Shown here: in pieces, positions 1 through 54,993 of the stretch
How the letters are laid out: every line of letters begins with the position of its first letter
Position numbering within the stretch: position 1 is the stretch's first letter
IMG/VR virus record: IMGVR_UViG_3300045977_000377
Coordinates: 1 to 54,993 of that record
DNA length: 54,993 bases
Source of the DNA: a virus
Direction: 5' to 3' (one strand)
Notes under the pieces: generated by a model
Databases searched by the model: none
The model's input: the letters and a program-made list of their open reading frames with translations, nothing else
What the model was told of the DNA's origin: nothing
Program-made: the position numbers and the translations under genes

Positions 1-121
1 TGTCACGTCACCGATGCGGCCGAACACCGAGGTCACCTTCGCGTTGAGCGTGACATCGCCCGTCAGCGCGCCGCCGCCCGTCATGCCCGCGCCCGGCAGG
101 ACTTGCCGGGATGGCAACACG
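1..121. repeat. Terminal direct repeat, left copy
   Basis: These 121 bases are repeated at 54873-54993 with one difference (a at 117, c at 54989). Joining the copies keeps the tail-fibre reading frame open. I infer a circularly permuted or circular molecule whose contig ends overlap. The repeat lies inside a gene with internal repeats, but other internal copies are much less similar than this pair. Confidence 0.85.
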
Positions 122-1788
122 CCCGCCGTGTTCATTGTCGTTCCGTCGGGGAAGCCGATCCCGCTGACGGTGGACCGGATCAGACCGGATGCGGTGATGG
201 CGCCGACGCCGGTCAGGTTGTACCCGTCGGCGTCGATATCGGAGAGCCACGGGGTCTGTGGATCGCCCGCCGCGCCGGTCCCCCACTTGACGCCGTAGGG
301 TTGCGCCGAGTCCGAGAGCAGGACTTGGCCGTCGGTCCCGACCGGCAATCGCGAGAGGGCGCCCGAGGGCAGCGTGTCGCTGCGGACGATCAGGTCGCCC
401 TTGGTGGTGGTGGGATCGATTGGCCCGCCCGCGCCGCCCGCCGCCGCGATGGCGACATCCACGCGATTCGCGCCCGCTTGATCGTTCACGCTCACCGTCA
501 CGCCCGAGCCGCCGATGAAGTTGATCTCGCGCCGCGTGCCGATCAACGTCCCGGCCCCGGAGACGCGCGTCCGCTGAACGCTCGAATCATCGACAACGGC
601 GAGCGTGCGGTTGGCCGAGAGGTCGCCGCCGCCGGTCAGGCCGGTTCCGCTGGAGATCGTGCGCGTGGCCGGGACGCCGCCCGCGCCGGTCACGTCGGCA
701 GTGGTCAGCACAACCGCGCCCGTGCGGCCGAAGACCGACTGCACCGCTGCGTTGAGCGTGACATCGGCGGATAACTCGCCCGTTCCGCTTTGGTTCAGCC
801 CGCTTCCAGCAATGACTCGGCGTGTCGAGGGGACGCCGCCCGCGCCCGCGATGTCGCCGCTGGTGAGAACCACGTCTCCGGTCCTGCCGAACACCGAGAT
901 CACGTTGGCATTTAGTGTCCGGTCAGCCGTGAGCGCGCCGCCGCCGGTCATGCCCGCGCCCGCGAATATATTGACGCTCGCGAGCGCGAAGGCGGGCGCT
1001 GTGGGCGAGACCTTCGACCAGTTGAGCGAAGTGATCCAGATCGGGTCCGCATAAGAGACTGCGGTCGACACGGCATTGGTCACCTGCGCGGCCGTGTAGT
1101 CGCCGGTCGAGGCGGCGATGGCGCCGGTCCTGCCGAACACCGAAGAGACCGCGCCCGTGTTCGGCGCCCATTTCACGCCGGTCGCCTGCGCCGCATCCGC
1201 GACCAGGACGTAGTTGTCCACGCCGACGGGGAGCCGCGTCAGGACCAGAGAAGCGTTCTTGACGAGAAGGTCGCCCTTCGATGTGGTGGGATCGGTGAGC
1301 ATCCCGGCGATGACCACGTTGGAGAGCGTCTGGCCGTTGCCGTTGACCGGGCCGGTCCAGAGTTGCGGTCCCAGTGAGACAACGCCGGTCTGCCGGTTGA
1401 TGGAGAACGGCGGATCGATGCCCGCGACGGCGAGCAGGGCGCCCGCGTCGGAGTAGCGGCGGATGACGTAGTTGCTGCCCGCGTTGCCGCCGCTCTCCGT
1501 CGAGCCGTCCTTCCCTGCCGCCCACCGTCGAACGGGCGCGGGCGGCGTCTGCGTCGAGTAGAGGGTGAAGCCGGTGTTCGCTCCTTCCGCGCCGGTCGCG
1601 GTGATCTGGACCGGGCTCGCGTAGAACTCAAACGAGCCCGATCCCTGGAGGAGCACGTTCGACAGAACTTGGCCGCCGCCGTTGACCGGCCCCTTCCACT
1701 CGCGGATATCATGCCCGAGGAAGTTGAGCATGTCCGCGTTGAGGTAATCGTCCTGTGTGATGTCGATCCTGCTCAACCAGTCCGACAT
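1..1788 (-). CDS. Tail fibre protein, N-terminal part (gene continues at the other end of the window)
   Basis: The frame is open from ATG at 1788 to base 1 (596 codons, no stop). The start has a good ribosome site (taggaggggatc) overlapping the stop of the upstream gene. The protein has repeated modules typical of long phage fibres: three copies of a KGDL...RLPVG...VL..DSAQ..GVKW unit and several SVFGRTGAVVLT units, with GAGMTGGG linkers. Its last 40 codons equal the first 40 of the fragment at 52659-54993, so the true product is about 1333 aa. By position, after the other tail genes, it is probably the receptor-binding fibre; the receptor cannot be deduced. Confidence 0.85.
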   Translation of the reverse strand, partial: MSDWLSRIDITQDDYLNADMLNFLGHDIREWKGPVNGGGQVLSNVLLQGSGSFEFYASPVQITATGAEGANTGFTLYSTQTPPAPVRRWAAGKDGSTESGGNAGSNYVIRRYSDAGALLAVAGIDPPFSINRQTGVVSLGPQLWTGPVNGNGQTLSNVVIAGMLTDPTTSKGDLLVKNASLVLTRLPVGVDNYVLVADAAQATGVKWAPNTGAVSSVFGRTGAIAASTGDYTAAQVTNAVSTAVSYADPIWITSLNWSKVSPTAPAFALASVNIFAGAGMTGGGALTADRTLNANVISVFGRTGDVVLTSGDIAGAGGVPSTRRVIAGSGLNQSGTGELSADVTLNAAVQSVFGRTGAVVLTTADVTGAGGVPATRTISSGTGLTGGGDLSANRTLAVVDDSSVQRTRVSGAGTLIGTRREINFIGGSGVTVSVNDQAGANRVDVAIAAAGGAGGPIDPTTTKGDLIVRSDTLPSGALSRLPVGTDGQVLLSDSAQPYGVKWGTGAAGDPQTPWLSDIDADGYNLTGVGAITASGLIRSTVSGIGFPDGTTMNTAGVLPSRQVLPGAGMTGGGALTGDVTLNAKVTSVFGRIGDVT

Positions 1789-1797
1789 GATCCCCTC

Positions 1798-2127
1798 CTA
1801 GTTCTGATCCGCCGCGTGACCGTTGGGCGCGGGCGACTGCGCGTCACCGCCGGGCGCGGGCGGCGGCATCGTTCTCAGTTCGCCGGGAACCTCGACGTAC
1901 AGGTTGTTGCCGTCGATCCGCGCCGCGTTGAACTGGTCGACGCCGACGCGCTGAATGACGGCGCGGACCAGCTTGCGTTGCTCCTCCTCGATCTGCGGCA
2001 TGCGCTTGTTGATGGCCTTCTTCTGCAGGCCGATGCTGCCGAGTTGAGCGAGCAGGGTTTTCTGCTCCTCCTCCAACTGCTTCGCCTGCATCTGTTCATC
2101 CGGTTGTAGTGAAAACGCTCTTTGCAT
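1798..2127 (-). CDS. Hypothetical protein with coiled coil, between two fibre genes
   Basis: This is a 109-aa protein. Residues about 10-60 are rich in E, Q, K and L and look like one long coiled coil (EQMQAKQLEEEQKTLLAQL). The C-terminus is a Pro/Gly/Ala-rich tail. It starts at ATG 2127 behind aaaaggagcaacc and its stop (1798-1800) lies in the ribosome-binding region of the next fibre gene, so the two are probably translationally coupled. Its location suggests a fibre accessory, linker or chaperone. No family is recognised. Confidence 0.75.
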   Translation of the reverse strand: MQRAFSLQPDEQMQAKQLEEEQKTLLAQLGSIGLQKKAINKRMPQIEEEQRKLVRAVIQRVGVDQFNAARIDGNNLYVEVPGELRTMPPPAPGGDAQSPAPNGHAADQN

Positions 2128-2139
2128 GGTTGCTCCTTT

Positions 2140-5100
2140 TCACAAAATTTCAACGACTAATCCGCCCCTGACTCTGGCCCGTTTGCCGTCGTTGGTCAGC
2201 AGATAGGTATCTGTCGTATTGCCTGGACCCCCGGCGGGCGCGGTTCCCGGCACGTTGATGCCGTACTCGTACACCGATCCGGTCCAGATGCCGAGTGACA
2301 GGCCGCCGATGCCGTCACTGGGGCATGACACCCCTTTGCCGACGAACGCGCCCGCCGCATTGATCACCACGTTTGTGCCCGCCTTGAACGATCCGGCCCC
2401 GAGTTCTCCGGCGAAAGTGGTCGCGCCGCTGATCGACAGTGACGCGCCCGCGATGGAGCCGGGAGTATTGATGCTCGGCCCGACGAACACGCCCGCCGAG
2501 TTGATCACATCCTTGTAGAACGGAGGCGTGAATTGCTTCACCGCAAAGGCCGTATCGGTGATGATCCTCGCGCCGTTGATCTGGCCGGTGCTGATCTGCG
2601 GGCCGATGTAGTGTCCAGCCGTATCGAGCGCCGCCGTCGACCCGACATTGAAGCTGCCGCCGGTAATCGCGCCCGACGCCTTCACGGTGCTCACATCCAC
2701 CGAGCCGCTGGTGTGCGCGCCCTTCAGCACGCGCGCCTCGATCACGCCGTTCGGATTCGCGCCCGTGCAGGTGATGTTCCCAGAGACGGTGGCGTTGCCG
2801 GTGACGGTCAGTGTTCCCGCCTGCACCGTTCCCGTGGTTGTGACGTTGCTGGAGCCGAGGCTGAACGCGCCGCCGCCGGTCAGGCTGAATCCGGCCGTGC
2901 TGATGGCTTTCGCCGTCAGCGTCTCCGTCACGTCGCAGTAGCCCCGGCAGTACACGTTGCCGCGCTGATCGACGTAGAAGTTTGTCTGAGCGGACTCGTT
3001 CATCATCCGGAAGAAAGCCGCCGACGCCGTGCCCGTCGGTGACTGCCCCGGCTTGAGCGAGCTTCCCGGCTGACCGGGAAGAGGCACGTCCGACGCGGAG
3101 CCGCCGGTCAAAAGCACCGTGCCGTTCGCGTTGGGCGCGTAGAGCGACAGTTCGCCCCACCACGTGGAGGCAGTATCCGGGTTGCCGTTCTGGTCGCCGT
3201 TCCATGAAACGAGCGCCGCCTTGCGTTGGCTCGACGGCCCGTAGAGAATCAGCCCGCGCGTGATCAGCATCGAGCCGTGCGTGGTGGGCGTCCCACTGAT
3301 CGACCGCTGGATTTTGATGCCGGGAAACTTCCATGCGCTTGGCGCGGCATTGTCCACCATGAAAGCGTCGTAGCCGAACTCCAGGTGGACGGCTTCGTTG
3401 TTCGGGTAGGAGCCGGATGGATTGTAGTTCTGGAGATAGTCGATGGTGAACTTGTTGATGTTCCGGATGTTCACCAGATCGGAGCCAAGAGTGGGGTTCG
3501 TTGCGTCCCGCCGCGCGAGGATTCGCCAGTCGCTCAGATTGGAGCCGCCCACCGCGAACTCGTTGAACCACGCGCCCGCGATGTCGGCCGGGTCGCCGTT
3601 GGGCACGAGCGTCGAGCCGTCGGTGTTCCGCGCGATACGCGCGCCGATGCGGCCGACCTCCTGGCCGGTGTTCCGCCGGATGGAGATGTAGGGCGCGTAG
3701 GGTTGGCCCTGGAAATACTCGAAGCCGCCGATGATCACCACGCCTGCGTTCGTCGCATAGAGCGGAGCGTTCACCGGGCTCCCGCCGCCGATGTACAACT
3801 CCGAGAACCAGCCGCCGAACACTGTATGCGCCGTCGGGTTGTCGGGCGTCTGCGTCCCCAAGTTCTCGCCCATCCAGGCGCGGAGAGTGTTGCTGGAGTT
3901 GTAGACCGCCACCTGCCCGTTCTGGAATCCGCCGAACTGCTTGTTCGCGTTCGCGACCCCATCCGAGCCCGTGCCCGGCGCAGGCCCGCCGCCGACGCGG
4001 AGGATGGAGCCGACGTAGATCTTCTTGGCGAGGAACCGCTCCGCGCTGAACTTCTCCCCCTCGGGCCAGTCAAACTCGCTCTCATCGAACCAGTCCTTCG
4101 GCAGGCGCGTCACCTTGATGTCGCCGGGGATCGGCGTGAACGGGTGGGTGAAGCGCGGCGTCGTACCGGGCAGGATCGTGTTCCGCTTGCCGTCCATCGA
4201 GCGGCTGACGAAATAGAAGTCCCACGTTCTCGCCTCGGGCGCAGGCTCCCAGTCGGTGGTGAAGCTCGTCGCGCCCTTCGGCGCGTCCCACCAAGTGGCG
4301 TTCACGGTGTCGCCCGAGGCCACGCGCGCGATGCTCATGCCGCCGAACGTATTGTCGGCCGGGTTCGACCACCCGGTGATCTTGTGGCGCATCATCTGCA
4401 CGCCGTCGTTGCTGAGTATCTGCTCCGTCTCGACCGTGCCCGCCGTCCCGAGTCCGGTGTGCTCCTGGCCCGTGCCGCCGAGCGCGGGAGGACCGACCAC
4501 CCACGTGGCCGTCGGCACGCGGGACGCCTCGGGCTTGCCCGTCCATGGATACCCGGCCGGGTCTGCGGTGGGCTTGCCATCGAAGTTGTAGGCGATGGCG
4601 GCGAACGTCCACGTCTCCGAGATCGAGGGAAGCTCGTTGATCTGAAGAGTCGCCCCTTTCGTCGGCGCCGGGAAGCTCCCGAACAGACGCGGCGGATCGA
4701 CGCCGACGCGATAGATCGACACCCCCGAGTAGCGCGTGCTGCTCGGGATCGTCCATGACGCATCGGCCAGCGCATAGAGCGTGCCGTCGATCATCGTGGC
4801 ATGACGCTTGTTGGCGAGCGCGAAGCCGGTCACATCCGGCGTCGAGCCCTGGCCCGCCGGAGGGTAGACCACCTGCACCGTCTGGACCGGCGTCACGTCC
4901 TTGACGATCTGGTTCAGGTTGCCCTCGATGTCCTTCGAGACGAACCAGCATTTGAGCGTCTGCGTCTCCGCGATGGGGATGTCCGTCGAGTGCCACTCCT
5001 CCGGCTTGTTTACGTCGAGGTACGGCCCCTGATCCCGAGTCCCGTCGGGGAACTCGTAGACGATCTGCACGCCCGCGAATTTCTTCAGCCCCGGCGGCAG

Positions 5101-5757
5101 CGGGATCGTCTCGTAAGCCATCCCTTCATACGTCGGAGAGAAGTCGAAGTCGAGCCGGAACGTCGGCCCGTTGGGGTCTTCAAAATTCTCGACCGGCGTC
5201 ACCAGCGGATCTTCCACCGTCCAGGTGTTCTCCATCCCGCTGACGAGAATGTTGCGCGCGGCGCCGACGCCGACGCGGATGCTCGGAGTCGGAGCAGGCA
5301 GATTGGCTCGCGTGAACTTCGCCACCCGAGTCCGGTTGAACGAGAGCAGGTAGACGCGGATCGGCCGCCAGACCGGCTTGCCGGGAATCAGCAGAATCGC
5401 GGGCGACTCGAAACTGTCGGTCTTGGGAATCGGCTTCCACGCGCCCGAGACCACGCTCGTCGGCGTCCCGCTCGCGCCTTGCTGGCCGAAGGTGACGGTG
5501 CCGTTCAGCGGCGCGGTGGCCTTCTCGCTCACGTCCGGATCTTCGAGATAGACCTTGCATCCGGTGAAGTTCTCCGGGGTCGCGGCGGCGTCCTTCTCCC
5601 AGTACACCGCCACCTCGATCTGCCCGTCCTCCTTCTCCTCGATGGACGTGTCGAGGATCGTGACCGGCGGCGGCTCCTGGCCCGCGCCGCCGCCCGATCC
5701 GCCGCTCGGGCCGGTGCGCTCGTAGATCCAGGTGCCGAGTTTGGTGGCAGTCGGCAT
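2140..5757 (-). CDS. Large tail fibre / baseplate protein
   Basis: The protein has 1205 aa from the ATG at 5757, two bases after the stop of the tail-tip gene. A longer frame to 5844 reads back into that gene and is rejected. The N-terminal third is beta-rich with fibronectin-like stretches. The centre has glycine-rich fibre sequence, and the C-terminal 300 residues repeat G-(V/A)-x-T units such as GVFVGPSINTPGSIAGASLS. This architecture, together with its place between tail tip and fibre, fits a central tail fibre or side-fibre anchor. It could also be a baseplate protein. Domain borders cannot be fixed by eye. Confidence 0.8.
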   Translation of the reverse strand: MPTATKLGTWIYERTGPSGGSGGGAGQEPPPVTILDTSIEEKEDGQIEVAVYWEKDAAATPENFTGCKVYLEDPDVSEKATAPLNGTVTFGQQGASGTPTSVVSGAWKPIPKTDSFESPAILLIPGKPVWRPIRVYLLSFNRTRVAKFTRANLPAPTPSIRVGVGAARNILVSGMENTWTVEDPLVTPVENFEDPNGPTFRLDFDFSPTYEGMAYETIPLPPGLKKFAGVQIVYEFPDGTRDQGPYLDVNKPEEWHSTDIPIAETQTLKCWFVSKDIEGNLNQIVKDVTPVQTVQVVYPPAGQGSTPDVTGFALANKRHATMIDGTLYALADASWTIPSSTRYSGVSIYRVGVDPPRLFGSFPAPTKGATLQINELPSISETWTFAAIAYNFDGKPTADPAGYPWTGKPEASRVPTATWVVGPPALGGTGQEHTGLGTAGTVETEQILSNDGVQMMRHKITGWSNPADNTFGGMSIARVASGDTVNATWWDAPKGATSFTTDWEPAPEARTWDFYFVSRSMDGKRNTILPGTTPRFTHPFTPIPGDIKVTRLPKDWFDESEFDWPEGEKFSAERFLAKKIYVGSILRVGGGPAPGTGSDGVANANKQFGGFQNGQVAVYNSSNTLRAWMGENLGTQTPDNPTAHTVFGGWFSELYIGGGSPVNAPLYATNAGVVIIGGFEYFQGQPYAPYISIRRNTGQEVGRIGARIARNTDGSTLVPNGDPADIAGAWFNEFAVGGSNLSDWRILARRDATNPTLGSDLVNIRNINKFTIDYLQNYNPSGSYPNNEAVHLEFGYDAFMVDNAAPSAWKFPGIKIQRSISGTPTTHGSMLITRGLILYGPSSQRKAALVSWNGDQNGNPDTASTWWGELSLYAPNANGTVLLTGGSASDVPLPGQPGSSLKPGQSPTGTASAAFFRMMNESAQTNFYVDQRGNVYCRGYCDVTETLTAKAISTAGFSLTGGGAFSLGSSNVTTTGTVQAGTLTVTGNATVSGNITCTGANPNGVIEARVLKGAHTSGSVDVSTVKASGAITGGSFNVGSTAALDTAGHYIGPQISTGQINGARIITDTAFAVKQFTPPFYKDVINSAGVFVGPSINTPGSIAGASLSISGATTFAGELGAGSFKAGTNVVINAAGAFVGKGVSCPSDGIGGLSLGIWTGSVYEYGINVPGTAPAGGPGNTTDTYLLTNDGKRARVRGGLVVEIL

Positions 5758-5759
5758 AG

Positions 5760-8700
5760 CTATCCTGCGGTGACTCTCAATGCTTGCGTAGGCTCTACGG
5801 TGACCGTGGCATTGCCGTCGAAGAGAAGCTCGCCCGGCGCGCAATGCACGATGAGGTTGTTGGGTCCATTATCGTTCACCAGATACAAGCCGCGACCGGC
5901 ATAGGCCGCGATGGGCATCAACTGCACCTCGATGTCGTTCTCGCTCGTGTCGGCGCGCACCGTGTGATCGGTGGCGAACACGTCCCACGGCCCCGGCCCG
6001 TCGGCGGGCGGCGGCCCCGGCTTGGGTCCGATCTCGCGCACCGTCGGCGGCTGGCCGTACAGGAAGATCTCGCGATACACCGCATGCTCCTCGTGCGAGA
6101 TGCGGCCCTTGTCATCGACCAGGAAGCCGCCCACGAGCGCGACCAGATTCGCGAGGTTGTCCGACTTCACGCGAAGCTCGAAGATGTCGCCCGGCTGCGG
6201 GACGATCAGTTCGCTCGTGACCGAGGCGTAATCCCAATCGTGCGCCTCGATGATCACAATGGAGGTCGCGTCGGGTTTCACCGCGAAAGGCGGCGTGACG
6301 GTGACGCGCGTCTCGGTGTTCGCGGTGATGGCGCGAAGCTGCCCGGCGCCCGTCCCGCGCAGGATGCGGACGAGCCGCCCCTTCTCCTCATCCGGCCGGA
6401 GCCCGGCGGTGTCGGGGAATTGGTTGCGCGAGACCGAGTTGTTCCACATCGGATCTTCGACCCAGTCCCAATCGCTTGAGACGCCGATGGAGCGCATCAC
6501 CAGCACATCGCCCTCTTCGACCGAATCGGCCGCGATGATGGCGCCGCCGCCGTCGCGCCGCCTGCAGTTCGGGCTCACCGTGAACGTGCCGGTCGCGGAG
6601 TCGAATGCCGTGACGGTAAAGTTCCAGAGCGGCGCGCTGCCGTCCGACAGATCCGCGAGCGCGCTCACGATGCGGCCGACCCAGTTGTCGGTGGAGCCCA
6701 CGTAGTCGGCGCAGCGGATCTGATTGTCGGCCGGAACCTCGGTCACGAGCACGCCCGCGATGCCCGAGTGCCAGACATGCTTCGCGCTGATCCGCACGCG
6801 CCGGGCGGCCGCCTCGGGAAGCTGCCGCGTCATCGGCGCGAGGAAGCCGGTGTAGGCGTAGTTGAGCGGCATCGCCTCGCCCGTGTGCTCCTCCTGCAGC
6901 GCGAGCCGCCGCCGGTCGGTTCCGACGTAGAGATCCCATCCCGTCCAGGCGCCCGAGGTCGCCGGGATCATGTCGATCACGATCTTCTGATCGACTAGCC
7001 CCGAGGGTATCCAGAGCGCGAAGAGGTTCGACGGCATCGCCGCTTGCCCGCTCGCGTTCTTCTGCGTGACGGCGACGTAGACCGTCACCGGCCCGGTGAC
7101 GTGCCCGCCTGCGGCCGTCGAGACGTTAGTGATGCGCGGCTGCGCGAGCGCGGCGAAGCGGTTCACCACCTCCTCGCCCGCGACCCAGATGGCCGGGCTC
7201 CAGATGCCCTCGCGCGTGACCGAGTAATCCTGCCAGAGATCGAAGGTCCGCTCGCGCCAGTCCGGATAGAGCGGATCGCCCGCGAACGGCGCGACAAGGT
7301 TCGGCATCCACGCGAGACCGGCGGCCGGTTGCAGCGTCTCGGGCGGGCCGGTAATCGCGGGCACGTCGGCCGGGCTCGGGCCGAAGGCCGGGTTGTACAT
7401 CGAGTCGGTGGTGCAGGCGGCGGTGATGTCGATGGAGAAGTCCGGATTGAGAGCCCACGATTGCACGCGGCCCTCGCCGCGCGCGTCCGGTAGCCGCTCG
7501 TGATCGAGCGAGATCACATCGCCCACCATGGTCCGCAGCGCGAGCAGGGTAGTGCGGAAGCGCAGGTTGCGCGCCTTCTTGTACTCGTCCATGTTGGCGC
7601 CGCCAAGCTCCTCGCGCAGGCGCGTGGTGATGATCCTGGCGCACTGCGACTTGGTGGGGACGCCGACGAAGTTCATGTTCGACTGCAGGTACTGCGGCAT
7701 GCCGACCGCATCGCCCAACCACTTCGCGTGGTCGATGTCATAGAGAGTCACGCTGTTTAATGCGTAGTCGAACTCCTCGTCTCCGAACTCGCCCACGAGC
7801 CAGTTGAAGCGCGGCGCGAGCGGCGCGGCCTGCAGGCTCTTCAGCAGAATGTTCCAGCGTGTGAAAGCGTTGCCCGTCTTGACGGTCGAGTCCGCGCGGA
7901 CGCCGATCCAGAGCTTGCCCGCGACGAACGTGTAGTAGCCGCAGCAACAGTTCAGGATCTCGGTCAGCCAGTCCTTCAAGGGCTTCCGCTCCTTGAGCAC
8001 GCCGCGAAACGTGAAGCGCTTCTCCTCGACGCCGGGCACGATCATACTGTCGACCTCTTCGTCGCAGTACCCGGCGGCCGCGATGGCGGCAGGGATGTGG
8101 ACGAACTGCTCCATGATCGACGCCGGGATGAGGGCCGCCCGCGCCTCATCGATGCGGAGCCCGATGGCGCGCAGGTAGACGTTCACCGCCACCCAGACGG
8201 GATTCGAGAGCGCGGGCTTCCAGATTCGCGCGCCGGGCGCCGTCCAGATCCAGCCGCCGATTCCCTTCTCGACCGTGACCGTCATCGTCCGGTCGACCAC
8301 GGTGACCAACTGCAGTCCGATCTCGTCGGTCCTGCGGATCTCCGCGAAGGCGAGCCCGGCCGCGTAGCTCGCGCCGAAGGGCGGGATGTCGAAGGGCTTC
8401 TGGTCGATGGCGAAGAAGTCCATCGTGGCCGCCGGATCGCTGCCCAGGATGCCGCGCCATCCGCCTCCGTTCAGGGGATCGTGCGGCGGCTGGTTGTCGA
8501 GCTTGTGCTGGATGAGGTTCTTCGAGTAGCCGCCGATTGGCCCTTCGCTCACGATGCCCAAGGCGGCGTAGAACTCGCCGTCGTTCTCCTCGCGACCGGC
8601 CGCCACATCGCACGTCACCTTCATCGCCTTGTCGGTGTAGACCTCCTGCACCGGCCGCTGGTAGGCCGTGTCGTTGGTGATCGAGACGCTCGAAAGCAGG

Positions 8701-9788
8701 GACCGGCCGTAGCCGATGACGCCGGTCGCGATGTCCTTCGGGTAAAACATGATCGGCTGCGCCTCGACGCCGCCGAAGGATTTGGGGACGCCTCGCTGGA
8801 CGCAGGACGTGAAGTCCTTCGGGCAATCGGTATGCGAGGACGTGGATGGGCAATGCGGGCCTTTGTAGACCTTCCAGCACGTGCGCGAGACCATGCGCCA
8901 CGGGTAACCGAGGGTAAGCTCGAAGAGCCCGTCAGAGGCCGGGAGAACGAACGCGCCGTCGCTCGTCAGCGTCCACGGCCGCGCGTAGCCGCTCCATAGA
9001 TCGATCAAATACCCGGTGTTCACATGGAATAAAGAGAACAGAATCTCGGCGCGGAAGAGGTTGACCGAGTTGCCGTACTGGGTGAACACATCGTCCGCGT
9101 TGCCGAACGTGAACTCCGCGCTATCGCTCGCCTCGTTGACGGTCTGCCCGATGCCGTTCCACTGCGTCAGGCGCGGCAGGAACACCTGCGGCCGCGCCGG
9201 GTTCGACGGGCCGTCCCACTGCGCGGTGATCGAGCACCGCTGGTTGGAGAGCCAGAGGATGTCCTCGACGCCGCGCGGATAAATCATCACCAGCGGAATG
9301 AACTGCTGCACCTGCGCTTCGAGCGCCGCCGTCAACGCGGAGTCGGGGAAGCGCTCGACGCGCGCGGCGACGGTGTAGGGCGGCGTGACGCTCGGGACTT
9401 CGAGGAGCGTCAGCCCGGCGTTGGATGCGAGCAGGGCCTGCAGGTGGTCGAACTGCAGGTTGGGGTTCTCGTAGCGCGCCGTCACGCTCTCGACGCCGCC
9501 CGGCGTGCGGATGGCCGCCGAGAACTGCGCGTACTGTCCGAAGGCTTGCTGCCAGTGGCTCTTGAGCGCGTTGTAGTCGTTGCAGGCGAGATGGTCGCGG
9601 TGGAAGCGGAACCGGCGCACGCCCGAGCCGACGAGGTAGCGTTGCTCGGTCATGAGCCCCGGCGCGTCGAAGACATGGGTCGCCACCTGCGTCTCGAAGT
9701 CGACGCCGCTGCCGTAATCGCCGGTCAGCGGGAACGCGCCGATCACGGGCGCGGGCGGAATCGGGATCGAGCCGAGCGAGTCGCTCAC
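5760..9788 (-). CDS. Tail-tip / hub protein (gpL-like plus gpJ-like regions)
   Basis: This 1342-aa protein starts with GTG overlapping the stop of the upstream minor tail gene (GTGA). Residues 304-329 have C-x8-C-x8-C-x6-C in the context YKGPHCPSTSSHTDCP. That is the pattern of the C-terminal domain of lambda tail-tip protein L, reported to bind an iron-sulfur cluster, and of the BR0599/DUF2163-type tail proteins. Later parts (about 650-900) resemble the tip-attachment J/phage-tail family. The likely role is baseplate hub and host-cell attachment. The combined size suggests a fusion of functions that are separate in lambda, with no separate K or I gene seen. Confidence 0.82.
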   Translation of the reverse strand: MSDSLGSIPIPPAPVIGAFPLTGDYGSGVDFETQVATHVFDAPGLMTEQRYLVGSGVRRFRFHRDHLACNDYNALKSHWQQAFGQYAQFSAAIRTPGGVESVTARYENPNLQFDHLQALLASNAGLTLLEVPSVTPPYTVAARVERFPDSALTAALEAQVQQFIPLVMIYPRGVEDILWLSNQRCSITAQWDGPSNPARPQVFLPRLTQWNGIGQTVNEASDSAEFTFGNADDVFTQYGNSVNLFRAEILFSLFHVNTGYLIDLWSGYARPWTLTSDGAFVLPASDGLFELTLGYPWRMVSRTCWKVYKGPHCPSTSSHTDCPKDFTSCVQRGVPKSFGGVEAQPIMFYPKDIATGVIGYGRSLLSSVSITNDTAYQRPVQEVYTDKAMKVTCDVAAGREENDGEFYAALGIVSEGPIGGYSKNLIQHKLDNQPPHDPLNGGGWRGILGSDPAATMDFFAIDQKPFDIPPFGASYAAGLAFAEIRRTDEIGLQLVTVVDRTMTVTVEKGIGGWIWTAPGARIWKPALSNPVWVAVNVYLRAIGLRIDEARAALIPASIMEQFVHIPAAIAAAGYCDEEVDSMIVPGVEEKRFTFRGVLKERKPLKDWLTEILNCCCGYYTFVAGKLWIGVRADSTVKTGNAFTRWNILLKSLQAAPLAPRFNWLVGEFGDEEFDYALNSVTLYDIDHAKWLGDAVGMPQYLQSNMNFVGVPTKSQCARIITTRLREELGGANMDEYKKARNLRFRTTLLALRTMVGDVISLDHERLPDARGEGRVQSWALNPDFSIDITAACTTDSMYNPAFGPSPADVPAITGPPETLQPAAGLAWMPNLVAPFAGDPLYPDWRERTFDLWQDYSVTREGIWSPAIWVAGEEVVNRFAALAQPRITNVSTAAGGHVTGPVTVYVAVTQKNASGQAAMPSNLFALWIPSGLVDQKIVIDMIPATSGAWTGWDLYVGTDRRRLALQEEHTGEAMPLNYAYTGFLAPMTRQLPEAAARRVRISAKHVWHSGIAGVLVTEVPADNQIRCADYVGSTDNWVGRIVSALADLSDGSAPLWNFTVTAFDSATGTFTVSPNCRRRDGGGAIIAADSVEEGDVLVMRSIGVSSDWDWVEDPMWNNSVSRNQFPDTAGLRPDEEKGRLVRILRGTGAGQLRAITANTETRVTVTPPFAVKPDATSIVIIEAHDWDYASVTSELIVPQPGDIFELRVKSDNLANLVALVGGFLVDDKGRISHEEHAVYREIFLYGQPPTVREIGPKPGPPPADGPGPWDVFATDHTVRADTSENDIEVQLMPIAAYAGRGLYLVNDNGPNNLIVHCAPGELLFDGNATVTVEPTQALRVTAG

Positions 9789-10180
9789 CAGACCTCCCGC
9801 ATGCCGAGCGAGACCTCGCTCCGGCCGAGTTGATGCTGGTCGCTCCAGTGGCCGTCCCAGACCACGGTGTACCGGCCGAACGGCGACGAGCCGGTGGGAT
9901 CGGGCGTGAAGGGCGGCTGCGTCTCGCGCGGCAGATAGAAGTAGAACGGCTGTACGAGATGCGCCTTAAAGAACGTGTACAGGGATGTGTACTGCGGCCC
10001 GGTGACGCGCCGCGTGATGCGGAAGAAATGGCGCGGCGTGTCCTGCAGCTTCATCCGGTCGCTGGAGCCGTCCGGATACACGTTGACGAAGCTCTCGATG
10101 CGTAGCTCCTCCTGCAGGCCCGCGTAGAAGCCTGCCGGGATCACGTCGACCGGGTTCGCCGGTTGAATGTTGCCGGGCAT
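9785..10180 (-). CDS. Minor tail protein
   Basis: The gene encodes 131 aa, starting at ATG 10180 and overlapping the tail-tip start by four bases. The sequence is beta-rich with aromatic motifs (PRHFFRITRRVTGPQY, PFYFYLPRETQPPF). It occupies the place of lambda gpM, directly after the tape measure and before the L-like protein. A role in tail-tip assembly is inferred from order. I do not recognise catalytic residues or membrane segments. The 5' side is a 170-base gap holding a small plus-strand ORF. Confidence 0.75.
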   Translation of the reverse strand: MPGNIQPANPVDVIPAGFYAGLQEELRIESFVNVYPDGSSDRMKLQDTPRHFFRITRRVTGPQYTSLYTFFKAHLVQPFYFYLPRETQPPFTPDPTGSSPFGRYTVVWDGHWSDQHQLGRSEVSLGMREVW

Positions 10181-10231
10181 AATATGCGCGCTCTATAAAG
10201 TGCAATTCAGAACGTCGGGTAAAATGGTTTT

Positions 10232-10348
10232 ATGTCTAACGAACCAACAACGGACCAGAGGCTGACGGCCGCGAGCCGGTCCCTCGCCAAAAGCGCCGCC
10301 ATCCTCTTCGTAATCGCCATCGTGCTGTACCTGTACGCGAACTCGTAA
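10232..10348 (+). CDS. Possible 38-aa single-span membrane protein on the opposite strand
   Basis: An ORF of 38 codons runs from ATG 10232 to TAA 10348. It has a charged N-terminus (MSNEPTTDQRLTAASRS) and one clear hydrophobic segment (SAAILFVIAIVLYLYA). It fills the only gap in the tail operon and is the sole plus-strand ORF there. A weak -10-like taaaat precedes it, but no good Shine-Dalgarno is visible. It may be a small membrane protein, for example of holin or superinfection type, or chance. Function is not inferable. Confidence 0.35.
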   Translation: MSNEPTTDQRLTAASRSLAKSAAILFVIAIVLYLYANS

Positions 10349-10352
10349 GCCC

Positions 10353-13300
10353 TCACGCCAGCACCGTGCCCGGCTCCAGCAGAGCGCTCGTCTGCGCCTG
10401 CCTGCCTGCTCCCGATCTCGCCGCCAAGGTGTTCGACGCGCTCACCGCGCCGGGGCTGGAGCCGAGCACCTGCACCACCTGCCCGGCGAACAAGCTCGAC
10501 GCCTGCTGCGGATTCAACTGCAGGAAGAGCGGCCCTCCCTGATTGCCCGCGAACGCGGCCATCTGCGTGGTGGTGGTCCCGACGTACGGGTTCGACACCA
10601 GACGCCCGCCCGAGTACACCGGCTGAAGCTGGAGCCCTCCGGCCGCCGACTGCGCGAACGTCGCGCCGTACATCGGGCGCGGCAGGCCCGCCGTGCTCTG
10701 ACTCTTGGTGAGCGCGTACAGCCGCACCATGTCCTGCACCTCGGTGGAGAACACCGCCATGCGGAGGTCGCCGCCGTAGCGCTCCTTGGCGAGCTTCACG
10801 ATCTGCTCGCGCAGACCTCGATCCGACATGTCGATGCCGTAAGCCTGCTTGAGCAGCTTCCGCACCTTCTCGTCGTCGGTGTCATGGAACAGGCGCGCGA
10901 TGCCGACTCCCGCGCCGATTCCCGCGCCGATTAACAGACCGGCGGCCGCGCCGACCAACGCGCCGATTGGCCCTCCCATCGCGCCGATCATGAAGCCGAT
11001 GCCCGCCCCGGCGAGCGCGCCGCCGCCGATGTTCATCGCGAGTCCGGAGACGCCGCCGCGCTTCCAGCCTGCGGCGAGCAACCCGAGCCCGCCGCCCGTG
11101 GCCGCGCCCGCTCCGGCCAGCAATCCCGTCGCCCCGAAGGTTTGGGCGATTCCCCACCCGGCCGCCGCGCCGCCCAGGATGCCCATCGCGCCCGCGCGGA
11201 CGCCGCGCCGGTTGAGGCTCGACAGGAACATCGGCGCGCCGACCATCGAGGCGAGGCTCGCCATCCCTTTGCTGCCCATGACGGAGGCCAGCTTCTCGCG
11301 CGGCGTGGCGACCTCCCAGATCACCGACTCGCCGGTCGCGGTCTTGACCAGCCCGCCGATGCCGAAGGACGCGCGCAGATCTTTCAGGCCCTGCGCGAAG
11401 CCGCCGAAGCCTCGGCCGCCGCCACCGGCCGTCCCGGTTTGCCGCGCCGAGCCTGCGTCCGCGCTGCCGGTCCCGGCCATCTCGACGGCCGCGCGCCGGT
11501 CCCAGTCTGCCATCGCGGCGTCGGAGACGATCCTGGTCAGATCCCGGCCGACCACCTCGCCCATCTCCCGGTTGCGCGTCTGGACGCTAAAGTTGAGGTT
11601 TGATTGGGCGTTCTCAATACTGGTGATCTCCGGAGGCGAGCCCGCGCCGGGGAAGTACGGCGCCTTCCAGATGCCGCGCGGGAAGCCCACCTGGAAGCCG
11701 CCGAAGGCCGTGGTCAACTGCGCGGCGAGCGAGTTGGTGACCACGTTCCGGAGGACGCCCATCATGGTCCTGGTGATGAAGCTGCCGATGCTCGACCAGA
11801 CGCTCTTCGACTTGTCGAGCACGGCGTCCCACATGCCCTCCATGAAGCCCTTGATATTCGAGAAGAGTTGCTCCTGGTTCTGCAGGATGGCCTGATCGGT
11901 TTCCTGCCAACCCTTCAGCCGCGCCATCTGGTACTGCGTGTCGGCGTCGAGCCGGATGCGGTCGAACTGCTTCTGGTTGTACTCCTGAATTTCGAGGAAG
12001 CTCTTGCTCTGCTCGCCATAGAGCCGCTTGTAGAATGCGGTGTCCTCTTCAAGCGCAAGAAATTGCTCGTTGCGCTTGCCGATGATCTGATCCTCTTCCA
12101 TCTCGGTCACGCGCCGGATCACGTCCAGCCGCCCCGAGAGCGAGGTCTGCCGCTGCGCCTGCAGACGCGCGATACCCAGCGTGGCCGCCCGGTCGATCAC
12201 CGCGATGCGGTCCTGTAGCTCCTGCTCCATGCGTTGCCTGCGTTGGTCGAGGATCAGCGCGTTGGTCTCCTTCTCCTGATCGAGCGTCAGCTTCTGGATC
12301 TCATCGTTAAGCTGCACCGCGAGCGCCATGATCCGGCCGCCAAAGATCTCCTTCGCCGCAATCGTGTCTTCGTCAATCTGCTTCTGACTCGCTCCGGCCG
12401 CGCGCCCGGCGCGCACGATACCGGCGACTTCGAGTTGCATCTGTGTGTCGAGTTCCACCTGCTTGGCGATGATGTCGGCCTTGGCTTGCTGCTGCGTGGC
12501 GGCCGCGCGAACGGCCAGCACTCGTCTGCGGCCCGCGAAGGTCTCGTCCGGAATCACTTCGGCTTCCGCAACGGCAATCTGGCGGCGCGTGCGGTGGATC
12601 TCTTCGTAAGTGCGCCGGATGTCGCGCCGCGCTTCCTCGCGTTGCTTCTTCAACTCCGCGCCCACGTCGCTCCACAGAGCCCTCGCGTAATTGGCGGCGG
12701 CGGTCTGCACGTCCTTCTGGTTCTGCGCGGCTTCGATGTCGTTCTTCCTGGCCTCGTCGCTGGTCTCTTTCGAGAGCGCTTTGCGGTAGTCCGCGACTCC
12801 CTTCGCCATCTCCCCGAGCTTGCGGAAGTGGCCCGCGTAATCGTCCGTCAGCGCGCCGATGTTTTCCTTGCCCGCTTTCAGGTTGCGGGCGCGGGCCTCA
12901 TCGAGCGCCCGCTCGCTCTCTTCGAGTTGGCTCCTGATCGCTTCCGGGTTGGGCCTCATCGCCAGAGCCCGCCGCCGCGCGATTTCATCCGGCGTGACCG
13001 GCGTCACTACGGCCGCAGCGGCCGCCTTCTCCCGATCAGACATTTTGTTGTGCGCGTACCAGATCCATACCGCCGACGCGATGGCGCCGATCAGCGTGAC
13101 CCAGCCGACCGGCCCCATGCCGAGCAACGTGCCCGCGCCGATTGCCATGCCGCCCGCTCCGGCCGCGCCGAGCCCGAGCGTGGTGACTCCGGCGCCCGCT
13201 CCTGCGCCCGCCGCAGCGGCCGCGCCCGCCCCTGCCGCCGCCCTCGCTCCGGCCGCCGCCGCCGCCGCCGACACGGCCGCTTCAGCCGCAATCTTCGCGG

Positions 13301-14675
13301 CTTCATCCGCCGCCTTTCGCACGGCAATCTTCTCGGTCACCTCCTTGGCCGCTTCCCGCGCCGCCGCCCGCGCCGCCGTGCGTCTCGCGATGGTCTCGGC
13401 CGTGGCCTCCCCGATAGCCGACGCGGCTACCTCGGCCGCGACTTCCGAAGCCGCTTTAGCCGCCGCCTCCCGCGCGAGCTTGGACGCCGCCTGCTTCACC
13501 GCCACCTGCGCCGCCGCGTCGGCCGCCGCAGACGCCGCCGCCGTCGCCGCCGCCTTGGACGCCGCCTCGGTCGCGATGGCCTGCGCGCCAGCGGCCGCGC
13601 CCGCGAGCCCGAGCCCCTGGACGCCCGCGCCTGCGATGAGCTTGCCCGCCACGCCTCCGAGTTGCGAGCCCTTCAGCCACGTCACGGCCGCGCCGAATCC
13701 TTTGAAGCCGAGACCCAGGACGTTGAACACCTGCCCGAGCATCATGGCGGTCCCGGCGAACACGCCGACGGCGACGGCGACATCCTTGATCGGCCCCGGC
13801 AGCATGCCGAGCACCTTCACCAACTCCGTCGCGAGCTTCAGCATCTGCGTCATCATGTCGATGGAGTGGATGAATGCCGGGCCGAGATCGTCCTCGATCT
13901 GACCGGCCAGCTTCTTCGACGCGGAGCCGAGGCGATTCTGCGCCGCGCTGACCGTGTGCAGCGCTTCGCGCGCGGCGGCGCCCTCGTGCCCGGCCACGCC
14001 GACGGCGATGGCGAGCCGCATGAACTGCTGCGGATCGAGTTGCTTGATCTCGGACTTCATCGAGATCAGTTGTTTATTGAACGCCTCGGCCACCTTGGCC
14101 GGGAACGCGATGTTCGACGCGGCCGCGAGCCCCTGGATGCCCTTGGCCGAGGGCGCGAACATGGTGCCGATATTCCGCAGCACGTCGGCCATCGCCTTCG
14201 CGCCCTTCACCCCCTCTTCCGAGAAAGCGGTCGCCATGTCGAGGATGCGCTCGACCTCCTTGGTCAACTCCTCGGCAGGCACGCCCGCCGCGCGAAGCTC
14301 CATCGCCATCTTCCGCACTTCGCCGCCGGTCGAGCCGGTCCTGGCCGCCAACTCGCTGAACTTCTTCGCGTAGTCGGAGAGCCCGATCTCCGCAAGCTGC
14401 CGCTTCGCCCGGTTGACCTCCTCGCCCATCGCGACCATTTCCTTGGTGGTCTTCCAGATGCCGAGCGCGGCGACGGCGCGGCCCAGGCGCGCCATCTCGT
14501 CGGAGGCTTGCTCGACGGTGACGTTGACGCTCTTGATGCCTTTGACTGCCTGTTTGGTCGCCTTCTCGGACGTGGTCCCGATCTTGTCGATGTTCTTGTT
14601 GAGCGTGTCGATGTTCTTCTCCGCGTCTGCGGAGTCGAACTGGACATGCAGATAAATGCGATTGGCGGCGGCCAT
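10353..14675 (-). CDS. Tape measure protein
   Basis: This is the longest structural protein (1440 aa), placed directly after the tail chaperones. The N-terminal region (FDSADAEKNIDTLNKNIDKI) and the long helical content are typical of tape measures. Residues about 360-500 form an extremely Ala-rich helix, followed by a Gly/Ala hydrophobic stretch (about 500-540, GPVGWVTLIGAIASAVWIWY). A coiled-coil region follows at 640-900. Near the C-terminus a second glycine-zipper-like membrane stretch appears (GAGIGFMIGAMGGPIGALVG). The protein should set tail length and may help DNA pass the host membrane. Confidence 0.92.
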   Translation of the reverse strand: MAAANRIYLHVQFDSADAEKNIDTLNKNIDKIGTTSEKATKQAVKGIKSVNVTVEQASDEMARLGRAVAALGIWKTTKEMVAMGEEVNRAKRQLAEIGLSDYAKKFSELAARTGSTGGEVRKMAMELRAAGVPAEELTKEVERILDMATAFSEEGVKGAKAMADVLRNIGTMFAPSAKGIQGLAAASNIAFPAKVAEAFNKQLISMKSEIKQLDPQQFMRLAIAVGVAGHEGAAAREALHTVSAAQNRLGSASKKLAGQIEDDLGPAFIHSIDMMTQMLKLATELVKVLGMLPGPIKDVAVAVGVFAGTAMMLGQVFNVLGLGFKGFGAAVTWLKGSQLGGVAGKLIAGAGVQGLGLAGAAAGAQAIATEAASKAAATAAASAAADAAAQVAVKQAASKLAREAAAKAASEVAAEVAASAIGEATAETIARRTAARAAAREAAKEVTEKIAVRKAADEAAKIAAEAAVSAAAAAAGARAAAGAGAAAAAGAGAGAGVTTLGLGAAGAGGMAIGAGTLLGMGPVGWVTLIGAIASAVWIWYAHNKMSDREKAAAAAVVTPVTPDEIARRRALAMRPNPEAIRSQLEESERALDEARARNLKAGKENIGALTDDYAGHFRKLGEMAKGVADYRKALSKETSDEARKNDIEAAQNQKDVQTAAANYARALWSDVGAELKKQREEARRDIRRTYEEIHRTRRQIAVAEAEVIPDETFAGRRRVLAVRAAATQQQAKADIIAKQVELDTQMQLEVAGIVRAGRAAGASQKQIDEDTIAAKEIFGGRIMALAVQLNDEIQKLTLDQEKETNALILDQRRQRMEQELQDRIAVIDRAATLGIARLQAQRQTSLSGRLDVIRRVTEMEEDQIIGKRNEQFLALEEDTAFYKRLYGEQSKSFLEIQEYNQKQFDRIRLDADTQYQMARLKGWQETDQAILQNQEQLFSNIKGFMEGMWDAVLDKSKSVWSSIGSFITRTMMGVLRNVVTNSLAAQLTTAFGGFQVGFPRGIWKAPYFPGAGSPPEITSIENAQSNLNFSVQTRNREMGEVVGRDLTRIVSDAAMADWDRRAAVEMAGTGSADAGSARQTGTAGGGGRGFGGFAQGLKDLRASFGIGGLVKTATGESVIWEVATPREKLASVMGSKGMASLASMVGAPMFLSSLNRRGVRAGAMGILGGAAAGWGIAQTFGATGLLAGAGAATGGGLGLLAAGWKRGGVSGLAMNIGGGALAGAGIGFMIGAMGGPIGALVGAAAGLLIGAGIGAGVGIARLFHDTDDEKVRKLLKQAYGIDMSDRGLREQIVKLAKERYGGDLRMAVFSTEVQDMVRLYALTKSQSTAGLPRPMYGATFAQSAAGGLQLQPVYSGGRLVSNPYVGTTTTQMAAFAGNQGGPLFLQLNPQQASSLFAGQVVQVLGSSPGAVSASNTLAARSGAGRQAQTSALLEPGTVLA

Positions 14676-14678
14676 CGG

Positions 14679-14984
14679 TCAGTCTCGCTTTTGGCCTTTG
14701 CGGATCTCTTCGGCCTGGAACTTGTCGCGCTCTTCAGTCAACTGCCGGAGGAGCAGAAACACCGGGTAGGGAATCTCGTCCAGGCGCACCGTGATTCCCG
14801 CCTGCAGGGAGAAGTCGAGGTCGATTGTCGATTGAATGATCAGCCCGCCCGGCGACCCCAAATATTCGAGGAGCGCTTGCTGCGGGCAACCCTCGCACGG
14901 CAGCGCGGAAGGCCCGGCGCCGGGCTCCAGGTTCAGCACTTCGGGACAGTTCGCGGGCGAGGGACAGAGAGCGCTCTGTCGCAT
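14679..14984 (-). CDS. Tail assembly chaperone T region, made as a G-T frameshift fusion
   Basis: From ATG 14984 this frame gives 101 aa, but it is open upstream to 15041. There it joins the G gene through a -1 slip at AAATTTT (15041-15047), adding 19 codons that begin LIGGDWPEQPSPR. The predicted fusion is 204 + 120 = 324 aa. The T part has four cysteines (CPSPANCP, CEGCP) that could bind metal. By analogy with lambda gpGT it should link G to the tape measure during tail assembly and be absent from the virion. The frameshift is an inference from strong sequence signals. Confidence 0.82.
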   Translation of the reverse strand: MRQSALCPSPANCPEVLNLEPGAGPSALPCEGCPQQALLEYLGSPGGLIIQSTIDLDFSLQAGITVRLDEIPYPVFLLLRQLTEERDKFQAEEIRKGQKRD

Positions 14985-15009
14985 CAGGCGATTGAAGACG
15001 AATCGAGGC

Positions 15010-15047
15010 GAAGGTTGCTCCGGCCAATCCCCGCCGATTAAAAATTT
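15010..15047 (-). promoter_or_regulatory. Programmed -1 ribosomal frameshift signal of G/T
   Basis: Read on the minus strand, GC-A-AAT-TTT-TAA contains the canonical X-XXY-YYZ heptamer AAATTTT at 15047-15041, followed at once by the zero-frame stop. Five bases downstream a stem can form (GGCG GG GATTG / CAACC TT CGCC, with G-U pairs and one mismatch). The -1 frame is open into the T ORF. Spacing and order match known tail-chaperone frameshift sites. Confidence 0.8.
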
Positions 15048-15652
15048 GCGTCATCGGACCTCGGCCCGAGCGCCCGGTCGATGTGCTCGATCACCGCCCG
15101 GATGGCGGCGTCCTTGTGCAGCGCGGGAATGCCGTTGGCGTAATCCTCGCTGCGGCCGCCGCATTGATCGTAGAGCCGCGCGCCCGCGTCGGCCGTGGTG
15201 CGAAGCTCCTGCTGGTTGAAGGGCAGATCGATCAGCCGGAAGGCCGACCGGCGGAAGGAGAGCACCTGATCGGCCGTCGGGATCTTCATGTGATGGATCG
15301 CGCGGCCGGTCATGACGCTCATCTCGACCGCCGCCTCGCCGCCGTCGATGGACACGTCGTACACGTCCGCGACCGAGAGCGCTTCGAGCACCTTCGACGC
15401 CTCGGCGGGCGTCATGTCGGGCGCGCCGTTGAGCGCGATGGTCTTGTAGAGTTTCACGTCCGCTTCGCCGGGCTCGGGCGGGACGGTCTCGCTCATGCCC
15501 CGGCCGAGCCTGCGGATGATGATCTTGCGCGAGCGCGAGCGCGCCGACCACTCCTCGTCCGTCGGGTAGCGGAGCAGCACTTCCTGCTCCGCGCCGCCGG
15601 TCGACGCCAGTCGCGCCGGAATCGCGATTTCTGCTTTCGAGTCGAATTTCAC
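15038..15652 (-). CDS. Tail assembly chaperone G
   Basis: The protein has 204 aa, starting at ATG 15652. It sits between the major tail protein and the tape measure, the universal place of the G chaperone. It opens with MKFDSKAEIAIPARL and ends GPRSDDANF, where the last codons A-AAT-TTT-TAA form a slippery site. Most ribosomes should stop here and make G alone. A minority should slip by -1 and make G-T. The sequence is soluble and mixed alpha/beta, with no enzyme motif. Confidence 0.82.
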   Translation of the reverse strand: MKFDSKAEIAIPARLASTGGAEQEVLLRYPTDEEWSARSRSRKIIIRRLGRGMSETVPPEPGEADVKLYKTIALNGAPDMTPAEASKVLEALSVADVYDVSIDGGEAAVEMSVMTGRAIHHMKIPTADQVLSFRRSAFRLIDLPFNQQELRTTADAGARLYDQCGGRSEDYANGIPALHKDAAIRAVIEHIDRALGPRSDDANF

Positions 15653-15668
15653 GGTTGGCCTCTTCTGT

Positions 15669-15821
15669 CTAACCTCGACCGCTGACGATCCACGCCAGCG
15701 TCAGTAATGCGAGCCCGGCGGCCGTCCAGTTGATGGACCGACCGGCGGGCCACTGCGCGTTGACCGTGCCGATGAGGAACATCAGCAAGGCCAGGAGAAC
15801 GAAGATCAATGTGAGCGGCAT
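15669..15821 (-). CDS. Small two-span membrane protein (50 aa)
   Basis: A 51-codon gene (ATG 15821, TAG 15669) lies behind a strong ribosome site (gggaaggaggcggcc). It has two hydrophobic segments, LTLIFVLLALLMFLIGTV and a second one around GLALLTLAWIVSG, separated by a short polar turn (QWPAGRSIN). It sits between the major tail gene and chaperone G, a spot where an extra gene is unusual. The topology would suit a small holin-like or superinfection-exclusion protein, but nothing ties it to lysis. It is likely real because of the ribosome site and tight packing. Confidence 0.65.
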   Translation of the reverse strand: MPLTLIFVLLALLMFLIGTVNAQWPAGRSINWTAAGLALLTLAWIVSGRG

Positions 15822-15854
15822 GGCCGCCTCCCTTCCCTTTTCACTCGTCGCGCG

Positions 15855-16982
15855 TCAGAGCCCGAGGATGCCGTCCTTCTCGGTGGTCGCGCTCATCGTG
15901 ATGTAGTCGCCCGTAGGCGGCTTGAGCCCGGTCACCGTGCAGTCGACGGTGACGATGCCGTCGGCCTCGCCGTTCACCACCGCGCTGAAGACCGCGCGCG
16001 GATAGCTGATCGAGAAGCCGTGCTTGGCCGGTCCCGCGCCGATCTGCGCGCCCTCGACGGAGACCGTGGCTGGCCCCTCGGTCTGCGGTTGCGCCATCAG
16101 CGCGGCGTATTCGGGCGAGCCCTTGAGCGCTCGCGCGACGAAGCGCAGCGAGGACTCGCGCATGCCGTACTCCATGCGTCCGCGAATCGCGTAGCCGTTC
16201 TGCGTGCCCGAGCCGGGATAGAGGCCCGAGGGCAGGCGCACGTTGTTGTTCCAGCGGAATTCGAGCGAGATGAAGCTCGCCGTCAGCACGTAGTCCTGGC
16301 CGACGATATTGATCGACGCGGACGCCGCGTTGAGGAAGTGCTCGGTCTCGACCGTCGGCCACGGGGTGTAGCCCGAGGGGTTCTCCGCTTTGCCCGTGCC
16401 GACGCAGTTGACCGAGACGCGGCAGTTGGCGCGGCCCGGCCCGCTCTCCATGGTGAGCGTCCAGTCGTTCACCACGAGCCCGATGAGAGCCCGGTCGACC
16501 ACCGATTCGGGCGGCGTGCGGATCTGCTCGGCGTAAGTAAACGGCGGCAGGTTGATGCAGTTCACCACCGGATCGGACGGCACGGCCGCGTAGGTGAAGC
16601 CCGAGCCCGCCGAGCCGCTCTTGGTCGCCTTGCCCGTCGAGAACGAAAACAGCCACGCCATGAACTCCGAGGAGCAGTACTTCTCGATGGTGACGGCCGT
16701 GTCGATGCTCGTCGGGAAGGTGGCGGTCGGGAACTCGTCGCCTTTGCCGATGTCGTTGGCGTCGGTCTCGTTGACCGGCGTGACGGTGGCGAGCGCCGGG
16801 TTCGTCTTGGTGAGACTCCAGATCTCGGCCAGCGTGTTCTTCGTCGGCAGATCGGCCTGCGGCTTGAACCCGAACGCGATTTTCGTCTCGCGCACGTTGG
16901 CCGGGCAGTTCGCTACCACGAGCAATTCCGGCCCGCCGGGCTGCTGCGGTTCGACGGGAGCTAGGGGCGGTTTAGTAGCCAT
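15855..16982 (-). CDS. Major tail (tube) protein
   Basis: A 375-aa protein whose ATG overlaps the stop of the preceding tail-completion gene (TAATG). It lies one small gene upstream of the G/G-T chaperones, as expected for the tail tube subunit. The sequence is beta-rich with a T/S/G-rich composition and a possible Ig-like C-terminal part (VNGEADGIVTVDCTVTGLKP). It polymerises into the tail tube around the tape measure. Assignment rests on gene order, length and composition rather than on a diagnostic motif. Confidence 0.82.
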   Translation of the reverse strand: MATKPPLAPVEPQQPGGPELLVVANCPANVRETKIAFGFKPQADLPTKNTLAEIWSLTKTNPALATVTPVNETDANDIGKGDEFPTATFPTSIDTAVTIEKYCSSEFMAWLFSFSTGKATKSGSAGSGFTYAAVPSDPVVNCINLPPFTYAEQIRTPPESVVDRALIGLVVNDWTLTMESGPGRANCRVSVNCVGTGKAENPSGYTPWPTVETEHFLNAASASINIVGQDYVLTASFISLEFRWNNNVRLPSGLYPGSGTQNGYAIRGRMEYGMRESSLRFVARALKGSPEYAALMAQPQTEGPATVSVEGAQIGAGPAKHGFSISYPRAVFSAVVNGEADGIVTVDCTVTGLKPPTGDYITMSATTEKDGILGL

Positions 16983-17446
16983 TATGGATCTCCTGACTCT
17001 TGCGTTTCGGTTTCGATCACAAACAGATCGATCTGCTCCGGGTCCGTCTCGCGCTTCACGTTCGCGATGACGGTGCGGATCACGCCCGGCATGATGGGGC
17101 AGTAGTGCCAGCGTTGCGTGTCGCCGGGATCGGGCACGCCGTTCACGATCAGCCGCGCGAGCGTGTAGGGCGACTGCCCGCGTTGCGCCCGCAGGTAGAG
17201 GCTCGCGTAATGCGTGGTCTGCACGATGCCGCCGTCCCCGGCTTCGAGCGGCGCCTCGTTCCAGACCACCATCACCGAGCCCGGCCGCTGGCTGTACTTG
17301 GCGGCCTCGACCCTATTCGCGAGCGGCTGGAGATCGATGTACCCGAAGATCGACGCGGGCTCCGGCGGATCGAGCGCCGCGACCAGCGGCGGGATGCGCC
17401 GCAGCACGTCGACCATCGCGTTGGTGAATTCGATCAGATCGATCAT
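16982..17446 (-). CDS. Tail terminator / completion protein (gpU-like position)
   Basis: The product has 154 aa from ATG 17446, which overlaps the upstream stop by four bases (ATGA). A longer frame running to 18031 reads through other genes and is not used. The N-terminus MIDLIEFTNAMVDVLRRIPP followed by beta-rich sequence (YASLYLRAQRGQSPYTLARL) fits small neck or terminator proteins that cap the tail tube. The gene order portal-capsid-neck-tail supports this. The precise family is not certain. Confidence 0.7.
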   Translation of the reverse strand: MIDLIEFTNAMVDVLRRIPPLVAALDPPEPASIFGYIDLQPLANRVEAAKYSQRPGSVMVVWNEAPLEAGDGGIVQTTHYASLYLRAQRGQSPYTLARLIVNGVPDPGDTQRWHYCPIMPGVIRTVIANVKRETDPEQIDLFVIETETQESGDP

Positions 17447-17895
17447 CGCGTCTGTCCGCTGAGTGGAATCCAGGCCGACTTCAGATACTGGCCGTATTCC
17501 TTCTTCGCGTCCTTGAACAGGGCCGACTGCTCCGGCCCCGAGAAGCCGATCATGTGCTCGTACTTGTCCTGGCCGCGCGCGTGCTCGCGGCCGATGCGGG
17601 ACGTGTTCTCGGCGCGGATCTCCTTGCCGATGGCCTTCCGCAGGAGGAAGTTTTCGATCATCACGCCCGAGAGATGGTTGTCGCGATACTGCGTTCCGCC
17701 GCCGCGAATCCGTTTCTTGATGAACACGTACTTCTTCGAGAGCGGCTTGGCTTCGTTGCCGGATGCGTTCTTGTGCGCGGCCCAGCGGGCCTTCTGGCGC
17801 GCGACCATCTCCTTGCCGATGCGCGTCATCTGGCCGTTGTCGAGCTTCGGCTTCTTGATGTGGCCGCTGCGCTTCACCTTGATCTTGACCGGCAT
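17443..17895 (-). CDS. Neck / tail-completion protein (gp10/gpZ-like position)
   Basis: A 150-aa, very basic protein (MPVKIKVKRSGHIKKPKL). It overlaps both neighbours by 1-4 bases (start 17895, stop 17443). Conserved-looking features include a basic helix (IGKEMVARQKARWAAHKN) and HMIGFSGPEQ. It lies in the head-tail joining block, where HK97 gp10-like or virion-morphogenesis proteins of this size are found, and probably acts in the connector or at tail completion. I cannot separate these families by eye. Confidence 0.65.
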   Translation of the reverse strand: MPVKIKVKRSGHIKKPKLDNGQMTRIGKEMVARQKARWAAHKNASGNEAKPLSKKYVFIKKRIRGGGTQYRDNHLSGVMIENFLLRKAIGKEIRAENTSRIGREHARGQDKYEHMIGFSGPEQSALFKDAKKEYGQYLKSAWIPLSGQTR

Positions 17896-18392
17896 CAGGA
17901 CGCCTCCGAGTTGGCTTGCAGCACCACTCTCGAAACGCCGTAGGGCAGCGCGTCGACGCGCACCACGTCGTACTCGATCCCTCCGGCCGCGACCACGTCT
18001 CCGAGCGCGGGCGGGCGCGGGAGATCGTCATGCTTGATGTGCGCGTGCGAGTAGCGGCCGGGCGAGAGTTCCTCGCCCTCGACGCCTTCGATCCAGAGGA
18101 TCGAGATGGGGAAAACCTGCGTGTCGTCCCCGTCGATCCAGTAGTCCACGATGCGCTCGAATTCGCCCATCAGCGCGGACCAGAGCATCGGCACATGCGC
18201 TCCGGCGAAGCGGCTGACGAACGTCCCGCCGGAGTCGGACAAGGACTCGGCCAACGCCGGGTCTCCCGCCGCGCGAATTCCGGCCAGTATTGGCGACAGA
18301 CCGGAAATCGCGCTGACACGGGGATTCGCCGCGCGTCCCGCCTGACGCTTCGACAAAGCCGAGAAAGGCCCGACGAACGGGTTGCTCCGCAT
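17895..18392 (-). CDS. Head-tail joining protein
   Basis: A 165-aa protein directly after the major capsid gene, in the position of lambda FII or other head-tail connectors. The N-terminal half is small and Ala/Ser rich. The C-terminal half is beta-rich and ends GIEYDVVRVDALPYGVSRVV, a pattern common in connector proteins that form rings under the portal. ATG 18392 is 13 bases from the capsid stop. Function is inferred from place and fold-like composition. Confidence 0.65.
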   Translation of the reverse strand: MRSNPFVGPFSALSKRQAGRAANPRVSAISGLSPILAGIRAAGDPALAESLSDSGGTFVSRFAGAHVPMLWSALMGEFERIVDYWIDGDDTQVFPISILWIEGVEGEELSPGRYSHAHIKHDDLPRPPALGDVVAAGGIEYDVVRVDALPYGVSRVVLQANSEAS

Positions 18393-18405
18393 GGCCCGGC
18401 CTCCC

Positions 18406-19422
18406 TTAGATGACCTTGGCCTTGAGACTCGCGTTGGGCCGGTAGGGGACCACCAGCGGCGCCGACTGCAGCATGATGAAGCGCACCGAGGGATCGGGCT
18501 CCGTCCACGATTTGACGTAGAACGGCATCGCCTGCAGGCCCGCCTCCTCGTCGCGAATCGCGCCGAACGCGCGCACGCCGTCGAGTTGCTGCGATGCCAT
18601 GATCACCGAATCCGCCGGGATGATCGGCTTCTCCGTCGAGTCGGCCGGGTCGACGTACCACGAGGAGTAGACGATGATGTTGAAGCCGTCGATGTTGCCG
18701 ACGCTCATCCCGCCCTCGGTCGATCCCGCCGCGTTGAGCGAGAGCGATGTGTCGGTCCCGCGCCGGATGTCGAGCCGGGCCTTCACGTCGTCATGGTTGC
18801 GGAACACCTTCCATACCGCGACCGGCATGATCACGTCCGTCATGTAGATGCCGGTCGATTGCAGTCCGGTCTGCGCCCACTCCTGCAGATCGTCCAGCGG
18901 ATGCGAGCCCGCCGCGCTCCAGAGCGTCGAAGCGGTGATGGTGTTTCCCGCCGCGCGGCCGAAGTCCACGATGGCCTGCGGATACTTCTCTCCGACGATG
19001 GTGACCTTGCCGGTCGCGAGGATCTCGCCCGCCATGGTTTCGAGCCTGCGGTTGAGCATCGACTTCTGGTCTTCCATCGAAGCCGCGATGAGCGCGCGGA
19101 GCCGGTCGCCGGGGCTCATCGTGCCGCCGATGCTCTCGCCCGCCGACCGCTTGAACGGCCGGTGCATGTCGAAGACGCGCTTGTCTTTCACGTAGGCCGG
19201 TTTGAAGACTCCCGTCCGGTAACCGGGCGACTCCACGATCTGCCCCTCCACCAGGAAGCTGACGAAGGGCGCGATGCGCCGCGTGCCGTCGACCACGTCG
19301 AAATGGATCTCCTCGCCGGTCTCGATTTGCACCGTCGGGAAATAGCGGTCCAGCAGAAACTGCGTCTGACCTTTCAGGTCCGCGATGACCCGATTGAGCG
19401 TGCTCGTGCTCCAGAGGTCCAT
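18406..19422 (-). CDS. Major capsid protein (lambda gpE family)
   Basis: The 338-aa protein has hallmarks of the phage capsid E family: an N-terminal helix, then VEGQIVESPGYRTGVFKPAY and KDKRVFDMHRPFKRS, and a C-terminal domain with YMTDVIMPVAVWKVFRNHDD and the ending VVPYRPNASLKAKVI. The length equals the family norm (about 340). It follows the decoration protein gene with a 92-base gap containing a strong hairpin. The ATG at 19422 has a ribosome site (taggagagtcc). It should build the icosahedral shell. Confidence 0.93.
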   Translation of the reverse strand: MDLWSTSTLNRVIADLKGQTQFLLDRYFPTVQIETGEEIHFDVVDGTRRIAPFVSFLVEGQIVESPGYRTGVFKPAYVKDKRVFDMHRPFKRSAGESIGGTMSPGDRLRALIAASMEDQKSMLNRRLETMAGEILATGKVTIVGEKYPQAIVDFGRAAGNTITASTLWSAAGSHPLDDLQEWAQTGLQSTGIYMTDVIMPVAVWKVFRNHDDVKARLDIRRGTDTSLSLNAAGSTEGGMSVGNIDGFNIIVYSSWYVDPADSTEKPIIPADSVIMASQQLDGVRAFGAIRDEEAGLQAMPFYVKSWTEPDPSVRFIMLQSAPLVVPYRPNASLKAKVI

Positions 19423-19460
19423 CGGACTCTCCTACTGGCGGGAGTTAGAGGTTGCGGTTT

Positions 19461-19500
19461 GCCGTCTGACGGGGCCGTCGCCAAACGCCCGTCAGACGGC
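19461..19500 (-). promoter_or_regulatory. Strong stem-loop between decoration and capsid genes
   Basis: GCCGTCTGACGGG (19461-19473) pairs perfectly with CCCGTCAGACGGC (19488-19500) around a 14-base loop. No U-run follows in the direction of transcription, so it is not a classical terminator. It may stabilise or process the downstream capsid message and help set the capsid-to-decoration ratio. That role is inferred. Confidence 0.7.
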
Positions 19501-19514
19501 GGATTCTGCGGCTG

Positions 19515-20213
19515 CTACTTGCGGTTCGCGTGCGGCGGCTCGGGCGGCTTCGCGACCACCTGCTTGGCGGGCGGCTTCTCTCCGCTCTTCTCCTGCTCCT
19601 CCGCGAACTCCTCGGCCGCGATGGCGAGGGCGCTCGTCGCGAGATCCGGATTGTCGACCTTCTCGTCGGGCGTCAGGTAGGCGAACGGAGAGTCGGACGG
19701 AGGCTGCTTCTCCTCGTCTTCCTCCCCGGCTTCCTTCTCGCTTTCCTTGGCGGCCGCGCGGGCCTTCTTCAAATTCTTCATGGCCTCGGCCGCCTCCTCG
19801 GTGGTGGGGACCGACTTGACGAGCGAGCCGTCCGCGATGATCACGCTCTCGATGTAGATGCCCACATCGCGCAGCGCTTCGGTGCAGTCGGCGTGAACGA
19901 GCGCGCCCGGCCACTGGATGGCGTCGGCCTTCATGCGGCCGGTGAGGTAGACGCCCGCCTGCACGGTAGCGGTGGTGGCGTCCACGTCATCGACCAGGAC
20001 GCAGTTGCAATCGGCGGCGGCCGCCGGGACGGTGATGACTCCGGTGGCGGGAACGATTTTCAGAATCGCGCCGCGCTTCAGGATGCCGATGCCCGACGCG
20101 ACCGTGCCCTTGCGCGAGGTCACATCGTGGCCGTCCGCGAGAAGCGCGGAGAGAAACGTCGGCGTCGAAAACCCGAAGCTGGCTTTGCTGATCGGATCGT
20201 AAGTAGCGGGCAT
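19515..20213 (-). CDS. Head decoration protein (gpD-like) with acidic C-terminal extension
   Basis: A 232-aa protein. Residues 1-145 look like the lambda gpD/head decoration family: a short Ser/Thr-rich arm, then beta sequence with VASGIGILKRGAILKIVPA and GVYLTGRMKADAIQ. Residues 150-232 are a charged extension (AARAAAKESEKEAGEEDEEK, PPSDSPFAYLTPDEK) absent from classical gpD. The upstream neighbour is the protease-scaffold gene and the downstream one is the capsid, as in lambda. It should stabilise the expanded capsid. The extension could be surface-exposed. Confidence 0.82.
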   Translation of the reverse strand: MPATYDPISKASFGFSTPTFLSALLADGHDVTSRKGTVASGIGILKRGAILKIVPATGVITVPAAAADCNCVLVDDVDATTATVQAGVYLTGRMKADAIQWPGALVHADCTEALRDVGIYIESVIIADGSLVKSVPTTEEAAEAMKNLKKARAAAKESEKEAGEEDEEKQPPSDSPFAYLTPDEKVDNPDLATSALAIAAEEFAEEQEKSGEKPPAKQVVAKPPEPPHANRK

Positions 20214-20236
20214 GAAGTCTCCTTCCTGGTCACTGG

Positions 20237-20650
20237 TTACGCCGCGTTGTGGCGACGGTCCTTCGGGACGAACGCGAGAATGCGCTGCGCCTCGCTCGCC
20301 TCGGGGTCTTCCTCGGGGCCGCGCGTGCCGACCGCCGGGTTCTGGATGCCCGCCATGCGCGCGGCCAACGGGTCGGCCGGTGGCTTCGCGTCTGGCGTCG
20401 GCGCCGCCGCGAGAATCTTCTTCGCGGCCTCGGGCGTCATGTCGGTTTCGAGCGCGAGCGCGCGGGCGAGCCCTTCGCGCCCTTTGGCCTCGGGCGCGTC
20501 GAGGATGGCCGCGATGCGTTGCCGCTCGGCCTGCACGCGGGCGCCGTCGACGGCGGGCGCGAGAGCGACAGGCGCCGGTTGCGGTTGCGGTTCAGGTGGA
20601 GCCGCCGGGGCCGGAGCCGCCGGAGGCGTCGGATTCGGATTGTCTGCCAT
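20237..20650 (-). CDS. Nested scaffold protein (Nu3-like, internal start)
   Basis: An internal ATG at 20650 in the frame of the protease gene is preceded by a near-perfect Shine-Dalgarno (caggaggttagaccc). It gives a 137-aa protein identical to the C-terminus of the protease: a Pro/Ala-rich linker (ADNPNPTPPAAPAPAAPPEP) and then helices. This mirrors lambda C/Nu3, where the scaffold is made from an internal start. The ribosome site is better than most in the window, so abundant synthesis is likely. Confidence 0.8.
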   Translation of the reverse strand: MADNPNPTPPAAPAPAAPPEPQPQPAPVALAPAVDGARVQAERQRIAAILDAPEAKGREGLARALALETDMTPEAAKKILAAAPTPDAKPPADPLAARMAGIQNPAVGTRGPEEDPEASEAQRILAFVPKDRRHNAA

Positions 20651-21532
20651 GGGTCTAACCTCCTGACTAACTGCGATGGACACGGCGCGCGGCGCGGACT
20701 CAGCCGCTAGGCGCGCCACCAGCGGCTCGAAGCTCCCGATCTCGTCGGCCATGCCCGCCGCGACGGCGTCGGCCGCAATCATCACCGAGCCCTGCCCGAA
20801 GCGGGACTCAACGGTTTCTGTTGAGACGCCGCGCAACGCGGCGACCCGGCCGATGAAGATCTCCGCGAGCGCGTCGACCACTTTCAAGATCTGCGCGCGG
20901 CCGTCGTCGGTCGCCGGATCGGTTCGCTTGAGCGGGCTCTTCGAGGACACGATCTCGTACTGCTTGACTCCCTGCCGCTCCTGCGCCGCGCGGTTGTCGC
21001 GCAGCGAAGCCACCACGCCGATGGAGCCCAACAGGGCCGACTCGACGGCCACGATGCGCGGCGCGGCGGCCGCAATCCAGTAGCCCGCCGACGCGGCCAT
21101 GTGGTCGACGTATGCGGTCACCGGCTTGATCTTCGAGCCCGCGCGGATCTGGTCCGCGAACTCCTGCACGCCGTCGATCTGGCCGCCGGGCGAGTCGACA
21201 TCGAGCAGGACGTGCTTCACCTGCGGATTGTCGAGCGCGGTCTGGAAGTCGCGCGCCAGCGTCTGGATCGAGGACGCGCCCGAGAGTTCCGTCATGAGGT
21301 TCGCGTAGCGGAAGAGCGGGCCGGTGACGCCGAGGATCGCCACGCCGTTGCGGATCTCGACCGAGTTGCCCGCGTTTTCGAGCGGGCGGCCGAGCTTCGC
21401 CGCGACGGCGTCGAGGTCGACCTTCCCGGCTTCGTCCACGCGCGCGATGATCTCGTTCAGCCAGTCCGACGTGACCACCCATGGATGGTTGTGGATCTGC
21501 GCCAGCACGCGGAGGAGTTGAGAGCGAGGCAT
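20237..21532 (-). CDS. Capsid maturation protease (S49 family) with C-terminal scaffold domain
   Basis: A 431-aa protein like lambda gpC. The SppA-like serine protease domain spans about 60-290. The nucleophile is probably Ser148 in HMAASAGYW, the general base Lys198 in VSSKSPLKR, and SPGG occurs at 114-117. From residue 295 a Pro/Ala-rich, then helical scaffold part follows, which is also encoded as a separate start. The ATG shares a base with the portal stop (TAATG). It cleaves and is cleaved during prohead assembly. Confidence 0.9.
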   Translation of the reverse strand: MPRSQLLRVLAQIHNHPWVVTSDWLNEIIARVDEAGKVDLDAVAAKLGRPLENAGNSVEIRNGVAILGVTGPLFRYANLMTELSGASSIQTLARDFQTALDNPQVKHVLLDVDSPGGQIDGVQEFADQIRAGSKIKPVTAYVDHMAASAGYWIAAAAPRIVAVESALLGSIGVVASLRDNRAAQERQGVKQYEIVSSKSPLKRTDPATDDGRAQILKVVDALAEIFIGRVAALRGVSTETVESRFGQGSVMIAADAVAAGMADEIGSFEPLVARLAAESAPRAVSIAVSQEVRPMADNPNPTPPAAPAPAAPPEPQPQPAPVALAPAVDGARVQAERQRIAAILDAPEAKGREGLARALALETDMTPEAAKKILAAAPTPDAKPPADPLAARMAGIQNPAVGTRGPEEDPEASEAQRILAFVPKDRRHNAA

Positions 21533-23316
21533 TACGCCGCCTTCCTCGCCTTCTCGTCGGGCGCGTCTTCCTCTTCGCCGTCGCCTTCCTCGCCGTCCTC
21601 TTCGCCGCCTTCTTCCTCGGCGTCATCGTCCGCGTCCGGATCGTCGGGCGGCTCGGGCTTTGCTCCCTGCGGCGGCATGGCGGCCGCGAGCCCCAACTGC
21701 CGGGCGCGCTCCAACTCCAGAGCGCGTTGTTCCTGCACCTCGTTCCAGTCGAGCCCCTGCTCGGCGCATTCGAGTTCAAGCGTTGAGATCATGGTCCCCA
21801 ACCTTATCTGCGCGGCTTGCGCTTCCTTCACCGGATCGATCCAGCCGCGCCCCGGCCCGATCCACTTACTCCGCAGATAGAACGGCATCAACTCGTAGAA
21901 GTTGGGCGCGTCGATCATGCCCGCGCTGACGGCCTCTTCAAACCAGAGCTTGTAAACGGCCGAGCACCAGTAGATCGAGAGCCACGTCCTGCGGCCGATG
22001 AAGAACCTCCACGCCTCCAGCAACGCGGCTCGCGCGCTAGAGTAATTCGTCTTCGAGAAATCCTTGAGCACTAACTCATACGGCAGGCCGATGGCCGCGC
22101 CGATCTGCCGGATCACCGCTTCGACGAAGTTGGAGAACTGCGGCGCCGGGCGCGCCGGAACGAACGGCGTCAACTCGTCGCCGGGGTAGAGCGGCACGAG
22201 GCTTCCGCCTTCCATCTGCGGCCGGTACTCGCCCTTCTCCGAGAGGTATTTGTTGGGGTCGCCGCCCACCATCTCCGCGATGGCGACCGGGTCCATCGGC
22301 GTGGTGATCACGCCCGCCACGAGCGAGTTCACGATGCTCGACTGAAGCTCCGTCCGCTGGTAGCTGTCGAGCATGCGGAACTGCTCGATGACCGGCGAGA
22401 GAAGCGGCTTGCCGCGCGTCTGGTCGACCCGGTCCTGCGTGTAGAGATGCAGCACGCGCTTCCGGCCCCAGTCGGTTTCGGCCGGAATGCGGTCCCATTC
22501 GAGCAGCCCGATGGAGCCGAGCGTGGCGTAGCCGCCGCCCAGGAAGGCGTACAGTTCAAGCGGCGTGCCCTCAAGCTGCCGCTGCACGTGGTACGCGAGC
22601 GGGCGGCCATACACGTCCATCTCGACGCCGCCGCGCAGACGCGCGCTCGTCGGCTCGCCCTCGGGATTGGAGAGTCGATCCGTCTCGACCAACTGCAGGC
22701 AGGTGCGGAACGGCGTGTCGACGCGCTCCAGCCAGAGCGGCAGCGCGAGCGCTTCGCCGTTCGCCATCCAGGCGCGGAACACCAACTGCGTCATGGACGC
22801 GAAGTTCATCTTCCCGGCGGCGTCACATGCGGTGGTGTTCGCCCACGTCTGCCAGAGGCTCTCGACCTGTCGCGACCACTCCTCGGCCCACTTGATGTCG
22901 CGGCCGAGCGCGCGGTAATCCGGCTGCGCCGCGAGCCGCAGGCCGATGCCGACCGTATTGTCCTGCAGCGTCTGGAACGCGCCCGAGGCGATGCCCGAGT
23001 TGCGGTCGAGATCCCTGCTCCGCGCGACCAGCAGATCGTAGGACTGCAGTAGCTCCAGGTCCGCAGGCGCCCGCTCCGGTTGCCAGTTGCTGAGTTGCTT
23101 CCGGATGCGGCTCGCGCCCGCGTAGGGCGAGTCCTTGTACGGCGTGCAGCACTGGCCGCCGAAGCGCATCCCGGCCGCTGGTGGCGTCGGCGCAGGATGC
23201 GTCCAGCGGCTCCAGAGCCGCGCCAGCAATCCATGGTTCGGCGCCACGGTGGGTGTCGCTGGCGCGGCCACCGGCGCCGGAATGGAACGGCGCCGATCTT
23301 GAACGGGCGCCGTCAT
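21532..23316 (-). CDS. Portal protein (lambda gpB family)
   Basis: The protein has 594 aa from ATG 23316, which overlaps the gpW-like stop (ATGA). The frame extends to 23724 but that part is the shadow of other genes. Typical portal features are GLRLAAQPDYRALG, the wing and stem region, GLPYELVLKDFSKTNYSSAR, and ARAALLEAWRFFIGRRTWLS. The C-terminus is a very acidic, disordered tail (DDPDADDDAEEEGGEEDGEE). It forms the dodecameric channel for DNA entry and exit and binds terminase and neck proteins. Confidence 0.93.
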   Translation of the reverse strand: MTAPVQDRRRSIPAPVAAPATPTVAPNHGLLARLWSRWTHPAPTPPAAGMRFGGQCCTPYKDSPYAGASRIRKQLSNWQPERAPADLELLQSYDLLVARSRDLDRNSGIASGAFQTLQDNTVGIGLRLAAQPDYRALGRDIKWAEEWSRQVESLWQTWANTTACDAAGKMNFASMTQLVFRAWMANGEALALPLWLERVDTPFRTCLQLVETDRLSNPEGEPTSARLRGGVEMDVYGRPLAYHVQRQLEGTPLELYAFLGGGYATLGSIGLLEWDRIPAETDWGRKRVLHLYTQDRVDQTRGKPLLSPVIEQFRMLDSYQRTELQSSIVNSLVAGVITTPMDPVAIAEMVGGDPNKYLSEKGEYRPQMEGGSLVPLYPGDELTPFVPARPAPQFSNFVEAVIRQIGAAIGLPYELVLKDFSKTNYSSARAALLEAWRFFIGRRTWLSIYWCSAVYKLWFEEAVSAGMIDAPNFYELMPFYLRSKWIGPGRGWIDPVKEAQAAQIRLGTMISTLELECAEQGLDWNEVQEQRALELERARQLGLAAAMPPQGAKPEPPDDPDADDDAEEEGGEEDGEEGDGEEEDAPDEKARKAA

Positions 23317-23564
23317 GGGCACGCCTCGATGGAGAGAGGGCGCCGCCGCCGGAAGGCGTAAGCGGCTTCGGGATGCACGAGCGCCTCCAGTTGATCGATC
23401 AGCATCCGCAGATCCGCGACGTTGACTTCCGGGTAGACCACCCGGCCGAGTTGCGGCGTTTCGATGGCGATGGGCGATTGCCCGAGCGTGACTTCGACCA
23501 GCCGCCGCCGGGCTTTCGCCAGCATCTGTTCGAGGATCGGGTCGACTCCGTTGCCGTTCGCCAT
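23313..23564 (-). CDS. gpW-like head-tail joining protein
   Basis: An 83-aa protein between the large terminase and portal, exactly the place and approximate length of lambda gpW (68 aa). The sequence MANGNGVDPILEQMLAKARR continues with a helix, a short beta part (SPIAIETPQLGRVVYPEV) and a second helix (VADLRMLIDQLEALVHP). It would close the portal channel before the tail is joined. Overlaps are 4 bases with the portal and 3 intervening bases from the terminase stop. Confidence 0.78.
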   Translation of the reverse strand: MANGNGVDPILEQMLAKARRRLVEVTLGQSPIAIETPQLGRVVYPEVNVADLRMLIDQLEALVHPEAAYAFRRRRPLSIEACP

Positions 23565-23567
23565 TGC

Positions 23568-25487
23568 TCACTCCAGCCAATCGGTGCGCGGGCCGCTCGA
23601 CCGGAACTGCGGGACCGGCGTGCGCGCGGCTGACGGCGCGCCCGTCGACGGGACGGCGGCCGTGGTTCGCACGTTGGGGTCGCTCAGAACGGCTTCGGTT
23701 TCGTCCCACCGCTCCGGCTTCCACGATTCCAGGCGCAGGCTCGCCGCCGCCGCTCGCGCGTAGATGCGGCAGTCGAGCGCTTCATTGCGGTCGCGGATCT
23801 TCTCCCACGAGGAGACGCGGCGGCCGCCGACGGCGCGTGTGATCAACTGCTCGGCCGTCAACTGCTCGAAGTAGTTCTTGTTGTATTCGGGGAAGTGGCA
23901 GTAACCGGCGGGCCACTCCTCGCCGCGCGTCAGATCCGGCGCGGGCTGACGGAGCCATCGGTAAAGCTCTTCCTTCGCGATGTTCACGTTGAGCGGCCAG
24001 AGCCTGATCCCGAACTTGACGCGCGAGCCGGTGGGGCCGACCTCGATCAGCTTCGCCGCGCCGAGCACCGAGGGCACGGTGGTCTGGCCTTTCACCGCCA
24101 TCACGCGCTGCCGCGATTGCTTGCGAATCCAGTCGTACACGGCCATCGTGTTGAAGCCCGAGTCGACGGCGATGCGGCGGATTCGCACGGTCTGTCCGTA
24201 CTCGGTCGCAAAGTCCTCTTCGAGCATCTCGGAGAGGTTCTGCCAAACGTGCGGCTGATGCGTCTCGCCCTCGAAGACGCGATAGTCAATCGACCAGGAC
24301 TCCTTGTTGCGGCCCCATGCGACCACCTCGACTTCGAGGCGCCGGGGATGCACGTCGACGCCTGCGGTGAGCACCAGCCCGCCGCGCGGGACCACGCCGA
24401 TCTGGTAGGTCTCCCGCCGCTCGAAGAGCCGCTCGGCGTCCGGAACCTCCGAGGCGTCGGCATACGGCAGGCCGAGCACGGTGTTCTGGAACACCTGCAC
24501 CTTCTCCGGATCGTTTCCCGCTTTCTCGCGACGTTCGGCAACTTGTCCCCAACTCAGCCAACCCACGGGAGAGTACAAGCTCGGCAGATGGTAGCCGTGG
24601 ACAATCTCGTTCACTGAACGGGGTCTCCACTGGCCGCGCGCGAGCATCCACTCCTTCTCGTGGTTGGAGATCGGTTGCGCGCACGCCTCGCAGTAATACT
24701 TCGCGAGACGCGGCTGCCCCGTCGGCCATCGCAGGTTCGCCATCTGCAGCACGAGCATCTCGCCGCAACGCGGACAGGGAACCCAGAACTGCCGCTGGTC
24801 GCTCTGCTCGTAGAAGCGCTCGATGCGCGACCGGCCGCTCACAACCGGCGTCGATGTGATCAGGATCTTCCGGCGCGGGAAGTTGGTGGTGCGCGCCATC
24901 GCCAGATCGCACGGGTCGCCCTCGCCCTCGATGTCGCCGGGGTAGGCGTCGACCTCATCGAGGAACAGATAGCGCGCCGCCATCGACCGCAGGCCGGTCG
25001 CGGAGTTCGCGCCGGTCATCACCAGGATGCCGCCGTCGAATTCCTTCGCCAGGACCGTGTTCCCCGAGTCGCGCGAGCGCGCTTCCTTCACCAACGCCGA
25101 CAGGACCGGCGAGTCCTCGATCAGCGGCTGGATGCGCTGCTTCGAGTTGCGCTTCGCCATCTCGACCGACGGCATCACGCTAAGGAACGGCCCCGGCGCG
25201 CGGTGGATCGAGTAGCCGATCCAGTTGTTGCCGGTCTCGGTCTTTCCCACCTGCGCGCCCGCCATGATGACCACCACCTCGACTCGCGAAGAGGGGGACA
25301 AATCATCCATCGGAGCGCGCAGGTACGGAACTCGCGAAGTGCGCCACGGGCCGGGCTCGGGCGAGGAGCGCTCCGTCAGCACCCGAAACTCATCGGCCCA
25401 GTCGGAGATCAGTTCACGCGGATCGGGACGCGCGCCGTCGTAGGCGCCGGAGCGGTAGACCTCGGCGGGCGTGAACGGCGCCATCAT
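23568..25487 (-). CDS. terL: Terminase large subunit (gpA-type)
   Basis: A 639-aa packaging motor of the lambda gpA type. Walker A is AGAQVGKT at residues 76-83 and Walker B is YLFLDE at 173-178. A zinc ribbon has cysteines at 238/241 and 266/269. The RNase H-like nuclease starts around LTAGVDVHP (Asp379), with VDSGFNTMAVYDW further on. The start ATG overlaps the small subunit stop (ATGA). It cuts concatemers and pumps DNA into proheads with the small subunit. gpA-type terminases usually cut at cos sites, which fits an adjacent cohesive-end site. Confidence 0.95.
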   Translation of the reverse strand: MMAPFTPAEVYRSGAYDGARPDPRELISDWADEFRVLTERSSPEPGPWRTSRVPYLRAPMDDLSPSSRVEVVVIMAGAQVGKTETGNNWIGYSIHRAPGPFLSVMPSVEMAKRNSKQRIQPLIEDSPVLSALVKEARSRDSGNTVLAKEFDGGILVMTGANSATGLRSMAARYLFLDEVDAYPGDIEGEGDPCDLAMARTTNFPRRKILITSTPVVSGRSRIERFYEQSDQRQFWVPCPRCGEMLVLQMANLRWPTGQPRLAKYYCEACAQPISNHEKEWMLARGQWRPRSVNEIVHGYHLPSLYSPVGWLSWGQVAERREKAGNDPEKVQVFQNTVLGLPYADASEVPDAERLFERRETYQIGVVPRGGLVLTAGVDVHPRRLEVEVVAWGRNKESWSIDYRVFEGETHQPHVWQNLSEMLEEDFATEYGQTVRIRRIAVDSGFNTMAVYDWIRKQSRQRVMAVKGQTTVPSVLGAAKLIEVGPTGSRVKFGIRLWPLNVNIAKEELYRWLRQPAPDLTRGEEWPAGYCHFPEYNKNYFEQLTAEQLITRAVGGRRVSSWEKIRDRNEALDCRIYARAAAASLRLESWKPERWDETEAVLSDPNVRTTAAVPSTGAPSAARTPVPQFRSSGPRTDWLE

Positions 25488-25999
25488 CCGAGCTTGCCCT
25501 CCGAGAAGGTCTGGAAGATCCGCGTGAGTTCGTCTTCGAGGATCTGCCGCGCGTTGCCCTCGTCGGTCTCGGCCGCTAACTGAGCGGCGAGGCGCGGCGG
25601 CAGGTTGAGGCAGGCGTCACGCAAGACGCGGAATAGCCGGTAGGCTTCCTGCTTCACGTCGCCCGCTTTCACCAACTCGCCCCGGCGCGCTTCGAGTTCA
25701 AGCTGGCGCCGCTGCGCCTCGTACACCTCGCGCAACGCGCGGGCCTGCATGAAGGTCATGCCCGGCACGGGTTCCGTCGGCAGTGGCTCACCCGGCGAGC
25801 CACCCCTCGGTTGCGAGACCAGCTTCGGCCCCGGCCGCGCGTTCGCCTCCTCGGTGTTCTCGACCCATGCCTTGTCGGCCGCGTCGGAGTCGATCCGGTT
25901 GTCTTCGGTCAGCGGAATGCGGCCGCGCCGGATGGCATACTGCACAGCCTGCAGGTGGCATCCCCGGTGCTCTGCGTACTCGGTTACTCCCATCAGCAC
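25484..25999 (-). CDS. terS: Terminase small subunit
   Basis: The 171-aa protein (GTG 25999, ribosome site aaggg seven bases upstream; ATG 25993 is the alternative) has an N-terminal helix-turn-helix, GVTEYAEHRGCHLQAVQYAI, like phage Nu1-type small terminases. A disordered linker follows and then a long helical domain (RALREVYEAQRRQLELEARR) that should bind the large subunit. It is the first gene of the late operon. It should recognise the packaging site, probably in the adjacent non-coding DNA. Confidence 0.85.
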   Translation of the reverse strand: MLMGVTEYAEHRGCHLQAVQYAIRRGRIPLTEDNRIDSDAADKAWVENTEEANARPGPKLVSQPRGGSPGEPLPTEPVPGMTFMQARALREVYEAQRRQLELEARRGELVKAGDVKQEAYRLFRVLRDACLNLPPRLAAQLAAETDEGNARQILEDELTRIFQTFSEGKLG

Positions 26000-26074
26000 A
26001 AATCAACCCTTGCGGTCAAGTGCGACCTGCGGTACTATCGGCCAAACTGTCGGGTTTCTACGTGTGATGTACTG

Positions 26075-26113
26075 GGGCCGCTCGGGGTTGGGCGGCCCTC
26101 CGCATTTCTGCGG
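26075..26113 (-). promoter_or_regulatory. Two hairpins in the leader of the terminase transcript
   Basis: GGGCCGC/GCGGCCC (26075-26098, 10-base loop) and CCGCA-tttc-TGCGG (26100-26113) lie between the predicted late promoter and the small terminase start. No U-run follows. They might be part of a packaging site or a leader structure. In lambda the cos site occupies the equivalent place. Confidence 0.45.
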
Positions 26114-26126
26114 ACGCGGAAGCTTA

Positions 26127-26156
26127 CGAATAGCAGAGAATCCCCTTACAAGTCAA
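26127..26156 (-). promoter_or_regulatory. Predicted late promoter before the terminase genes
   Basis: On the minus strand, TTGACT (26156-26151) and TATTCG (26132-26127) are separated by 18 bases. The -35 box is good and the -10 box poor, as expected for an activated promoter. The geometry matches the early promoter at 51221-51250. Operator-like repeats lie just upstream at 26167-26206. It would transcribe the whole morphogenesis operon. Confidence 0.5.
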
Positions 26157-26166
26157 GAGGTTGCCC

Positions 26167-26206
26167 TGTGGAAAAGACGCCACTTGCGATGTGGCGGCAT
26201 TGCCAC
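26167..26206. promoter_or_regulatory. Operator-like repeats upstream of the late promoter
   Basis: This 40-base stretch contains TGTGGAAAA (26167-26175), CGCCAC-n7-GTGGCG (26178-26196) and GTGGC-GGCATT-GCCAC (26191-26206). The same elements occur in the control region at 51278-51612, including GTGGC-n6-GCCAC. They end 11 bases from the -35 box, a position suited to an activator. The bound protein may be the XRE regulator at 51681, which is inferred only. Confidence 0.55.
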
Positions 26207-26232
26207 CTATGCCGAGTAGTCACTCTGCTAAA

Positions 26233-26559
26233 TAGCTGATTCTAGGGCACTTGATCGAGCGAGAGCCTGGTTTCGCGTCCGTAAGTAGCTGATTCTAAAC
26301 GAGTTCCGAACCGCGGAGCCCGCGGGATGCCCAAGCCGCTGAAACTAAGTGATTTAGCTCGTATCGCTAGCGGTTTTGTGCGGGCGGCGAAGCCCCCGAC
26401 CGACCCCCCGGCGGAAGTACCTTAGAATCAACGGCGTACTGATTCCAAAGGACTTAGCTAAAGCCTTTGCAATCAGCGGTTTACCAAACCATTGATTCGG
26501 AAGGGGATAGCTCGCGCTGATTCTAAAGGACTTGAACTCGTTTAGAATCAACGGCGCGC
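26233..26559. repeat. Dispersed hairpin repeat family, cluster 1
   Basis: Several imperfect palindromes share arms like CCTTTAGAATCA and TGATTCYAAAGG. The clearest are 26416-26459, 26464-26504 and 26514-26559. In the last, TGATTCTAAA (26518-26527) pairs perfectly with TTTAGAATCA (26541-26550). Single arms occur at 26236, 26290, 26674 and 27399. A second cluster lies at 29502-29612. The loops are often GC-rich (acggcg). Function is unknown; binding sites or mobile miniature repeats are both possible. Confidence 0.75.
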
Positions 26560-26700
26560 TCGTGTCACCATCGGCAGGTGGCAGGCAGGGCCGACGGCCG
26601 ACGGGCGCGCCCGAGGGCCGAAAATCGACTATTGACGGCCGTCGGCCGATGCGACTATGCGCCATCACATTATGTTTAGAATCAATCACTTACAACGAAA

Positions 26701-27486
26701 TGTGGAAAACGGCCGTTTTTCGAGTACTAGTGGCACGGCGCGGGATTCCCCTATGAGACACATAGTACTAGTCATCTCGTTGATAATGAATGGTTTATTG
26801 ATTTTCGCCGTTTGCCTGTGGAAAACCACGGGGAATCAACGGGATACAGGGCCGACGGCCGACGGGCGCCGACACTGGAGAGGGCAGGCGCGCCCGAGGG
26901 CAGGCAGGGCCGACGGCGCGCGACAGGTGGCAGGGCAGGCAGGCAGGCGCCCGGTTAGACGGCCGACGGCGCGCGATAGGACGGCCGACGGCGCGCCCGG
27001 TAGACAGGTGGCAGGCAGGGCAGGCGCGCCCATCGGACGCGCGCCCGAGGGCAGGCAGGCGGCGCCCGTGGCAGGTGGCAGGGCCGACGGTCGACAGGCA
27101 GGCAGGCGGCCGCCTGCAGGGCAGGCAGGCGCGCCCGAGGGCAAGTGTAGAGACCGACGGCCGACGGCGCCCCCGGCGCCCGAGGGCAGGCAGGGCCGAC
27201 GGTCGATTGGATACTTATTCACGTTTATGCATATCTATACATTTTTGGATGTCGGCGCCTCGGGAATCTTGAATCCCTATAGAGATGAGGGCGATTGGTT
27301 TTCCACAGTGTATCTGTTGATTCATTCGCCTCACTTTCGCTTTTTTTAGCCCTCGGAAGGGCTTCCATTGCGTAACGGTGCGCTCACACGCCGTCGGTCG
27401 ATTCTAGGGCCGTTTCCGCCTCGGGAAACCCTATGTTCGTTTGTGGGAAAGTCAACGACTTACACTGTGGATAAAACTGTGGATTT
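26701..27486. other. Candidate replication origin with DnaA-box-like sites
   Basis: A perfect DnaA box TGTGGATAA is at 27466-27474, with TGTGGATTT at 27478 and TGTGGGAAA at 27442 beside it. TGTGGAAAA, one mismatch from the consensus, occurs at 26701, 26817 and, on the other strand, 27299. AT-rich DNA (27206-27250, 27300-27350) separates the groups and could melt first. This combination in non-coding DNA suggests an origin. The phage initiator-like gene lies elsewhere (38097-39014). Confidence 0.5.
26848..27205. repeat. Mosaic block of short GC-rich words
   Basis: About 360 bases are built almost wholly from a few words in changing order: GGCAGG/GCAGGCAGG, CCGACGGCCGACGG, GGCGCGCCCGAGGG, GACAGGTGGCAGG and CCTGCAGG. 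Many words are 8-base palindromes. There is no fixed period, so this is not a simple tandem array or a CRISPR. Smaller blocks occur at 26574-26615, 27537-27672 and 29405-29500. Confidence 0.8.
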
Positions 27487-27586
27487 TTCGGGCTGTTTTC
27501 GGAGTATTCACCCGGTATACATGCGGCCGTCGGCGCCGACACTGGGGAGAGGGCAGGCGGCCGCCTGCAGGGCAGGCGTAGAGGGC

Positions 27587-27614
27587 AGGGCAGGCAGGCA
27601 GGCAGGCAGGCAGG
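27587..27614. repeat. Tetranucleotide tandem repeat (GGCA)n
   Basis: About six perfect GGCA/GCAG units follow two imperfect ones inside the second word block (27537-27672). Simple repeats of this kind can vary in number by slippage. Confidence 0.8.
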
Positions 27615-27691
27615 GCGCCGACGGCGCGCCCATAAACAGAACGGGCGCCCGTGTTACCGGGCGCCCGTGGCAGGTGGTCTGTTAGATCGAT

Positions 27692-27871
27692 CTATCGGCC
27701 GTTGAAACGAGCGGATAGGGTAATGCTGACGATATCGTCAGCGCGGGCGCCGTACATCTCACGCGCGACATCGGGCGCCCGTAGCACGGCGTCTGCTAAT
27801 CGGAAGTCGCGAAAGAACAACGTCTGACTCCGCCCGCTGCCGAATTCAACGTCAAAAGCGAATAGGTTCAT
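27692..27871 (-). CDS. Hypothetical protein (59 aa), last gene of the accessory cassette
   Basis: This ORF of 60 codons runs from ATG 27871 to TAG 27692, behind aaaagggaaact. It reads MNLFAFDVEFGSGRSQTLFF, then ADAVLRAPDVAREMYGARAD, and ends in a short beta-like stretch. It follows the gene at 27892 by 20 bases and lies at the end of a five-gene leftward unit. The start, ribosome site and spacing support a real gene. No family is recognised. Confidence 0.65.
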   Translation of the reverse strand: MNLFAFDVEFGSGRSQTLFFRDFRLADAVLRAPDVAREMYGARADDIVSITLSARFNGR

Positions 27872-27891
27872 AGTTTCCCTTTTCCCCTGCC

Positions 27892-28098
27892 CTACTCGGG
27901 CAGGCGTTCGATTCCCTGCCTCTCCCGATGGTAGGTATGATTCCCGTCAAAGTCCGAGTGTAGGTATGTCACCTGCCCGAAGTATCCCCGCGCCCATTCT
28001 GTAGCTTCCGAGCAACTGTCCGAGTGAATCACCACATCGAAAGTGTAGGCGTCGGTCTGATTCTCAAATCGCACAATAAACGGCCGTTCTGATCTCAT
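27892..28098 (-). CDS. Hypothetical protein (68 aa) of the accessory cassette
   Basis: The protein begins MRSERPFIVRFENQTDAYTF and has VVIHSDSCSEATEWARGYFG followed by LHSDFDGNHTYHRERQG. Its start overlaps the stop of the upstream gene by one base (TAATG). Codons use more A and T than in the structural genes, like the whole cassette. It looks like a small alpha/beta soluble protein. No known family is recognised. Confidence 0.7.
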   Translation of the reverse strand: MRSERPFIVRFENQTDAYTFDVVIHSDSCSEATEWARGYFGQVTYLHSDFDGNHTYHRERQGIERLPE

Positions 28099-28322
28099 TA
28101 GCGCACCACCTGTGATGCCAATTCTCCGATGGTTCCCTTAGCGAAAGCTTCCCATCGGCGCCCGCGTTGAATGTAGGTGTACAACATGACCGTACCGTCG
28201 GACGCGATGTAGGACGCATTCTGATCAATCCGAAACACGGCGCCGGGAAAGTGTCTCAAGCGAAACGTCTCGGGGAATTCCGCTATCGCGGATTCCAGGG
28301 TCTTTTTTTGCTCGTTTGTCAT
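28098..28322 (-). CDS. Hypothetical protein (74 aa) of the accessory cassette
   Basis: The protein is MTNEQKKTLESAIAEFPETF followed by RHFPGAVFRIDQNASYIASD and TYIQRGRRWEAFAKGTIGEL. A clear ribosome site (tagaacggagaaaacgac) precedes ATG 28322. The N-terminal helix and following beta strands suggest a small compact domain. It is coupled to the 68-aa gene downstream. Function is unknown. Confidence 0.72.
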   Translation of the reverse strand: MTNEQKKTLESAIAEFPETFRLRHFPGAVFRIDQNASYIASDGTVMLYTYIQRGRRWEAFAKGTIGELASQVVR

Positions 28323-28337
28323 GTCGTTTTCTCCGTT

Positions 28338-28475
28338 CTAGTTGGTTCTCAGATACTGCCATACGGCGCGCCAAACGGCGCGCCATTGAATCGGCCGACG
28401 GCCGTCTACCCTGCAGGTGTGCTCACTCCGAAGCAAACCGGCGCCGCACGCCTCACAACCCCGTGTGATCTCCAT
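28338..28475 (-). CDS. Tiny cysteine-motif protein (45 aa)
   Basis: The start ATG 28475 shares a base with the upstream stop (TAATG), so it is translationally coupled. The protein is short: MEITRGCEACGAGLLRSEHT followed by C and a basic tail with the duplicated WRAV (QWRAVWRAVWQYLRTN). CEAC and the later Cys/His could bind zinc. The WRAV duplication comes from two GGCGCGCC palindromes in the DNA. A longer frame to 28616 reads through the upstream gene and is rejected. Confidence 0.6.
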   Translation of the reverse strand: MEITRGCEACGAGLLRSEHTCRVDGRRPIQWRAVWRAVWQYLRTN

Positions 28476-29344
28476 TAGGCGGCCGCCTTGATAGTCGAGA
28501 TCAGCGAATCGACCGACACAAACGACTTGGCTCCGGCGCCGTGAACGATGATTGCTATCGACTTCCGACCGTCGGCCGAACCATGGGCGCCATCGCACAA
28601 CCTGCAGGCAGAGCACACAGACTTGTGATTGCCCTCGGGAGTAGCGGGACAGATGATTTCACCGGGGAGTAGCGCTTGATCGGCCGTACGGCATCTGAAC
28701 GCGCGCCACCCCATACGGCGCGCCTCCGCATACTCCGCAGGGGTGTCGACAGATGCCATCACATACGGCCGATACTTCTGATACTCGGGCTGTTTCCACT
28801 GATGGGTATACCCTGTCCACCCACTGGAGACGGCCGTTATCGCCTGCAGGATGTCGACGGGAATCAGGACAGGTTCGCCGTACGCGCCCCACCTGATTTT
28901 CTTTCCCTCGAAAACGGCCCTGTATCCGTCGGCCGTCAGATGTTCATAGCGCCCGCGTTTATAGGCTTTCCATACTCCCGTCGGTGCTTTCCCCACTTGG
29001 ACATAGCAGGTGCGCTTGGACCGTTTAGACTTCAGAGTGATCAGACCGCCCCGGTGCTTGCAATCGAAACAAACGATATCGTCAAGACCGAGTTTCACCG
29101 CCTGTATCGGGCTGATGTCGCGCGGGAGAATCCATACCTGCAGCATCGGCCCTGTTTTCGGATTCTTAGACCGCAGCGTCACAATGACCACGATGTTTGC
29201 GTTCTCGAAGAGCACGTATCCAATCGTCGGCGGCCGTTTGACGGCGCGCCGTTTGGCGCATCGCGCCCGAGTATTGGAAGAACGGCGCGCCCGTTTGGCG
29301 GCCGCCTGTCGTTTGATCTGAGTTACTGCCTTGTGGTTTGTCAT
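28475..29344 (-). CDS. Conserved phage protein with C-terminal cysteine cluster, function unknown
   Basis: The protein has 289 aa from ATG 29344 (311 aa if started at 29410; neither has a clear ribosome site). A basic N-terminus is followed by a core with DDIVCFDCKHRGG and TCYVQVGKAPTGVWKAYKRG, and then IRWGAYGEPVLIPVDILQAI. The C-terminal part has EIICPATPEGN, CSACRLCDG and KSIAIIVHGAGAKSF. From memory this resembles a widespread uncharacterised phage/plasmid family with the same CPA-CxxCxxC-HG order. It is the first gene of the cassette behind a predicted promoter. Confidence 0.85.
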   Translation of the reverse strand: MTNHKAVTQIKRQAAAKRARRSSNTRARCAKRRAVKRPPTIGYVLFENANIVVIVTLRSKNPKTGPMLQVWILPRDISPIQAVKLGLDDIVCFDCKHRGGLITLKSKRSKRTCYVQVGKAPTGVWKAYKRGRYEHLTADGYRAVFEGKKIRWGAYGEPVLIPVDILQAITAVSSGWTGYTHQWKQPEYQKYRPYVMASVDTPAEYAEARRMGWRAFRCRTADQALLPGEIICPATPEGNHKSVCSACRLCDGAHGSADGRKSIAIIVHGAGAKSFVSVDSLISTIKAAA

Positions 29345-29501
29345 AAGCCATAGGGTAACCGTGCGATTGACGGCCCTGCCTGTCACACTAGTAATAGGCG
29401 CCCGTGCCATGACGGCCGACGGCCGACGGCCGACGGGCGCCCGAGGGCGCCCCTGCAGGGCCGAAAACCGCGCGTTCGATGGCAGGCAGGGCAGGCAGGG
29501 G

Positions 29502-29612
29502 GTAACCCCTTTAGAATCAGCGCCGCGTTGATAGCAAAGGGCTTACCAAGTCCTTTAGAATCAACGCCGTGTAACCCCTTTGGAATCAGCGCCGACTGAT
29601 TCCAGGGGGGTT
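29502..29612. repeat. Dispersed hairpin repeat family, cluster 2
   Basis: Three units of the CCTTTAGAATCA family lie here. The best hairpin pairs AACCCCTTTGGAATCAG (29573-29589) with CTGATTCCAGGGGGGTT (29596-29612) with two mismatches. A second imperfect one spans 29502-29545 and a half-unit lies at 29549-29570. With cluster 1 at 26.2-26.6 kb they bracket the cassette and the word blocks. Confidence 0.75.
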
Positions 29613-29651
29613 GCGCGGAGGGCATAGTGGGACCGTCCGGAGGGTGATCCT

Positions 29652-29680
29652 ATTATTTTTCGACCTGGGAAAATTTCCAA
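29652..29680 (-). promoter_or_regulatory. Predicted promoter of the accessory cassette
   Basis: On the minus strand, TTGGAA (29680-29675) and AATAAT (29657-29652) are 17 bases apart in an AT-rich patch. A 24-base palindrome lies 8 bases upstream. It would transcribe the five genes 29344-27692 through the hairpin cluster. Confidence 0.55.
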
Positions 29681-29687
29681 CTTTTTG

Positions 29688-29736
29688 ATTTCGGTTTTGG
29701 AAAACCGAAATAGGTTTTATCTAAGTTAGAAAACCT
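29688..29736. promoter_or_regulatory. Two adjacent palindromes, operator-like
   Basis: ATTTCGGTTTT-GG-AAAACCGAAAT (29688-29711) has perfect 11-base arms. AGGTTTT...AAAACCT (29712-29736) encloses a smaller perfect palindrome TCTAAgTTAGA. Both lie just upstream of the predicted promoter. They are AT-rich, unlike the surrounding DNA, and look like dimer-binding sites, or part of a terminator for the gene at 29758. Confidence 0.6.
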
Positions 29737-29757
29737 GCCACTTACTCGGCCTCTGGC

Positions 29758-29985
29758 TTAGTAGCTCCTGGCCGGAGGCGGCTCCACCGGAACTTCCTTC
29801 TCGATCCGATAGAGGGCGACGTCGCGGCGCGTGTCGGTGGTCTCGTACACCAGCGTCAACTCGATCACCGGGCTCTTCGGGCAGGCGCGCGTTCTGAGCA
29901 CCACGGTGCGCTGCGGCGATTCGCCCGGCGCGACGGCGAAGGCGAACTGGACCGTCTGGCCCTTCCGGATGTACTCCCCGATCAC
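29758..29985 (-). CDS. Hypothetical protein (75 aa)
   Basis: GTG 29985 has a good ribosome site (ctggagttctct). The protein reads MIGEYIRKGQTVQFAFAVAP, then RTVVLRTRACPKSPVIELTL and a beta-rich end with a proline tail (PVEPPPARSY). It may be a small beta-sandwich. It sits between the terminator at 30265 and the cassette promoter, so its own promoter must lie in 29986-30262. No family is recognised. Confidence 0.65.
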   Translation of the reverse strand: MIGEYIRKGQTVQFAFAVAPGESPQRTVVLRTRACPKSPVIELTLVYETTDTRRDVALYRIEKEVPVEPPPARSY

Positions 29986-30262
29986 AGAGAACTCCAGCCA
30001 GGATGCCCGGCGCGAGCGCCAGGATCGGCCAGGACGGCCCCGAGGCGGCCGGGAGGAGGTGAGGAGGCGGGCCGGAAAACCGCGCCTCCCCGAGCCCGAT
30101 CCGGCAGCGGCAGGCGACCGGCGCGGGAGATCGACGCCTCAAGGGCAAACAGGCAAACCCGAGATGACGTCGAAGCCTGCATTCTTGACCAATCCGAAAT
30201 CCGAAGGAGTTGGGTCGATGATACCGGCCAGCGAGGGCTCGCTGCAACGAGCGCTTCAGCAC
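29986..30262. other. Gap without a convincing gene
   Basis: Open frames on both strands here have unnatural, Arg/Pro-rich translations. One plus-strand ATG (30218) follows an excellent gaaggagttgggtcg but gives only 16 codons ending MIPASEGSLQRALQHQ. One minus-strand frame (29982-30305) ends in a GTGA overlap with the next gene, which is suggestive, but its sequence is not protein-like. A promoter for the 75-aa gene may be present but is not obvious. Confidence 0.5.
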
Positions 30263-30263
30263 C

Positions 30264-30292
30264 AATAAAAAAGCCCTCCCCGAAGGGAGGGC
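30264..30292 (-). terminator. Rho-independent terminator
   Basis: On the minus strand a perfect 8-bp stem GCCCTCCC-ttcg-GGGAGGGC is followed by TTTTTTATT. It ends the leftward unit of small genes 32309-30318. Confidence 0.92.
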
Positions 30293-30317
30293 CAAGAACC
30301 AACATGCCATTACCGCG

Positions 30318-30644
30318 CTACGAGTCTACCAGTTCCGCGAGATGCTGCGGGCCGTCGCGCCGGGCGGGCGTCAGCGTCACCATGTACGCGGCGCGCCGCA
30401 GGGCCTCGTGGATCTCGACGCCGCCGTACTCGGTGAACGTCTGCTGCCCGCCGCCGTGCTCCGGCGCGAACTCCTTGGTGACCTCGACCAGCCACGATTC
30501 GCTGACCAGCGTCAGCTTCACTTCGATGATGCGGTTTGCGCCCTTCTTCTTTCCTATCTCGCCGCACTGAACAAAATGAATACAGAACGTCTCGTGGCTG
30601 CACTCGCAGTCCTGGCCGCATCTTGGACAACGATGCGGCGTCAT
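30318..30644 (-). CDS. Zinc-motif hypothetical protein (108 aa)
   Basis: The N-terminus MTPHRCPRCGQDCECSHETF has CPRC and further Cys/His and C at 27, suggesting a zinc-binding knuckle. The rest is beta/alpha (VKLTLVSESWLVEVTKEFAP) with a helix near the end. ATG 30644 overlaps the upstream stop by four bases. It is the last gene before the terminator. Function is unknown. Confidence 0.72.
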   Translation of the reverse strand: MTPHRCPRCGQDCECSHETFCIHFVQCGEIGKKKGANRIIEVKLTLVSESWLVEVTKEFAPEHGGGQQTFTEYGGVEIHEALRRAAYMVTLTPARRDGPQHLAELVDS

Positions 30645-30883
30645 GCGGTCGCCTCCGGCCGGTTGTCGACCACCAGCCCGCGCTCGGGGCCGTGTCCCTT
30701 GCGCCCGAGCACGAGCGAGTAGCGGCCGTCACCGGCCGATCCGGCCGTCGAGCAGGAGCAGCCCTTCTGGCCGCACAGAGCGCGTCTCACGCGCTTGTAG
30801 GTGGCGAGAGACACCGTCTGCCCCACCTGGACGGCGCGCACCGTGGCGCGCGTCCCGTGAAATTTGTTCGTCAGTTCGATCAT
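30641..30883 (-). CDS. Hypothetical protein (80 aa)
   Basis: The protein reads MIELTNKFHGTRATVRAVQV and continues with a basic segment, then CGQKGCSCS and a beta end (GDGRYSLVLGRKG). It overlaps both neighbours by four bases, so it belongs to one translationally coupled unit. The cysteine trio could bind metal. No family is recognised. Confidence 0.72.
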   Translation of the reverse strand: MIELTNKFHGTRATVRAVQVGQTVSLATYKRVRRALCGQKGCSCSTAGSAGDGRYSLVLGRKGHGPERGLVVDNRPEATA

Positions 30884-31110
30884 GCGTCTTGTTCCTCGGA
30901 GACTACGTTGTTCTCGAATACCTCGGGCAGCATGCCGCCCTTGCGGTCCAAGAGATCCCGCACCTTCTCGCGCATCGTGCCGTAGGGCTTGTCGTCGCGC
31001 TCGGTCCAGTCCTGATAGTCGCCCTCGCCCCAGTGCGCGGCGCTCGCGATAGCGGCCATGCGGTTGATCAGGTCAAGCTCGTGCCGGGTGAATTGAATCC
31101 GCTTCGCCAT
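30880..31110 (-). CDS. Hypothetical protein (76 aa)
   Basis: A helical protein: MAKRIQFTRHELDLINRMAA, then WGEGDYQDWTERDDKP and REKVRDLLDRKGGMLPEVFE. The start follows directly after the stop of the upstream gene (TAG-ATG). The N-terminal basic helix might bind nucleic acid, but there is no clear motif. The unit is tightly packed, with ATGA overlap downstream. Confidence 0.7.
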   Translation of the reverse strand: MAKRIQFTRHELDLINRMAAIASAAHWGEGDYQDWTERDDKPYGTMREKVRDLLDRKGGMLPEVFENNVVSEEQDA

Positions 31111-31287
31111 CTACTGCTCCTCCCGGTTGAAGGCGTGATACTCCTCCTCGATCAATTCGAGGTCGGCCATCACCAGCCCATCGATGAACGCGGCGATGTC
31201 GCCGCGCGTGGCCTTCTTCCAGCCGTGGCGATACATGATGGCGGCCTTCATGTCATCGCTGATGTCGAACGTGACCTGGACCTTCAT
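31111..31287 (-). CDS. Small RHH-like protein (58 aa)
   Basis: Start ATG 31287 is chosen because gccaaggagaacgc precedes it and it overlaps the upstream stop; the longer frame to 31317 lacks this. The protein MKVQVTFDISDDMKAAIMYR continues with KKATRGDIAAFIDGLVMADL. A beta strand followed by two helices resembles ribbon-helix-helix DNA-binding proteins, which is a tentative reading. It could regulate the small-gene unit. Confidence 0.65.
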   Translation of the reverse strand: MKVQVTFDISDDMKAAIMYRHGWKKATRGDIAAFIDGLVMADLELIEEEYHAFNREEQ

Positions 31288-31502
31288 GCGTTCTCCTTGG
31301 CCCGCTTCGCCATGCACTTCTGGCAGCGGCAGTTGTTGACCTTCGAGTTGTGCTTCGCCCAGTAGACGCCGCCCGTGTAGCTCTTGCGCTTCGAGCCGCG
31401 ACGGCGCGCGACCTCCGAGTGCAGGACGGCATCGGGGATGGTGGACATGTCGAAGCCCGGCGCGTACTCCATGGCGCCGGGCAGCTTGAAGGTGGCGGGC
31501 AT
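31284..31502 (-). CDS. Hypothetical protein (72 aa) with C-terminal CxC-x2-C
   Basis: The protein begins MPATFKLPGAMEYAPGFDMS and ends with NNCRCQKCMAKRAKENA, a cysteine cluster near a basic tail. ATG 31502 overlaps the upstream stop (ATGA). A longer frame to 31733 is a shadow of the neighbouring gene. The segment SYTGGVYWAKHNSKV is basic and aromatic. A nucleic-acid-binding zinc knuckle is plausible but unproven. Confidence 0.68.
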   Translation of the reverse strand: MPATFKLPGAMEYAPGFDMSTIPDAVLHSEVARRRGSKRKSYTGGVYWAKHNSKVNNCRCQKCMAKRAKENA

Positions 31503-31816
31503 CAGCGGCCCTCCTGGTTGATGTTCAAGCCGATCTTGCGCCACTCCTCGCAGACCGAGCAGGAGCAGCCCGAGCCCTTGAGGTTCCAATCGCGACCGGC
31601 GGCGAAGTCGGCCTTCGCGTGGCGACCGACGATTTCCTTCTCCTCGGCCGTCGAATACTCGCGGCTGACGTAGACCTTGCGGTCGACCGGGCGCGGAACC
31701 AGCCCTCTCGGCGCCCGCGTGATGGCGGCGCACAGATCGTGCGCCACCGCTGCGGTCTCGCCGTCGGTCAGCACGTTCGGCGTGTCGATGAAGTAGCTCA
31801 CTTTGTACCGGGGCAT
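31502..31816 (-). CDS. Hypothetical protein (104 aa)
   Basis: ATG 31816 is the coupled start (ATGA overlap). The N-terminal part (MPRYKVSYFIDTPNVLTDGE) is alpha/beta. The C-terminal part has KGSGCSCSVCEEWRKIG, a CxCxxC cluster. The neighbours on both sides share 4-base overlaps. Function is unknown. It is one of many small paired-cysteine proteins of this region. Confidence 0.7.
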   Translation of the reverse strand: MPRYKVSYFIDTPNVLTDGETAAVAHDLCAAITRAPRGLVPRPVDRKVYVSREYSTAEEKEIVGRHAKADFAAGRDWNLKGSGCSCSVCEEWRKIGLNINQEGR

Positions 31817-32037
31817 CAGCGTGCCCTCCTTCCCGTCGGCCCGAGCCCGCGCGCTGCGCGATGCCGGGCGACCCATTCGTAGTGCGCCATGGCGGCCGTC
31901 GGCGGCGAGGCCAGGACGCGGCCGCTCTCGACCACGATGGTCTTCTGGACCTCGTAGGGCGCGGCGACGAACGAGAACGGCTTGCGGCCGTTCTCCTCGT
32001 AGAGCTTCATCGCGGCGTCGTAGGTGATGGGCGTCAT
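31816..32037 (-). CDS. Hypothetical protein (73 aa)
   Basis: The protein reads MTPITYDAAMKLYEENGRKP, then FVAAPYEVQKTIVVESGRVL and ends with a basic tail (RHRAARGLGPTGRRAR). The start at ATG 32037 overlaps the upstream stop. The frame open further upstream to 32337 is not used because it crosses the previous gene. A short alpha/beta fold with a basic tail; unknown function. Confidence 0.7.
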   Translation of the reverse strand: MTPITYDAAMKLYEENGRKPFSFVAAPYEVQKTIVVESGRVLASPPTAAMAHYEWVARHRAARGLGPTGRRAR

Positions 32038-32309
32038 CAGCGGCGGCTCCTCTCTGCCATCGCGTCGGAGCAGTGCTCCATCACTCGCTCGTATTCGGCC
32101 ATGAGGGCCTGGACGCGCTGCAGCCGGTCGAAGTGCTCGTCCTGCGCCCGCTCCATCGCGCCTGCGGCTTGCGGATAGTAGTCGCGCCCGTTGGGAGCAG
32201 CCTGCTGCATTTGGCGCATGGCCTCTTGCAGCGCGTTGTAGGCGGCTTCGGCTTGATCGTAGAGCGATTGGGCCGGTGTGCCGTTCAGGTGAACCGTCGG
32301 TAGGGTCAT
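32037..32309 (-). CDS. Coiled-coil protein (90 aa), first gene of the 30-32 kb unit
   Basis: ATG 32309 follows a predicted promoter by few bases (short leader). The protein starts MTLPTVHLNGTPAQSLYDQA, a sequence I recall from small conserved phage proteins, and continues as two helices rich in Q, E, A and R (LQRVQALMAEYERVMEHCSD). It is likely a soluble helical protein. No biochemical role is known to me. It is the first gene of a unit ending at the terminator 30264. Confidence 0.75.
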   Translation of the reverse strand: MTLPTVHLNGTPAQSLYDQAEAAYNALQEAMRQMQQAAPNGRDYYPQAAGAMERAQDEHFDRLQRVQALMAEYERVMEHCSDAMAERSRR

Positions 32310-32317
32310 ACAGAACC

Positions 32318-32340
32318 AGTGTACCAGATGCAGGCATCTG
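32318..32340 (-). promoter_or_regulatory. Promoter with embedded 16-bp palindrome (copy 1)
   Basis: On the minus strand an extended -10 TGGTACACT (-10 box 32323-32318) lies two bases after the palindrome CAGATGCAGGCATCTG (32325-32340). The -35 region is poor. A further palindrome GATGCGCGCATC lies upstream at 32344-32355. The arrangement equals that at 32655-32677, so both promoters probably share a repressor. Confidence 0.6.
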
Positions 32341-32359
32341 CCAGATGCGCGCATCAGAA

Positions 32360-32388
32360 ATAAAAAAGCCCGCCGGTTAGGGCGGGCT
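32360..32388 (-). terminator. Rho-independent terminator
   Basis: On the minus strand AGCCCGCC-ctaacc-GGCGGGCT is followed by TTTTTATTT. It closes the transcript that ends with the 67-aa gene (32444-32647). The downstream promoter at 32318 then starts the next unit. Confidence 0.92.
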
Positions 32389-32443
32389 CGGGGCGGGCTC
32401 GGCGGCGCGCCGGTTTAGACCGGCTTCGTTGAAGCGGTCCTCA

Positions 32444-32647
32444 TCATATGCGGTCTGTCCTCTCGTCCATCGCTTGTGATTTGGTCTCATACGGCCCCGC
32501 AACGCGCTCGCGCCCCGCGAGGTCGATCTCCCGCACCGGAATCTGTTTGCCGCGCGGCCCGAGAACGAGATACCAGTCTCGCGTGCCCGCGAGGTTGCCG
32601 ACCGACCGTCGGAGCGGCCGCCGATTCGAGAATCTGCATGTCTTCAT
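32444..32647 (-). CDS. Basic hypothetical protein (67 aa)
   Basis: ATG 32647 lies just after a promoter-operator. The protein starts MKTCRFSNRRPLRRSVGNLA and contains WYLVLGPRGKQIPVREIDLA. It is short, basic at the start and beta-rich later. It is the only gene between promoter copy 2 and the terminator at 32360. Isolation behind a repressor-type promoter makes a regulator or immunity-related role conceivable, but there is no motif to prove it. Confidence 0.62.
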   Translation of the reverse strand: MKTCRFSNRRPLRRSVGNLAGTRDWYLVLGPRGKQIPVREIDLAGRERVAGPYETKSQAMDERTDRI

Positions 32648-32654
32648 GTCAACC

Positions 32655-32684
32655 ACTATAGCAGATGCAGGCATCTGCCAGCAA
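32655..32684 (-). promoter_or_regulatory. Promoter with embedded 16-bp palindrome (copy 2)
   Basis: On the minus strand TTGCTG (32684-32679) and extended -10 TGCTATAGT (box 32660-32655) have an 18-base spacer filled by CAGATGCAGGCATCTG (32662-32677). An extra half-site GCAGATGCATG lies upstream. A repressor bound there would block RNA polymerase. The same 16 bases and offset occur at 32325-32340. Confidence 0.65.
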
Positions 32685-32697
32685 CATGCATCTGCCA

Positions 32698-33243
32698 TCA
32701 GCGGATCGTCCGGATCAGCGCGGCGACAATCGGCCGCCGCCGGGAATCGTCGCGCCAATCCGGCGCGCGGCGGTAGCTCTCGTCTTCGATGCGCCGGTAT
32801 TCGATGATGGTCTCGCCGCCGTTCACTTTCCCCTGCCACATCTCCTGGCCCGCGTATGGCCCGAAGATGCCGGGGCCGGTGAGGATGTTCCTGTGCGGCC
32901 GCTCGGCCTGCCCGATGGAGAAGTCCCCGAACAACTCGTCGGTCGACGCGATGAGATGCCCGGCCCACTTGGCGTCCCGCGCTTTGCCGTAGCCGACGCC
33001 GACGGCCCACGAGCCGTCGCTGAAGTCGCCGTCGAACGGATCGGCCGAGCCGAGCTTCTCCTCGTACCTCCGGTTATAGACAACGGCGCGCACGGTGAGC
33101 GGCTGGACCTCGACGCCGAAGTACTCGCCCACATCGATGGCGACACGGGTCGCGATGATGCAGAGGTCGCGCCGACCGTAGAGCCGCTCCAGTCCCGGCG
33201 CGAGCAGCATCGAGAGCGCGCGGAAGAGTTCCTCGCCGGTCAT
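32698..33243 (-). CDS. Conserved hypothetical protein (181 aa)
   Basis: The start at ATG 33243 overlaps the upstream stop. The protein begins MTGEELFRALSMLLAPGLER and contains DLCIIATRVAIDVGEYFGVE followed by PLTVRAVVYNRRYE, then GGETIIEYRRIED. It has an alpha/beta look with no membrane segments. From memory similar proteins occur in phages and actinobacteria without a known role. It is the last gene before promoter copy 2. Confidence 0.75.
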   Translation of the reverse strand: MTGEELFRALSMLLAPGLERLYGRRDLCIIATRVAIDVGEYFGVEVQPLTVRAVVYNRRYEEKLGSADPFDGDFSDGSWAVGVGYGKARDAKWAGHLIASTDELFGDFSIGQAERPHRNILTGPGIFGPYAGQEMWQGKVNGGETIIEYRRIEDESYRRAPDWRDDSRRRPIVAALIRTIR

Positions 33244-33494
33244 CAATCGCCCAAGTCCACTTCCGATTCCTCGCACGGCTCGTATGCATCCGGCGCCACG
33301 ATGATCGGCGGCATCCCGGCGGCGATGCGGCGTTGGTTGAGCACGGCCATGCAGAGATCGCAGATCGGCTCACGGTCGCCTTCTGGATCGGCCTTGCCGT
33401 GCTTCATGCGGATGCTGGGAACCTTGTTCGGGTTGTAGCTAAAGATGAGTCGCCCGCATGTAGCGCAAGGCGAAGTCAGGCCGATATATCCCAT
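33243..33494 (-). CDS. Zinc-ribbon protein (83 aa)
   Basis: Two paired-cysteine motifs, CATC at about residue 10 and CDLC at about 45, are separated by about 32 residues and likely bind one zinc ion. The start ATG 33494 has aacgacg upstream with a weak ribosome site. The C-terminus is acidic (EPCEESEVDLGD). Its stop overlaps the next start by four bases. Function is unknown. Confidence 0.72.
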   Translation of the reverse strand: MGYIGLTSPCATCGRLIFSYNPNKVPSIRMKHGKADPEGDREPICDLCMAVLNQRRIAAGMPPIIVAPDAYEPCEESEVDLGD

Positions 33495-33500
33495 CGTCGT

Positions 33501-33941
33501 TCACCCTTTCCGCCGCGCCTTCCGCTCACGCGCCGCCGCCACCTTCTCGACGGCGCGAATCGCCCGCCGCCCCGGAGCTTCGATCTCGCGGAGCCCGTGC
33601 GCGGCCGCCTCCGCGCCGCTCTTGAAGAGCGCGACGGTTCGCTTCGGAATCTTGAGAACCCGGTCGCACATCGCCGCGAAGCGGAGCGCGAGAAGCTCGT
33701 GCCCGCGCGGATTCCGGTCATGGCACTGCGCCCATCCGGTGCAGACGAAGTCCGTCGAGGTATGGCAGTAGAAGATCGACGGAGGCTGCTCGCCGGTCGG
33801 CTTGTCGTACTCGGTCAGCTTCTCGTACTCGTGCGCCATCCAGACGCCGGAGGGAACGTCGCGGCGGTACGGGCACGTCTCGCAGGGCTCGGTGCGGCAT
33901 TGTAGTTTGCTCACGGCTTCCTCTTCTTTCACGTTCGACAT
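33501..33941 (-). CDS. Cysteine-rich protein resembling the DUF6283-type family
   Basis: The 146-aa protein has KLQCRTEPCETCPYRRDVPS followed by GVWMAHEYEKL and FYCHTSTDFVCTGWAQCHDR. This cysteine pattern with a PYRRDVPSGVW signature is known from a family of unknown function in phages and actinobacteria; I cite it from memory. The C-terminal part is a basic helix (KVAAARERKARRKG). ATG follows the previous stop directly (TGA-ATG). It probably binds metal. Confidence 0.75.
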   Translation of the reverse strand: MSNVKEEEAVSKLQCRTEPCETCPYRRDVPSGVWMAHEYEKLTEYDKPTGEQPPSIFYCHTSTDFVCTGWAQCHDRNPRGHELLALRFAAMCDRVLKIPKRTVALFKSGAEAAAHGLREIEAPGRRAIRAVEKVAAARERKARRKG

Positions 33942-34121
33942 TCACAACTCCGTTACCTCCAGGCCCGGCCCGAGCTTGTTCAGCCAGTTGGTCAGATTGG
34001 TGATCGGTTGGCCGAGAAACTTCTCCACGATGGGCGCGCACTCCACGATGGTCAGATCCTCATCCACGCCGACCCCCACCGTCATCTTCGGGTGACTGAT
34101 CCATAGTCGATGTAGCATCAT
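33942..34121 (-). CDS. Hypothetical protein (59 aa)
   Basis: This small gene runs from ATG 34121 to TGA 33942, flush against both neighbours. It reads MMLHRLWISHPKMTVGVGVD, then LTIVECAPIVEKFLGQPITN and ends LNKLGPGLEVTEL. An alpha/beta fold is plausible. Tight packing between two genes and a protein-like sequence support it. No family is recognised. Confidence 0.6.
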   Translation of the reverse strand: MMLHRLWISHPKMTVGVGVDEDLTIVECAPIVEKFLGQPITNLTNWLNKLGPGLEVTEL

Positions 34122-34202
34122 TCAGCACGATACCCAAAACACCATCACCACCATCAGGAGCACGATCACTCTCGGGACCAGGAGATCGTTCGCCCGCTGC
34201 AT
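34122..34202 (-). CDS. Very small membrane peptide (26 aa)
   Basis: Between the stop of the 65-aa gene and the start of the 59-aa gene, ATG 34202 to TGA 34122 encodes a charged start followed by a single hydrophobic helix (PRVIVLLMVVMVFWVSC). Both junctions are exact stop-start contacts (TGA-ATG), as for the rest of this unit, which argues for translation. Function is unknown. Confidence 0.45.
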   Translation of the reverse strand: MQRANDLLVPRVIVLLMVVMVFWVSC

Positions 34203-34400
34203 TCACTCCCGCTCCGCGTAGAGCCAGTCGACGCCGTCGGGAAACGAGTAGATCCAGACGTTCGTTTTTGGATTGCGGGCCGTGTTCCGCCGATGGTCCT
34301 CCTGCGTGTAGCCGTGCTCCTCCATCGCGTGCTCCTGCATCGCGATGAGCCCGCCGCCTTGGTGGCCGCAGATCATACAGGTCAGCTTATAAATCGCCAT
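34203..34400 (-). CDS. C2H2-like zinc protein (65 aa)
   Basis: The protein starts MAIYKLTCMICGHQGGGLIA and continues MQEHAMEEHGYTQEDH. The order C-x2-C ... H-x4-H resembles a small zinc finger. The C-terminal half (NVWIYSFPDGVDWLYAERE) is aromatic. ATG 34400 is preceded by ttataagctg without a strong ribosome site. It may bind nucleic acid or protein. Confidence 0.68.
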   Translation of the reverse strand: MAIYKLTCMICGHQGGGLIAMQEHAMEEHGYTQEDHRRNTARNPKTNVWIYSFPDGVDWLYAERE

Positions 34401-34404
34401 ACGC

Positions 34405-34680
34405 TTATTGTTTTTTCCTGGTGAAGTCGACGGACTCGCGGGCCTCGCGTTCGGCGCCGGGCAATCTTTCGATGAGCAGGATCTCGTCCCGCGCGACTCC
34501 GAGCGCGCATACGTTGCAAACGATTTCCGCCTTCGGATATTTGCGGAGGATCTTCTGCCCCGAGGGATAAATGCCGACGCGCTCGCCGCAGCGGGCGCAG
34601 ACATGCGAGAAGTCGGCCTGCGGATGAACGCGCGTCATGAGATCGACGCGCATGACGAACAGTAACGGCGACTCGGACAT
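34405..34680 (-). CDS. Zinc-ribbon protein (91 aa), paralogue of 48965-49237
   Basis: The core HPQADFSHVCARCGERVGIY is followed by AEIVCNVCALG. The two CxxC pairs form a ribbon. The gene at 48965 encodes a related protein with HPRTDY, CGRCG and ELICNIC at the same spacing, so the two are copies. Here it is directly downstream (8 bases) of an RGHF-motif gene, and the other copy also lies near one. A functional link between the two families is inferred. Confidence 0.75.
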   Translation of the reverse strand: MSESPLLFVMRVDLMTRVHPQADFSHVCARCGERVGIYPSGQKILRKYPKAEIVCNVCALGVARDEILLIERLPGAEREARESVDFTRKKQ

Positions 34681-34688
34681 AGCTCGCC

Positions 34689-35612
34689 TTACACCTTCAC
34701 CTTGATCTCGCGCGCCGGAGCTTTGGTCCCCTTGGTTCCGCGAATCACCGACGGCGTCCAGACCAACTGGTGGTATTTGCCGAAGAGCCCGCGCCCTTCG
34801 CGATAGTCGCGGAAGTGCCCTCGGCAGATGTGAAGGGCCTTCGCGATGCCGACCTCGTTAGATCGCCCCTCCTGCCGCAGGATCTGCTTCAGCGGCTCGA
34901 TCACGAGCGTCTTGTAGGCGCAGGGCTCGACGCCGTGCCGCGCCTTGTATTTCTTCACCAGCGGCGCGGGCACGCGATTGTCGTCCAGCCGCACGTTCTT
35001 GCAGTGCAGGAAGCTGACGGCCAGGAAGCCGACGTTGAACCACGTCATCAGCTTCTGCATCATGTCCTGGTAGTGGCCGCCCGTGAACGATTGCATCCAC
35101 GGCCGGTCGACCAGCCTGCCCTCCGCGTCGACGGCAAAGAAGCACGGGCCGTGGCTCCCGTCGGCGGTGACGCCGAAGGGCCTGCAGTAGTCGATGAACA
35201 GTTCGCACCAGTAGATCCACTTCACGTTGTCGGGCACGCCTTCGCCCTTGAACTCGTTGCGCTCCATGGCGGCGAAGTACATGCCGCAGCGGCCGTTGGG
35301 CACGGGCTGAGTGGAGTCGCCCGCCTCCTTCGAGTGGATGATCTTGGGCAGGCGATGCTCGCACCAGAACTGCTTGTAGGGCGGCGCGAGGTTCGGGAAG
35401 TGGACGGAGAGATCCCAGTATTCCTGGTCGCTCGCCGTGTAGTAATAGTCGGACACGTTGTCGATCAGGAGCACCGGCAGATCGGGATTCTGCAGCGCTT
35501 GGTTGACGCGGAGCGTATGCTCCAGCCAGTGCTTCTCGTGTTGAGGCGCAATCCACATCGGCATCTGGACGCGGGCGCCGGGCGCGCGGAGATCATCGAT
35601 AAATCGGGGCAT
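34689..35612 (-). CDS. RGHF-motif protein, copy A (possible anti-defence family)
   Basis: A 307-aa protein, start ATG 35612. The C-terminal third has YKTLVIEPLKQILRQEG and ALHICRGHFRDYREGRGLFG, then a W and a VIRG turn. The gene at 47832 shares this region (ALHLCRGHFAYYPPTGKGLF) and the upstream HCKNV/HCKSV motif, so they are diverged paralogues. The RGHF-plus-W arrangement recalls, from memory, the C-terminal motif of the AcrVA2 anti-CRISPR family; this is a weak similarity by eye. No catalytic triad or membrane segment is seen. Confidence 0.8.
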   Translation of the reverse strand: MPRFIDDLRAPGARVQMPMWIAPQHEKHWLEHTLRVNQALQNPDLPVLLIDNVSDYYYTASDQEYWDLSVHFPNLAPPYKQFWCEHRLPKIIHSKEAGDSTQPVPNGRCGMYFAAMERNEFKGEGVPDNVKWIYWCELFIDYCRPFGVTADGSHGPCFFAVDAEGRLVDRPWMQSFTGGHYQDMMQKLMTWFNVGFLAVSFLHCKNVRLDDNRVPAPLVKKYKARHGVEPCAYKTLVIEPLKQILRQEGRSNEVGIAKALHICRGHFRDYREGRGLFGKYHQLVWTPSVIRGTKGTKAPAREIKVKV

Positions 35613-35994
35613 AGGGTTTCAGTTGGCGGCGACTTTGCAGCGCGGGCAGAACACGCGGCCGTTGAGCGCTCGGTGCAGATAGCCGACGGCGTGCGCGATG
35701 TGGCCGCAGTCGAGCATAATGACCGACTGCGGAGGATCGACGGACAACACGTTGACGTAAACGATTTCGCGATGGAACGGAGTGAAAGGCGGATTGAACC
35801 GAACGGTCATGCGGCCGAACCAGCCTCGGATTTCTTCTTCCGACATGGCGAGCCTCATTCGGTGGAGGCGAGTCCAGAGGGCCGTACCCAAGGAAGCGCG
35901 TGCCTCGCTTCCCCGGCGCAAAGGACTCGCCATAAAACGGAGAGACCAACGTCACCTCCCCCGAGATACCGCTGGCCTCTCCCATGAAGTTCAC
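35593..35994 (-). CDS. Possible protein fragment in a frame that loses its stop
   Basis: GTG 35994 overlaps the upstream stop (GTGA). About 50 codons look coding: GEASGISGEVTLVSPFYGES and GTRFLGYGPLDSPPPNE with G/C-rich third positions. Near 35846 the coding character moves to another frame (next gene), while this frame runs on to 35593. Either a short gene has lost its stop, or a +1 shift joins it to the next ORF. Confidence 0.35.
   Translation of the reverse strand: MNFMGEASGISGEVTLVSPFYGESFAPGKRGTRFLGYGPLDSPPPNEARHVGRRNPRLVRPHDRSVQSAFHSVPSRNRLRQRVVRRSSAVGHYARLRPHRARRRLSAPSAQRPRVLPALQSRRQLKPYAPIYR
35619..35846 (-). CDS. Small zinc-motif protein (75 aa)
   Basis: ATG 35846 has gaatgaggctcgcc upstream. 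The protein reads MSEEEIRGWFGRMTVRFNPP and ends with VIMLDCGHIAHAVGYLHRAL and VFCPRCKVAAN. CGH...H and CPRC suggest zinc binding. A longer frame to 35933 has a non-protein-like start. It lies six bases upstream of the RGHF-motif gene. It may be the second half of a frame-shifted gene (see the preceding entry). Confidence 0.65.
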   Translation of the reverse strand: MSEEEIRGWFGRMTVRFNPPFTPFHREIVYVNVLSVDPPQSVIMLDCGHIAHAVGYLHRALNGRVFCPRCKVAAN

Positions 35995-36308
35995 GCCGCG
36001 CCCCGGCGAGCGGACACAACGTGAACGGACTTGCGGTCATACGCATCGGGATCGAAGAATCGCGTCAGCGGCCGCGACGGATCTTTCCTGGCGATGCTGG
36101 TGTTCTGGAACTCGTTCCAGGCGTCGATGCCCTTCTGGGTGATGCGGAAGCCGCGCGCCGGAATGAACTCGATCCACTGCTGAATGAGCATCGACCGGAA
36201 CGGCCGCTGGTCGAACGCCTGCGCCTCCTCGATCCGCATGTGGTGGCGCGAGCCCATGTCCATGAAGGTTTGCAGCATGGGGAACTGGCGATTGGAGAGA
36301 CGGGTCAT
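35991..36308 (-). CDS. Winged-helix-like hypothetical protein (105 aa)
   Basis: ATG 36308 overlaps the upstream stop by four bases. The protein begins MTRLSNRQFPMLQTFMDMGS and has FRSMLIQQWIEFIPARGFRI followed by TQKGIDAWNEF. The helix-turn-beta pattern with the phrase TQKGIDAW resembles small winged-helix domains in phages. A longer frame to 36620 is a shadow. It may be a DNA-binding regulator, but that is tentative. Confidence 0.7.
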   Translation of the reverse strand: MTRLSNRQFPMLQTFMDMGSRHHMRIEEAQAFDQRPFRSMLIQQWIEFIPARGFRITQKGIDAWNEFQNTSIARKDPSRPLTRFFDPDAYDRKSVHVVSARRGAA

Positions 36309-36499
36309 TGGAACTTCACCTCCAACTCGGAGTCGCGAGCGATGGCGTCGACATGGGGGTTGAAGCGCTCGCTGACGATCTTGATGCCGTCCTCCGTCGG
36401 GTGAATGACGCCGAGGACGCCGTGCTTCGGGTGGCAGATCTCGACCGGGCGCTCGTCCGCGATGCCCGGCTGGTATGCGGAGAACATGAGGCGCGTCAT
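36305..36499 (-). CDS. Tandem paralogue 1 (64 aa)
   Basis: The core VEICHPKHGVLGVIHPTEDG followed by IKIVSERFNPH matches the next gene upstream (IEIHHPVHGLIGAIYPTERG, RIVSKYLDA). Both are short alpha/beta proteins with the HP-HG-IG-(H/Y)PTE signature. They are adjacent and overlap by four bases, so a tandem duplication is clear. Function is unknown. Confidence 0.75.
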   Translation of the reverse strand: MTRLMFSAYQPGIADERPVEICHPKHGVLGVIHPTEDGIKIVSERFNPHVDAIARDSELEVKFQ

Positions 36500-36705
36500 A
36501 CGATGAACACCTCCAGCGCAGGCGGCTCGGTCGGATTGAGAGCGACGAGATTCTGGTCGAAGGCGTCGAGGTATTTCGAGACGATCCGGACGCCTCGCTC
36601 GGTCGGGTAGATCGCGCCAATCAGGCCGTGAACCGGATGGTGGATCTCGATCATCAACCCACGCTCCGGCTGGACGTTGTGGATCTTCGGCCAGAGGTGC
36701 GTCAT
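36496..36705 (-). CDS. Tandem paralogue 2 (69 aa)
   Basis: ATG 36705 overlaps the upstream stop (ATGA). The protein starts MTHLWPKIHNVQPERGLMIE and then carries HHPVHGLIGAIYPTERGVRI, the same signature as its downstream neighbour. A frame open to 36792 is a shadow of the next gene. The pair may form a heterodimer or have diverged targets. No known family. Confidence 0.75.
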   Translation of the reverse strand: MTHLWPKIHNVQPERGLMIEIHHPVHGLIGAIYPTERGVRIVSKYLDAFDQNLVALNPTEPPALEVFIV

Positions 36706-36974
36706 ACGGTCTCCCTCATCATCCGGATGCGCGCCGGGGTGACGGCGTGCTCGTCGCAGTACGCGCAGCACTCGCCGTCGTTGACCGGCCACGCGCGATT
36801 CGGGTACTCGGGGAACGGCTCGCCGCAGATCGAGCAGATCTTCGGCTCCAGCTTGACGCGCTCGGCGCCCGTGATCGCCCAGTGCCCATGCGTTGTCCGG
36901 ACCACTACCACGCCGCTCAGATCCGGCCGGGCGCCCAACTCGCGGCGGGCCGCCGCTTCGGTTCGGAAGATCAT
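36702..36974 (-). CDS. Zinc-motif protein (90 aa)
   Basis: The protein reads MIFRTEAAARRELGARPDLS and contains ICSICGEPFPEYPNRAWPVN followed by DGECCAYCDEHAV. Two CxxC pairs spaced by about 20 residues form a likely zinc ribbon. It is in the middle of a chain of 4-base overlapped genes. Function is unknown. Confidence 0.75.
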   Translation of the reverse strand: MIFRTEAAARRELGARPDLSGVVVVRTTHGHWAITGAERVKLEPKICSICGEPFPEYPNRAWPVNDGECCAYCDEHAVTPARIRMMRETV

Positions 36975-37378
36975 GCCACGGCCCTCCCGTTGACGGGTTG
37001 CGGCTCCATCTTCACGGTCGGCCTGCTTGCCCCTTCTTTCCGCTGCGCGCGGCTGATGCGTTGGGCGTCCTTCATCTTTTTGATTTTGAGCGCGCGTTGC
37101 TTCGGCGTAAGCCCGGCCCAGTACCGCTTCATGCTCTGTGATCCGCGCCTCCGCTCTTCCGGCGTCTGGTTGCCGGTTTTCTTTTTGCCGCTCGCGCCCA
37201 CCGGCTTCCCGTTCAACTTGGTCGCGAACTTTTCGAGAGACGCTGCTCTCTCGGCCGCCTCCTTGGGCGGCCTGCCCATGCGCGGCCGGTCGAGCATCGT
37301 CTGCACCTCGGCCAGCTTCTGCGCGAGATCCTCGGCATAGCCGAGGATCTCCCGCGATAGCCCGTCGTTTTGTTTCAT
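36971..37378 (-). CDS. Basic DNA-binding-like protein (135 aa)
   Basis: ATG 37378 is chosen because ggagg lies 11 bases upstream; ATG 37402 is the alternative. The N-terminal part is a helix (ILGYAEDLAQKLAEVQTMLD), followed by GRPPKEAAERAASLEKFATK with an AT-hook-like GRPPK. The C-terminal part (TPEERRRGSQSMKRYWAGLT, PKQRALKIKKMKDAQRISRA) resembles NUMOD3-like helical DNA-binding repeats. It probably binds DNA. The gap upstream (37379-37490) may hold a promoter. Confidence 0.7.
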   Translation of the reverse strand: MKQNDGLSREILGYAEDLAQKLAEVQTMLDRPRMGRPPKEAAERAASLEKFATKLNGKPVGASGKKKTGNQTPEERRRGSQSMKRYWAGLTPKQRALKIKKMKDAQRISRAQRKEGASRPTVKMEPQPVNGRAVA

Positions 37379-37490
37379 TGCCCTGTTTTCCTCCATCGCC
37401 ACTTTCCGGTGTTAGCGATTACCACATGGAGATGCTATCAGCTTTAACACCTACAAACCCAAACGAGTGTGTTCTCGTTCACCACGGCAT

Positions 37491-37736
37491 CTATGCATCA
37501 TCCCTCGATTGTCGGGCCTTGTCCTCTCGATGCTTTCGGATGGCTTCGTCCACATCGGCCTGCGTGAACACCTTGGGCGCCGGGCCGGGAAGCTCGGCGC
37601 GATGCTGCGGCGGCGTCATGATGTCTTCGAGTAGCCGCTCGAAGCGGCCGCCGCGCCAACCCTCGGGCATGCGCGTCTTCTGCGCCAGCCGCCGCATCAA
37701 CGAATCGATGTCGTTGCCCTGATCGTCGGGTTCCAT
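37491..37736 (-). CDS. Hypothetical protein (81 aa)
   Basis: ATG 37736 has a strong ribosome site (ctggaggttagcg). The protein reads MEPDDQGNDIDSLMRRLAQK and continues with WRGGRFERLLEDIMTPPQH and FTQADVDEAIRKHREDKARQ. It is charged and helical. It follows the zinc protein of the replication block by two bases, so a role in replication is possible. Family not recognised. Confidence 0.7.
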   Translation of the reverse strand: MEPDDQGNDIDSLMRRLAQKTRMPEGWRGGRFERLLEDIMTPPQHRAELPGPAPKVFTQADVDEAIRKHREDKARQSRDDA

Positions 37737-37738
37737 CG

Positions 37739-38122
37739 CTAACCTCCAGCGCGGCACTTGCAGGGCCGCGACACGTTCGCTTCGTAGGGTTGCATGTTGC
37801 CGATTTTGACCATCTTGGTGAACGACTCCCAGCCGCTTCCATTGCAGACCTGGCAGTCCGGATTGCCCAGCGACCGCATGGTCGGACGCCGCATCCGCTC
37901 CGCGACCTGGATCAGGTCCATCGGTTTCGGGCAGACGGTGTGCGTGTCGATGACATCACCGATCAGCCGCTGCAAAAACTTCGCGTCGGTGTCGGAGATC
38001 CGGCGCAAGGTCTGCCTCAGTTCCTTCTGCGCCATCGGCAGGGCTGGATACTTGTCGAGGCAACTCAGCCGCTCGATCTGGTCGTCGTAGAACTTGTCAG
38101 GCAGTAGCTTTGAGCCGCTCAC
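37739..38122 (-). CDS. Replication-block protein with CxxCxGxG zinc motif
   Basis: The 127-aa protein starts MSGSKLLPDKFYDDQIERLS, a helical region, then CPKPMDLIQVAERM. The C-terminal part has DCQVCNGSGWESF and RPCKCRAGG, a DnaJ-like zinc motif. Similar small proteins stand next to initiator genes in many phages and may assist a helicase loader. It overlaps the initiator gene by 26 bases. Confidence 0.75.
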   Translation of the reverse strand: MSGSKLLPDKFYDDQIERLSCLDKYPALPMAQKELRQTLRRISDTDAKFLQRLIGDVIDTHTVCPKPMDLIQVAERMRRPTMRSLGNPDCQVCNGSGWESFTKMVKIGNMQPYEANVSRPCKCRAGG

Positions 38123-39014
38123 GCCAGACCTCCGGATCTTGCCCTTCCGCTCTCAGTTGGTCCCAGTCCTCGATCTCCGCGAGAACCATCCAGTGCCGCT
38201 CATCGACCGCCCGCATCTCGCGCCGGTGACGGTCCACGTAGGTTTCCCGCTCGACGCCTTTCCGGCCTGCGGGCGGATACTCCCACTCGCCGGAATGTAG
38301 CCACCTCCACAACTGCGGGATGAAGCGGTCGCGCGGGAGAGAGGCCCAGTGCTCCCGCCAGGACCCGTGGTTCCGGCGGATGGTCTTGGCGGTCGCCTCG
38401 ACGTCCGATGCAGCCAGAACCGTCCTGGCTTCGGCTACGGCCCTCCCAGGATTACCCGGCTCCGGATGGTCGGGCATCAGGTCCGCGACCAGCTCGCGGG
38501 CAGTCTGCTCCACCGCAGGGGCGGCGTTCGCGTTCGCGTTCGCGTTCGCGTTGGATGCGAAAGCATCCCCAGCCGCCGCCGCCGCCCGCGACTTCTCCGA
38601 CGCCACTACTGGTGGGAGTTTGGCGTCGGCGGCGGCGGCACGATGGTTCCCTTCCTCTAGTTCAAAGACATCTGGTTCTGTCGGGTAGTTTTGAACGCCC
38701 CCTACCGTCATAGTTGAACGGGGAGGGCGTTCACCCACCTCCCCGTCTGACACCGCAAAATTAAAGCGATAGGAATTGGAAGACCCCAGGTTGGGAGTGC
38801 TGATGACTATTCCAGTCACCCGCAGTTCCCGCACCCACCGACGAAGCGTCTCTCCCGGCACACCCAGCCGCCGCGCGGCGGTGCTCAAGGCCGGATTGCA
38901 CTGCCCGGTTCTCCGATTGCGGAACGAGAGAAGGCCGAGGAGCCCTTTGATCGCTCCTGGTGAAAGACCGCACCCCAAAATCTCCAAAGGCACACAGACG
39001 AATTGACCTTTCAT
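38097..39014 (-). CDS. Replication initiator-like protein (helix-turn-helix)
   Basis: A 305-aa protein. The N-terminal 80 residues form a winged-helix-like domain: SPGAIKGLLGLLSFRNRRTG then NPALSTAARRLGVPGETLRR and a recognition part RELRVTGIVISTP. A flexible linker includes an NA repeat, and the C-terminal helical part may bind a helicase loader. This is the order seen in phage O-type or replisome-organiser proteins. It lies among a zinc helper, HNH and nuclease genes. DNA target sites are not visible inside the gene. Confidence 0.78.
   Translation of the reverse strand: MKGQFVCVPLEILGCGLSPGAIKGLLGLLSFRNRRTGQCNPALSTAARRLGVPGETLRRWVRELRVTGIVISTPNLGSSNSYRFNFAVSDGEVGERPPRSTMTVGGVQNYPTEPDVFELEEGNHRAAAADAKLPPVVASEKSRAAAAAGDAFASNANANANANAAPAVEQTARELVADLMPDHPEPGNPGRAVAEARTVLAASDVEATAKTIRRNHGSWREHWASLPRDRFIPQLWRWLHSGEWEYPPAGRKGVERETYVDRHRREMRAVDERHWMVLAEIEDWDQLRAEGQDPEVWRERLKATA
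38523..38552. repeat. Hexanucleotide repeat in the initiator gene
   Basis: Four perfect copies of ttcgcg plus a partial unit encode (Asn-Ala)5 in the linker of the initiator-like protein. Because the unit is six bases, changes in copy number keep the frame and would only change linker length. Confidence 0.85.
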
Positions 39015-39703
39015 GACCGGCTCCTTGCCCTGCGGCGTTCCCTGCGCTGGCGCCCAATCTCAGTGCATGTGTCACAGAAGTGGCACGTAGGCAAAGCGGC
39101 CAACTCACTGGCCGGGATCGCTTCGACATGGCCGCATGACAGAACCAATCCGGCCAGCGGCATCTGCCTCTTGGAATTGTTCTTGGCCGTTCGGAACCCG
39201 GCGAAACGGATTGCGCGGATCGCCCGCTCAACTGAATCGCCGGTCGCGCCGGGATCAGGAACTGGATCGTATCTGTGCGGTAGCTTGTATTCCCCTATCG
39301 CCGCCAGAAACTCAGCGAACTCGTCTCCCGTTGACCGCTGATGGAGTCTCAGCCGTCGTTCTCGATCCGCTCTCGAATGACATCTCTTGCAAAGCCAGCG
39401 GATTTTCAGCGGCGCCGCGTAATCGTCATGATGGGCCTCGATTGGTGGGTTAGAACTTCCCCGTGGCCGCTCTGGCCTTGCTCCGCATTCAGAACATTCA
39501 TCGGGCCGGATGAGCAATCCCGCGCGAATCGCGGCTATTACTATGGCGCGGGCGTTTGCCTTTCCCTGTGCTGCCTGGAAAGGGTCAAGAAGGTATGGCG
39601 ACGAACATTGATACAGTCTGTAAGGACCGTTGGAGACGTTCCGCGCTTTCACGTAGGGAACTGGGGTCAGGACAAAAGGTATGATTTCTGTAGTAGCAGA
39701 CAC
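39011..39703 (-). CDS. HNH-like protein (230 aa)
   Basis: GTG 39703 has gaggagaagatccg upstream. The core is CSECGARPERP then PPIEAHHDDYAAPLKIRWLC KRCHSR, the usual HNH-type zinc fold with AHH and CxxCH, seen in many phage and plasmid proteins. A second pair CGHVEAIP...CHFCDTC lies at the C-terminus. It may nick DNA or bind it structurally. It overlaps the initiator start by four bases, so it is part of the replication block. Confidence 0.78.
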   Translation of the reverse strand: MSATTEIIPFVLTPVPYVKARNVSNGPYRLYQCSSPYLLDPFQAAQGKANARAIVIAAIRAGLLIRPDECSECGARPERPRGSSNPPIEAHHDDYAAPLKIRWLCKRCHSRADRERRLRLHQRSTGDEFAEFLAAIGEYKLPHRYDPVPDPGATGDSVERAIRAIRFAGFRTAKNNSKRQMPLAGLVLSCGHVEAIPASELAALPTCHFCDTCTEIGRQRRERRRARSRS

Positions 39704-39806
39704 CGGATCTTCTCCTCAAAAAACTCAGAACTTCTTGGCGGGAAGAGTCGGGAACTTCGTCGGAGCACACGGCGCGAATCCGGAGGGGACCGCGCCGTTT
39801 GCGTTT

Positions 39807-40211
39807 TCAGGGCGCCCTCGCCCGCGCGGCCAGGATCTGCGCCCACTCCACGAGGGCGCGTTCCTGATGGCCGTCGAGCCACCTCGCGAGAGACTCCACG
39901 CTATCGACCGTGCAGATCGCGAGTCGGTAGCCGAGGTAGATCTCCCGGTGCTTTGCTGCCTGCTCTAGTGAAGCGACCTCGCCAGGACGCTTCACCTCAA
40001 GCAGGAAGCCAGGAAAGATGGCGTGCTCCAGCGCGTAGTCCGGAGTGCCCTTCTCGACGCCGGTAATCCAGCGCCTGCCGTCGAGCGTCTTGTACCGGCC
40101 CGCATGCAGCCGCACCGGCCAGTAGGACCGCAGGCGCAGCAGATCGAGACATCCCTTCTCGACATCGTTCTCGACCAGCTTCACGCGCGGCGATGTGAGG
40201 CGGAAGGTCAC
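39807..40211 (-). CDS. VRR-NUC domain nuclease
   Basis: The product has 134 aa from GTG 40211, which overlaps the radical SAM gene stop (GTGA) behind gctggaggctctcca. The sequence has an N-terminal E (LVENDVEKGCLDLL), then GTPDYALEH and FLLEVKRPG, followed by HREIYLGYRLAICTVDSV. G-x-P-D and ExK are the catalytic signature of the VRR-NUC PD-(D/E)XK family. Likely a structure-specific nuclease in replication or recombination. The longer frame to 40754 is a shadow. Confidence 0.85.
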   Translation of the reverse strand: MTFRLTSPRVKLVENDVEKGCLDLLRLRSYWPVRLHAGRYKTLDGRRWITGVEKGTPDYALEHAIFPGFLLEVKRPGEVASLEQAAKHREIYLGYRLAICTVDSVESLARWLDGHQERALVEWAQILAARARAP

Positions 40212-41179
40212 TGGAGAGCCTCCAGCAACGGGAAGGTCGGCGCGGGCTTCAGGTAGATGGGCTGATACTTCGCGCCCGCCCAATCCTTCCACGGGATGCG
40301 CTTGTCGTAAGCGCCGAGCACCCACCGCTGATAGCCCATCAACTCGGGCGTCCGCACGTAGGGCATCGGGAACGGCCGCGCGCCGAACTCGCGCAACCGC
40401 TGGCGCCGGTAGTCGCGGTCTTGATGCGTCTCGCCGGGCCAATATCCGACGAGCATATAGACCAGCAGATGGTTCGGCCGCACGCCGTGCCGCACCAGAG
40501 CTTCGAGCCCGGCGAAGAGCCGCGCCTCGTCCTTGCGGTTGTCCCATGCGGTGTACAACCGGCGGCGGAAGAAGTGGGAGTCGTAGTAGCGGACGCTCGC
40601 GGCGGCGGCGGCGGTCTCGTCGTTGAGGAAGCGCGCGTTGATGCCCTGCGTGAAGTTGACCTTGAAGCGGCCGCTGATCATCTCGTCGACGCGGGCGCGC
40701 CAGTCCGGTTGGCCGAAGAAGTCGTTGTCGAGGAGAGTGATGTTTCGCGGCCACGGGTCGCCGCGCCAGATGCGGTAGATCGTCCGGTCCTCGGTGACCG
40801 GGCCTTCCTTCTCGGGGACCACGCAGAACGGGCAGCGGAGCCTGCAGCCGCGCTGCGTGAAGCCGATGGAGTGCGGGAAGTCCGGATAGATGGAGTAGTC
40901 CTGCTCGGCGGTCTCGATGCCGTGACGCTCCAGCGTGGTCTCCATGTCAACGCCGGTCCCGCCGATGATTGCCTCGGGGAACTCGCGCCGCACGCGCTCG
41001 ACGGCCGGTCGCGTCTTCAGGAAGATGGCGCTCGCGTAGACCTTGTCCCACTCCTGGTCCCAGAGCTTGCGCTCGCCGCCGCGCCGCAGCGTCACCTCGT
41101 CGCCGCGATGGTGGGCGGCGATTCGCATTAGCGCGACGTTGGGCAGCTTGCCGTCGAGTTGGAGCAGGAGCACGCGCAT
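40208..41179 (-). CDS. Radical SAM protein
   Basis: A 323-aa protein, ATG 41179 (ATGA overlap). The N-terminal domain (MRVLLLQLDGKLPNVALMRI) looks like a Rossmann or B12-type fold. The cluster motif is RGCRLRCPFC with C112, C116 and C119 (Cx3Cx2C), after which follow ITLLDNDFFG and NFTQGINARFLNDETA, as in radical SAM barrels. It should use an iron-sulfur cluster and SAM; the substrate is unknown. Neighbours are nucleases, so nucleic-acid modification is one guess. Confidence 0.85.
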   Translation of the reverse strand: MRVLLLQLDGKLPNVALMRIAAHHRGDEVTLRRGGERKLWDQEWDKVYASAIFLKTRPAVERVRREFPEAIIGGTGVDMETTLERHGIETAEQDYSIYPDFPHSIGFTQRGCRLRCPFCVVPEKEGPVTEDRTIYRIWRGDPWPRNITLLDNDFFGQPDWRARVDEMISGRFKVNFTQGINARFLNDETAAAAASVRYYDSHFFRRRLYTAWDNRKDEARLFAGLEALVRHGVRPNHLLVYMLVGYWPGETHQDRDYRRQRLREFGARPFPMPYVRTPELMGYQRWVLGAYDKRIPWKDWAGAKYQPIYLKPAPTFPLLEALQ

Positions 41180-41376
41180 CAGCCGCCGTTCCTCACTTCG
41201 CCCTCGCGCAGGATCGGGACGCCATGGTCGGCGCAGAATGCCGCCACCTTGACCCACTCCTCGGCGCGGAAGTCTCCGATGCCGACGGTGTGCCACTCTC
41301 CGGCGCGCCGCGCGTTCAGGCGAACGTGGACCGACCCGTCCTCGCGTTCGCGGACGATCAGCCGGGCCTGGATCAT
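41179..41376 (-). CDS. Hypothetical protein (65 aa)
   Basis: ATG 41376 overlaps the membrane-protein stop. The sequence MIQARLIVREREDGSVHVRL continues with AGEWHTVGIGDFRAEEWVKV. It is beta-rich at the start and ends in a helix. It precedes the radical SAM gene with a 1-base overlap. It could be a small partner of that enzyme, but there is no direct evidence. Confidence 0.68.
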   Translation of the reverse strand: MIQARLIVREREDGSVHVRLNARRAGEWHTVGIGDFRAEEWVKVAAFCADHGVPILREGEVRNGG

Positions 41377-41504
41377 GGCCGCCGCCTCCGGAAGCCGAGC
41401 ACGCGCCGCAGGACCACAACGGCGACGAACCCGATGCACACCCAGAGAACCCACATCGCGGCCTGGAGGAAGACCGAGACATCGCGCAGGTCTTCGCCCG
41501 GCAT
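41373..41504 (-). CDS. Single-span membrane protein (43 aa)
   Basis: ATG 41504 to TGA 41373 encodes MPGEDLRDVSVFLQAAMWVL followed by the rest of one hydrophobic helix (WVCIGFVAVVVLRRVLG) and a basic tail (FRRRRP). It joins its neighbours by one- and four-base overlaps. Topology is N-out or N-in with a positive-inside tail. A holin or membrane anchor is possible. It follows the beta-helix gene directly. Confidence 0.6.
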   Translation of the reverse strand: MPGEDLRDVSVFLQAAMWVLWVCIGFVAVVVLRRVLGFRRRRP

Positions 41505-42730
41505 CACGCCACCTGCTTGCCGTCCACCCAGATGTGATGGCAGTTGGGGCCGAGGTATGTGTTGCCGCTCTGCGCGAGCGAGATATTGTTGCAGTCGGTC
41601 TCCAGGTAGAGGACGTTGCTGCCGCCCTCGAATGTGGTGCTCTCGAAGACCGAGTTGGTCGCGTAGCGCAGGCCGCCGAGCGACCGGCAGTTCGCCACCT
41701 TGTTTCCCTTGAAGCGGATGTTCCTGGCCGGGGTCGAGCAGTAGAGCGCGCCGAAGGTTGTGCCCGTCGGGCCGCAGTCGCGGAACTCGTTATTCTCGAT
41801 GCCGATCAGCGGGAGGTCCGTCATGTTTTCGAGCATCAAGCCCGCGCCGTTCTGCGAGCGCTTGGCGACGTTGTTCTCAAACCAGACCTCCGCGATGTCG
41901 CGGCGGCGCGACACCATCACCCGGTACACGAGCTTGTAGCAAGTGCCCTGCGCCGGGTTCTCGGCCACGTTGTCGCGGACGATCAGGCCGTTGCCTTCGG
42001 CCGCGATGCAGGTGTGCCCGGTGTCCTTGACGTGGTTGCCCTCGACCAGACAGTCGGCGCGCGTCGGGAGCCAGATGCCGCGCACGCCTTGCCCGCCGAC
42101 GATCCCGCCCGTGCGCTCGACGCGATTGCGGAGCACGCGCAGGCCGACCGTCGCCTGACAATGAATCGCCGCGCACGGCGGGCCGCTCGGGTTGACGGCC
42201 ACATCGTGCAGGTAGCAGTCGCTGATCTCGTGCTCCGCGCCTTGGTTGAAGAAGAGCGGTTGGCGTTGCTGGTTCGCCATGTCGAACTCCAGAGCGCGAA
42301 GCGCGCATCCGTTGGCGTCCTGCACGTTGAGCAGAGATCCGTAGTGCCCGTTCCAGTTGCCTTGCTGGCTGATCGGCGTCAGCCCGCTCCGCACGCTCGC
42401 GTCTCCGCGCACCTGCTTCGCATAGCCCGAGAGCCAGAGGCTCCCGCCGATGCGGAACATGCCCTTGAGGATCAGAACCTCGCCATCCGCGAGCGCGTTC
42501 AGTTCGCTCTGCAGCAGTCCGGTGTCGTCGCCTCCGGTGGGCACGATCACTTTGCCGTCGAGCGGCGGCTCGGGGGGAATGGGCTCCGGCGGGACCGGCA
42601 GGCCCTCGCCGCTGATGGTCACCGAGAACTTGTCGCCGTCGCGCGTCAGCGTTCCGGTGAGCGGGATCGTGGTCGCCTCGCGCGGCGTCGGCGTGTAGGC
42701 ATTCCAATTCTGCTCTCGTGTAGGGCTCAT
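41504..42730 (-). CDS. Right-handed beta-helix protein
   Basis: The protein has 408 aa from ATG 42730 (the frame is open to 42844 without good sequence). A short linker with PVPPEPIPPEPPLDG leads to repeated beta-helix rungs with N/D/G turns: LNVQDANGCALRALEF, CLVEGNHVKDTGHTCIAAEG, NGLIVRDNVAENP, VWFENNVAKRSQNGAGLMLE, NIRFKGNKVANC. Such folds are common in tailspikes and polysaccharide lyases. It lies far from the tail genes among accessory genes, which is unusual. Active residues are not evident. Confidence 0.82.
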   Translation of the reverse strand: MSPTREQNWNAYTPTPREATTIPLTGTLTRDGDKFSVTISGEGLPVPPEPIPPEPPLDGKVIVPTGGDDTGLLQSELNALADGEVLILKGMFRIGGSLWLSGYAKQVRGDASVRSGLTPISQQGNWNGHYGSLLNVQDANGCALRALEFDMANQQRQPLFFNQGAEHEISDCYLHDVAVNPSGPPCAAIHCQATVGLRVLRNRVERTGGIVGGQGVRGIWLPTRADCLVEGNHVKDTGHTCIAAEGNGLIVRDNVAENPAQGTCYKLVYRVMVSRRRDIAEVWFENNVAKRSQNGAGLMLENMTDLPLIGIENNEFRDCGPTGTTFGALYCSTPARNIRFKGNKVANCRSLGGLRYATNSVFESTTFEGGSNVLYLETDCNNISLAQSGNTYLGPNCHHIWVDGKQVA

Positions 42731-43055
42731 GCTCTGGCTTTCTCTCCATTGCGCTCTCGACTTCGCGGCGGCAGTCGAGGCAGATTCCGTTGAGGGTTTC
42801 GAGTTGCGGATCGATGACGCCGCGCCTGTCGTTGCGAAGCACATCGAGACCGCAGAAGGTTTTCTCCGCGCCGAAGGTGCGGACGTGCCGCTTGCTCTTC
42901 TGCGTGACCGTGACCAGCGGCTCGCGGTTTTGGATCAGCCGCCGCAGCGCGTCGACTTGCTGGCGCATGATGGCCGCCATCGACGCGCGCTGCACGCATG
43001 ACGGGCAGAGCACCAGCGGATCGGGAATGGGCATCGCGCAGTGAGGGCAGATCAT
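42727..43055 (-). CDS. Zinc-finger protein without an in-frame stop
   Basis: ATG 43055 overlaps the upstream stop. The protein starts MICPHCAMPIPDPLVLCPSC and has a helix, a basic stretch (TVTQKSKRHVRTFGAEKTFC) and CLDC. The frame has no stop until 41877, deep in the beta-helix gene, whereas coding signal moves to the beta-helix frame near 42730. I place the end at the ATGA junction. Frame loss, sequence error or a +1 shift making a zinc-finger/beta-helix fusion are all possible. Confidence 0.55.
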
Positions 43056-43234
43056 GCGATGGCCGCCTCTCCTCGGTTATAGGCTTCGCGCGAGCGATAC
43101 CAGCCGCGCCGGTCGACCTCGGGCTCGACGTAGTAGGCGCCGCACCGGCACGTCGCCGCGAGCGACATCAGAGCCACGTGCACGCGGCACTCGCAGAGCG
43201 GACAGATGACCGTAGTCCAAACGGGATGGCTCAT
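43052..43234 (-). CDS. Zinc-motif protein (60 aa)
   Basis: The protein MSHPVWTTVICPLCECRVHV continues with ATCRCGAYYVEPE and a basic end. CPLC and CRC form a ribbon-like site. The start is preceded by a G-run ribosome site lying directly after the integrase terminator, so there is no room for a separate promoter. It may be read by leakage through that terminator. Function is unknown. Confidence 0.72.
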   Translation of the reverse strand: MSHPVWTTVICPLCECRVHVALMSLAATCRCGAYYVEPEVDRRGWYRSREAYNRGEAAIA

Positions 43235-43247
43235 TCACCACCCCCCT

Positions 43248-43289
43248 AAAAACGCGAAGGCCGCCGGTCCCTTGTGGGGAGCGGCGGCC
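43248..43289 (-). terminator. Rho-independent terminator after the integrase gene
   Basis: On the minus strand GGCCGCCG-c-TCCC pairs with GGGA-c-CGGCGGCC (43259-43289), followed by ttcgcg and TTTTT. It lies 26 bases after the integrase stop. The next gene begins 14 bases later, so termination is probably partial. Confidence 0.7.
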
Positions 43290-43314
43290 AGTGTCAGCCG
43301 GTTGAGGGGTGGCC

Positions 43315-45108
43315 TCATGCGGCCACCCTTACCTTTGTTTTCAGGAGGATGTAATTGTCAACATGGTGTTCCTCACGCTGACAATTAGCGCCTTTCAGCG
43401 GAATCCGGAGGGTGATCTCGGCTTCGTCGCATGCCCAGACAACCCCATGAATCCAGGCGACCAGGATGCGCCGCCGGTCGGCGGGCTTGTCGGTGGTCAT
43501 GCCGAGCTTCACGTCGCCCCGGATCGAAGCGGTATCGACCACGATGGACTGGTTGTCCTTCTCCATCGCGGCGAGCCGCTTGCGAAGCAGGTTGATCTGG
43601 CCGGTCAGTTCCGCCACCTGCTCAGAGTACACCCGTTGCATGTCGGCGTCTTCGGAGAACTCCAACTCCTTGCGGACGGCGAGCGCCCGCTGGCTGATCA
43701 GCTTGGGCTCTAACGCACGCATCCGGTCCAGTTCGCTCTGGTCGATGTCGGCCACGAGCGCAGTCTTATACTCGTCCACGAGCGCGTCGAGCTTGCCGGT
43801 CAGCGCTTCCTTCCAGCCCTCCCAGACGGCCGTGTCGAGCACGTCGGTCAGGATGCTGCGCCGCTTCATGGTCCCCTCGGGGTTCGACGCCGCGCGGTGG
43901 TTCGGCCGCGAGTTCGGGCTCAACGGCTTCACCCAGAAGTGAGGGCAGAGGGACTCGCCGGTCAGCCGGTCGCGGTTGGTGCAACCGTAGTAGGTCTTGT
44001 CGCCGCTGACCTTGGGCGCGACGGCGAAGCCGCACTTGCACTTCACCAGACGCTTCAGCAGAGCCTCGTTCTTCACCGCCGGTTTGCCGACGTTCAGCTT
44101 CTCCTCGGAGTTGCGCTCGACGGCTGCGACGATGGCGAGATGCCGCTCCATCGACATGATCGGGCCGCCGGGCAAATGCTGCTCTTGCCACTGCGACTTC
44201 GGCCGCGCCTTGTGGACGGTCTTGGTGCGATGGCGTTCGATCTCCGGCTTGCGTTGCTTCTTCGGTTCGACGCACTCGGTCTTGCCGTAGTGCCAGACGC
44301 CGGTCGCGTAGCAGGGGTCGAGCACGATCTTCTTCAGCGTGTCGACGTTCCACTGCTTGGCGACTCCCTTGGTGAAGCCGAGGGCCTTCGAGCGCGGCGG
44401 GATTCCGCGCGCCATCAGTTCCCGGCACACGCCGCGCAGGCTCATGCCGCCGAGGATCAGGTCGCCCATCCAGAGCACCGTCTTCTGGTCCTCCGCGACG
44501 GGCTCGTGCGAGTTGGCGGGCTTGGGCGGGATCGGCATCCCCGCCTGCATCAGCCGGAAGTTCAGTTCGGAAGCGGTGACGAACCTCCAGCCCATGGGCG
44601 AGCGGCCTCCGTGCGCCAAGCCTTTGCTGATCTTCTGCGCGACACCGTCCATCGACTTGGCGCGGATCTGATCCTTCTGCCACTCGCTCATCATCATGAG
44701 CAGGTACATCTGGTTCTTGTACCAGCCGTCATCCTGATACGGCCCGAGCCGCCCCAGGATCACCGTGGCGCCCGCTTCGCGGAACTGGCGGATGGTGGTG
44801 AGCCCGCCCTCGACGTTGCGCGCGAACCGATCCACCTCGGTCCAGCCGACGCAGTTGATCTTGCCTTCGCGCACCCACCGCAGGGCCTTCTTGATCGAGG
44901 GCCGGTTGAAGTCGGCGCCCGAGTAGCCCTCGTCATCGATGCGGAACTCCTCGGGGAAGATCACGCCGTGCTGGCGCCCGATCTCATCGAACTTGTGGTC
45001 CTGCGCGTCGGCCGAGTAGTTGCCGACCTGCAACTCAAGACTGACTCTGGTGATCTTCGCGCCGATCAGCATCGGCTTCACCATCGGGATGACTCTTGCG
45101 GCGGCCAC
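43315..45108 (-). CDS. int: Large serine recombinase (integrase)
   Basis: A 597-aa protein. GTG 45108 has gggaggaaagagcta upstream. The N-terminal catalytic domain contains ITRVSLELQ with nucleophile Ser23, DDEGYSGADFNRP and EVDRFARN (residues 92-98). The recombinase domain follows, then a zinc ribbon (CKCGFAVAP, YYGCTNRDR, LCPHFW) and a long coiled coil (about 470-550). All are standard for phage serine integrases. It would join attP with a host attB, so the phage is temperate. A terminator lies right after it. Confidence 0.93.
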   Translation of the reverse strand: MAAARVIPMVKPMLIGAKITRVSLELQVGNYSADAQDHKFDEIGRQHGVIFPEEFRIDDEGYSGADFNRPSIKKALRWVREGKINCVGWTEVDRFARNVEGGLTTIRQFREAGATVILGRLGPYQDDGWYKNQMYLLMMMSEWQKDQIRAKSMDGVAQKISKGLAHGGRSPMGWRFVTASELNFRLMQAGMPIPPKPANSHEPVAEDQKTVLWMGDLILGGMSLRGVCRELMARGIPPRSKALGFTKGVAKQWNVDTLKKIVLDPCYATGVWHYGKTECVEPKKQRKPEIERHRTKTVHKARPKSQWQEQHLPGGPIMSMERHLAIVAAVERNSEEKLNVGKPAVKNEALLKRLVKCKCGFAVAPKVSGDKTYYGCTNRDRLTGESLCPHFWVKPLSPNSRPNHRAASNPEGTMKRRSILTDVLDTAVWEGWKEALTGKLDALVDEYKTALVADIDQSELDRMRALEPKLISQRALAVRKELEFSEDADMQRVYSEQVAELTGQINLLRKRLAAMEKDNQSIVVDTASIRGDVKLGMTTDKPADRRRILVAWIHGVVWACDEAEITLRIPLKGANCQREEHHVDNYILLKTKVRVAA

Positions 45109-45232
45109 TAGCTCTTTCCTCCCTCATTCGTTTTCCGATTTCGCGGAGCACTCGTAATCCGCTTACGATCTTCTCGGCCGCGTCCGGATCGTCCGGTCCC
45201 GGCTTCACCGTGACCTTGAGCTTTCGCCTCAC
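45035..45232 (-). CDS. Possible overlapping ORF or C-terminal half of the Arm-like protein
   Basis: From GTG 45232 this frame gives RRKLKVTVKPGPDDPDAAEK then IVSGLRVLREIGKRMREERA, which is protein-like and G/C-rich at third positions, unlike the overlapping frame of the neighbour. It extends 74 bases into the integrase start. Either it is a separate gene, or a +1 shift near 45230 fuses it to the Arm-like protein. Confidence 0.4.
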   Translation of the reverse strand: MRRKLKVTVKPGPDDPDAAEKIVSGLRVLREIGKRMREERASGRRKSHPDGEADADRREDHQSQS

Positions 45233-45482
45233 GGGCGAGCCTCGCGAGTTGCGTGATGCGCGCCCGTTGAGCGAACCTCGCGAGTTGCGCGATGCGCGCC
45301 TGCAGAACCTTGGTCGCCTCGGCGGCGAGCATCGCCCGCGCCTCGGTCACGTCCGTCTGGCCGGTCGACTCCTGGCGCAGTTTGCCGTTCGCGTCGGTCC
45401 AGATCATCCAGAGCACGTTGCCGCGCTTCTGAAGGGAACCGGCCCCTCTGGGCCATCCCTTCGGGTTGTATGTTTCGGTCAT
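45108..45482 (-). CDS. Arm-DNA-binding-like protein
   Basis: The 124-aa frame starts at ATG 45482. The N-terminal part (GAGSLQKRGNVLWMIWTDAN, GKLRQESTGQTDVTEARAML) resembles the arm-type DNA-binding domain of tyrosine integrases. Then follows a duplicated helix (ARIAQLARFAQRARITQLAR). After about codon 84 the coding character moves to another frame. It lies directly before the serine integrase and overlaps its start; a directionality or accessory role is plausible. Confidence 0.65.
   Translation of the reverse strand: MTETYNPKGWPRGAGSLQKRGNVLWMIWTDANGKLRQESTGQTDVTEARAMLAAEATKVLQARIAQLARFAQRARITQLARLAREAKAQGHGEAGTGRSGRGREDRKRITSAPRNRKTNEGGKS
45250..45300. repeat. Direct repeat within the Arm-like gene
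   Basis: The words cctcgcgagttgcg and gatgcgcgcc occur twice with a 36-base period, duplicating twelve codons (A-R-I-x-Q-L-A-R). The repeat keeps the frame and extends a helix. Confidence 0.7.
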
Positions 45483-45523
45483 GTAGGTACTTTAACATGA
45501 TTTCCCTACAGTGGGGGGCGCGC

Positions 45524-45775
45524 CTACTTCGCCGCCGCCTCGACTTCGAGCCGCTGGTTGATATCGTCGGTCACCCGTTGCTGGTAGCGCGCGACGGCTT
45601 CGAGAACCGCGATGGCCGTCTCGCGCTTCATGAACATCTGCAGGTTGACCTCGCTCGGGACGCGAGGGTAAGCCTCGGCCGCGAGCGCGAGCACCTGCCC
45701 GACCGCTTTGATGGCGTTGTCCCATCCCTGCTCGTACTGCGTCTTGCGCTTCGGCGCGCTTGCGATGATCGGCAT
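45524..45775 (-). CDS. Hypothetical helical protein (83 aa)
   Basis: The protein reads MPIIASAPKRKTQYEQGWDN and continues with two helices (AIKAVGQVLALAAEAYPRVP, FMKRETAIAVLEAVARYQQR). It is soluble and probably oligomeric. It lies between the 128-aa gene and the Arm-like gene, with a 41-base gap downstream that contains an imperfect GTAGG/CCTAC inverted repeat. No family is recognised. Confidence 0.7.
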   Translation of the reverse strand: MPIIASAPKRKTQYEQGWDNAIKAVGQVLALAAEAYPRVPSEVNLQMFMKRETAIAVLEAVARYQQRVTDDINQRLEVEAAAK

Positions 45776-45801
45776 CTACGTCTCCTTCCTTCTGATCGGC
45801 G

Positions 45802-46188
45802 TCACTGCGTCCGCTCGCTTTGCGGCGGGACTTCAAGAAAAACCTGGAGCATCTCCAGCCGCGTCTGAATCGCGGAGAGGTTATTGAGGAACGTCGGGTT
45901 GTGCTCGTGCTTGAGCATCCAGCAGAGAACATCCTCGTTGTTCAGGACCATCTGCCGGTGGCTCTCCTCATCGACCACCAACTCGAAGAGTTCCTGATCG
46001 AGGATCAGGCAGTGCAGCAGATCGTGCGCCTGCCAGATCTCGTCCACCGAGCGGATCGAGCGGGCCGTCGCGCGCAGCGCTTTGATCTCCTGCTCGATCT
46101 GGCGCAGCGCGACCTCCTCGCCCGGCCAGACCGTCGCCGGGAACAGACGCTGCCACATGCTGGCGATATCGACCGGCATCCTCTTCAT
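45802..46188 (-). CDS. Hypothetical helical protein (128 aa)
   Basis: ATG 46188 overlaps the upstream stop. The protein begins MKRMPVDIASMWQRLFPATV and is helical throughout (VALRQIEQEIKALRATARSI, HDLLHCLILDQELFELVVDE), ending with a leucine-rich helix (IQTRLEMLQVFLEV). No membrane segment or cysteine motif is present. It may be a small adaptor. Unknown family. Confidence 0.72.
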   Translation of the reverse strand: MKRMPVDIASMWQRLFPATVWPGEEVALRQIEQEIKALRATARSIRSVDEIWQAHDLLHCLILDQELFELVVDEESHRQMVLNNEDVLCWMLKHEHNPTFLNNLSAIQTRLEMLQVFLEVPPQSERTQ

Positions 46189-46835
46189 CCCGGCGGCAGC
46201 AGATGATCGATCTCCCGCCGCGCTTTCTCCAATGCCTCCATGCCGCCGCGCTCCAGCCGCGCCAACTCTTCGAGCGCGGGCATGCCGGTGCGGAGCGACT
46301 CCTCGATCTCGGCGCGAGTCGCGAGCCTGCCTTCCGCGTACCACTCGACGGCGACCGGCGGGCCGATCTCGACCAGCGACTTCCCCTGTGGGTCGCGGAA
46401 CAGGCGATAGCTATGTGTGATCCAGACCGCGCAGCATCCGGGGTTCCGCTGGATCGGGCATCCGGCGACGTTCTCCATGGCCTCTCGCGTCAGATCGTCC
46501 TCGCGCCGCTTCGCCTGCGGCCGCGAGAGGAACGGGCAGAACTGCGCGCTCCACCGCGCGCACTCCGCGTGCGACGGCGGCTCGCTGGTGGTCCGGTTGA
46601 CGGCGCACATCGGGCCGATGGCGAACGCGAGATAGCTGCCGAGCCGGTCGCCGCACACCCAGCACCGACGGGAATTGACGCAACGCGCCCAGTGCTCCCA
46701 TGACGCAACGCGGAAGTCGCGCTTCCCGTCGATGGTCGCGACAAACGCCGGAACCGGATAGCCGCGCTCATCGATAGGCAGATCCTGCATGCGGATCGGG
46801 AGATCGCGCAGTTCAGGCCGCAGCCGGGTTCCCAT
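46185..46835 (-). CDS. Conserved cysteine-rich phage protein (216 aa)
   Basis: ATG 46835 has aaaggaggcaa upstream. The protein contains RRCWVCGDRLGSYLAFAIGP followed by MCAVNRTTSEPPSHAECARW and QFCPFLSRPQAKRREDD, then GCPIQRNPGCCAVW. The pattern C-x2-C-G, IGPMCA-NR-EPP-H, C...W..-CPFL is known to me from a conserved, uncharacterised phage family. It probably binds zinc. Its stop overlaps the next gene. Confidence 0.8.
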   Translation of the reverse strand: MGTRLRPELRDLPIRMQDLPIDERGYPVPAFVATIDGKRDFRVASWEHWARCVNSRRCWVCGDRLGSYLAFAIGPMCAVNRTTSEPPSHAECARWSAQFCPFLSRPQAKRREDDLTREAMENVAGCPIQRNPGCCAVWITHSYRLFRDPQGKSLVEIGPPVAVEWYAEGRLATRAEIEESLRTGMPALEELARLERGGMEALEKARREIDHLLPPG

Positions 46836-47316
46836 TTGCCTCCTTTGTTTCCAGCGGCGCGAAGCTCACGGCTTCGAGCGGCGCGAAGTAGAATTCCTGC
46901 TCGATGGTTTGGTATCGAGAGTCCTTGCGGCGCTCGATCCACCAGCGAGTTCGGCTCGATCCCAGAACAAAAGCCGCATGTGTGCCCGCGCGATTCAGGA
47001 TCACGTAAGCGTAGGGCTTCGGCTTCGCCCGGTCGAATGAGTTACGCGAGCACACGATGAAGCCGTCGGGAAAGGGCCAGTCGGCGCGGCAGGTAAACTC
47101 CAGCGAGCGTTGCTTGACCTCGACGCGCATCAGAATACTGAGATCGCCTTCGTCCACGTATTCGAGCCAGTCGGAATCAGTCGGAGCATATTCCATCGGC
47201 GGCACGCCGACCGTGTATCCGCGCGCGTTCAGCCACATCGCGACTCTCCAACGCGCCGCCTCGCTGACTTCGAGATTGACCAGAACCTGCTCGTGATCTT
47301 CCTCGGCCTTATTCAT
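46813..47316 (-). CDS. PD-(D/E)XK nuclease-like protein
   Basis: The product has 167 aa from ATG 47316, behind gcggaggaggaacgacg. The core YVDEGDLSILMRVEVKQRSL has D followed by the E-x-K motif (VEVKQ), and later DWPFPDGFIVCSRNSFDRAK and YAYVILNRAGTHAAF. This resembles a family of restriction-like nucleases or resolvases in phages. It could act in recombination together with RecT. The C-terminal end overlaps the next gene by 23 bases. Confidence 0.72.
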   Translation of the reverse strand: MNKAEEDHEQVLVNLEVSEAARWRVAMWLNARGYTVGVPPMEYAPTDSDWLEYVDEGDLSILMRVEVKQRSLEFTCRADWPFPDGFIVCSRNSFDRAKPKPYAYVILNRAGTHAAFVLGSSRTRWWIERRKDSRYQTIEQEFYFAPLEAVSFAPLETKEANGNPAAA

Positions 47317-47492
47317 CGTCGTTCCTCCTCCGCGCCGCACGCGCGGCATCGAGTGATCACTGCCTGCCGCCGCTCCGCGCCGCCGTCAGGCGCGACCACG
47401 CCGGTCGCGTAGTCGGTCACGTAGTCGTACAGATCCGTCGAGCCGCACACGTAGCAGCCATCGTCGAGCGTCAGATCGACCACGAGGATCAT
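47313..47492 (-). CDS. Zinc-ribbon protein (59 aa)
   Basis: ATG 47492 overlaps the coiled-coil gene stop. The protein starts MILVVDLTLDDGCYVCGSTD and ends with AVITRCRACGAEEERR. CYVC and CRAC spaced by about 37 residues form a ribbon. The segment between them is beta-rich. It precedes the nuclease gene with a 4-base overlap. Possible partner of the nuclease; no evidence beyond position. Confidence 0.7.
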   Translation of the reverse strand: MILVVDLTLDDGCYVCGSTDLYDYVTDYATGVVAPDGGAERRQAVITRCRACGAEEERR

Positions 47493-47839
47493 CCCTCGAA
47501 CCCAAGGTTCTCCTGCTTCTCCAGCCACGTCAGCGGCTCCATCCGGAGCACGTCGTTGGTGTCCATGCGGAGGATCTTCGCGAAGTCGGCGCCCTTCTCC
47601 ACAATCCGGACCACCTCGACCTCGACCGTCTTGTGGCGCGTGTGAACGATGTCGGCCAACTCCGCGATGCGCTTGGAGGCGGCATTCATCCGGCCCGCGA
47701 TTTCCGAGACCGCTGTCTTGCGCTCGGCCCTCGCCGCTTCCAGTTCCTTCTCGGCGGCCGCTAGCTCCGCGCTGAACTTCGCGAACTCCTCGTCGGTGAT
47801 CTTGTCGCGCACCGTCTCGTACTTGCGCTCGTCACTCAT
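47489..47839 (-). CDS. Coiled-coil protein (116 aa)
   Basis: The protein reads MSDERKYETVRDKITDEEFA and has a long coiled coil (residues about 20-75: AELAAAEKELEAARAERKTA, GRMNAASKRIAELADIVHTR). The C-terminal part is beta/helix (EVEVVRIVEKGADFAKILRM). It overlaps the RGHF-protein gene by eight bases upstream and the ribbon gene by four downstream. It could be a structural partner. No family known. Confidence 0.72.
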   Translation of the reverse strand: MSDERKYETVRDKITDEEFAKFSAELAAAEKELEAARAERKTAVSEIAGRMNAASKRIAELADIVHTRHKTVEVEVVRIVEKGADFAKILRMDTNDVLRMEPLTWLEKQENLGFEG

Positions 47840-48680
47840 GGGGCTCTTCCTCCTCCGGCGGCTGAACTTTGTAATCGGACACGATGACGCCCTTCTTCTC
47901 GGTCCCGCGCGCGTGCGACGGAATCCAGAAGTTGCCGTACTGCCCTCGGCCGAAGAGCCCCTTGCCGGTGGGCGGATAGTATGCGAAGTGCCCTCGGCAA
48001 AGATGCAGCGCTCGCTCCAGGCCGACCGACTCGATCTTGCCTTCCGACCGGAGAATGCTCTTCAGCCCTTCGATCTCCAGCGTCTGGTAGCGCAGCATGG
48101 GCGGCTTGCCGCGCTCCAGGTTGCGCTTGACGAGCTTCGGCGGCGGGGCGTGCTCGACGCGCGGCACGCTCTTGCAGTGCATGAACATGATGCCGAGCAG
48201 GATCGGCGTCATCGTCTGGTTGGCGAAGTTTGACATGAACTCGCGCGTCATTCCCGGCATCGGCATCGGATGCAGCGAGACGGTCGAATCGGCCAACTCG
48301 CCTTGCTCGTTGAGCGGCAGCGTCTGAACGCAGTAACAGCGGGCCGCTCCGTCGGCATGCCCGCCGGAGACCATCACCATTTCGAGAGCCCACTCCGGCC
48401 GCCGGAGTTCTGTGCAGAGCGCGCCGATGGTCATCCGCTCGCGCTCGGCCGGATCGGGCGGGATGAGATACTCCATCCAAAATTGCGGGAACGGCGGCGC
48501 CACCAGCCCGAGCCGATGGTATCCGCCGGGGTTGAAGTGCGCCCGCTCTGCGGAATACGCTGCGACGTTATCGATCACGATGACCGGCGCCCTGGACACG
48601 GCCCGCCGGAAGGCTTCGACCCTATGCGGCAGCAAATTCAAAATAGCCGCCGTCTGCACCTCTTCCGCCAAACGCCGCAT
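47832..48680 (-). CDS. RGHF-motif protein, copy B (possible anti-defence family)
   Basis: A 282-aa paralogue of 34689-35612. Shared features include VIVIDNVAAYS versus VLLIDNVSDYY near the start, FMHCKSV versus FLHCKNV, and LEIEGLKSILRSEG then ALHLCRGHFAYYPPTGKGLF. Identity by eye is concentrated in the last 110 residues. The proteins are diverged enough to suggest different partners. No active site is obvious. The likeness to AcrVA2-type C-termini is only suggestive. Confidence 0.8.
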   Translation of the reverse strand: MRRLAEEVQTAAILNLLPHRVEAFRRAVSRAPVIVIDNVAAYSAERAHFNPGGYHRLGLVAPPFPQFWMEYLIPPDPAERERMTIGALCTELRRPEWALEMVMVSGGHADGAARCYCVQTLPLNEQGELADSTVSLHPMPMPGMTREFMSNFANQTMTPILLGIMFMHCKSVPRVEHAPPPKLVKRNLERGKPPMLRYQTLEIEGLKSILRSEGKIESVGLERALHLCRGHFAYYPPTGKGLFGRGQYGNFWIPSHARGTEKKGVIVSDYKVQPPEEEEPHE

Positions 48681-48968
48681 CTACTCCCCCTCTCCCGGCT
48701 CGCGCGCCGCCGGTTGCGCCTGCGGCTTCCCGCGCTTGAAAGCGTCCCGATCCGGACAGTTCGCCCAGTGGGGCTCGCCGGTCGCCTCGAAGGGCGAGCG
48801 CTTCCCGTTGGTGTACTCGACCCAGATGACCGGCGCGCGGCAGTGGCGGCCGCTGCAGAATCCGCGATTGCCGACGCGCGCGAGCAGGAACGTCATCCAC
48901 TCGCGAACCCTCGCGAGCCTCGCCTCGCAGTCGACCCAATCGTTGTATGCCGCGTCTCCGTCCATCAT
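48681..48968 (-). CDS. Hypothetical cysteine protein (95 aa)
   Basis: The product starts at ATG 48968 (ATGA overlap): MMDGDAAYNDWVDCEARLAR, then FLLARVGNRGFCSGRHCRAP and VIWVEYTNGKRSPFEATGEP followed by HWANCPDRDAF. Cysteines at CSGRHC and C(PD) plus His suggest zinc. It lies between the zinc ribbon and the RGHF-motif gene. The C-terminal tail is Pro/Gln-rich. Function is unknown. Confidence 0.7.
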   Translation of the reverse strand: MMDGDAAYNDWVDCEARLARVREWMTFLLARVGNRGFCSGRHCRAPVIWVEYTNGKRSPFEATGEPHWANCPDRDAFKRGKPQAQPAAREPGEGE

Positions 48969-49237
48969 TGCTCTGTCTTCCCGATGTCGATAAACGGCTC
49001 GCGCGTCCATTCCTCAGTAAACGGCGGGACCGATAAAAACTTGCCTGGACCGTCATTCGGGTTCAGGCAGATATTGCAGATCAACTCGTCGCCCGAGATA
49101 TCGCCTACAACTTGCAGCGCGCCTGGATGGATGGACAAGTGCTGCCCGCAGCGGCCGCATTGCCGCGTGTAGTCCGTCCTCGGATGCGCTCGGGGCGCGT
49201 CCGTCGCGCGCATTGCGACCATCAATCGCCCGCTCAC
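48965..49237 (-). CDS. Zinc-ribbon protein (90 aa), paralogue of 34405-34680
   Basis: GTG 49237 overlaps the Gp157-like stop (GTGA); GTG 49243 is an alternative. The core is HPRTDYTRQCGRCGQHLSIH then GDELICNICLNPND, the same framework as the gene at 34405. The C-terminal tails differ (PPFTEEWTREPFIDIGKTEQ here). Both copies stand close to an RGHF-motif gene. Confidence 0.74.
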   Translation of the reverse strand: MSGRLMVAMRATDAPRAHPRTDYTRQCGRCGQHLSIHPGALQVVGDISGDELICNICLNPNDGPGKFLSVPPFTEEWTREPFIDIGKTEQ

Positions 49238-49887
49238 CGGCACACCAGATGCGTGTTCAGCCGCATGTCCGCGCCGTCGACATCGACGCCGCTCTCGATG
49301 GCTTTACGGATGGTGGAGATCGAGGGCTCGGCTTTCACGCGCACCGAGGCGGCCGCGCCCGCCACATCGTCGGAGCCGCTCCGCTCGACCAACTGCACGA
49401 TGGCCTCCCACAACCAGAGCGGCAGCTTCACCTCGGCATTCTGATACTCGGACGGAATCAGATCCGGATCGAGGATGTCGACCGCTTTCGTCTCGCGCAG
49501 AAAGAGCGTGCTCTCGGGCGTCTTGATCCGCTTGAGACCGTTGGCCCGCATCACGCGCACGGTGTAGTCGCGAAGCCCGCGCAAGGCCCGCTCGACGGCC
49601 TGCTCCTTGACCTTCAGCCGGTCGCGCCGCTGGTGCAACGCGCCGCGCTCGATGTCGAGCCGGTCGAGCACCGCCGCGAGCGCGTCGGACTTCGCGGCGA
49701 GTTCGGATCGGATGCGGTCCAGGTGGACCTCGACCTCCGCGATGTCGCGCGTGATCTCGTCGCGCTCCTCATCCGGCGGCCCGGCGGCCATGCGCTCTTC
49801 GAGCATCGCGCGCGTCTCTTCATACGTGGTGAGATCGTCCGCGATGACGTAGAACGTGCGGTCATTGACGGTGACTTCCATCGTCAT
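49234..49887 (-). CDS. Siphovirus Gp157-like protein
   Basis: The product has 217 aa from ATG 49887 (ATGA overlap; Met3 is a second option). The N-terminal part is a coiled coil (IAEVEVHLDRIRSELAAKSD, LDRLDIERGALHQRRDRLKV) and then comes ALRGLRDYTVRVMRANGLKR followed by IKTPESTLFLRETKAVDILD and PSEYQ. This order matches the Gp157 family, linked by some to phage resistance or recombination. It neighbours RecT. The C-terminal 60 residues extend beyond the usual family. Confidence 0.8.
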   Translation of the reverse strand: MTMEVTVNDRTFYVIADDLTTYEETRAMLEERMAAGPPDEERDEITRDIAEVEVHLDRIRSELAAKSDALAAVLDRLDIERGALHQRRDRLKVKEQAVERALRGLRDYTVRVMRANGLKRIKTPESTLFLRETKAVDILDPDLIPSEYQNAEVKLPLWLWEAIVQLVERSGSDDVAGAAASVRVKAEPSISTIRKAIESGVDVDGADMRLNTHLVCR

Positions 49888-50858
49888 TCGGGTTGCGCCT
49901 CCTGCGCCTCGGCCTGCTCCCGCGCCTGCTCCTCCTCGCGCTCCTGCAGGGCTCGCTGATGAGCGTGCCACGCCGCAGTGAACGCGCGCTTCGCCTTCGA
50001 GACCATGCGCGCCTCGCCCGGCCCGAGCCCGTGCTCCATGAGGATCTGGTCGAGCGCGTCCTCGGGCAGCGCCTTCTTCCACTCCTCGCGCAACTCCGCG
50101 AACGTCGGGTCGATCACCTTGGGGTCGCGCGAGAAGTTGCCGAGGATCTGATCGAGCACACTCTCGGGGCTCAACGGTTGCGGCGTCTGGTCGATGGGCT
50201 CGCCGGGCTCGACGGCGGCGGCCGGTCGCGGGCTCCACATCGGCGGCCGCCCGCGCGTCGGCGGCTCGTTGTCCGCTTGCCCCATCTCCTCGTCGGTATA
50301 CATCCCGCTCAAGTCTTCGGGGAAAGCCTTGCGGAGAGCCCCGCTCTCGCAGCATTTACACAATTGGTTGGCGGGCATCTTCTGCCACATGGAGTTGGGG
50401 TGGCCGTCTCGGGTCTTCTGCACGTACTCCGAATACAACGCGACGGCGACTATCGGCTCGCGAAAGCCCGCGCGATAGACCGCGATTTTGGCGGCAGCGG
50501 GCGGCTTCGAGTCCAGCCAAACATCTTTCCACTTGCCGTCGGGGCCGCACCACAGCGGCGGCATCTGCCCCTCGTATTTGCCGGTGCGCGCGGCTATGGT
50601 CCGGAAGCCGTCGATCCCGGTCTGAAACGTCATGACGTTCCGCTTCAGGTCGCTGTCCCACCGCTTGATCATGTAGATCTGGCGGCCGAACGGATCGAGG
50701 TTCTTGCGATTGCAGACCTCGATGAAGAGCCGCAGTTCCTCGTCGGTAGCGCCCCGGCAGATGGTGTCCTTGAGCAGTTCCACCTGCTCGCGCGTGATCA
50801 CCGGCCCCGGCGCGGCGGGCTGATGGACGAGCGCTCCGCTCTGGACCTCCGGCGTCAC
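49884..50858 (-). CDS. Single-strand annealing protein (RecT/Bet family)
   Basis: The 324-aa protein has the Bet signature LRLFIEVCNRKNLDPFGRQI, then TFQTGIDGFRTIAARTGKYE and KIAVYRAGFREPIVAVALYS. The core (about 20-205) ends in QLCKCCESGALRKAFPEDLS. The C-terminal part is a variable acidic, helical tail (ALQEREEEQAREQAEAQEAQ). It anneals single strands in phage recombination and replication, probably with the PD-(D/E)XK nuclease downstream. Start ATG overlaps the upstream stop (ATGA). Confidence 0.92.
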   Translation of the reverse strand: MTPEVQSGALVHQPAAPGPVITREQVELLKDTICRGATDEELRLFIEVCNRKNLDPFGRQIYMIKRWDSDLKRNVMTFQTGIDGFRTIAARTGKYEGQMPPLWCGPDGKWKDVWLDSKPPAAAKIAVYRAGFREPIVAVALYSEYVQKTRDGHPNSMWQKMPANQLCKCCESGALRKAFPEDLSGMYTDEEMGQADNEPPTRGRPPMWSPRPAAAVEPGEPIDQTPQPLSPESVLDQILGNFSRDPKVIDPTFAELREEWKKALPEDALDQILMEHGLGPGEARMVSKAKRAFTAAWHAHQRALQEREEEQAREQAEAQEAQPE

Positions 50859-51109
50859 CGGCTCTTGCCTCTGGTTTTGCGCGGCTTCTCGGCCTTCGCC
50901 TTCGCGCCGTTCAACGCGCCCTCGGGCACGGCCTCCAAATGTTTGAGCGCGAGGTCCACGATGATCTGCCCCTCGGAGATCCGAGAGACGGTGGATTGCT
51001 GTTTGAGCACGCGCGCGTACTGAATGCGTTGCTTGGCCTCGCGCGTCACCACAGTATTGATGCGCGCAAATTTATCCGACTCCCTGCGCTTGTCTGTTGC
51101 AGCCGCCAC
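50855..51109 (-). CDS. Ribbon-helix-helix-like protein, first early gene
   Basis: GTG 51109 is chosen because ctgagaaggagcgtcta precedes it. The frame is open to 51271 but that overlaps the promoter. The 84-aa product reads AAATDKRRESDKFARINTVV, then TREAKQRIQYARVLKQQSTV and SEGQIIVDLALKHL, a strand-helix-helix pattern like RHH repressors. The C-terminus is basic (KAKAEKPRKTRGKSR). It may autoregulate the early operon. Confidence 0.7.
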   Translation of the reverse strand: MAAATDKRRESDKFARINTVVTREAKQRIQYARVLKQQSTVSRISEGQIIVDLALKHLEAVPEGALNGAKAKAEKPRKTRGKSR

Positions 51110-51220
51110 TAGACGCTCCTTCTCAGGGACACACTGGTCCCGCTGGTCTAAGAGTTTGGCTTTCGGGGCTTTCCGACGCGCCTGAAGAATTGCCGCTGCG
51201 CGCCCCTTTGTAACGAGATA

Positions 51221-51250
51221 AAGATAGACCCGGCGGCAGGCGCCTGTCAA
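51221..51250 (-). promoter_or_regulatory. Predicted early promoter
   Basis: On the minus strand TTGACA (51250-51245, perfect) and TATCTT (51226-51221) are 18 bases apart. The start would lie near 51214, giving a leader of about 105 bases before GTG 51109. It would transcribe the recombination, accessory and integrase genes. Confidence 0.72.
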
Positions 51251-51277
51251 GCAGGTAAGTTCTTGAATCACTATAAG

Positions 51278-51351
51278 TTGCCACCGCGCAGTAGTAGCGT
51301 CCGGTGGTAATTATGTGGCAAACAGGTGGCGGGATATCCCATGTGGCGAGG
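51278..51351. promoter_or_regulatory. Half-site cluster upstream of the early promoter
   Basis: TTGCCACC (51278-51285), GGTGG (51303), ATGTGGCAA (51313-51321), AGGTGGCGG (51324-51332) and ATGTGGCGAGG (51341-51351) form five copies of a GTGGCRA-type half-site. Similar elements precede the late promoter (26167-26206). They are probably bound by one phage regulator. Confidence 0.6.
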
Positions 51352-51594
51352 AGTCAGAAGGATAAGAGCGCGGTTGGTTCGGACAACCCCCATGCCGCCA
51401 TGTGGAAAACTTTTTTTAAAGAGCGCGGGCTGGAACCGGAGTAAGTAATCTGTCTGATTCGGAGCGCCACCGCTACGTGCATATCACAACGCAATAGCGG
51501 CCTGCTACACCACGGCATGCATACAGTGAAGCTGCCAACATTCCGAATGTGCCTGAACGCGCTGTCACGGCTTGCATAAACCCGGCACTTGTGC

Positions 51595-51612
51595 GGTGGC
51601 AATTTCGCCACC
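51595..51612. promoter_or_regulatory. Palindromic operator before the XRE gene
   Basis: GGTGGC-AATTTC-GCCACC is a perfect inverted repeat with 6-bp arms, 69 bases before the XRE start. The same GTGGC-n6-GCCAC layout occurs at 26191-26206. It is a good candidate for autoregulation by the XRE protein. Confidence 0.65.
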
Positions 51613-51680
51613 ACGGGGAGTAGACTGCAATCACCAAGCAGAAGCGGCTTCGGTTTGAGAAAAACACGGGGGGTAGCCCA

Positions 51681-51941
51681 ATGAAGCGAAAGCCGCCGCC
51701 GGAGCGTGATGCGCTCCTGCGCGCGTTCACAAAGTGCCTGCGTGATCTGAGAAGGAGGCATCACATCGCGCAGGAAGCGCTGGCCGCGCAGGCCGGGATC
51801 GACCGGGCGTATATGGGCGGCCTGGAGCGCGGGAAGCACATGCCGTCGCTGGAGACGCTCTATAAGATCGCTTACGGCCTCGCCATCAGCTATCCCGACT
51901 TCGCGGTCGAGTTCGACCGCTGGCTCAGGCGCCTCGACTAG
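51681..51941 (+). CDS. XRE-family (Cro/CI-type) transcription regulator
   Basis: An 86-aa protein on the opposite strand to almost all other genes, with ggggggtagccca before ATG 51681. The helix-turn-helix is LRDLRRRHHIAQEALAAQAG followed by IDRAYMGGLERGKHMPSLET and LYKIAYGLA, a standard XRE fold of about 60 residues. There is no second domain, so it is more Cro-like than CI-like. It probably binds the nearby half-sites and controls early and late promoters. Its end overlaps the 51925 gene convergently by 17 bases. Confidence 0.9.
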   Translation: MKRKPPPERDALLRAFTKCLRDLRRRHHIAQEALAAQAGIDRAYMGGLERGKHMPSLETLYKIAYGLAISYPDFAVEFDRWLRRLD

Positions 51942-52350
51942 GCCCGTTCGCGGGCATGCCGCGCTCGACGCGCCATTGCTCGACTTGCTGGAGCGTGATC
52001 TCCGACATGGCGAGGTTGGGCATCGCCGCCTGCACCGCTGCGTTGATCTGCGTCTCGACGGCGTCGGCTCGATCCGATTCGAGGAACGGCGCGAGATGGT
52101 CCGCGAGATGATCGGTCACGTCCGAAGTCTGCAAAGTGTGCGCCGCGATTTTGGCGGCGAAGTGATCCGGCGTCTGCGGAATTCGCTCGGCCATCAGGCG
52201 GCGGCGAATCCACTCGTTGTCCGGATTCGGCGGGACCGGCTGAGTCAACTGCCCGGCCGACCACGCCATGATCCCGCCGTAGAGCCGGTCGCGGACCACC
52301 GGACTTCTGGCATATTCCGCCATGGCGGCATATCGATTGGCAAGCGGCAT
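51925..52350 (-). CDS. Hypothetical protein at the end of the late operon (141 aa)
   Basis: ATG 52350 has tgaggaggaaccc upstream. The protein reads MPLANRYAAMAEYARSPVVR then RLYGGIMAWSAGQLTQPVPP and is helical with acidic patches (LADHLAPFLESDRADAVETQ). It follows the 95-aa gene by 10 bases and overlaps the XRE gene tail-to-tail. A virion-associated or late function is likely from its operon. No family is recognised. Confidence 0.75.
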   Translation of the reverse strand: MPLANRYAAMAEYARSPVVRDRLYGGIMAWSAGQLTQPVPPNPDNEWIRRRLMAERIPQTPDHFAAKIAAHTLQTSDVTDHLADHLAPFLESDRADAVETQINAAVQAAMPNLAMSEITLQQVEQWRVERGMPANGPSRGA

Positions 52351-52360
52351 GGGTTCCTCC

Positions 52361-52648
52361 TCAGACGATCTTGTTCACCACCGATTCGACGGCGGTTTGC
52401 AACGCGGCATCATCGATGGCCGCGCCCGCCGACTGGACGTTGGCGTCCATCACCACGGGCGGATGAAGCTCCGTCGCAACCTGCTCCGGTTGCTGGAACG
52501 TGCGCCGCGCCCAGTTCTCGCGACTGTTGTGCCCCTGGACGCTGTTCGCTTCGTTGAAAATGTAGTCGGCGTATTTCAGCGCCGCGACCTTGATCCGGCC
52601 CCGGAACGCGAAGTCGTTCATCAGAGCAGAGCTTTCCTCATACGTCAT
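52361..52648 (-). CDS. Hypothetical late protein (95 aa)
   Basis: ATG 52648 lies 10 bases after the fibre stop, with ataaggagaacagc upstream. The protein reads MTYEESSALMNDFAFRGRIK, then VAALKYADYIFNEANSVQGH and helical C-terminus (DDAALQTAVESVVNKIV). Short helical proteins of this form follow tail genes in other phages, sometimes as fibre chaperones or capsid-associated factors. This role is only a guess from its place. Confidence 0.75.
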   Translation of the reverse strand: MTYEESSALMNDFAFRGRIKVAALKYADYIFNEANSVQGHNSRENWARRTFQQPEQVATELHPPVVMDANVQSAGAAIDDAALQTAVESVVNKIV

Positions 52649-52658
52649 GCTGTTCTCC

Positions 52659-54993
52659 TTATGTCCACTCAATCCAAGTACTGAAGCCACTGACATTCGC
52701 TTTGTAGTAGTAGTTCGGCAGTACGATGAAGATCACGCTCAGACTAATCGCTCCGCTGGTCCCGTTCGTCCCATTGACAAAAACAACCGTTGTCGGAGGA
52801 TTAAAGCTATCTGCATAGGCAGTGAAATATCCTGCGGTCAGACTGCCAATCGTGATGCTCACCATCATCGTTTTACCGGATGTGTTCTGATAAACCGTTC
52901 CCGATGCGCGTGAGCCCGTTACGTTGCTCTGCGCGGTAAAGCCGCCGCTAATGCCGGTCAGCCCCGCGCCATCTCCGATGAAGCTGGTAGCGCGGCAGGT
53001 GCCGTTGACGTCGAGGGGATAACCAGGACTCGCCGTCCCGATGCCCACGTTCCCGGTGGAGAGTATCGCAAGCCGAATCACCCCGCCAGTGTCCATCGCC
53101 AACCCGTGAGCCCCGCTTGCCACCAATTCATAAGACGCGCCGGAATCATAGATACTTAACCCGTTGCCCGTTCCGGTGAATCTTGCGATGTAGCCGGTCG
53201 CGCCGGTTGACACGTCGAGGCGAAGCGCTGGCGTGGTTCCGATTCCCACGTTGCCGCTGCTCAACATCGTCATGGCAATCGGCCCATTATTCACCATGAA
53301 ATACAGTGGATCGGCTGTAACCATGCGAATCATTCCGCCCGTGAATACCGTGCCGCTGATATTAATGTTGTTGGCGTAACCTACCAACAATCCGTAGCCG
53401 CCCGCCTTCCCCGCGCTATACCATGTGTCTTCTCCGCTGTTCGCCGTGATCTGCACGCGGGATCTGGTTGTGGTCAATTCAGCAGTCGCTCCGACCAGGA
53501 CATTGCCGTCTGCGGTGATTCGCATCCGCTCTATTGGCGTCGTGCCCATAACAGCGTCATTCGCATGCGTGGCGAACACCAACTGCCCGCCATACGCGCC
53601 GTAATAGAGTTGCCCGATATGCGCCGCCGTCCAGTTGTCAGAGTCGCGCACCCATGCAATACGATTGACGTTAGAGCCGTGATCGCTCGCATCGAGCGCA
53701 ATCAGAGTCCTGCCGCCGCCACTGACAAATCCGCCGACATGGAGCAGTGCGCGCGGATTCGCCGTCCCGATTCCCACGTTGCCGCCCACCGGGTTCAGCA
53801 ATAGCGGGAAACTGAATCCGCCATTGGTGACATGCGACACCTGGAGCCACATGCCCCATGGCGATGCATTGAGGCCCCCGACTTGCAGCGTCTGACCGTT
53901 GCCGTTGGGATGCGCGTGAAACGTGGCAAGTGGAGCCGTGGCGGAAAGAGACGGCGCCGACGCTGCTGCGGTCACCCATAAACGGGAGTCGGCTGTAAAT
54001 GTGCCTATGACGACATTGCCGTTATAGAACGTGATCGCGTTGTAATCCGTCCCACCGGCGCGATGCACAAAGCGGTGATAGAACCCATTGGCATCCCATA
54101 TGGTTTGCAGTTTCAGAGCATAAGACGAATTGCCGATTGACCACCATTGATGCTGGTAGGTTCCCTGTGACGGAGTAGCGATGTAACAATCTAATTGAGC
54201 TTGTGGATTTGTGGTGGCAATCCCCACGCTGCCCGCGTTGGTGATCCGCATCCGCTCCGTTAGTGCGCCCGATGTAACGCCGTTGCCGATAAGCAACGAT
54301 CCTGAGTTCATCCACGCCGCCGCCATATCGGCCCCGTCCTGCATCCCGATGCCGCCGCCGAAACTGCCAGCGACTTTAACGCCGATGCCCAACATGCCTA
54401 CGGCGCTCGTAGGAATCCAGCCGCTACCGCTGGCGTTAACCGTCACACGAGACGTTGCGGATGCCGTTCCCACGCCGATATTGCCCACGCTGTGGAGGTT
54501 GTAGCCCGCCGCGTCGATGTTCTGCGTCCAAGGCGTCTGCCCTGCGCTGGCCGTCCACTTCACGCCGAGAGCTTGCGCGGAATCCGCCACCAGGACGTAG
54601 CCGTTGGTCCCCACCGGGAGCCGCGACACCACGCTGGCCGATTGCCGCACGATCAGGTCGCCCTTGGTAGTGGTCGGGTCCACCATGCCGCCGACGCCGG
54701 TCACGTCGCCTTGCGTCAGCACTACCGCGCCCGTGCGCCCGAAGACGCTGGTCACGTTGGCCGCGACGGTCACGTCGCCCGTGAGGGCGCCGCCGCCGCT
54801 CATACCAGCCCCGGCGATGACTTGCCGGGTGGCCGGGACGCCGCCGCCAGCGGAGATGTCGGCCGCCGTCAGTGTCACGTCACCGATGCGGCCGAACACC
54901 GAGGTCACCTTCGCGTTGAGCGTGACATCGCCCGTCAGCGCGCCGCCGCCCGTCATGCCCGCGCCCGGCAGGACTTGCCGGGATGGCACCACG
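52659..54993 (-). CDS. Tail fibre protein, C-terminal part
   Basis: The stop is at 52659 and the frame is open to the end of the window (778 codons). It continues the gene that begins at 1788. The sequence has SVFGRTGAVVLTQGDVTG and RLPVGTNGYVLVADSAQALG units, many GNVGIGT turns, and a C-terminal domain with SGTVYQNTSGKTMMVSITIG and an end FSTWIEWT that is common at fibre tips. The C-terminal 100 residues probably trimerise and contact the host. Confidence 0.88.
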   Translation of the reverse strand, partial: VVPSRQVLPGAGMTGGGALTGDVTLNAKVTSVFGRIGDVTLTAADISAGGGVPATRQVIAGAGMSGGGALTGDVTVAANVTSVFGRTGAVVLTQGDVTGVGGMVDPTTTKGDLIVRQSASVVSRLPVGTNGYVLVADSAQALGVKWTASAGQTPWTQNIDAAGYNLHSVGNIGVGTASATSRVTVNASGSGWIPTSAVGMLGIGVKVAGSFGGGIGMQDGADMAAAWMNSGSLLIGNGVTSGALTERMRITNAGSVGIATTNPQAQLDCYIATPSQGTYQHQWWSIGNSSYALKLQTIWDANGFYHRFVHRAGGTDYNAITFYNGNVVIGTFTADSRLWVTAAASAPSLSATAPLATFHAHPNGNGQTLQVGGLNASPWGMWLQVSHVTNGGFSFPLLLNPVGGNVGIGTANPRALLHVGGFVSGGGRTLIALDASDHGSNVNRIAWVRDSDNWTAAHIGQLYYGAYGGQLVFATHANDAVMGTTPIERMRITADGNVLVGATAELTTTRSRVQITANSGEDTWYSAGKAGGYGLLVGYANNINISGTVFTGGMIRMVTADPLYFMVNNGPIAMTMLSSGNVGIGTTPALRLDVSTGATGYIARFTGTGNGLSIYDSGASYELVASGAHGLAMDTGGVIRLAILSTGNVGIGTASPGYPLDVNGTCRATSFIGDGAGLTGISGGFTAQSNVTGSRASGTVYQNTSGKTMMVSITIGSLTAGYFTAYADSFNPPTTVVFVNGTNGTSGAISLSVIFIVLPNYYYKANVSGFSTWIEWT
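54873..54993. repeat. Terminal direct repeat, right copy
   Basis: Matches 1-121 with one mismatch (54989 c versus 117 a). The difference changes one fibre codon (Val versus Leu). Joining here gives a circular length of 54872 bases with the fibre frame intact. Confidence 0.85.

Follow-up and report, generated by a model that had tools for sequence, protein, structure and literature searches.

What does a run of five small open reading frames (ORFs), set between two clusters of hairpin repeats in a phage genome, do for the phage that carries it? The run lies in a virus record of 54,993 bases, analysed here as a whole (the window), which also encodes terminase, RecT-like, integrase and radical SAM proteins. 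The original prediction, made from the letters of the DNA, regarded the five ORFs as an independently acquired unit, perhaps serving defence, counter-defence or replication control.

Organization of the operon

The five ORFs, encoding 289, 45, 74, 68 and 59 amino acids (aa), were found exactly where and as large as predicted, and all of them lie on the minus strand, which the prediction had left unstated (Table 1). They form a real operon: TAATG stop–start overlaps join the lead gene to the 45-aa ORF and the 74-aa ORF to the 68-aa ORF, and the remaining two junctions are gaps of 15 and 20 bp, in which the leaders are rich in purines. An intrinsic terminator follows the last gene, and an identical hairpin and tail occur 3′ of the small ORF that follows the lead gene in the related phage L012. 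The set had also been placed behind its own promoter and palindromes; the palindromes are enriched, as described below, but a promoter scan found two promoter-like sites against 1.1 expected in shuffled sequence, which is not commoner than chance, and the sole site near the lead gene stands approximately 310 bp upstream of it.

Table 1 Features of the five-gene operon, its surroundings and its counterparts in related phages (positions are those of the window unless a related phage is named)
Feature	Position	Strand	Remarks
Left cluster of TAGAATCA repeats and inverted repeats	26237..26690		6 of the 8 TAGAATCA words of the window
DnaA-box-like sites in the island	26167, 26701, 26817, 27299, 27466
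GC-rich GGCAGG-type tandem array	27520..27635		3′ of the terminator
Intrinsic terminator, ACGGGCGCCCGGTAACACGGGCGCCCGT then TCTGTTT	27641..27668	-	11-bp stem; 3′ of the last gene
59-aa ORF	27692..27871	-	last of the set; no relative found
68-aa ORF	27892..28098	-	TAATG coupling to the 74-aa ORF; no relative found
74-aa ORF	28098..28322	-	single homologue, in L016/G004
45-aa ORF with CxxC...C	28338..28475	-	coupled to the lead gene via TAATG; no accepted family
Lead gene, 289 aa	28475..29344	-	phrog_2554 family; remote relative of GP88 (PF17338), probably related to DUF7227 (PF23872)
Second cysteine cluster, C232-P-A ... C244-x2-C247-x2-C250	28595..28651	-	four of four cysteines invariant in 39 members
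First cysteine cluster, C92-x2-C95-x17-C113-Y-V	29006..29071	-	C92, C95 and C113 invariant in 39 aligned members
Basic N-terminal insertion, approximately 29 residues	29246..29332	-	absent from the closest relatives (alignment with L002, L003 and L004)
Right cluster of TAGAATCA/GATTCCA inverted repeats	29500..29620		similar repeats upstream of the lead gene in L002 and L012
Tandem arrays in relatives	L002 9330-9760; L012 last ~200 bases; L003 3760-3830

The lead protein and its family

By profile comparison, the lead protein belongs to phrog_2554 (E = 2e-65, 222.8 bits; residues 4–281 on profile positions 258–525), in agreement with its predicted membership of a widespread and uncharacterized phage family. 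The family is present in 147 phage records, and at least 598 places were confirmed, these among the 600 viral stretches examined. The CPA...CxxCxxC...HG pattern that had been read in the lead protein is there (C232-P-A, C244xxC247xxC250 and H268-G269) and is joined by a further invariant set, C92xxC95...C113; in all, seven cysteines, divided between two clusters, and the histidines H181 and H268 are invariant in the 39 aligned members. From this pattern we infer that the lead protein probably binds Fe–S clusters or zinc; the seven cysteines could also hold structural zinc without catalysis. The AlphaFold model of the protein has a pLDDT of 89 and a pTM of 0.81, and its strands and helices alternate in the manner of a barrel.

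The lead protein of the window differs from its nearest phrog_2554 relatives in an extra basic N-terminal insertion, the DNA of which holds GGCGCGCC and GCGGCCGC tokens similar to those in the repeat blocks, with which it has 12-mers in common. A much longer homologue, of 727 aa with a C-terminal extension of approximately 400 residues, is encoded in a Deltaproteobacteria MAG (L090, 5809–7992), and the extension gave no usable Pfam match or domain. A literature search on DUF7227, PF17338, PF23872 and phrog_2554 found no paper in the library covered, and no expression or functional data were found for any phrog_2554 member.

Remote relatives of the lead family

Fold comparison of the lead model with BFVD returned GP88 of HGTV-1 (E = 7e-4, probability 0.97) and a DUF7227 protein (E = 2e-3, probability 0.98), and the GP88 protein of phage Groupthink matched the phrog_2554 profile at E = 1.7e-5. 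At the level of Pfam, the lead protein had no match to GP88 over the curated cut-off, and a GP88 search of ten related phage records found none either; hhalign of phrog_2554 with the GP88 profiles aligned the C-terminal cysteine region only, at 29–35% probability. In that region, the cysteine layout of GP88 proteins is similar to that of the lead protein, whereas the first clusters differ (C-x6-C-x3-CYA in Groupthink versus C-x2-C-x17-CYV in the lead protein). GP88 (gene product 88) is a family of mycobacteriophages and others, and in the mycobacteriophages Loser, Indra, Gail and Groupthink its genes resemble those of the lead family in their right-end place, where small leftward ORFs follow them. 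DUF7227 reached 17.2 bits against the lead protein, below the curated cut-off of 27, over the CPA...CxxCxxC...HG region; weak matches were found in 28 of the 39 phrog_2554 members, and the related phage records also fell below the Pfam cut-off. On these likenesses of sequence and model, the lead family is a remote relative of GP88 and, through weaker links, probably of DUF7227.

The barrel-like model and cysteine-rich loops of the lead protein are also reminiscent of radical SAM enzymes; the protein may be an enzyme, possibly with a radical-SAM-like mechanism. However, the radical SAM motif CxxxCxxC is absent from the lead family, in which the conserved pattern is C-x2-C-x(n)-C, and the lead protein, for all its confident barrel-like model, had no Pfam or significant PDB match to these enzymes. 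PDB searches by fold gave no significant match for the lead protein or GP88, and those by sequence gave nothing relevant for the lead family or GP88. Because the fold matches in this direction (TYW1 and TigE for the lead protein, spore photoproduct lyase for GP88) were all non-significant and the canonical motif is absent, we treat radical SAM solely as a clue to follow. The same phage encodes a clear radical SAM protein elsewhere, at window positions 40208–41179 (phrog_9298, E = 2e-45). Two other proteins of unknown function, encoded at 34689–35612 and 47832–48680, have by eye IDNV and CRGHF...GLFG segments in common and may be paralogues.

Genomic position and timing

Among the best 40 of the 147 phage records, which are strongly redundant by lineage, the gene lies mostly within 5 kb of a record end. 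Neighbourhoods were examined in six of these 40, and a place near the right end, as the first gene in a leftward series of small ORFs, was seen in Caulobacter S2B, Mycobacterium jiawei, RhynO and Bongo; in large phages, the gene is several kb from either end. In bacterial prophages, it stands between a T7-type terminase (upstream in Devosia, Variovorax, Rhodopseudomonas and Rhizobacter contigs) and an integrase (downstream in Devosia, Variovorax, Rhodopseudomonas and Novosphingobium contigs). In the related phages L002 and L003, the lead gene has the same place as in the window, upstream of the small subunit of terminase. A homologue of the window gene at 29758 precedes the lead gene in L002; in L064, the lead gene is divergent from a terminase.

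That the gene recurs beside terminase and at genome ends would be explained if the lead protein were a packaging- or end-associated accessory, acting for example at the cos or pac region or on terminase. Terminase genes are nearby in the window, L002, L003, L064 and the prophages, and in relatives repeats separate the lead gene from the terminase small subunit. We nevertheless consider such a role improbable, since the gene is mostly the first in a series of small non-structural ORFs, the large phages carry it away from their ends and the GP88 gene of Kampy is early, not late.

That gene, Kampy gp87, encodes a GP88 protein (E = 1.4e-35), and Kampy expression at 5 minutes is largely confined to genes 82–88 (PMC4626039). 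In Wildcat, a leftward block at the right end has the highest expression of the early genes, and 12 of its 29 genes are toxic (PMC7474061). In L5 and D29, transcription from Pleft, an early lytic promoter, begins at the right end, and the Pleft region proved toxic when cloned (PMC5712189). The early right-end blocks of the mycobacteriophages Kampy and Wildcat resemble the operon of the window in being series of small, variable genes that have no known function. The window, however, is from a metagenomic phage, and its genes are not those of Kampy or Wildcat; the link to expression runs through GP88, a remote relative, and the Wildcat block serves as an analogy. By analogy with these phages, the operon of the window would be expressed early.

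Repeats around the operon

The eight TAGAATCA words of the window all fall at 26.2–26.7 and 29.5 kb, that is, on both sides of the operon, so its placement between two clusters of hairpin repeats stands as predicted. In the window, L002, L012 and L003, the lead operon is followed by a C-rich tandem array, the unit of which differs from phage to phage, and the end of the L012 contig falls inside the array.

DnaA-box-like sites (with at most one mismatch) are concentrated in the non-coding island, which holds five of the eight in the window where mononucleotide shuffles lead to an expectation of 0.2, and AT-rich inverted repeats flank the operon. Both features would fit a replication-origin region in which the lead operon controls replication, and the clustering of the sites bears indirectly on the replication control originally proposed. 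Yet one of the five sites matches the single consensus exactly, the other four being near matches; in L002 and L012, where the lead gene is likewise in place, there are no DnaA-box-like sites at the equivalent position; and the lead protein had no replication-protein match in family libraries or NCBIfam; L003 has one exact site at the equivalent place. We regard an origin as no likelier than the packaging role.

Composition and inheritance of the genes

GC3 of the five genes concatenated is 0.669, below that of every other called gene (0.851 ± 0.050 (s.d.) for the 68 others, minimum 0.713), and the more AT-rich codon use noticed by eye was thus upheld by calculation. Palindromic hexamers are enriched at window positions 26000–29750 and avoided elsewhere in the window, with tokens in repeats and coding sequence alike. 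Outside the island, their observed/expected ratio in 1719-base windows is 0.60 ± 0.14 (maximum 0.90), against up to 1.6 in island windows and 1.5 in the five-gene cassette; for G+C-only palindromes, the ratio is 2.76 versus 0.68 ± 0.20 (maximum 1.09) outside the island. Identical palindromic words are common to repeat blocks and gene interiors, and the basic insertion of the lead protein is rich in these words. A weaker excess is found in the lead genes of L002, L012 and L004 (z 2.5–2.7), and none in those of L003 and L014. The anomaly may reflect import, relaxed selection or repeat spread. Because close relatives keep the lead gene in place, and L002, L012 and L004 have the weaker palindrome excess, the lead gene is an old resident.

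The small ORF after the lead gene encodes 195 aa in L002 and 51 aa in L012, both unrelated to that of the window. For the 74-aa ORF, one homologue was found (L016/G004; 46–48% identity, E = 1e-13 to 3.5e-15), located in L016 approximately 3.7 kb from the lead gene of that phage. The 45-aa ORF, searched for in the fetched loci and family libraries, had no homologue in the former and no accepted family in the latter, and the 68- and 59-aa ORFs had no relative in the relatives' loci or the collections searched; NCBIfam gave no usable match, one very weak hit from the 68-aa ORF being disregarded. These searches carry two qualifications: the viral-contig scans rely on exact peptide words and reach close relatives only, and missing homologues are weaker evidence for such short proteins than for long ones. 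Judged by their distribution, the small genes downstream of the lead gene are local, rapidly replaced add-ons.

Co-travel of the five genes was ruled out by the relatives and the collection searches, in which only the lead gene is widespread. The prediction of an independently acquired five-gene unit, to be checked by finding the genes together elsewhere, is therefore not supported: the lead gene alone is kept in relatives, different ORFs follow it and no co-occurrence was found, an outcome that the prediction itself had named as a refutation. Import of all five as one module is highly improbable, because, although the island stands out from the remaining genome in GC3 and in palindrome use, the genes do not occur together in relatives, and close relatives have the lead gene in place, with a weaker palindrome excess in L002, L012 and L004.

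Discussion

The explanation that we prefer, and hold with about as much belief as doubt, is an early accessory operon in which the lead gene encodes an Fe–S- or Zn-binding barrel protein for host take-over or counter-defence. The operon belongs to a temperate tailed phage and lies between early genes and terminase (packaging) genes, and the set would most likely be expressed early in infection. The lead protein may then alter a host or phage component in a way that favours infection, and the small proteins may act as lineage-specific helpers or inhibitors. Of the defence-related roles first proposed, counter-defence or host take-over is plausible for the operon, but PADLOC defence models gave no match to any of the five proteins at E up to 1. 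More speculatively, and on balance doubtfully, phrog_2554, GP88 and DUF7227 might make up one superfamily of phage enzymes with a non-canonical Fe–S centre and a barrel fold, among the first genes expressed and modifying a host component in many unrelated phages.

The lead gene thus represents a family that is spread over many phage records and viral contigs, recurs at genome ends and has no assigned function, and that is linked, through remote homology, to a GP88 gene whose expression is seen at 5 minutes of infection. The recurrence of this place suggests that the family serves a need common to many phage lineages in early infection.
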